A stretch of 33,012 bases of DNA from Armatimonadia bacterium (GTDB taxonomy: Bacteria; Armatimonadota; Zipacnadia; Zipacnadales; JABUFB01): contig JBDKVB010000182.1 of assembly GCA_039679385.1 (NCBI GenBank), forward strand, positions 1 through 33,012, written 5' to 3'. Position numbers and translations under genes: made by a program. A model generated the notes under the pieces. It did no database searches and had not been told where the DNA came from. It saw nothing but the letters and a program-made list of their open reading frames with translations. Positions 1 to 33,012 of this stretch are shown here, piece after piece. Positions within the stretch are counted from its first letter, which is position 1. Every line of letters starts with the position of its first letter.

Positions 1-2
1 GT

Positions 3-290
3 GAGGTCGAGATCTCGGGGACCGGCGGCGCCGTGCGGTTCCACTGGGGCAAGGACTTCATCTACCGGTCCGCCAACGGTCGCGAGAACTTCGACAAGAC
101 CGGCGCAGAGATCGCCGAGGGCGTCGACGTGGGTGTCCGGCGGGAGATCCGCGAGTGGATCGAGGCCATCCAGAACGACACCGCGCCGACCATCCCAGGC
201 GAGGAGGGCATGGCCAACATCGAGCTGTGCCTGGCGATGCTGGCGTCCCATGAGCGGAAGGCGCGGATCGAGCTGCCCTTCAAGGGGTAG
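3..290 (+). CDS. Gfo/Idh/MocA-family oxidoreductase, C-terminal fragment
   Basis: This is the last 95 residues of a protein that starts outside the window; the frame is open from base 3 to the TAG at 288-290. The tail pattern, with a tryptophan- and glycine-containing strand, then a helix ending in EAIQND, then APTIPGEEGMANIELCLAMLASHERKARIELPF, is the usual end of NAD(P)-dependent sugar or inositol dehydrogenases of the Gfo/Idh/MocA family, where a small-residue/GEEG turn precedes the last helix. The catalytic and Rossmann parts are missing, so the substrate cannot be guessed. A strong hairpin follows 62 bases downstream, so it probably ends a separate transcription unit and is not part of the hydrogenase locus. 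Confidence 0.75.
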   Translation, partial: EVEISGTGGAVRFHWGKDFIYRSANGRENFDKTGAEIAEGVDVGVRREIREWIEAIQNDTAPTIPGEEGMANIELCLAMLASHERKARIELPFKG

Positions 291-352
291 GGAATCAGGC
301 CGCTGCCCAGTGCCGGGGGGACTTTGTGCTGGCGGCACATGAGAGGCGAACT

Positions 353-383
353 CGACGGGGTCCCCGCAAGGAGGACCCCGTCG
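353..383 (+). terminator. Perfect 11-bp hairpin after the oxidoreductase gene
   Basis: CGACGGGGTCC at 353-363 is exactly complementary to GGACCCCGTCG at 373-383, with a 9-base loop. No clear U-tract follows, so it may be a factor-assisted terminator or an RNA-stabilising hairpin and not a classic intrinsic terminator. Its position just after a stop codon supports a role in ending the upstream transcript. Confidence 0.55.
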
Positions 384-556
384 GCGGTTCTGGGCAGAGA
401 GGCACCGAGGGGCAAGATCAGACGTTTTTGGTCGCCAGAAGGCCAGAGTTTGTGAATTCTCTCACATCGACCCCTTTTGGGGGCTCCAGGGCGTGTATGA
501 GGGGTGGTCAGGGCCTCAATCTATCCCTCAGCTTGCACCTTTCCTCACGAAAGGGC

Positions 557-584
557 TTGACACCCGCGAAAGACCCCTTAGAAT
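557..584 (+). promoter_or_regulatory. Probable sigma-70-type promoter of the hydrogenase locus
   Basis: TTGACA at 557-562 and TAGAAT at 579-584 are separated by 16 bases. The predicted transcription start is about 591, roughly 50 bases before the first gene. The next clear promoter of this type on the plus strand is at 14994, consistent with long co-transcription of 644-9310 and perhaps beyond. Confidence 0.75.
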
Positions 585-643
585 GTAGACGCTATCTTTG
601 GCTTCTGACGGGACCATGCATGACGCACGGGGAGCGATGACCT

Positions 644-1009
644 CTGACGCTTGCCGGCGCCGTTGAAGTCCTCAAGGCCGAGAGCATCTTCGCACCGCCC
701 GGGTGCGACACCCAGGTCGCGGGCTGCTTTGCCGCGGACCTGATGAGCGATGTCTTGGCCTTTGCCCGTCAGGGCTCCCTGCTTCTCACGGGACTTACAA
801 CTCACCAGACCATGCGCACGGCCGCGATCAAGCGTTTGATCGCGGTCGTTGTGGTTGAGGGCAAAGAGATCGGCAGCGACATGATTGAGGCTGCCCGTGA
901 GGAATGTACCCCACTCTTCCGCACTCCACTTTCGAAGTATGAAGCTTGCGGCCTGCTGCTGCAGGCCGGACTACGACCCTATCGCAAGGGGGTAGGTGAA
1001 GCGGGCTAA
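644..1009 (+). CDS. DRTGG-domain protein (probable CTG start)
   Basis: The protein is 121 residues if translation begins at the CTG at 644. An ATG at 743 gives only 88 residues and would cut off the front of the domain. The frame upstream of 743 reads LAGAVEVLKAE, then a variable loop, then VAGCFAADLMSDVLAF, which is the typical start of small stand-alone DRTGG proteins. The frame is closed by TGA at 638-640, and no ATG, GTG or TTG lies between. GGGGAG at 629-634 sits 9 bases before the CTG, an ideal spacing. DRTGG domains are found in regulatory parts of phosphotransacetylases and CBS proteins. Small versions occur next to [FeFe]-hydrogenase genes in anaerobes, but their exact job is unknown. 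It is the first gene of the locus. A one-base indel near 638 is the alternative explanation. Confidence 0.75.
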   Translation: MTLAGAVEVLKAESIFAPPGCDTQVAGCFAADLMSDVLAFARQGSLLLTGLTTHQTMRTAAIKRLIAVVVVEGKEIGSDMIEAAREECTPLFRTPLSKYEACGLLLQAGLRPYRKGVGEAG

Positions 1010-1109
1010 CCCGGACCTGAGGGCTGAGACGGGGACGACCGGCGATTCGGTGGCCTGGTGACAGGCCTACCAGGGCACAACCGGGCCTCGTGAAGCTGCT
1101 TCACCACTC

Positions 1110-1562
1110 ATGGAGGACAAACCGCTGGCACACCATGAGTTCCCGATTCTGGGAAGGGCCTACTTTCTCGGAGGGCGGGCGTCAACCTCAGTGAAGCGTG
1201 CCCTGGCGGAGGCCGGGGTCGATGAGGAGACCATCCAGCGGGTCAGCGTCGCCTGTTACGAGGCGGAGATGAACGTGGTGCTGCACGCCCGAACGGGGTA
1301 CGTCCGGGTCGAGGTCTACCCCACCTGCGTGCGGGTCAGTGTGGTCGACCAGGGCCCCGGAATCGAGAATGTTGACCTGGCGATGAGGCCGGGCTGGTCC
1401 TCGGCCTCGGAAGAGGCGCGGGCACTGGGCTTCGGAGCCGGGATGGGGCTGCCCAACATCCGCGAGCATGCCGACGAGATGCAGGTCGAAAGCGCGCCCG
1501 GTGAGGGCGTGAGGCTGCATTTGACCTTCACGCGGGGGCGAGAAGCCAAGGCAGACGGATAG
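1110..1562 (+). CDS. RsbW-like anti-sigma-type ATP-binding protein
   Basis: This 150-residue protein is a single GHKL/HATPase_c domain of the serine-kinase type. The N-box region carries ACYEAEMNVVLHA (about residues 48-60), the G1 box reads VVDQGPGIEN (about 83-92), and a glycine-rich lid reads LGFGAGMGLPNI (about 111-122). Such proteins phosphorylate anti-sigma antagonists or bind sigma factors. Similar genes sit beside DRTGG genes and hydrogenase subunits in several clostridia and Thermotogae-like genomes. No Shine-Dalgarno sequence precedes the ATG. Instead a perfect hairpin, GTGAAGC/GCTTCAC, lies at 1090-1104, five bases upstream, so the start or its control may be unusual. The partner protein is not evident. 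It lies 18 bases before the second DRTGG-like gene. Confidence 0.8.
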   Translation: MEDKPLAHHEFPILGRAYFLGGRASTSVKRALAEAGVDEETIQRVSVACYEAEMNVVLHARTGYVRVEVYPTCVRVSVVDQGPGIENVDLAMRPGWSSASEEARALGFGAGMGLPNIREHADEMQVESAPGEGVRLHLTFTRGREAKADG

Positions 1563-1580
1563 GCTTCCGGGAGGCGACCG

Positions 1581-1934
1581 ATGCCGACAGACCAGGCTGT
1601 GACTGTGGCAAGAGCCACCGAGGCGCTGTCCCTGCGGGTGGAGGCCGGAGGCGAGCACCTGGAGGCTGCCATCACGGGAGCGCAGGTGTGCGACCTGCTG
1701 AGCCACGTGATGGCGCAGGGCAAGCATGGTCACCTGTGGATCACCATCCAGACCCATCCGAACATCATCGCAGTAGCGGCCCTGGCCGGCTTGAGCGGCA
1801 TCGTGATCGCCAGCGGTTTCGAGCCCGAGGACGACACGGTGATGCGGGCGGAGGACGAGGGCATCCCGCTGCTGATGTCGCCGCAGACGGCCTATGAACT
1901 CGCCGGGAAGCTGTATGAGTTGGGGGTCCGGTGA
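1581..1934 (+). CDS. Second small DRTGG-like regulatory protein
   Basis: The protein is 117 residues with a good ribosome-binding site (GGGAGG) about 6 bases before the ATG. It has the alternating strand-helix layout of the small DRTGG/HPr-kinase-associated fold. A central WITIQTHPNIIAVAALAGLSGIVIA stretch resembles the position where the first DRTGG protein has its TTHQTMRTAAI segment, and its end (EDEGIPLLMSPQTAYELAGKLYELG) matches the helix that closes these domains. The name motif itself is not conserved, so the assignment rests on the layout and the paired arrangement. It lies between two ATPase/PHP-type genes and probably works with them. Confidence 0.65.
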   Translation: MPTDQAVTVARATEALSLRVEAGGEHLEAAITGAQVCDLLSHVMAQGKHGHLWITIQTHPNIIAVAALAGLSGIVIASGFEPEDDTVMRAEDEGIPLLMSPQTAYELAGKLYELGVR

Positions 1935-2008
1935 GCCGCAGTTGCCGAGGCATGTGCCGCCATCCTTGAGGAAGACAGCCGCTCCCTAACGGGCGTTGCG
2001 CCTGCTGA

Positions 2009-2761
2009 ATGAAGCGATTGGTCGGAGTTGACCTGCACGTACATACGGCCCTGTCGCCCTGCGGCTCGGAGCAGATGCGGCCACCTGCGGTGCTCCTTAG
2101 CGCTGAGCGGCGCGGGATAGGGGTCGTCGGAATCGTCGACCACAATACAGCCAGGAACGCGGGGGCGTTTCTGGCGGCCTCGGAGGCTTTTGCGGTTCGT
2201 GTGTTCGTTGGGTTGGAAGTGGAGAGTGCGGAGGGCGTGCACCTTCTCGCGCTCTTTGACAGCACGGAATCGGCCCTGGAGTTGGATGCCGCCGTCGCAG
2301 CCCACCTGCCTCCCCTGGCCAATCGCCCGGACCTTTTCGGCGAGCAATGGCTCTTGGAGGAGTATGGCGAGGTGATCGGCTGCGATGGACGTCTGCTGGT
2401 TACGGCCACAGACTTGAGTATTGATGAGATCGCCAGGATGACCCAGGAGTTGTCGGGCTTCAGCCTTCCTGCGCACATCGATCGCTCTGCGAACGGCCTC
2501 CTCCCGGTATTGGGTTTTGTCCCCCCAGACTTGCCGGTCGATCTCTATGAGGTGTCGCGTCACCTGCCACGGTCAGAAGCGCGGGAGCGCTGGCCCCAGC
2601 TTCGAGGCTTGCCGCTGGTCGCCAGTTCGGACGCACACTACCTGGAGGACATCGGCCAGGGGGCAATCCTGGTGCCGCAGGAGTTCGCAGACCCAGGGGC
2701 AGGTGCGAGGGACTGGGCTCAGGCGCTCGGGCAGTACCTTCTGGAACACGAGGAGGCTTGA
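2009..2761 (+). CDS. PHP-domain metal-dependent phosphoesterase-like protein
   Basis: This 250-residue protein begins VDLHVHTALSPCGSEQM, the first PHP metal motif (HxH plus a downstream acidic/histidine site). It continues with VGIVDHNTARNAG (about residues 45-57), and later ASSDAHYLEDIG near residue 210, the fourth motif. All metal-binding positions look intact, so a trinuclear-metal phosphoesterase activity is plausible. The substrate is unknown. The central part about 95-140 (FGEQWLLEEYGEVIGCDGRLL) resembles the insert of PHP proteins found beside NADH-dependent hydrogenases. The ribosome-binding site before the ATG is weak. The gene is 74 bases after the second DRTGG-like gene and 60 bases before the next ATPase gene. 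Confidence 0.8.
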   Translation: MKRLVGVDLHVHTALSPCGSEQMRPPAVLLSAERRGIGVVGIVDHNTARNAGAFLAASEAFAVRVFVGLEVESAEGVHLLALFDSTESALELDAAVAAHLPPLANRPDLFGEQWLLEEYGEVIGCDGRLLVTATDLSIDEIARMTQELSGFSLPAHIDRSANGLLPVLGFVPPDLPVDLYEVSRHLPRSEARERWPQLRGLPLVASSDAHYLEDIGQGAILVPQEFADPGAGARDWAQALGQYLLEHEEA

Positions 2762-2821
2762 CCCACCGCCTCGGAGGAGAGCCAGGAGGCCGGGGCTCCA
2801 AGTCGAGAGGTCGGAGCGTCC

Positions 2822-3370
2822 ATGAGGGAGATCTCGCTGCACATCCTGGACGTGGCACGCAACAGCATCGAGGCTGGTGCGCAGACGCTCACGGTCTGTG
2901 TCACCGAGAACCGCGCTCACGACGAGATGGAGATCCTCATTGAGGACGACGGCTCGGGGATGGACGCCGAGAGGCTGTCGCAGGCGACCGATGCGTTCTT
3001 CACGACCAGGACGACCCGTCGCTGGGGACTGGGACTGCCGCTCTTCCAGGCCACCTGTGAGCGGTCCGGCGGGAAGCTGGAGGTAACCTCGGCGCCCGGG
3101 AGAGGGACACGGGTACGGGCGTCCCTGCAGCTCTCACACCTGGATCGTCCCCCGCTGGGTGACATGGGCGCGGTGATGCAGGCGCTGGCCCTGGAGCCCG
3201 CGCTCCAGCGGGTGACGTACCGGCAGCAGACCGACGGACAGGTGTTTGAGCTGGACACGGGTGACCTGATTGAGGAGCTCGGCACAGGCAGCCTCACCAA
3301 CCCGGCGGTTCTCACCTGGCTGCGTGAGTATGTGAACGAAGGCGTGGAGGCGACCGGCGCCGTGCAGTGA
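2822..3370 (+). CDS. HATPase_c domain protein (histidine-kinase-like ATPase without a phospho-acceptor domain)
   Basis: In this 182-residue protein the N-terminal 110 residues form a GHKL ATPase. The N-box is HILDVARNSIEAGAQ (residues 8-22), the G1 box is IEDDGSGMD, and a TTRTTRRWGLGLPLF segment serves as the F/G2 lid. There is no H-box dimerisation domain and no membrane segment. The last 70 residues form an extra domain rich in LE and T residues that I do not recognise. Proteins of this kind recur in [FeFe]-hydrogenase loci ahead of the thioredoxin-like and NuoE subunits. A kinase or chaperone-like role is an inference. Confidence 0.8.
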   Translation: MREISLHILDVARNSIEAGAQTLTVCVTENRAHDEMEILIEDDGSGMDAERLSQATDAFFTTRTTRRWGLGLPLFQATCERSGGKLEVTSAPGRGTRVRASLQLSHLDRPPLGDMGAVMQALALEPALQRVTYRQQTDGQVFELDTGDLIEELGTGSLTNPAVLTWLREYVNEGVEATGAVQ

Positions 3371-3462
3371 TCACCACTGGAACAGGGGGCTAAGGCTACA
3401 GGCCTACGAAGTGCGCAATCTCGAGGGGTTCGCTATCCCAAGCCGAAGGAGGTACGGAAAGG

Positions 3463-3837
3463 GTGAAGACGCGCGAGGAACTCCAGGCTTTACGTGAGCG
3501 TGCGAAGGCTGCGCTCGCGGTTCGGGACAACGAGGGGCAGGCACGAGTTGTCATCGCCATGGGCACCTGCGGGATCGCCGCGGGAGCCCGGGAGGTGATG
3601 ACTGCCCTGCTGGACGAGTTGGCGCAACGCGGACTTACCAACGTGACGGTGTCGCAGACCGGCTGCAAGGGACTGTGTGACAAGGAGCCGGTGGTGGAGG
3701 TCCATAGCCCAGGCTGCCCGGTGGTGACCTACGGGCATGTCACGGGGCCCATCATCCGGCGGATCGTGGCCGACCAGATCGTCAACGGACAGGTCGTCAG
3801 GGAGTACGCGATCATGACGGGATCGGAGGCCGGTTAG
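3463..3837 (+). CDS. Thioredoxin-like [2Fe-2S] ferredoxin subunit of the hydrogenase
   Basis: This 124-residue protein has a thioredoxin-like ferredoxin fold. Four cysteines are placed as GTCGIAAG, then TGCKGLCDKEP, then a further Cys in GCPVV. The pattern matches the small 2Fe-2S proteins encoded just before NuoE/NuoF-type subunits in bifurcating hydrogenases and related dehydrogenases (HndB-like). It probably passes electrons within the complex. The GTG start at 3463 follows a purine-rich stretch (GGAGG at 3449-3453, GGAAAGG just before the start). The stop is 2 bases before the ATG of the next gene, which suggests translational coupling with the NuoE subunit. Confidence 0.8.
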   Translation: MKTREELQALRERAKAALAVRDNEGQARVVIAMGTCGIAAGAREVMTALLDELAQRGLTNVTVSQTGCKGLCDKEPVVEVHSPGCPVVTYGHVTGPIIRRIVADQIVNGQVVREYAIMTGSEAG

Positions 3838-3839
3838 CC

Positions 3840-4316
3840 ATGGCGGACACCTGCCTGTGTGAACAGAGCTTCCCCAAGATCGACGCCATCGTCGAGCAGA
3901 AGGGCGCGGTACCCGACTCACTCATCGAGATTCTGCACGCGGTCCAGGAGGAGATCGGGTATCTGCCGCAGGGCGTCCAGGAGTACATCGCCGAGAAGTT
4001 GGACATCCCGGCCGGGACGGTTGAGGGCGTCGTGAGCTTCTACAGCTTCTTCACGACCGTTCCGCGCGGGCGTCACACCATCAAGGTCTGCCAGGGGACC
4101 GCCTGCTACGTTCGCGGCGGCAAGCGGGTGCTGGAGACGGTGACCAAGCACTGCGGCTGCGGCGTAGGAGAGACAAGCGAGGACATGCGGTTCAGTCTCC
4201 AGGTCGTGCGCTGTGTGGGAGCCTGCGGGCTGTCACCGGTGATGGTGGTCGGTGACGACATCTATGAACGAGTGAGGCCGACCAAGGTTGCAGAGCTGCT
4301 TGACAAGTACGAGTGA
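3840..4316 (+). CDS. hydC: HydC / NuoE-like [2Fe-2S] subunit of NAD-linked [FeFe]-hydrogenase
   Basis: This 158-residue protein is of the usual length for the NuoE family. It shows the helical N-terminal region (ILHAVQEEIGYLPQGVQEYIAEKL, roughly residues 31-54), the VSFYSFF motif near 62-68, and the cluster ligands in KVCQGTACYVRG and RCVGACGLSP (CX4C then CX3C). NuoE-like subunits carry one [2Fe-2S] cluster and pair with the flavin subunit NuoF/HydB. The gene lies immediately between the thioredoxin-like protein and the HydB fusion, the standard order. The symbol follows Thermotoga/Acetobacterium-type HydABC usage. Confidence 0.92.
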   Translation: MADTCLCEQSFPKIDAIVEQKGAVPDSLIEILHAVQEEIGYLPQGVQEYIAEKLDIPAGTVEGVVSFYSFFTTVPRGRHTIKVCQGTACYVRGGKRVLETVTKHCGCGVGETSEDMRFSLQVVRCVGACGLSPVMVVGDDIYERVRPTKVAELLDKYE

Positions 4317-4413
4317 CCTCCGACGGGTCCGACCGAGTGAAGGACAAGTCAGGACAGGAATCGCACGACCAGCCCAGTACCACGGGTGAGCACGAAGGGA
4401 GAGGCATCCGATC

Positions 4414-7400
4414 ATGCCTACGTATCGATCGCATGTGCTGGTCTGCGCGGGGGCGAGTTGTGTGTCCTCGGGCTCGCAGGCGGTGGCGGACGCACTGGAG
4501 CAGGCCATCACGGACGGCGGGCTTTCCCACGAGGTGAAGGTGGTTCGCACGGGCTGCATGGGCTCGTGTGACCTTGGCCCCGTGGCGGTGGTTTACCCGG
4601 AAGGAGTCTTCTACCAGAGGCTCAAGCCGGAGGATATGGCACTCATTGTTCAGGAGCATCTACTGAAGGGGCGGCCGGTGGAGAGGCTGATGTACGTTCC
4701 GGCGGCGGGTGAGGAGCCGGTCCTCACCATGGAGAAGATCCCCTTCTTCGCGTACCAGAAGAAGATCGTTCTGCGCAACTGCGGTGAGATCGACCCGGGC
4801 AACATCGAGGAGTACATTGCCCGCGACGGCTATGAGGCGCTGGCGCAGGCCGTCACCGAGATGACCCCGCAACAGGTCATCGACACGGTCAAGGCCTCGG
4901 GCCTGCGCGGACGTGGCGGCGGCGGCTTCCCCACCGGCCTGAAGTGGGAGCTGACGGCCAAGGCCACGGGCGATCAGAAGTATGTAGTGTGCAACGCGGA
5001 TGAAGGCGACCCCGGCGCCTTCATGGACCGGAGCGTCCTCGAAGGCGACCCCCACAGCGTCATCGAGGCTATGACGATCGCCGGCTACGCCATCGGCGCG
5101 AACAAGGGCTACATCTACGTACGCGCCGAGTACCCGCTGGCCATCCAGAGGCTGTCCGTGGCACTCACCCAGGCTCGCGAGTACGGGCTGCTGGGCGAGG
5201 ATATCTTCGGCTCGGGACATAGTTTCGACATCGAGCTGCGGATGGGCGCCGGGGCCTTCGTGTGCGGTGAGGAGACCGCGCTGATGGCCTCGATCGAAGG
5301 CAAGCGCGGTGAGCCACGGCCACGACCGCCCTTCCCCGCGAACCAGGGGCTATGGCAGAAGCCGACGCTACTGAACAATGTGGAGACCTACGCGAACATC
5401 CCGCCGATCCTGCTGAAGGGCGCGGAGTGGTTCGCTTCGATCGGCACGGAGACCAGCAAGGGTACCAAGGTGTTCGCGCTGGCCGGTCACGTGAACAACA
5501 CCGGTCTGGTAGAGGTGCCGATGGGGACACCCCTGGGCACCATCATCTACGAGATCGGCGGTGGAATCCGCAATGGCCGGAAGTTCAAGGCGGCCCAGAG
5601 CGGCGGTCCCTCCGGCGGCTGCATCCCCAGGGAGTTCCTCAATACCCCGGTGGACTATGAAAGCCTCAAAACGCTGGGCTCGATCATGGGCTCCGGCGGG
5701 CTCATCGTCATGGACGACACGACCTGCATGGTCGACCTGGCCCGGTTCTTCCTGGACTTCGTGCAGGACGAGTCCTGCGGCAAGTGCCCGCCCTGCCGAA
5801 TCGGCACCAAGCGGATGCTGGAGATCCTCGAGCGCATCTGCGCCGGCGAGGGTCAGGTGGGCGACATCGAGCTCCTGGAGGACCTTGGCCAGCAGATCAA
5901 GCAGACGTCGCTGTGCGGCCTCGGACAGACGGCTCCGAACCCGGTGCTGAGCACCATCGCCTACTTCCGGGAGGAGTACGAGGAGCACATCCGGGACAAG
6001 CACTGCCGTGCGGGCACCTGCAGCGAGATCATGAAGGCGCCCTGCGAGCATGCTTGCCCGGCCGGAGTTGACGTGCCTCTGTATGTGAGCCTGATCGCCG
6101 AGGGTCGGATCGACGACGCCTACGGCGTGATCCGCGACTCGAACCCCTTCCCGTCAGTGTGCGGCCGGGTCTGCACGGCCTACTGCGAGGCCCAGTGTCG
6201 CCGCGGGCAACTCGATGCCCCGGTCTCCGTACGTCTGCTCAAGCGAGCGGCGTCCGATCACCGGACCAGCACCTGGCAACCGACGCTTGAACCGCAGCGG
6301 CATCACAAGGTAGCGGTCATCGGCTCGGGCCCGGCGGGACTGACGGCTGCCTACGACCTGGTCCGCAAGGGCTACGAGGTGACGGTGTTCGAGAAGCAGC
6401 CGGTGCCGGGCGGCATGATGGCCCTCGGGATTCCGGACTACCGGCTTCCGCAGGATGTACTGCAGCGGGAGATTCAGGACATCCTCGACCTCGGGGTGGA
6501 ACTGCGGACCGGTACGGCCTTCGGGACCGACGTGACGCTGGAGAGCCTGGAGGCCGATGGCTTCGACGCGGTCTTCCTGGCCGTCGGGTGCCACCAGGGG
6601 GTTCCGCTGGACTGCCCGGGTGCTGACGCCGAGGGCGTCATGGATGCTGTGGAGTACCTGCGCAGCATCGCCCTGCGCGAGCCGCTGAAGGTCGGAAAGC
6701 GTGTGGCTGTGATCGGCGGCGGCGACACCGCAGTCGACTCTGCCCGGTCCGCTCTGCGGATGGGCGCAGAGCAAGTGCACCTGGTGTACCGCCGGACGAA
6801 GGAAGAGATGCCGGCCCATCCCGCTGAGATCGAGGAGGCAGCCCTCGAGGGAGTGATCTTCCACTTCCTCGCCGCGCCGCAAGAAGTGAGGGTGGAGAAC
6901 GGTCACGTGGCAGGTCTGGTCTGCCAGCAGATGCAGTTGGGCGGCTTCGACCGTAGCGGAAGGCGTCGTCCGGAGCCCGTTGAGGGTGCCTCGGTCGCGC
7001 TCGACGTCGACACCATCATCGCCGCGATCGGCCAGCAGCTCAACGGAGACTGCGCCTGCCTGGAGACAGAGCGGGGCAAGATCAGTGCCGACCCGATCAC
7101 CCTCGCAACGAGCGACCCCAGGGTGTTCGCGGGTGGCGACGCGACCGTGGGACCGATGACCGTGGTCGATGCCATTGCCGACGGCCACCGGGCTGCGCGG
7201 GCGATCCACAGCTTCCTCTCGGGCGAGCCGCTCCCGACGCCCAGGAAGCGGGCCAAGACAAAGGTCGGGGCGGACATCATGGCACAGCTCGAGGAGACGG
7301 CGGACGAGGAACGGCCACCGGCCGAGGTGCCCCGGATCCCGGATACCTACCGTCGCAGCGGCTTCGCCGAGGTCGAGCTGGGCTACTCGCTTCCGACGGC

Positions 7401-7461
7401 GTGCCGCGAGGCAGGACGGTGCCTGCACTGCGACTACCTGGTGATCGAGGAGGAAGCGTGA
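4414..7461 (+). CDS. hydB: HydB/NuoF flavoprotein fused to a GltD/NfnB-type FAD-NAD(P)H module
   Basis: The protein has 1015 residues and an ATG start. Residues 1-95 form a thioredoxin-like [2Fe-2S] domain (C11, C16, C48, C52). Residues about 110-525 are NuoF: the FMN/NADH motif [16 protein letters not shown] at 163-178, [14 protein letters not shown] at 193-206, [20 protein letters not shown] at about 285-304, and the N3-cluster cysteines C455, C458, C461 and C501. Standard HydB then ends with a 2[4Fe-4S] ferredoxin. Here a cysteine-rich domain (C531 to C595) leads into a GltD/NfnB-like oxidoreductase with FAD motif GSGPAG (637-642) and a second nucleotide-binding motif GGGDTA (768-773), followed by YRR (792-794) in the position that favours NADPH. 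The C-terminus carries [20 protein letters not shown]. The subunit could therefore exchange electrons with both NAD(H) and NADP(H). I recall that NuoF-GltD combinations occur in other anaerobes, including the Sporomusa-type Nfn complex, so the fusion has some precedent. The direction and stoichiometry are inference. Confidence 0.9.
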
Positions 7462-7558
7462 CGTCCACGGTGTGGCTGGCAGGACGGTCCTTCATCGTAT
7501 CGTCCACGTGGGTAGCGCCATGCGTTCCACCAGGTACCGACCGAAAAGGAGAACCCCC

Positions 7559-9310
7559 ATGTCAGACTTCATCATAAGGATCAACGGGCAGGATGTCGCA
7601 GCCAGCCCGGGCATGACCGTCCTTGATGCTGCGAAGGCCGCGGGGATCCACATCCCGACGCTGTGCTATCACCCCGACCTTCCGGCGCAGGGAGCCTGTC
7701 GCATCTGCCTCGTGGAGATTGAGGGCGAGAGGGTCCTACAGCCCTCCTGCACCTACCCGGTGCGCGAGGGCATGAAGATCCAGACGCACTCGGCAACGGT
7801 TCGCAAGGCAAGGCGCACGGTGGTCGAGTTGCTGCTGTCGGACCATCCCTCGGACTGCACCGCCTGCGCACGGAACCGGAACTGCGAGCTCCAGGCACTC
7901 GCCGAGGAGCTTGGCATCCGGGAAGTCAGGGTCAAGGCCGAGCCTCATGGCTGGGGCATCGACGACTCCAGCCTGTCGGTAGTGCGAGACCCGGACAAGT
8001 GCGTGCTGTGTCGACGGTGCCTGCAGACCTGCTCGATGATCCAGGAGGTCAGTGGCCTGCGCATCTTCGGACGGGGCTACGACAGCATCGTCGGCGCACC
8101 CTTCGACACCCCCCTGGGCGAGGCGCTGTGCGTGAACTGCGGGCAGTGCATCAACCGCTGCCCGACGGGAGCGCTGATCGAGAAGACGCAGATTCCGGAG
8201 GTGTGGGAGGCGATCGAGGACCCGCACCTGCACACGGTGGTGCAGACGGCTCCGGCTGTGCGCGTGGCTCTCGGTGAGGCCCTGGGCCTTCCGTTAGGGC
8301 AGGTCGTGACCGGGAAGCTGACCACGGCGCTGCGGCAGCTCGGCTTCGATGCGGTCTTCGACACCGACTTCACCGCCGACCTGACGATCATGGAGGAGGG
8401 CTACGAGCTCATCCACCGGGTCACTGAGGGGGGCGTGCTTCCGCAGTTAACCTCCTGCAGCCCGGGCTGGATCAAGTTCATCGAGTACTTCTACCCGGAC
8501 CTGCTCCCGAACCTGTCGAGCTGCAAGTCGCCGCAGCAGATGTTCGGGGCTGTGGCAAAGACCTACTACGCCCAGGAGGCGGGGATCGACCCGGCAAACC
8601 TGCGCGTGGTGTCGGTCATGCCCTGCACGGCCAAGAAGTTCGAGGCCGCACGTCCGGAGATGTGCGACTCGGGCTACCGGGATGTCGACTACGTGCTCAC
8701 GACCCGCGAGCTGGCGCAGATGATCAAGGAGAAGGGCATCGACTTCGCCAACCTGCCGGAGAGCGAGTATGACGACCCGCTGGGCGAATCGACGGGCGCT
8801 GCCGTCATCTTCGGCGCGACCGGAGGCGTGATGGAAGCAGCACTGCGGACGGCCTACGAGGTGATCAGCGGCGAGAAGCTGGGCAACCTCGACATCAAGG
8901 CTGTGCGCGGGATGGAGGGGATCCGCGAGGCCACCATCACCATCGGCGACCTGGAGGTGAAGGCGGCCGTCGCTCACGGACTGGCCAACGCCGCGAAGCT
9001 GCTGGACAAGATTCGCGCCGGCGAAGCGGACTACCACTTCGTCGAGGTGATGGCCTGCCCCGGCGGCTGCATCGGTGGTGGCGGTCAGCCCATCCCGACC
9101 TCGCTGGAGGTGCGCAAGGCCCGAGCGGGAGCCATCTACCAGGCGGACCAGGACCTGGCGATCCGCCGGTCGCACGAGAATCCGTCGGTGCAGCGGATCT
9201 ACGAGAGGTTCCTGGGCAAGCCGCTAAGCGAGAAGTCGCACCGCCTGCTGCACACCAAGTACACCCCACGGGCGAGGACGGGACGTTCGGTGCCCGTGAC
9301 GAGGGGATAG
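7559..9310 (+). CDS. hydA: [FeFe]-hydrogenase catalytic subunit HydA (M3-type, NAD-linked)
   Basis: The start is ATG 7559, preceded by AAAAGGAG; the longer open frame to 7472 adds no family-like sequence. The protein has 583 residues. In order it has a [2Fe-2S] domain (C36, C47, C50, C64), a His-ligated [4Fe-4S] domain (H96, C100, C103, C109), two [4Fe-4S] motifs (C148-C158 and C191-C201), the H-cluster domain from about 220, and the small-subunit-like tail ending RLLHTKYTPR. H-cluster motifs are L1 TSCSPGW (C300, S301), L2 MPCTAKKFEA (C356) and L3 EVMACPGGCIGGGGQP (C500, C504). L1 has Ser where clostridial enzymes have the second of two adjacent Cys; the other ligands are intact. It reduces protons or oxidises H2 using electrons from HydB/HydC and ferredoxin in the cytoplasm. 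It needs HydE, HydF and HydG for cofactor assembly, of which only HydG is here. Confidence 0.95.
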   Translation: MSDFIIRINGQDVAASPGMTVLDAAKAAGIHIPTLCYHPDLPAQGACRICLVEIEGERVLQPSCTYPVREGMKIQTHSATVRKARRTVVELLLSDHPSDCTACARNRNCELQALAEELGIREVRVKAEPHGWGIDDSSLSVVRDPDKCVLCRRCLQTCSMIQEVSGLRIFGRGYDSIVGAPFDTPLGEALCVNCGQCINRCPTGALIEKTQIPEVWEAIEDPHLHTVVQTAPAVRVALGEALGLPLGQVVTGKLTTALRQLGFDAVFDTDFTADLTIMEEGYELIHRVTEGGVLPQLTSCSPGWIKFIEYFYPDLLPNLSSCKSPQQMFGAVAKTYYAQEAGIDPANLRVVSVMPCTAKKFEAARPEMCDSGYRDVDYVLTTRELAQMIKEKGIDFANLPESEYDDPLGESTGAAVIFGATGGVMEAALRTAYEVISGEKLGNLDIKAVRGMEGIREATITIGDLEVKAAVAHGLANAAKLLDKIRAGEADYHFVEVMACPGGCIGGGGQPIPTSLEVRKARAGAIYQADQDLAIRRSHENPSVQRIYERFLGKPLSEKSHRLLHTKYTPRARTGRSVPVTRG

Positions 9311-9316
9311 CTCAGA

Positions 9317-9351
9317 TGCCGGCCGTGTCCTGCGCAGGGGCACGGCCGGCA
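9317..9351 (+). terminator. Perfect 11-bp hairpin between hydA and hydG
   Basis: TGCCGGCCGTG at 9317-9327 pairs perfectly with CACGGCCGGCA at 9341-9351 around a 13-base loop, starting 7 bases after the hydA stop. No U-run follows. It could be a partial terminator, or an RNA-processing or stability hairpin that lowers hydG expression relative to hydA. Confidence 0.6.
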
Positions 9352-9459
9352 CAACACCAGGAGCCATGCGGAGAGGAAGTCCACAGCGTTCCGGGAGGGA
9401 TCGCGGACCTTCGTAGCCAATAACCAAGACTGACTTCATCCGTGAGGAGATCGATCGAG

Positions 9460-10899
9460 ATGTCCAGCGCGGACAGCGGAAGCGGCACCTGGAGTCGCGA
9501 ACGGATTGAGCAGACGGCCCACCGCATCTTTGACCCGGCGGCGACGGAGGGGATGCTGGAGAAAGGGGCCACTGCGGAGGCTCAGGAGGTACGCGACCTG
9601 CTTCACCAGGCTCGCAGCATGGGCGGGCTATCACCGGCCCAGGCGGCGGTCGTAATCCAGGTAACCGACCCGGCCCTGCGCGAGGAGATCAAGGCGACTG
9701 CTCGCCTGCTCCATGAGAAGGCCTACTCACGGCGGATCAACCTGCTGGCCCCCGTGTGCCCTACGAACCGGTGTGTCGATGACTGCCTCTACTGCCCCCT
9801 GCGAAGAGCCAACTCACGCCTGAAGCGCAGCGCCCACGGGACGAGGGACCTGCAGCGGGAGGTCGTGGCGCTTCTGGACGAGGGTCACAAGCACGTGATG
9901 CTCGTGTTCGGCAATGACCGAAGCGGCCTGCCCTATGTGCGAGACATGGTGTGGTCCACCTACGGGGCACGCTCGGGTATGCGGCAGATACAGCGCGTCG
10001 ACCTGAACCTGGACCCGGTGCCGGGGGATGACCTGCGGCAGATGAAGGACGCCGCTCCGCTGGGCACCTACCACGTCTTCCAGGAGACCTATCATCCCGC
10101 GTCCTACGCCACGCTGCACCCCAGTGGGCCAAAATCTGACTACACCTGGCGTCTCACCTGCCATGACCGGGCACGAGAGAGTGGACTCGATGATGTGGGC
10201 CTGGGCGTTCTGCTCGGGGCCCACGACTTCTCCTTTGACGTGGTGGCGATGCTGCAGCACTTCTGCCACCTGGAGGAGGCGTACGGGTTCGGCCCAGTGT
10301 CTGTCACGTACCCGCGGATGATCCCCACTCCGACGGCTCCGGCTTCGCTTGAGCCCGAACGGCAGGTGAGCGACGAGGACTTCCAGCACGTGGTGGCGGT
10401 GACTCGTCTGGCTCTCCCCTACACGCAGATTGCCCTGTGCACGCCGGCCACGCGAGAGGTGCGTCTGGAGCTGTACCGCCTCGGCATCTCGACGGTGAGT
10501 GTGGGCTCGCAGAGCTACCCGGGCGTGTACACCGGGGATGGTGAGCCGGAATCTGCCGGGACTTTGCGAGTGAGTCGCCCGCGGCCTCTGGAGGAACTGG
10601 TCTACCGCATGTGCGACGCCGGGATGGTACCGAGCTTCTGCGTGGCCTGCTACGTCAAGCGGCGGAGGCAGAGCGTGAGGACAGAGGGCAGCCCGGTAGA
10701 GCGCCTTCAGGAGCGCTGTCAGCCCAATGCCCTCCTGTGCCTCAAAGAGTACCTGATGGACTACGCTTCACCAGCGACTCAGACCGTCGGCGAGCGGGTG
10801 ATCCAGCAAGAGCTCGCCAGGCTGCCGGAGAAGGCCCGCTCCATGACGCTCGACCTGATGGAGGAGGCCGAGGCAGGGCTACGTGGTCAGACGCTGTAG
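9460..10899 (+). CDS. hydG: HydG, radical SAM tyrosine lyase for H-cluster assembly
   Basis: HydG cleaves tyrosine to supply the CO and CN ligands of the H-cluster iron. The 479-residue product has the radical SAM motif CVDDCLYC (CX3CX2C). The C-terminal [4Fe-4S] site has FCVACY followed 22 residues later by RCQPNALLCLKEYLMDYA, giving the CX2CX22C spacing specific to HydG. It lacks close similarity to ThiH beyond the shared core. The start was set at ATG 9460 because GAGGAG (9444-9449) lies 10 bases upstream; an in-frame GTG at 9442 overlaps that ribosome-binding site. It lies 149 bases after hydA, behind a hairpin. HydE and HydF are not encoded in the window. Confidence 0.9.
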   Translation: MSSADSGSGTWSRERIEQTAHRIFDPAATEGMLEKGATAEAQEVRDLLHQARSMGGLSPAQAAVVIQVTDPALREEIKATARLLHEKAYSRRINLLAPVCPTNRCVDDCLYCPLRRANSRLKRSAHGTRDLQREVVALLDEGHKHVMLVFGNDRSGLPYVRDMVWSTYGARSGMRQIQRVDLNLDPVPGDDLRQMKDAAPLGTYHVFQETYHPASYATLHPSGPKSDYTWRLTCHDRARESGLDDVGLGVLLGAHDFSFDVVAMLQHFCHLEEAYGFGPVSVTYPRMIPTPTAPASLEPERQVSDEDFQHVVAVTRLALPYTQIALCTPATREVRLELYRLGISTVSVGSQSYPGVYTGDGEPESAGTLRVSRPRPLEELVYRMCDAGMVPSFCVACYVKRRRQSVRTEGSPVERLQERCQPNALLCLKEYLMDYASPATQTVGERVIQQELARLPEKARSMTLDLMEEAEAGLRGQTL

Positions 10900-10966
10900 G
10901 AGGTTACGGCGCCAGGGAGTGCAGGGGTGCTCCAGGAGGGACATGAGGCCAGGCTGAGGTGGGCTT

Positions 10967-13441
10967 TTGGCTGAACAGAGCGCACCGGCAACCGGTGTCG
11001 TCACCACGATCGCCGCCAAGTGTCGGCGCTGCTACAACTGCGTGCGCAGTTGCCCGGCCAAGGCAATCCGTGTGCAGGGCGGTCAGGCACAGGTCATGCC
11101 GGAGCGATGCATCGGCTGCGGGAACTGCATCCGCGTCTGCGCCCAGGGCGCGAAGCAGGTGCAGTCGGCGCTCCAGACTGTGCTGGGCATGCTGGCGCAG
11201 GGCTCGCCGACGGTTGCCATCCTCGCACCTTCCTATCCTGCGGCCTACGAGGGAGTCAGTGCCGGGCAGGTGGTCGGCGCAGCTCGTGCGGTCGGCTTCT
11301 CGCGGGTGATGGAGGTCGGCTTCGGTGCAGAGATGGTGGCGAGGGCCTATGCGGACCTGCTACGTCGGCCGCCGAATCATGCGGTGATCGCTACCCCTTG
11401 CCCCGCCCTGGTTACCTACATCCAGAAGCACATGCCCGAGCTGTCGCCGAACCTGGCTCCCCTTGTCTCGCCCATGATCGCCCTGGGCCGCGCCATCAAG
11501 CAGGAGTACCTGCCGGGGGCGCAGGTGGTGTTCGTCGGCCCCTGCATCGCGAAGAAGGCAGAGCTGGCAGAGCCGACCGTCGCGGGCGCTGTGGATGCGG
11601 CACTTACCTTCCTGGAACTCGAGGAGCTGCTGACCCTGCGCGGGGTGGACCTGGCGCAGGCAGTGCCCTCGATGGCCGACGAACCTCTGCCCCACTTCGG
11701 AGCGCTGTTCCCGGTGTCAGGCGGGCTCCTGCGTACGGCGGCGGTTCAGGCGGACCTGATGGACGATGCGATCGCCGTGGTCGAGGGGCCGGACCGGTGT
11801 CTTGCAGCGCTGCGGGAACTACGGGAGGGGCAGTTCCCGGCACGCTTCGTGGATGCCCTGCTGTGTGAGGGGTGCGTGGCCGGTCCTGCCTATGGCGGCA
11901 ACACCTCGCCGCTGGCGCGGAAGGCCTTGGTCACGGCTCACGTACGGGAGCTCCAGGCAAAGGCACGGGCAGTGCCTCGGGCCCTCAAGAGCGTGTCGCG
12001 GATTGACCTGACACGCACCTTCGAGATGCCGTCAGCGCCGAGCCATGTGCCCAACGAGACGGAGATCCGGGACATCCTGGCCAGCACCAACAAACATGGC
12101 CCCGCCGACGAGCTCAACTGCGGCGCCTGTGGGTATGCGACTTGTCGGGATAAGGCCATTGCCGTGCATGAGGGCCTCGCCGAGACCGAGATGTGCCTCC
12201 CGTACCTGATCGACCAGTTGCAGGTGAACCTGGAGCGCCTCAGCCGCAGCAAGGAGGAGATCGAGCGCGCCCGGGAAGCCGCCATTCGAGCGGAGCAGTT
12301 GGCGTCGATGGGGCGACTGGCATCGGACATCGCCCACGAGCTGAGTAACCCGCTGGGCAAGATCGCTGCCTTCGCGCAGCTCCTGCGCGACAACATGGCG
12401 ACGGAGGACCCTCGCCGGGAGGACCTGACGACCATCGTTGCCGAGGCCCTGCACTCTCGCGAGGTGCTGGCGAGTCTTGAAGGCTTTGCGCGGCAGCGTG
12501 AGCCGCACTTCCAGCAGGTGAACCTGCGCCAGTTGGTGGAGCGAGCCGTCGAGGAGGCCGGTCCGGCCCTGGCGCTGCACGAGGCGGAGCTATCGATCCA
12601 GGTTGACCCGGACCTTCCCGAGATTGCCGCCGACGCGGACCTGATGGCACAGGTGCTCGTGCACCTGGTCACCAACAGCCTCGAAGCTCTCGATGGAGTC
12701 GGGAAGGTGGAGATCCTCGCACGAGCTTCCGCCGACCGGCAGAGGATTGAGCTGGTGGTGCACGACGATGGCCCGGGGATTGACCCGCACCTGCTGCCAA
12801 GGCTGTGTGAGCCTTTCGTCACCACGAAGTCGGACCGGCCTGGTGCAGGGCTGGGACTGGCGGTTGCTCATGGAGTCGTGCAGGCGCACGGTGGGACGCT
12901 GGGGATTGCCAGCAAGTTAGGCGTCGGCACCTCTGTGACGCTGCGACTGCCCTCGGATGCGCTACCCACGGCGCCGGTGGAGGCAGTGAAGGTGCTGGTG
13001 GTCGATGACGACCCGGACTTCCTCGAGCAGCACCGGATCATGCTCACGGGGATGGGCTTCGAGGTTGTGACGGCGGAGCGAAGTGACGAGGCGATTGAGG
13101 TCAGCAACCGGGAGATACCCGATGCTTTCGTGCTGGACCTGATGATGGAGCGGACCGACTCGGGCGCACGGCTTGCGAGAGCCCTGCGTCGTGACCCGCG
13201 GTTCCGACGAGCGCCGATTGTGATGCTGACCTCGGTTGTGCGGGATGTGGGTTTCGACTTCTACCGGAACCCGCGCGAGGTGCTGGAGTGGATGAAGGCG
13301 GACGCCTGGTTCGACAAGCCTGCGCCGGTGGCCGAGCTTGCGGCAACGATCCAGCGGCTCCTCACCGGCGAGCGGCCTCAGGGGACGACCTCGCAGAAAC
13401 CGGCGGACAGCAGCGCTGCCCCAGGGGATCGGGCAAGCTGA
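10967..13441 (+). CDS. Hybrid histidine kinase with an HsfB/HydS-like [FeFe]-hydrogenase sensor domain
   Basis: The protein has 824 residues and a TTG start; GAGGTGGG lies just upstream and an in-frame TGA at 10955 closes the frame. Domains in order: two [4Fe-4S] motifs (C19-C29, C48-C58); a group C/D-type hydrogenase-like domain with ATPCPAL (C145), VGPCIAKKAE (C193) and LLCEGCVAGP (C300, C303); a Fes-type four-cysteine cluster motif (C385, C388, C393, C410); a coiled coil; HisKA with phospho-acceptor H457 in IAHELSNP; HATPase about 560-660; and a receiver domain with D724 and K784. Catalytic L1 and L3 are altered, as in sensory hydrogenases thought to bind H2 with little turnover. No membrane segment is visible, so it should sense H2 or cellular redox state in the cytoplasm and feed a phosphorelay. 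HsfB proteins often have PAS domains; direct fusion of kinase and receiver is less usual. Confidence 0.9.
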   Translation: MAEQSAPATGVVTTIAAKCRRCYNCVRSCPAKAIRVQGGQAQVMPERCIGCGNCIRVCAQGAKQVQSALQTVLGMLAQGSPTVAILAPSYPAAYEGVSAGQVVGAARAVGFSRVMEVGFGAEMVARAYADLLRRPPNHAVIATPCPALVTYIQKHMPELSPNLAPLVSPMIALGRAIKQEYLPGAQVVFVGPCIAKKAELAEPTVAGAVDAALTFLELEELLTLRGVDLAQAVPSMADEPLPHFGALFPVSGGLLRTAAVQADLMDDAIAVVEGPDRCLAALRELREGQFPARFVDALLCEGCVAGPAYGGNTSPLARKALVTAHVRELQAKARAVPRALKSVSRIDLTRTFEMPSAPSHVPNETEIRDILASTNKHGPADELNCGACGYATCRDKAIAVHEGLAETEMCLPYLIDQLQVNLERLSRSKEEIERAREAAIRAEQLASMGRLASDIAHELSNPLGKIAAFAQLLRDNMATEDPRREDLTTIVAEALHSREVLASLEGFARQREPHFQQVNLRQLVERAVEEAGPALALHEAELSIQVDPDLPEIAADADLMAQVLVHLVTNSLEALDGVGKVEILARASADRQRIELVVHDDGPGIDPHLLPRLCEPFVTTKSDRPGAGLGLAVAHGVVQAHGGTLGIASKLGVGTSVTLRLPSDALPTAPVEAVKVLVVDDDPDFLEQHRIMLTGMGFEVVTAERSDEAIEVSNREIPDAFVLDLMMERTDSGARLARALRRDPRFRRAPIVMLTSVVRDVGFDFYRNPREVLEWMKADAWFDKPAPVAELAATIQRLLTGERPQGTTSQKPADSSAAPGDRAS

Positions 13442-13488
13442 GCACGCTGGAGGACCTTGCGACCTGGAGGGGATGGCGGACGAACCTT

Positions 13489-14979
13489 GTGGAGCTGGAC
13501 GCGGACATCCTGATTGTCGACGACGAGCCCGCGATTCGCAACGGGTGTCGTCGCGTCCTTGCCGCCTGCAAGGCGCGCCTCGAGATCGCAGGCACCGGTG
13601 CCGAAGCGATGGAGAAGCTCGGGGCCAAGGACTTTGACGTGGCGATCATCGACCTGATCATGCCCAGCTTCGGCGGCATGGAAGTGCTGGACAGGCTGGC
13701 CGAGGCGGACAACCCGGTCGTCCCAATCGTGATCACTGCGCACGCCAGCATCGAGACGGCAGTGGAGGCGATCAAGCGTGGTGCCTTCGACTACCTGCCC
13801 AAGCCCTTCGTGCCGCTGGAGCTCATCACGAGGGTCGAGCGAGCGCTGCGGTGGCGGCGACTGCGTCAGGAGGCAGACCGCAGGCTGACCGAGCTGGACA
13901 CTGAGAAGACGCGGCTCCGGGCAATCGTGGGAAGCCTCGCCGACGGCGTTCTCATCAGCAACTTGCAGGGCGAGGTGGTCCTGTGTAACCGTGCGGCCTG
14001 TCAGGCGCTGGGCATCGATGAGTGTCACGGTGAGCCGCGACCCGTGGACAGTGTGGTGCAAGACGAGGTGCTCCGAGGGCTCCTCCGGGAGGCTACGGGG
14101 ACCGCTAGCGGTGAGGAGGAAGGCGCCGACGGGCCTGCCCTGACGACGCAGCTCACCCAGGGCGATCAGGTCTATATGGCGCGAGTGGTGCCGATTCCGG
14201 GAGCCCAGGGACTGCCGCTCGGTGCGGCAACGGTGCTGCGGGATGTTACGCAGATCATGCAACTGGAGCGGGCGAAGTCGCAGTTCATGTCGATGGTGGC
14301 TCATGAGCTCAAGACCCCGCTCGCGGCAGTCCAGGGATACCTGCAGGCCATCCTGGTAGCCCAGACCACGAGCCCGGAGAAGGTTCGCGACATCATCACG
14401 CGATCGGGAGAGCGCGTGGAGGGCATGACGCAGTTGGTGCGCGATCTGCTGGACCTGTCGCGGGCTGACATGCTTCCCACACGGCACGTGGAGGAGCTGC
14501 AGTTGGGTGAAGTCGTGGCCGAGATCCTCGAGCACCAGCAACACTTCGCCGAGGCAACCGGGGTTACGCTTCGGGTCGCTATCCCGAAGGAGCTTCCGGC
14601 GCTGCACATGGACCGCGAAGAGCTGGGGCGGATCCTGACGAACCTCGTGAGCAACGCGATCAAGTACAACCTGCCCGGCGGCGAGGTGGTGGTTTCGGCG
14701 AAGGCGGAGGCAGCCGGGCTGCACGTGTCGGTGCAGGATACCGGTCTGGGAATTCCACCGGAGGCCTTGCCAAAGTTGGGGCAGGAGTTCTTCCGGGTGA
14801 ACCTCCCGGATCGTCGCGGGACAGTCGGAACCGGGCTCGGGCTATCGCTGGTGAAGCGGACGGTGCAGTCCTGTGGTGGGGAGCTTGAGGTGCAATCGGA
14901 GCTCGGCGCCGGCAGCACCTTCACCGTGCACCTGCCTCGTGCGGTGAACTCCGGGCCTGTTGACGCCGCTGACTCGTGA
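13489..14979 (+). CDS. REC-PAS-histidine kinase, partner of the hydrogenase-like sensor kinase
   Basis: The protein has about 496 residues from GTG 13489. This start leaves the whole receiver domain and avoids a 150-base overlap with the upstream gene; the ribosome-binding site (GGAGGGG at 13466) is somewhat far, so the start is uncertain. Domains: an N-terminal receiver (D11, D12, phospho-acceptor D55, K105), a helix, a PAS domain (about 142-258), HisKA with H272 in MVAHELKTPLAA, and a HATPase ending GTGLGLSLVKR. There is no transmembrane segment and no DNA-binding domain. Placed directly after the hybrid kinase, it is a likely recipient of phosphate from that protein's receiver. Where the signal goes next is not visible here. 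It is followed 15 bases later by the nfn promoter, so it probably ends the hydrogenase unit. Confidence 0.88.
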   Translation: MELDADILIVDDEPAIRNGCRRVLAACKARLEIAGTGAEAMEKLGAKDFDVAIIDLIMPSFGGMEVLDRLAEADNPVVPIVITAHASIETAVEAIKRGAFDYLPKPFVPLELITRVERALRWRRLRQEADRRLTELDTEKTRLRAIVGSLADGVLISNLQGEVVLCNRAACQALGIDECHGEPRPVDSVVQDEVLRGLLREATGTASGEEEGADGPALTTQLTQGDQVYMARVVPIPGAQGLPLGAATVLRDVTQIMQLERAKSQFMSMVAHELKTPLAAVQGYLQAILVAQTTSPEKVRDIITRSGERVEGMTQLVRDLLDLSRADMLPTRHVEELQLGEVVAEILEHQQHFAEATGVTLRVAIPKELPALHMDREELGRILTNLVSNAIKYNLPGGEVVVSAKAEAAGLHVSVQDTGLGIPPEALPKLGQEFFRVNLPDRRGTVGTGLGLSLVKRTVQSCGGELEVQSELGAGSTFTVHLPRAVNSGPVDAADS

Positions 14980-14993
14980 GTGTTTCGGGCAGC

Positions 14994-15023
14994 TTGACGT
15001 GCCTGCAGAGGCGGGGATAGAAT
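14994..15023 (+). promoter_or_regulatory. Probable sigma-70-type promoter of nfnAB
   Basis: TTGACG at 14994-14999 and TAGAAT at 15018-15023 are 18 bases apart. The -10 hexamer is identical to those at 579 and 21944. The predicted start is near 15030, giving a leader of about 110 bases before nfnA. Confidence 0.75.
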
Positions 15024-15143
15024 CGACCTCTACTCAGTCCGTTCCCTGAGGCGCGGCCCGGAGGCCGCAATCAGGGTTTTCAGGCCCAAGGGGCCACAAG
15101 GGTGGCCCAGTTTCCGGTCAGTTCTCCGTGTCGAGGTGTCGCG

Positions 15144-17533
<2,390 letters not shown>

Positions 17534-17596
17534 CCGTAGGTTGGCTCGCCCGGTTGGTGCGGTGATCATGGGGCGTCGCCAGGCTTCGCACACTCC

Positions 17597-17622
17597 GGGG
17601 GCGGTCTGCAGGGACCGCCCCC
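17597..17622 (+). terminator. GC-rich perfect hairpin after nfnB
   Basis: GGGGGCGGTC at 17597-17606 pairs exactly with GACCGCCCCC at 17613-17622 around a 6-base loop. The stem is very stable but no T-run follows (ACTTAG), so termination may be partial. It separates nfnAB from the DUF2284 gene. Confidence 0.65.
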
Positions 17623-17675
17623 ACTTAGCACCAAGAGTCCTGTGCGCCGCCTCCACAAAGGAAGGTGGGCGTTCC

Positions 17676-18188
17676 ATGGACGAGAACTCGGACCTGCAGG
17701 CGCTCCTCGATCAGGCCGTCGAAGCCGGTGCCACCGATGCAGCAGTGATCGACCCGGGCTCGGTGGTGACGGCGATCTGGCCACGGCTCAAGTGTCAGTA
17801 CGGTTGCGGCGGGTATGGCAGTAACTTGTGCTGTCCGCCCTACTCCCCCACTCACACCCAGACACGCGAACTGTTGGACGGCTACCGGCGTGCGATCCTG
17901 ATCCACTGCAAGTCGGGAGGTGGAGACCTGCGTCCGATTGCGGCCGACCTGGAGCGATCGGCCTTTCTGGCCGGCTTCTACAAGGCCTTCGCCTTCGGCT
18001 GCGGCCCCTGCCACCTATGCGACAAGTGCAACATGGAGCACTGCACGAATCCTCGTCAGTCACGACCTGCGCCGGAGGCTTCGGGCATTGATGTCTACGC
18101 CACCGCAAGGAGCAACGGCTTCCCCATCGAAGTAGTAACGGACCGATCCTGCGAGCAGAACTACTACACCGTCGTGCTGATCGACTGA
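17676..18188 (+). CDS. DUF2284-like cysteine-rich metal-binding protein
   Basis: The protein has 170 residues, using ATG 17676 with AAAGGAAGG upstream. Cysteines fall in the DUF2284 pattern: KCQYGCGGYGSNLCCPPYSPT in the N-terminal third, and a ferredoxin-like FGCGPCHLCDKCNMEHCTNPRQSRPAPEASGIDV segment in the second half. These probably bind one or more Fe-S clusters. No enzyme activity is established for the family; members are common in anaerobes. It has no visible signal peptide. The gene follows nfnAB but is separated from it by a hairpin, so the link with electron bifurcation is only positional. Confidence 0.82.
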   Translation: MDENSDLQALLDQAVEAGATDAAVIDPGSVVTAIWPRLKCQYGCGGYGSNLCCPPYSPTHTQTRELLDGYRRAILIHCKSGGGDLRPIAADLERSAFLAGFYKAFAFGCGPCHLCDKCNMEHCTNPRQSRPAPEASGIDVYATARSNGFPIEVVTDRSCEQNYYTVVLID

Positions 18189-18265
18189 CGCGCTGGTCGT
18201 GGTTGCGCCGACGGACACACCTGAGCTCACGGTCGCTATCCGGTACTCCGACGGGGTGAAGGAAG

Positions 18266-18928
18266 ATGAGCAACGGGACGGAGAAGGCGGTCGGACTTCT
18301 GACGATTCCCAATGGTCTGACGGTCGCGCGGCTGGTGCTGCTTCCCGCGGTCATCTGGGGCATCAGTCGCGAGCACGGCTGGGTTGCCTTCGTTGCAATG
18401 GCCCTGATCATCGCAACGGACCTGGTGGATGGAAGACTCGCGAGGCGTCTGGGGCAAGCCAGTGAGTTCGGCAAGTCACTGGACAGCACCATCGACTTCA
18501 CCGTCATCTACTCCCTGTTCATCGCTCTCTGGGCAGCCCGGCATATGCCCACTTACCAGTTTGCCTTCATCTACCTGGCGATGCTGACGATCCTGCTCGC
18601 GCAGCTCACCGGCATGGGTGAGGGCGTGGTCAAGACGATCTTCGGGAAGCCAACCGGGGCCCTCCAGTTCCTGTACCTGCTGTTCCTGATCCTATGCGAA
18701 GTGCTGCCGAAGACCCCTGGTCTGCACTCGGCGCAACTCGTCTTCTTCGGCGCTGTGGCGCTGATGATCGTGCTCAACACGATCGAGTGCGTGAGCCTGG
18801 TCAAGAGGGCGACGGAGACGGCGGTCGGGGAACCTGCCACAGACCCCGGGGCGTTGGAGACTACCGGCGAGGGTGGCGGTGATAGACCGAAAGCACAGGC
18901 CCTGGGAGAGATCGACGACACCGAATGA
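18266..18928 (+). CDS. CDP-alcohol phosphatidyltransferase family membrane enzyme
   Basis: The 220-residue membrane protein has about five or six hydrophobic helices. It carries the complete family signature DLVDGRLARRLGQASEFG followed by KSLDSTID, matching DX2DGX2ARX8GX3DX3D. The enzyme transfers a phospho-alcohol from a CDP-activated donor to form a phospholipid or related molecule; PgsA-like and PssA-like functions cannot be told apart here. The hydrophilic C-terminal 35 residues are unusual and rich in Gly, Glu and Asp. The stop overlaps the start of the metallophosphoesterase gene by 4 bases (ATGA), so the two are translationally coupled and may act in one lipid or cell-wall pathway. Confidence 0.88.
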   Translation: MSNGTEKAVGLLTIPNGLTVARLVLLPAVIWGISREHGWVAFVAMALIIATDLVDGRLARRLGQASEFGKSLDSTIDFTVIYSLFIALWAARHMPTYQFAFIYLAMLTILLAQLTGMGEGVVKTIFGKPTGALQFLYLLFLILCEVLPKTPGLHSAQLVFFGAVALMIVLNTIECVSLVKRATETAVGEPATDPGALETTGEGGGDRPKAQALGEIDDTE

Positions 18929-19755
18929 TCGTTGAGCGCCTTGAGCTTACACTGGCCCACCTTCCTGAGGACTTTGAGGGCCTGAGAGTGGCAGTGCTGT
19001 CGGACTTGCATGCCGGAGCACTCCGCCAGGGCAGCCGACATGTGCTGCAGGCTGTGGAGCTGACGCAGAGCCTGGACCCAGAGCTCATCCTGCTGCTGGG
19101 CGACACCTTCGACCGGCCTGCGCACGCCGCCCAGTACCTCGAGTTACTGCGGGGCCTATCGGCACCCCTGGGTGTGTGGACCTGCCTGGGCAACCACGAG
19201 CATGGCATCGTGTGGTACACCCGGCTTCTGAGGAGGCCGTGGCCCGGTTCGAGCGTTGCGGAGTGGAGGGAACGCTTCGGGCAACTGGGCATCGGCGTCC
19301 TGGTCAATGAGGCCGTGTGTATCGAGGCCAAGGGTGCTCGTCTGTGGCTGGCCGGAGTTGATGATGCCTACAGCGGGCACGATGACCTGGCTGCGACGCT
19401 GCAGGGCATAGGGCCGAACGAGTGCGTTGTGGGCATGACCCATTCCCCTGACGTGGTCGATGATCCCCTGTCTGCAAGACTCGACCTGCTGCTTGCCGGC
19501 CACACCCACGGAGGGCAGATCCACTGGCCTTTCCTGGGACCCCTGTGGGCGCCCTGTCGTCGGCCAAGGGAGCGTTGCAGCGGCCTCAAACAGGCTAACG
19601 GGACACGGTTGTATGTCACTCGCGGGACGGGCGACAGCTTCCCGCTCAGGATGGCCTGCCCCCGTGAGCTAACGCTGCTGCTCCTGAAGGGCGGGGCGGC
19701 TCAGGACACCGACTGCGGAGGGAAGGACGTGCCGTGCGGCGAAGGGCAGACCTGA
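18925..19755 (+). CDS. Calcineurin-like metallophosphoesterase (YkuE/YaeI type)
   Basis: The 276-residue protein has all five metallophosphoesterase motifs: SDLHAG (DxH), GDTFD, GNHEHG, THSPD and GHTHGGQ. The extended GHTHGGQIHWPF is typical of YkuE/YaeI proteins that act on lipid-linked or small phosphoesters, such as UDP-diacylglucosamine. It lacks the N-terminal membrane anchor seen in many homologues. It overlaps the CDP-alcohol phosphatidyltransferase by 4 bases, which hints at a lipid substrate. The last 25 residues (GGAAQDTDCGGKDVPCGEGQT) look like a non-conserved tail. Confidence 0.88.
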   Translation: MIVERLELTLAHLPEDFEGLRVAVLSDLHAGALRQGSRHVLQAVELTQSLDPELILLLGDTFDRPAHAAQYLELLRGLSAPLGVWTCLGNHEHGIVWYTRLLRRPWPGSSVAEWRERFGQLGIGVLVNEAVCIEAKGARLWLAGVDDAYSGHDDLAATLQGIGPNECVVGMTHSPDVVDDPLSARLDLLLAGHTHGGQIHWPFLGPLWAPCRRPRERCSGLKQANGTRLYVTRGTGDSFPLRMACPRELTLLLLKGGAAQDTDCGGKDVPCGEGQT

Positions 19756-19836
19756 GAAAAGCGGTCTGCGCCGAGGAGAAGTGGCCTTGCAGCGAGGACC
19801 GCGAGGGCCAACTAACCTCACCAGGAGGGTTGCCGG

Positions 19837-20883
19837 ATGTCGATACGCTGGGGAGTCATCGGAGCCGGAGGGATCGCTGATCGCCGGACGATTCCGGAGG
19901 GGATCATGCCCGCGGGATGCGCGGAGTTGGTGGCTGTTCAGGACGTTGCTGCCGACCGCGTGAAGGCGGTTGCAGAGAAGTACGGTGTGGCCGACTACTA
20001 CACCCGGGAGGAAGACCTCCTCTCTCGCTCCGACCTGGAGGCCGTGTACATCGCCACACCGACGAACGCCCATGCCCGACAGGTGAAGGCTGCGGCGGCC
20101 GCCGGCAAGCACGTTCTGTGTGAGAAGCCGCTGGGGATGACCGAAGAGGAGATCGCGGAGGAGATTCAGGTCTGCCAGGACGCGGGTGTGAAGCTCGGAG
20201 TGAACTTCATGATGCGCTTCCACGCCTGCCACGCGCAATTGCGGGAGATGGTGCAGAAGGGCGACCTCGGCAAGCTGGTCTTCGGCCGCGCCGAGCTGAC
20301 CTGCTGGTACCCGCCGATTCCCGGCGCCTTCCGTCAGGATCCGGTCCTCGGCGGCGGCGGCTCGCTCATCGACATGGGCAACCACTGCATCGACCTGCTC
20401 GAGTTCATCTTTGGCCGCGTGTGCGAGGTCAGTTGCTTCACGGGGAATCTGGTGCAGGACTACAAGAGCGAAGACACGGCGCTGGCCATGCTGCGCTTCG
20501 AGTCCGGCGCCGTCGGCGTTGTGGATGCGCTGTTCAACGTGCCCGATGCGGCCGCCCGGAATGCGCTGGAAGTCTACGGCAGCAAGGGCAGCGTGACGGC
20601 TGTCGGGACCATCGGGCAGGACTCCTCGGGCAGCCTCACGGCGGTCCTGGAGCGCGGTGACAAGGGCTATGATGCGGCCCAGGTGCGCACCGAGGGACCC
20701 GCGCAGGAGACGCTCACCCCGGCGGTCGTGAACATGTATCAGGCGCATATCGAGGCCTTCTGTCGGGCGATCGAGGAAGACACTGAGGCGCCCATCGGCG
20801 GTGAAGAGGGGCTGTGGAGCCACCGGGTGATCGCTGCCTGCTACGAGGCCGCTCGAACAGGGAAGACGGTGTGTCTCGCGTAG
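19837..20883 (+). CDS. Gfo/Idh/MocA-family NAD(P)-dependent oxidoreductase
   Basis: The protein has 348 residues with the Rossmann start RWGVIGAGGIADRRT (GxGxxA), the NAD-binding ATPTNAHARQVKAAAAAGKHVLCEKPLGM segment with the catalytic-type EKP near residue 95, and a C-terminal (beta/alpha) dimerisation domain containing DMGNHCIDLLEFI. It would oxidise or reduce a sugar, inositol or related hydroxyl compound. The substrate is not determinable. A strong AGGAGGG ribosome-binding site precedes the ATG. It is distinct from the truncated family member at the left edge. The exchanger gene follows 13 bases later, so the two are probably co-transcribed. Confidence 0.9.
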   Translation: MSIRWGVIGAGGIADRRTIPEGIMPAGCAELVAVQDVAADRVKAVAEKYGVADYYTREEDLLSRSDLEAVYIATPTNAHARQVKAAAAAGKHVLCEKPLGMTEEEIAEEIQVCQDAGVKLGVNFMMRFHACHAQLREMVQKGDLGKLVFGRAELTCWYPPIPGAFRQDPVLGGGGSLIDMGNHCIDLLEFIFGRVCEVSCFTGNLVQDYKSEDTALAMLRFESGAVGVVDALFNVPDAAARNALEVYGSKGSVTAVGTIGQDSSGSLTAVLERGDKGYDAAQVRTEGPAQETLTPAVVNMYQAHIEAFCRAIEEDTEAPIGGEEGLWSHRVIAACYEAARTGKTVCLA

Positions 20884-20896
20884 ATGAGGTGTTGCG

Positions 20897-21886
20897 ATGG
20901 TTGTTGAGTTAGCCTGGTTCCTGGGCAGCGCGTTGGCGGTGATTGGCGCCGGGGTCGTGCTGTCGAGAACCGCAGACTGTATCTCGGAGCGTACGGGGTT
21001 TGGCGGGCTGGCTGTCGGCTCGATCCTGCTGGCGGGAGTGACGACGCTACCGGAGATTGTGACGGATGTGTCGGCAGTCCGGATGGGGGCCCTCGACCTC
21101 GGGGTCGGGGACATCCTCGGGAGCTGCCTGTTCAACCTGTTCATCCTTGCCCTGATAGACCTCGTGCACGACCGCCGCCACCAGGTGGGAGTGCTGCGAC
21201 GTGTCGTCGCCGGTCATGAGAAGGCGGCCGCTCTGAGCATCGTACTGCTGGCGACGGCGGCGGTCTTCATCCTGCTGCGCATCCCCACGGCGGTGTTCGG
21301 GGTCGGGATCGGCACGTTGCTTCTCGGCGCGATCTACCTGTTCGGGATGCGGGCCGTCCTTCGGGGAGAGGCCGGGCGGATCGAGGAGGTAGAGCCGCCT
21401 GCCGAGACCGGGATGAGCCTGCGGGCGGCAATACTGGGGTTCGTACTGGCGGCCTCGGTGGTCGTGCTGGCCGGTCCGCGGCTGGCTCACTCCGCAGAGG
21501 CGATCGCTGCGGCAAGTGGGTTCGGGGCGACCTTCTTCGGCACCACCTTCCTGGCGATAGTCACGTCACTTCCCGAGTTGGTCGCCTCGCTGACGGCACT
21601 GCGGATTGGCGCACGGGACCTGGCTGTCGGCAATCTCTTCGGCAGCAACGCCTTCAACGTGGCGGTGCTGCTGATCTTCGATGCCGCCTACAGGGAAGGG
21701 GCACTTCTCGCCGCAGTGCGACCAAGCCATGTGCTTACGGCGGCCTTTGCGGTGGCACTGACGGCCATGGCGCTGCGAAGCCTGCGCGCCGGACATGATC
21801 GCCGGCTGTGGTGGGCCGGCCCTGATGCCCTGGCGATGATGGCCGTCTTCACAGCCGGCCTGGGAGTTCTGTACGTTCTGCGGTGA
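20897..21886 (+). CDS. CaCA-family Na+/Ca2+ (cation) exchanger
   Basis: The 329-residue protein is almost wholly hydrophobic, with about ten transmembrane helices. It has the two inverted alpha-repeats that form the ion site: AGVTTLPEIVTDVSAVRMGALDLGVGDILGSCLFN at about residues 47-81, and the second, FLAIVTSLPELVASLTALRIGARDLAVGNLFGSNAFN, at about 217-253. Both keep the acidic residue in LPE and the GS-FN turn. It exchanges a divalent cation such as Ca2+ for Na+ or H+ across the inner membrane. The start ATG 20897 has GAGGTG upstream. Confidence 0.9.
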   Translation: MVVELAWFLGSALAVIGAGVVLSRTADCISERTGFGGLAVGSILLAGVTTLPEIVTDVSAVRMGALDLGVGDILGSCLFNLFILALIDLVHDRRHQVGVLRRVVAGHEKAAALSIVLLATAAVFILLRIPTAVFGVGIGTLLLGAIYLFGMRAVLRGEAGRIEEVEPPAETGMSLRAAILGFVLAASVVVLAGPRLAHSAEAIAAASGFGATFFGTTFLAIVTSLPELVASLTALRIGARDLAVGNLFGSNAFNVAVLLIFDAAYREGALLAAVRPSHVLTAAFAVALTAMALRSLRAGHDRRLWWAGPDALAMMAVFTAGLGVLYVLR

Positions 21887-21920
21887 GATCGCGCCTGGGG
21901 GCCGAGGATTGTCGGGTGCG

Positions 21921-21949
21921 TTGACTCACCCCCAAGGTGGCGGTAGAAT
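21921..21949 (+). promoter_or_regulatory. Probable sigma-70-type promoter of the activase gene
   Basis: TTGACT at 21921-21926 and TAGAAT at 21944-21949 are separated by exactly 17 bases. The predicted transcript starts near 21956, only about 20 bases before the TTG start codon, which rules out the longer open frame beginning at 21909. Confidence 0.8.
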
Positions 21950-21977
21950 TAGCCAAATCGGCTGGAGGCCGCAGCAA

Positions 21978-22886
21978 TTGCCCGCAACCGGCATTATCTT
22001 CGACATCAAGAAGTTCGCGGTCCATGATGGCCCCGGCATCCGCACCACGGTTTTCCTGAAGGGTTGCCCGCTGCGCTGTGTCTGGTGTCACAATCCGGAG
22101 TCACAGGAGCCCCAACCCGTCCTGGCCCAGTTCCCGCGCAACTGCATCGGCTGCCACAAGTGCATCAACAACTGCCCACAGGGCGCGCTGAGTGTGGGAG
22201 CGACGCAGATCATCATCGACCGCGAGCTTTGTGTGGCCTGCGGTCGGTGCGCGCGTGAGTGCTACGCGGAAGCCCTGGTGCTCCACGGCCGCACCGTGTC
22301 GGTGGAAGAGGTACTGGCGGACGTAGAGCGAGACCGACCCTTCTATGATAACTCCGGTGGCGGGATGACGCTGTCTGGCGGAGAGCCCCTGGTGCAGGTG
22401 GACTTCGCCGAGGCTCTGCTCCGAGGGGCCAAAGAACGCGGGCTTCACACGGCGCTGGATACCTGCGGGCATGTGCCCGGGGAGTACTACGAGCGGGTTT
22501 TGCCCCACGTCGACCTGGTGCTCTACGATGTGAAAACGGTCGACGAGGAGATGCACCGTCGGGCGACCGGGCAGGGGAAGGAGCTCATCCTCGACAACCT
22601 GCGACGAGTGACCAGTGACGGTGCCGAAGTGATGGTGCGGGTCCCGGTGGTTCCGGGGGTCAATGCGGATCCGCAAAGCATGGAAGCGATCGGGAGGTTC
22701 CTCGCCACTCTGGAGGGGCCGCCACCGGTGGAGTTGCTGCGCTACCACCGGCTGGGTGAGGGGAAGTACGCTTCTCTTGGCCGTCCCTGTCCCTTGGAGG
22801 TCGAGACGCCGCCCAGCGATGCGCAGATGCAGGAATTGTGCGACGCGGTCGCGAAACACGGCGTGGCGTGTCGGTTTGACGGCTGA
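21978..22886 (+). CDS. Glycyl-radical-enzyme activating protein (PflA-like radical SAM enzyme)
   Basis: The protein has 302 residues starting at TTG 21978, with GGAGG at 21964-21968 nine bases upstream; the longer frame crosses the promoter. It begins ATGIIFDIKKFAVHDGPGIRTTVFLKGCPLRC. The radical SAM motif is CPLRCVWC (CX3CX2C), followed by an inserted two-cluster ferredoxin domain (CIGCHKCINNCP and CVACGRCARECY), then GGGMTLSGGEP, the GGE motif that helps bind SAM. The insert is typical of activases for glycyl radical enzymes other than simple PflA. The enzyme would place a glycyl radical on a partner using SAM and reduced ferredoxin or flavodoxin. No glycyl radical enzyme gene is in the window, so its partner is unknown. 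Confidence 0.88.
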   Translation: MPATGIIFDIKKFAVHDGPGIRTTVFLKGCPLRCVWCHNPESQEPQPVLAQFPRNCIGCHKCINNCPQGALSVGATQIIIDRELCVACGRCARECYAEALVLHGRTVSVEEVLADVERDRPFYDNSGGGMTLSGGEPLVQVDFAEALLRGAKERGLHTALDTCGHVPGEYYERVLPHVDLVLYDVKTVDEEMHRRATGQGKELILDNLRRVTSDGAEVMVRVPVVPGVNADPQSMEAIGRFLATLEGPPPVELLRYHRLGEGKYASLGRPCPLEVETPPSDAQMQELCDAVAKHGVACRFDG

Positions 22887-22914
22887 CAGCAAGGGGCACC
22901 AAGCAACTTGACAA

Positions 22915-22950
22915 GCGGTGACCGCCTTCGGGGTGGTCGCCGTTGTTTGT
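22915..22950 (+). terminator. Intrinsic terminator after the activase gene
   Basis: A 12-bp stem is formed by GCGGTGACCGCC (22915-22926) and GGTGGTCGCCGT (22932-22943), allowing G-U pairs, with a TTCGG loop and a T-rich tail (TGTTTGT). It lies 29 bases after the stop codon. Confidence 0.8.
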
Positions 22951-23047
22951 GTGGGCACCTGACGGCACGTCGCCGCGACGCTGCGGCGGCCAGTACACGA
23001 CTATTGGGCTTTCGATGGAACCCGGTGCACTCAGGAGGCAAAAGACG

Positions 23048-23596
23048 ATGAGACGTCTAGCCCTTGTTGCGCTCGTACTCTTGGTGTGTCTGCCGGCCGC
23101 ACACGCCGTGGATGTGCGTGTGGTTGCGATGCAGTCTCCCCCGCTGACGCTCACCAACATCAGTGCGGGATGGCCAGCGCCTGCCTGGGCCACCGAGGCA
23201 CATCGTGCGCTGAAGGCGGATCCCGACATCCTGCCGCTGTACCTGCAAGTGCAGAACACGAGCACCAAGCCGATCTACTCCTACCGGATCGCCGTCGCTA
23301 CCTATGATCCCTTCGGGGACTACCTGGACACCTGTCGTGCGACGACGATCATGAACCTGGCGCCTCAGGGCACCGACTACGGCCGCTGGTCCCTGCGGGT
23401 CCGCACGCCGGTGCTGACGTGGTTCATGGTGGCCTATCTGGACTGCGTACGGTTCGCTGACGGCAGCATCTGGCGGATCGATCCGGATGGTGTCGCGGCG
23501 CTGATTCCCAGCACGGCCCCGGTGCGGTTCCAGGCCTGGCATATCATGGCCGATCCGAGGGAGATCATCTCGCAATACGCAAAAGACCCAGCCTAG
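23048..23596 (+). CDS. Secreted protein of unknown function
   Basis: The protein has 182 residues from ATG 23048, with AGGAGG nine bases upstream. It opens with a clear Sec signal peptide: MRR, a leucine/valine-rich core and an AHA cleavage site (about residue 20). The mature part is about 160 residues, probably a beta-sandwich, with LYLQVQNTSTKPIYSYRIAVATYDPFGDYL resembling the start of an immunoglobulin-like or FxLYD-type domain. I do not recognise a named family. It lies between an intrinsic terminator and carB with no clear partner. Probably periplasmic or exported. Confidence 0.75.
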   Translation: MRRLALVALVLLVCLPAAHAVDVRVVAMQSPPLTLTNISAGWPAPAWATEAHRALKADPDILPLYLQVQNTSTKPIYSYRIAVATYDPFGDYLDTCRATTIMNLAPQGTDYGRWSLRVRTPVLTWFMVAYLDCVRFADGSIWRIDPDGVAALIPSTAPVRFQAWHIMADPREIISQYAKDPA

Positions 23597-23709
23597 GTCA
23601 GGCAGCGGATCTGATCAGGCGAGGACCCATGTCGGCAGCAACTCCCGGGGGCTGTAAGGCTCTTGCGACCACCGGCGAAGTGCGCTGCCGACTTATTGAG
23701 GCTAACTGA

Positions 23710-26994
<3,285 letters not shown>

Positions 26995-27091
26995 TGGAGA
27001 GTGACAGGATAGGCACGCTCTGCGCCGAAGACTAGACTGGGGGTCGGGTCGAACCACACAATCTGGCTGACTCGGAAGGATGTGGTGCGCG

Positions 27092-27436
27092 GTGTCGACG
27101 TTGGTTGGCGGCATGTTCCACGGCGCGTCGTTCCTGGTGTGGATCATCATCTATGTGTACTGGGCCCTTGCCCTTGCGGCCATCGCCAAGAAGACCGGTA
27201 CGCCTGACGAGTGGATGGCCTGGGTCCCGATCGTGAACATGTGGCTTCTCGTCCAGATCGCGCAGAAAGAGGCCTGGTGGTTCGTCCTGTTCTTCATCCC
27301 GATCGTGAATCTGGTGGCCTCAGTCATCATCATGATGGCCGTTGCGGAGCGCGTGGGGAAGCCGAGTTGGTGGGGAGTGCTGATCATTGTACCGGTAGCG
27401 CAGTTGGTTGTCCCCGGGTACCTCGCCTGGGGGTAG
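27092..27436 (+). CDS. Small integral membrane protein (DUF5684-like)
   Basis: The protein has about 114 residues with three or four transmembrane helices. The conserved pattern AKKTGTPDEWMAWVPIVNMWLLVQIA, then WFVLFFIPIVNLVASVIIMMAVAERVGKPSWWG, matches small DUF5684/signal-peptidase-associated membrane proteins, with repeated P-I-V-N turns. No catalytic residues are evident and the function is unknown. GTG 27092 is preferred because GGAAGGA lies 11 bases upstream; the ATG at 27080 overlaps that site. A hairpin at 27467-27513 follows. Confidence 0.75.
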   Translation: MSTLVGGMFHGASFLVWIIIYVYWALALAAIAKKTGTPDEWMAWVPIVNMWLLVQIAQKEAWWFVLFFIPIVNLVASVIIMMAVAERVGKPSWWGVLIIVPVAQLVVPGYLAWG

Positions 27437-27466
27437 CCGGGTAGACACAGAAGGCAAGAAGACAAG

Positions 27467-27513
27467 GAGGCGGAGCGCTGCAGGCACGTGGTGTCTGGGC
27501 CTCCGCCTCTTTT
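27467..27513. terminator. Likely bidirectional intrinsic terminator between convergent genes
   Basis: GAGGCGGAG at 27467-27475 pairs perfectly with CTCCGCCTC at 27501-27509. On the plus strand the stem is followed by TTTT, and on the minus strand by a moderately T-rich CTTGTCTTCTTG. The stem encloses a 25-base loop. It sits between the membrane protein and the convergent lipase-like gene and can serve both. Confidence 0.7.
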
Positions 27514-27541
27514 GGCCTGTGGTGGCCGGCTCGCGGCGCAG

Positions 27542-28753
27542 CTAGGGGGTAGTGAAGGTGCCGAACCAGGTTCGTGCGCCGAGCAAGGAAGGCATGATCG
27601 CGGTCTCGTGATCCAGAGAGTCGCCCACATTGAGGAGCTGCACGTCCGCACCGAGGGCCGACATGCGAGCATAGGCGACCTCAGAGTTGGCGTAAGGCAC
27701 GTCCCTGTCCGCGTGGCCATGGTAGAGGCGGACGGGCGTCAGTGGTCGCCAGTCGTAGACGTCGTTCTCGCGCAGCGCGTTGAGGAAGGGATCGGTGGGC
27801 GACGCGGCCTGCATGCGGGAGAGGAAACCGGGCGTCAACATGTCACTGGGATTGGCCGGAAGCTGGGCCATGATCTCAGAGGAGCTGTGGGTGCCGTCGA
27901 AGAGTGTGGCGATGCGGGTGTCGTAGGGACTGGCGAAGACCTCGGACAAGGAACTGAACAGGGAGTAGACGGAGTTGTAGGCGACCAGCAGGTAGGCGGC
28001 ATAGTAGGAGGTCGCCGAGGAGGGGTTGCTCAGGGCCTGCGGGAAGCTCGTGCCGGAGAGGTCATAGGGCCCCGCCATCGGAGCACAGGCGGTCACGGTG
28101 AACTCGCCCGCGTAGTCGGCCTCGAGGGCACGGTGGAGGGCCATGGTCGCATGTCCTCCCTGGGAGTAGCCCGCGAGGAACAGGCTGTTGGAGAGCTGAA
28201 GGGACCGCCCGAGACAGAACTGGCGGGTGGCACGAAGCATATCAACGCAGGCGGTTGCCTCCGAGGCGGCATGAAGGAAGGGATGCAGACCGGCTCCCTG
28301 ACCGAGGCCGAGGTAATCTGCTGCCGCAACCACGTAGCCGACGGCGGCAGCTCCTGCTCCCACCATCTGGCTCTCGCGTGCCTGTGGGTTCGAGGGGGCA
28401 TCACTGCGACGGACGATGGTCCCGTGCTGATAGCTAAGGAGGGGACGAGCGCCGACTGCTCCGGTCGGGGCGGCGATCAGACCGGAGGCGGTCGTCGGGT
28501 TCCCTGCGGTGTCGATGGTGGCGTAGGTGATCCGGTAGTAGCGCACACCGTACTGAACCGGCAACAGCTGTGTGAGGCCCTGTGACCTCAGGGCCGCCTC
28601 GATGAGCTCGCGCGAGTAGGAAGCCACGGAGGCCGAACTGATCAGCGTCCCCCGGGTCCTGTTCGTCGGTGGCGTGGCCCCTCCCCCACCACATCCTGTC
28701 AGGGCCAGCAGGAGTAGAGCCAGCCCCAGCATCACTCGTCGTACCAAAGGCAT
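27542..28753 (-). CDS. Secretory-lipase-like alpha/beta hydrolase lipoprotein
   Basis: The protein has 403 residues. The start at 28753 is chosen for the lipoprotein signal MPLVRRVMLGLALLLLALTGC, with lipobox LTGC and C21, and for GGAGAGGA upstream. A longer open frame to 29083 has no family-like sequence. It is an alpha/beta hydrolase: nucleophile S197 in LAGYSQGG, likely acid D349 or D351 in GHADRDVPY, and H382 in LDHETAI. The layout, including QHGTIVRR before the nucleophile, fits the secretory lipase/LIP family. It is expected outside the cytoplasmic membrane, bound through lipid on C21, acting on esters. It is preceded by a 326-base gap and is probably its own unit. Confidence 0.88.
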   Translation of the reverse strand: MPLVRRVMLGLALLLLALTGCGGGGATPPTNRTRGTLISSASVASYSRELIEAALRSQGLTQLLPVQYGVRYYRITYATIDTAGNPTTASGLIAAPTGAVGARPLLSYQHGTIVRRSDAPSNPQARESQMVGAGAAAVGYVVAAADYLGLGQGAGLHPFLHAASEATACVDMLRATRQFCLGRSLQLSNSLFLAGYSQGGHATMALHRALEADYAGEFTVTACAPMAGPYDLSGTSFPQALSNPSSATSYYAAYLLVAYNSVYSLFSSLSEVFASPYDTRIATLFDGTHSSSEIMAQLPANPSDMLTPGFLSRMQAASPTDPFLNALRENDVYDWRPLTPVRLYHGHADRDVPYANSEVAYARMSALGADVQLLNVGDSLDHETAIMPSLLGARTWFGTFTTP

Positions 28754-29079
28754 AGTGCGTCGTCCTCTCCTTCGATCTGCCGATAGCGTGGCCTGTGAAG
28801 TGTGGGCAACAAGAGACCAGAGAAGCGTCGAAAGAGGGGTCTGTATCACAGGGGAGCGCTTCGGCGAGGGCTCTCCGATTTGACAGAGTGTCTTGACCAG
28901 TTGCCCCCGGGAATCCTCCATGGCGAGTGCCTGCGGTCGCCACCGAAGCCGCTCCGGTCCTCTCCCCGCGTCAACAGGGCGGGTTAGTGTTCCTCCCCGA
29001 AGGCTCCGTCCTCGACCACGACCACCCAGAACTGTCTGCGTGCGAGCAATCCACAGAGCAGACGTGGTGGATCGGCCGT
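28754..29079. other. Intergenic region without a recognised gene
   Basis: These 326 bases lie between the lipase-like gene and thyX, both on the minus strand. The open frames here lack family-like sequence and ribosome-binding sites. GGAGAGGA near the lower edge is the lipase ribosome-binding site. A plus-strand TTGACA at 28880-28885 has no -10 partner. I see no strong hairpin that would end the thyX transcript. Confidence 0.5.
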
Positions 29080-29859
29080 TCACTCAGCGCGGGTGTCGCG
29101 CGCCCTTCTCATGCTCGCCGAGGCGCCGACGGCATACCGTTCGACCATCTCGGCGTACTGACCGCAGCTCATCTTGCCCTCGGGACAACCGCCGTGACGC
29201 AGGCACTTGGGGCCGGCCCCGGCGAAGACTGAGGGACACACGTCGCGGACGCAGCTCAGCATCTGCTCGGCTACGTCGCGGATCTCCCACTGTGCGCGCA
29301 GACAGAGCCGCTCCTCGAGCAAGTGCAGCAGCTCGCGGGCGTTCATGGTGACGAACAGCTTCGTCTCGCACGCGTTGGGCAGCACATAGCGCGCATCCTC
29401 ATTGCTCGCCTCGCCGCGGCGGCCCAGGGCGTCGTTGAGAACGGCGTAGCGCTCGGCGATCAGCCTCATCGTCGCGGCGAAGTACTCGGTGGCGGCAATG
29501 GGGCCGTCAGGCGTGTTCACCGTGTGGCCCGCAAGCTGAGGGGGCACGATGTAATCGAAGCCCTCGTGGTCCACGTAGCGCTGGCTGCGCTGCGAGTAAC
29601 TGGCGAGGCGGTGGCGGACCAGTTGGTGACTCATGGCCCGCGACACTCCCTCCAAGTAGAACGTGAAGACCATGTGCTCGATGGGGCTCAGGTGGCCCAT
29701 CTCCCTGAGCCGGGCTACGAACCGGCGGGCGCCCTCGGGCTCCTGCCGAAGCAGGCCGGCGGGGTCTGCGGCGTAACAGAGCTTGGCGGCGGCGGCCACG
29801 ATTCCCTCAGCGTCCGGGGTGTGGCGGACCAGGGTGACGTGGGGGGCGACTTGCCCCAT
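29080..29859 (-). CDS. thyX: ThyX, FAD-dependent thymidylate synthase
   Basis: The protein has 259 residues. ATG at 29859 has GAGAGGA upstream; the longer frame to 30030 overlaps the preceding zinc-ribbon gene and is not protein-like. It carries the ThyX motif RHRLASYSQRS (RHRX7S), HLSPIEHMVFTF with the flavin-site histidines, and MNARELLHLLEERLCLRAQWEIRDVA near the end. The C-terminal region is cysteine-rich (CLRHGGCPEGKMSCG), as in many ThyX proteins of anaerobes. It makes dTMP from dUMP using methylene-tetrahydrofolate and reduced FAD. It lies 56 bases downstream of a zinc-ribbon gene and may share that transcript. Confidence 0.93.
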   Translation of the reverse strand: MGQVAPHVTLVRHTPDAEGIVAAAAKLCYAADPAGLLRQEPEGARRFVARLREMGHLSPIEHMVFTFYLEGVSRAMSHQLVRHRLASYSQRSQRYVDHEGFDYIVPPQLAGHTVNTPDGPIAATEYFAATMRLIAERYAVLNDALGRRGEASNEDARYVLPNACETKLFVTMNARELLHLLEERLCLRAQWEIRDVAEQMLSCVRDVCPSVFAGAGPKCLRHGGCPEGKMSCGQYAEMVERYAVGASASMRRARDTRAE

Positions 29860-29915
29860 GGGGTTCCATCCTCTCAGTATGCACTTCGGCGCGCGGCCGA
29901 ACGCGAGCGTGTACC

Positions 29916-30251
29916 CTACCGGGACCTCGGGGGGAACTGCTTCCCGCAGCTTCGGCAGGTAAGGAAAGGCGTGCGCTGTTGGGGACCGGTCGCCCCGACG
30001 GCGGCGTTGGCCGCACCGCAGTAGGGGCACTTAACCGCCGGGTAGAGCTGCGGCCTATGGCACGACGGGCACTCGTCCGGCATGGACTTGAGCGTCTGCG
30101 TGCTCTCGTGACCGCACGCGGTGCACACGCAGACCGTGGCGACGGCCTGCTTGCCCAGTGGGCTGTGCCTGGGGCGCGCAACCCAGATCAACAGGCCGAC
30201 GGCGGCCACCACGAGGCTACAGGTCACAAGCAGCTTGCGTTGGTCGGTCAT
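29916..30251 (-). CDS. Small membrane-anchored zinc-ribbon protein (second of pair)
   Basis: The 111-residue protein starts at ATG 30251, which overlaps the stop of the upstream gene by 4 bases. One N-terminal membrane helix (LLVTCSLVVAAVGLLIWVA) is followed by two zinc-ribbon-like pairs: CVCTACGHES and ECPSCHRPQ, then VKCPYCGAAN and LTCRSCGK. It is probably anchored in the membrane with the ribbons on one face. Its layout matches the upstream protein, so the two are likely diverged duplicates. No known family name could be assigned. GAGAGAG precedes the start. Confidence 0.75.
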   Translation of the reverse strand: MTDQRKLLVTCSLVVAAVGLLIWVARPRHSPLGKQAVATVCVCTACGHESTQTLKSMPDECPSCHRPQLYPAVKCPYCGAANAAVGATGPQQRTPFLTCRSCGKQFPPRSR

Positions 30252-30754
30252 TGTCTCTCTCCTCGCGCGCGGGGCGCGCTGCGGCTGTCTGTTGTTGGCC
30301 GCCGGGCACCGTCGGGTGCAGGCACGGCCGGAGCACCGCGCGGCGTAGTCTGGGCGCCACACTTACGGCACTTCGGGAGGAAGTAGGCCGGGCCCAGGTC
30401 CATGAAGAGGCGCGGTCGCGCGAACAACAGCTCCTCTCGCGCCAGCTCCCATGACGTCCACGTCCGGCAGCTCGGGCAGATCCCGGCGAAGTGCAGGCTC
30501 ACCTGGCGGCAGTGCGGGCAGCGCTGTGGCAGATGCATCGTCACGCGCCAGCCCTGCCACCCGCAGTGGGTGCACATCACGGCGTTGGGCGATTGCGGTG
30601 GAGCCTTCCCGCCGGGCCGCAGACGCCACACCTGGGCAGCGTCCCACAACAGCAGCGCCGCCGTCAGCAGTACGAGCAGTGCCCGGCTCGAGCGCCGTGA
30701 GAAGACGCGTGCGAACCGCGCCCGCCCTTGGTCACGACACTGGTGCGGGCTCAC
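30248..30754 (-). CDS. Membrane-anchored zinc-ribbon protein (first of pair)
   Basis: The protein has 168 residues from GTG 30754, a start that overlaps the prepilin stop by 4 bases (GTGA); a TTG at 30766 is the only longer choice. One membrane helix ([20 protein letters not shown]) is followed by CxxC knuckles at MCTHCGW, RCPHCRQ, ICPSCRT and KCRKCGA, which could form two zinc ribbons. The remainder is low-complexity and Arg/Pro-rich. The function is unknown. The 4-base overlaps on both sides indicate a tightly coupled set of prepilin, zinc ribbon and zinc ribbon. Confidence 0.72.
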
Positions 30755-31578
30755 TGTAGGTCCCAATCGGTGAAGTCGTCGGGCGCCGGCCAGCCGTTGC
30801 CGAAGGCTGCCACGTCAGAAGCGGTGCCCCCATAGACGGAGCCGCCCTCCTTGATGACCCCGCGGGGCAGGGCCTTGACGTGCCCGTCCATGAAGGCGAA
30901 GTTGGCCATGCCGTTGTGCCGGAAATGGATGGAGGGCTCAGGGCGGAACCAGAATCCCCAGTTGAGCGCGTAGAACGACCAGTACGGCGGCTCCATGAAG
31001 GAGTACTCGATGGCGAAGGTATTGGGGTAGAACTGCAGGAAGGCGCAGTCACAGAACATGAAGGTACCGGATGGATCAGCTACCTCCGCGTCATGGGCCG
31101 GGGGCAGAGCGCCACCCCAGTCCGAGCGCCATGCCGAGGAGCCGACGAACTCATTGTTGTAGCCGTAGCCCCCGCAGCCGGCTTCGAAATCGTTGACCGA
31201 ACCGTCGCCCTTGCGCACATAATCCCGGAAGCTCGGGCACTCTTTGATCTGAGAGTTCTTCATGTAGGGCCACAGCGGGCCGAGCTCGGGCTTGAAGATA
31301 CCACCGCCCACCGTCGGCGACTGGCGAACCCCATGCCAGCGGCGGCGGCCTCCAAAGCCTTCGTAGATATCTGGCGCCCCGGCCACGAAGTACCCGTCGT
31401 TGTCATTGGCATACTGGAGGTTGGCCATAGCGAGCTGGCGGAGGTTGGAGACGCAGCTGGCCTGGCGCGCCTTCTCGCGAGCTCTGGAAAAGACAGGGAA
31501 CAAGATCGCGGCGAGGATCGCGATGATCGCGATCACAACAAGGAGTTCGATGAGGGTAAAGCCATGTACGCGTCGCAT
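30751..31578 (-). CDS. Type II secretion/type IV pilin-like protein with DUF1559-type C-terminal domain
   Basis: The 275-residue protein begins MRRVHG, then [16 protein letters not shown]. The prepilin peptidase would cut after the glycine and methylate the phenylalanine. It continues into [24 protein letters not shown], a stretch common in Armatimonadota. The C-terminus has the [16 protein letters not shown] motif (H-X9-DG), as in DUF1559/pseudopilin proteins of Planctomycetes and Armatimonadota. It probably sits in the inner membrane or on the surface, but its role in a pilus or secretion system is not shown. AAAGGAG precedes the ATG. It is the first gene behind the cobalamin riboswitch. 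Confidence 0.9.
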
Positions 31579-31636
31579 GTCCGCTCTCCTTTGTCCGAAA
31601 AGGTAATACGCATGAGAGCGGAGGCCCGAGAACGGG

Positions 31637-31662
31637 AAAACCGCGCCTCAGCAGAGACGCGG
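31637..31662 (-). terminator. Intrinsic terminator forming the likely riboswitch expression platform
   Basis: Read on the minus strand, CCGCGTCTC (31662-31654), a TGCT loop and GAGGCGCGG (31649-31641) form a 9-bp stem with one T-G pair, followed directly by TTTT and then CCCGTT. It lies 60 bases after the aptamer and 59 bases before the prepilin ATG. Coupled to the riboswitch upstream, it would stop transcription before the prepilin operon, presumably when cobalamin is bound. Confidence 0.8.
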
Positions 31663-31722
31663 CTGGCCACTCACGGTGAGTGTGGCAATGGGCCCCCTCC
31701 CTCGAGGAGCTGCTGATGCGTA

Positions 31723-31898
31723 CCAGTGAGGCCGTCTCCTGGCTTCCGGGTCATCCTACTCCCTGCCGCCTTCCCATCTCGCGAACGAGACAGTGGATCC
31801 AAGCAGGTTTCGTCGCCGGTTACAGTTGCGGGGCAGCGACGGACTCACACCGTCTTCCGATTGCTGGTGGCCTGAAGGCCCCAGCGCTACCTCACTGG
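31723..31898 (-). promoter_or_regulatory. Cobalamin (B12) riboswitch aptamer
   Basis: On the minus strand this stretch holds the class core GGAAGACGGTG then GAGTCC and GCTGCCCCGCAACTGT (31858-31820), and the B12-box AAGCCAGGAGAC (31745-31734). A perfect 9-bp closing stem joins CCAGTGAGG (31898-31890) to CCTCACTGG (31731-31723). Order and spacing match known cobalamin riboswitches (about 176 bases). It is preceded by a promoter at 31940-31968 and followed by an intrinsic terminator at 31637-31662, consistent with transcriptional control of the prepilin-thyX gene set. Confidence 0.92.
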
Positions 31899-31939
31899 CG
31901 TTGGACACTGGGTTGTTCCATCCCCACTACACAGCGCGT

Positions 31940-31968
31940 ACTGTAGCGGGAACGCACGGCCGTGTCAA
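31940..31968 (-). promoter_or_regulatory. Promoter of the riboswitch-controlled transcript
   Basis: On the minus strand TTGACA (31968-31963) and TACAGT (31945-31940) are separated by 17 bases. Transcription would begin near 31933, about 35 bases ahead of the riboswitch closing stem. It lies just before the transposon-associated sequence and appears undamaged. Confidence 0.75.
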
Positions 31969-32017
31969 GTACCATCGGAGCTGGCGCTTACCCACTTTTG
32001 TAGATAGAAAAGGAAGT

Positions 32018-32079
32018 GACCGAGGCTCGATGTGGAAATGGGATTGCGCTGACAAACCCGTCCACAGGAGACCTCGGTC
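32018..32079 (+). repeat. Inverted repeat that can mask the transposase start
   Basis: GACCGAGG at 32018-32025 is exactly complementary to CCTCGGTC at 32072-32079, which ends directly against the ATG at 32080; the AGGAG ribosome-binding site (32066-32070) lies just inside the stem. In an RNA started outside the element this hairpin could hide the start codon region, a known protection in several insertion sequences. Confidence 0.55.
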
Positions 32080-33012
32080 ATGGCTCAGTTCGCCTTTCGA
32101 GACGTCGATGCCTTCTGTCGTCGTGTCCTGCCCGGTCTGCGCAAGACCCAGGCCACAAACCTCTCCTGGGTGCTCTTCGGCCTGCTGTGCTCCGGCCGGC
32201 CCAGCCTCTCGGCGGTCGCGCGCTGGATGGTGGGACCCGTGCGGCTGATCCACCGCATCAAACGGGTGCACCGCTTCATCGACAATCCGCGCTTGCCGCG
32301 CGGGCAGCTCCTGGCCCAGATGGTCTATTGCAACTGGCTGCGAGCCGCCGGCCGGCCACGGCCGACGGTCGTCATCGACTGGACCGACCTGGGCAAAGAC
32401 ACCGTCAGCCTGTGGATGGCCCTGGTCTCCCAGGGTCGCACCGTGCCCTTGCTATGCCGTGTGTTGCCCAAAAAGACGGCTCAGGGCTCGCGCAATCAGG
32501 CCGAGCATGACCTGATCCTCACCCTCAAAGCACTGGTGGGCACCGGCTGGGTCCTGGTCGCCGATCGCGGTTTCGCCCGAGCTTCTCTCTTTGAGATGCT
32601 GCTGCAGGAGCACCTCGATTTCGTCATCCGCTTCGATGACGACACAACGGTCTGGGTCAAGAACAAACCCCGACGCTGTGGCGACCTGCGCCTGGAGGGA
32701 ACTTTCAGCCGCTGGCTGGGCGCCGTCCGGTATCAGTCCCTGCGCAAGGTGCCGGTGCAGGTGCTGCTGTGCGAGGCCGAAGGTAGCCGCTGGAACCTGG
32801 CCACCAGCCTGCCCACCAAAGCCCAGGTGGCGAAGATCTACTACAGCCGCATGCAGATCGAAGAGATGTTCCGCGACCTCAAGCAGCACCTGCACATCGA
32901 GAAGATGCCCTGCACCACCCTGGCGCGTACGGCCACCTGGCTCTTGCTCTGTGCCCTGGCCTACAGCTATCTGTACTGGCTCGGGGTGCTGGGCACGGAA
33001 CAGAAGTTGTCG
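32080..33012 (+). CDS. IS4-family transposase, N-terminal 311 residues (3' end outside window)
   Basis: The open frame runs from ATG 32080, with AGGAG 9 bases upstream, to the window edge without a stop. It shows the DDE layout of IS4: VVIDWTD (first Asp), LVADRGFA (second Asp) and YYSRMQIEEMFRDLK, which fits the YREK signature Y-X2-R-X3-E-X6-K exactly and supplies the catalytic Glu. The product catalyses cut-and-paste movement of the element. The frame is intact as far as it is seen, so the copy may still be active. Confidence 0.88.
   Translation, partial: MAQFAFRDVDAFCRRVLPGLRKTQATNLSWVLFGLLCSGRPSLSAVARWMVGPVRLIHRIKRVHRFIDNPRLPRGQLLAQMVYCNWLRAAGRPRPTVVIDWTDLGKDTVSLWMALVSQGRTVPLLCRVLPKKTAQGSRNQAEHDLILTLKALVGTGWVLVADRGFARASLFEMLLQEHLDFVIRFDDDTTVWVKNKPRRCGDLRLEGTFSRWLGAVRYQSLRKVPVQVLLCEAEGSRWNLATSLPTKAQVAKIYYSRMQIEEMFRDLKQHLHIEKMPCTTLARTATWLLLCALAYSYLYWLGVLGTEQKLS

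Follow-up and report, generated by a model that had tools for sequence, protein, structure and literature searches.

A HydS-type sensor domain fused to a hybrid histidine kinase beside an NADH-dependent [FeFe]-hydrogenase in an Armatimonadia bacterium

The window, that is, the whole stretch of DNA analysed here, comprises positions 1 to 33,012 of the forward strand of contig JBDKVB010000182.1 (GCA_039679385.1) from an Armatimonadia bacterium. Its genes follow the order RsbW-like HATPase, DRTGG, PHP, small HATPase, [2Fe-2S] ferredoxin, NuoE, NuoF-GltD fusion, group A6 HydA, HydG-like protein, P0001 and Rec-PAS-kinase, and this order is mostly preserved among related Armatimonadota. P0001, the protein under study, is encoded by the second gene downstream of the A6 HydA. 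The features are as follows.

1110..3837, plus strand: conserved accessory genes (RsbW-like HATPase, DRTGG, PHP, HATPase, [2Fe-2S] ferredoxin)
3840..4316, plus strand: HoxE/NuoE-like subunit
4414..7461, plus strand: NuoF-like subunit fused to a GltD/NfnB-like flavoprotein (Pfam)
7472..9310, plus strand: group A6 NADH-dependent [FeFe]-hydrogenase HydA (896 bits, cut-off 765)
9442..10899, plus strand: HydG-like radical SAM paralog (334 bits)
10967..13441, plus strand: HydS-HisKA-HATPase-Rec hybrid sensor kinase P0001, 824 aa (ORF and Pfam search)
11012..11152, plus strand: N-terminal 2[4Fe-4S] ferredoxin-like domain, residues 16-62 (Pfam)
11210..11887, plus strand: [FeFe]-hydrogenase H-domain (Fe_hyd_lg_C), residues 82-307 (Pfam and model of residues 1-420)
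11390..11410, plus strand: L1 motif ATPCPAL, residues 142-148, with P144 at the proton-transfer Cys and C145 at the ligand position (alignment)
11537..11557, plus strand: L2 motif GPCIAKK, residues 191-197, with C193 and K196 (alignment)
11864..11875, plus strand: L3 motif LCEGC, C300-E-G-C303, a CX2C that is the standard CX3C minus one residue (alignment)
12113..12202, plus strand: FeS domain CX2CX4CX16C, motif from C385 (Pfam)
12308..12499, plus strand: HisKA dimerisation domain with phospho-accepting H457 (Pfam, alignment)
12632..12955, plus strand: HATPase_c domain with intact N, G1 and G2 boxes (Pfam, alignment)
12992..13366, plus strand: receiver domain (D681, D724, S756, K784), homologous to a stand-alone CheY-like gene that follows hydS-kinase genes in other phyla
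13486..14979, plus strand: Rec-PAS-HisKA-HATPase histidine kinase P0004

The reading frame of P0001 starts with TTG and is unbroken over 824 codons. Orthologs with 61-70% identity occur in related genomes and at least 571 more distant relatives in species genomes, and P0001 is therefore not a chance ORF. As the sequence-only reading had proposed, a hydrogenase-like sensor domain is fused directly to a hybrid histidine kinase in one soluble chain: Pfam recovered Fer4_10 (2e-9), Fe_hyd_lg_C (7e-44), FeS (4e-9), HisKA (1e-7), HATPase_c (9e-22) and Response_reg (3e-12) within the ORF, and no segment attained transmembrane hydrophobicity in a scan of the protein. The residues of a hybrid kinase are all present (H457, N570, G602, G628/G630, D724 and K784). 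The predicted structure of residues 1-420 (mean pLDDT 92.9, pTM 0.90) matched solved [FeFe]-hydrogenases, with Z of about 40 to CpI and CbA5H over about 350 aligned residues and 24-25% identity to CpI.

The same reading had placed the sensor at the locus of its probable target enzyme, and the A6 HydA at 7472-9310 is indeed the probable target of P0001, as P0004 is its probable partner. The L1 of this HydA reads TSCSPGW, with Ser at the C300 ligand position where the other five aligned HydA have Cys; Ser is also found there in Hydrogenedentota BfuA (PMC11406978). The product of 4414-7461 is a single chain of 1015 aa with a [2Fe-2S] thioredoxin-like domain, NuoF and a GltD/NfnB-like flavoprotein. 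The HydG-like paralog (9442-10899) retains CX3CX2C and CX2CX22C; none of its six Armatimonadota orthologs examined (L166-L169, L171, L173) has the exact CX2CX22C, and in some of them cysteines stand at altered spacing. A role of this protein in producing a dedicated cofactor for CX2C sensors was unsupported: relatives outside Armatimonadota have canonical HydG nearby, and the paralog of the window type turned up at receiver-fused Armatimonadota loci only, with the orthologs read lacking the exact motif. On the minus strand, a 309-aa ORF (15030-15959) adjoins the kinase gene; it has no Pfam match and may not be a gene. Elsewhere, the genome carries the maturases HydE and HydF (both on C138) and a canonical HydG (C70, 724 bits). 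On C73 lies its second hydrogenase locus, where the gene for P0002, a HydS of the PAS type, precedes one for a SpoIIE phosphatase; a third HydA is on C128. P0002 has 42% identity to P0001 over the H-domain and FeS domain. Unlike P0001, it has the CX3C spacing, carries Ala in place of C299, ends in a PAS-like part rather than a kinase, and lies at a phosphatase-linked locus.

In the H-domain, P144 aligned with C299 of CpI and T143 with S298; of the remaining proton path, E279 is replaced by Y, E282 by L and S319 by A. The four H-cluster-type cysteines (C145, C193, C300 and C303), whose absence would have told against the sensor assignment, are all present in the alignment and invariant across 61 HydS-type sequences, and so is K196, which neighbours the [2Fe] site. 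Both motif peculiarities claimed from the sequence were recovered, namely proline in L1 at the proton-transfer Cys and CX2C instead of CX3C in L3. Among 51 kinase-type relatives including P0001, the C299 position holds P in 22, T in 11, A in 10, S in 6, N in 2 and C in none. These counts agree with the published proportions for HydDB sensory hydrogenases (about 43% Ala and 10% Pro; PMC10055695), and proline at this position is thus not unusual. CX2C was found in 51/51 aligned kinase-type relatives, whereas PAS-type HydS and groups A, B and D have CX3C, one residue more; 17 apparent CX3C rows in a motif count were CCxGC sequences read from the first Cys and are CX2C by alignment. Since the E/D-x-L-x-C spacing before L3 and the G-C-x-x-G spacing after it are unchanged, the deleted residue was between the two cysteines. 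CX2C is fixed throughout the kinase-fused set, which rules it out as a change private to P0001, and the suggestion that it tunes this sensor individually did not hold. Among the publications searched, none described a purified protein of the CX2C type.

An H-domain tree was made without the L3 columns; it included six group A HydA, and the characterised TmHydS is absent from it. Group A HydA separated from the P0001 side at 100/100, in line with the earlier expectation, for which a phylogeny had been requested, that the sensor domain falls outside the catalytic group. P0001 lies inside a 100/100 clade of ten Armatimonadota proteins within the kinase-type set and grouped with PAS-type HydS at 89/91. 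The PAS-type HydS come together in a single clade at 100/99, which sits among the kinase types with weak support (87/93), and CX2C needs two changes on this tree, a count that depends on that 87/93 nesting only. P0001 combines the features by which group C is recognised, namely loss of the proton-transfer Cys, a C-terminal CX2CX4CX16C, which is characteristic of the FeS domain of group C and D sensory hydrogenases (PMC8163306), and placement outside group A. As for the marks of an H-cluster protein, it has the four cysteines but lacks the CX3C spacing of L3. Pfam recognised in P0001 no PAS domain, as in the M2f architecture; HisKA-HATPase-Rec stands there instead. Because group C proteins with a histidine kinase have been published (PMC11406978), we filed P0001 as HydS-type rather than M2f. 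Judged by its FeS domain, its residues and published descriptions, with a tree that lacks TmHydS, P0001 is a HydS-type (group C) sensor.

Several known systems resemble P0001. TmHydS of Thermotoga maritima (group C, M2f) likewise has two N-terminal [4Fe-4S] clusters and no C299 (PMC10055695, PMC8163306), Gly at the M353 position and a C-terminal CX2CX4CX16C cluster, but carries a PAS domain in place of kinase and receiver. BfuT of Hydrogenedentota (group C3, subtype V) is a HydS-histidine kinase fusion beside HydA genes (PMC11406978). The set that includes P0001 also takes in four Hydrogenedentota members, L071, L089, L117 and L130, which have no fused receiver and keep the kinase His. HydDB group C1, histidine kinase-linked, comprises putative sensors acting via histidine kinases (PMC5037454), a trait shared with P0001, which may belong to C1 or to C3. 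HfsB/HsfB and Ruminococcus albus HydS are HydS-type regulators adjoining a hydrogenase, with a group C resemblance by description (PMC11837493), but are of the PAS type; in the literature searched, the name HsfB led to genome papers only.

Considering the above results, we have proposed that P0001 is a cytosolic HydS-type sensor kinase that reports H2, or a redox state set by H2, and adjusts its NADH-dependent [FeFe]-hydrogenase operon, a model to which we give slightly better than even chances. In the plausible mechanism, the H-domain would take electrons from H2, the presumed signal, at a slow, kinetically blunted H-cluster without the proton-transfer Cys, whose occupancy is likewise presumed. 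A charge or conformational change would pass to the C-terminal [4Fe-4S] domain and on to the HisKA helices, H457 would be phosphorylated, and the phosphate would move to D724 of the fused receiver and from there on to the adjacent P0004, or would compete with it. The direction of control is presumed as well, and as no DNA-binding regulator was recognised beside P0001, the final output is one that we infer. In Moorella mulderi and Thermanaeromonas, a CX2C HydS is joined to a sigma-54 activator AAA+ domain and a Fis HTH (L124:10001-12238, L079:10001-12274), possibly forming a one-protein hydrogen- or redox-responsive transcription factor, and these relatives would point to a transcriptional output.

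Of the readings considered, sensing of H2 through an H-cluster is the likeliest, with a chance of about one half, ahead of redox sensing by [4Fe-4S] only. The related TmHydS and TamHydS bind an H-cluster and turn over slowly without C299 (PMC10055695, PMC8163306), and genetic data on HydS of R. albus and HfsB of Thermoanaerobacterium fit a regulatory role (PMC11837493). HydF was found in 13/14 Armatimonadota genomes with this CX2C type, against 50/291 overall, and lies about 5 kb or less from CX2C hydS in G192 and G275; in 67 of the 79 loci elsewhere, the sensor gene has a HydA homolog no more than 10 kb away. Against this model, the L3 spacing that helps to hold the H-cluster is, by alignment, shorter in the whole kinase-fused set, and H-cluster motifs were hardly found in the group C1 proteins of PMC11406978. 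Moreover, most close orthologs lack the kinase His, and the simple autokinase picture therefore fails for the subclade.

The strongest alternative, a serious one that we consider possible yet less probable, is a hydrogenase-fold redox sensor without the [2Fe] subcluster, whose four cysteines would hold only [4Fe-4S] and which would read the ferredoxin/NADH state rather than H2. Nar1-type relatives are hydrogenase-like proteins with [4Fe-4S] only. The fixed CX2C of every aligned kinase-fused member favours such a sensor, as does a survey of 20 further genomes with CX2C HydS-kinases, assembled from metagenomes and thus possibly incomplete, in which HydF had no match in 11, with L1, L2 and L3 unaltered in those of their sensors that were aligned. 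HydF was missing in 10/13 genomes without HydA seen near hydS and in 1/7 with HydA nearby, counts that are descriptive given the shared ancestry of the sequences. The L061 genome (3.6 Mb) lacks HydF, and the 2.24 Mb (62%) of it that were read contained no HydG and no other hydrogenase domain. A hydrogenase-4/formate-hydrogenlyase-like membrane module, instead of HydA, precedes the CX2C HydS-kinase gene at L061:246-9744, L137:2247-6509, L076:5371-6897 and L090:77-1201. None of the genes read in these four genomes, which have no HydF match, was recognised as encoding a NiFe large subunit. On the other hand, genome incompleteness may account for part of this pattern: L066 has a canonical HydG but no HydF match, L089 has an adjoining HydA yet no HydF, and the L061 genome retains HydE (L263:14008-15207, 305 bits, above the cut-off). 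The window's own genome carries all three maturases, and residues beside the [2Fe] site such as K196 are invariant.

A second alternative concerns the kinase half and is compatible with either signal. In 59 of the 74 testable loci, a homolog of the P0001 receiver is encoded in hydS itself or no more than 600 bases beyond it, mostly as a separate CheY-like gene directly downstream; in Armatimonadota orthologs of about 806-825 aa it is fused. By this comparison, the P0001 receiver derives by fusion from a CheY-like gene that is normally separate. The phospho-accepting His is replaced by A, E, S or Q in 7/10 receiver-fused Armatimonadota orthologs, whereas it is kept in 78/78 kinases outside this subclade; as four different residues have taken its place, it was probably lost more than once. 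The receiver Asp and Lys are retained in all fused proteins with data, and Ser is also retained. The kinase half might thus be mainly allosteric, with the sensor acting on P0004, which would phosphorylate the fused receiver, in the manner of the pseudokinase DivL acting on CckA. Intact P0004 orthologs lie directly downstream of the His-less HydS-kinases in G252, G251 and G248, and P0004-like kinases of 40-45% identity occur in the six other genomes tested, but P0001 itself has H457 and every ATP-binding box, and no P0004 homolog was found in the several kilobases read downstream in the His-less G254 and G256. For P0001 we regard this arrangement as rather unlikely. Slightly less probable again is the broader proposal that the kinase-fused CX2C set forms a large, phylum-wide group of hydrogenase-shaped sensors without [2Fe] that read redox via [4Fe-4S], and that in Armatimonadota such a sensor would also be a receiver-fused, partly His-free regulator of a separate kinase. 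Finally, a catalytic hydrogenase with a regulatory tail is highly improbable: the fold and cysteines are complete and TmHydS without C299 retains some activity (PMC10055695), but the fused kinase speaks against it, and the tree together with the replaced C299, E279, E282 and S319 positions rules out identity as a group A enzyme.

HydS joined to a histidine kinase has been published before, as BfuT (PMC11406978) and HydDB C1 (PMC5037454). The literature searched did not describe CX2C as a fixed feature, nor the receiver fusion, the disappearance of His or the sigma-54 fusion. Sensory [FeFe]-hydrogenases have been named H2 sensors on little direct proof, and a soluble single chain of sensor, kinase and receiver offers a direct biochemical readout. 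The contrasts between CX2C and CX3C, and between genomes with and without HydF, let the need for an H-cluster in sensing be tested, and the conversion of a kinase into an allosteric regulator can be followed in the repeated loss of His after the receiver was fused, a natural experiment. P0001 has an altered metal site and relatives whose kinases are partly disabled, which makes it a useful variant for asking whether such sensors detect hydrogen.
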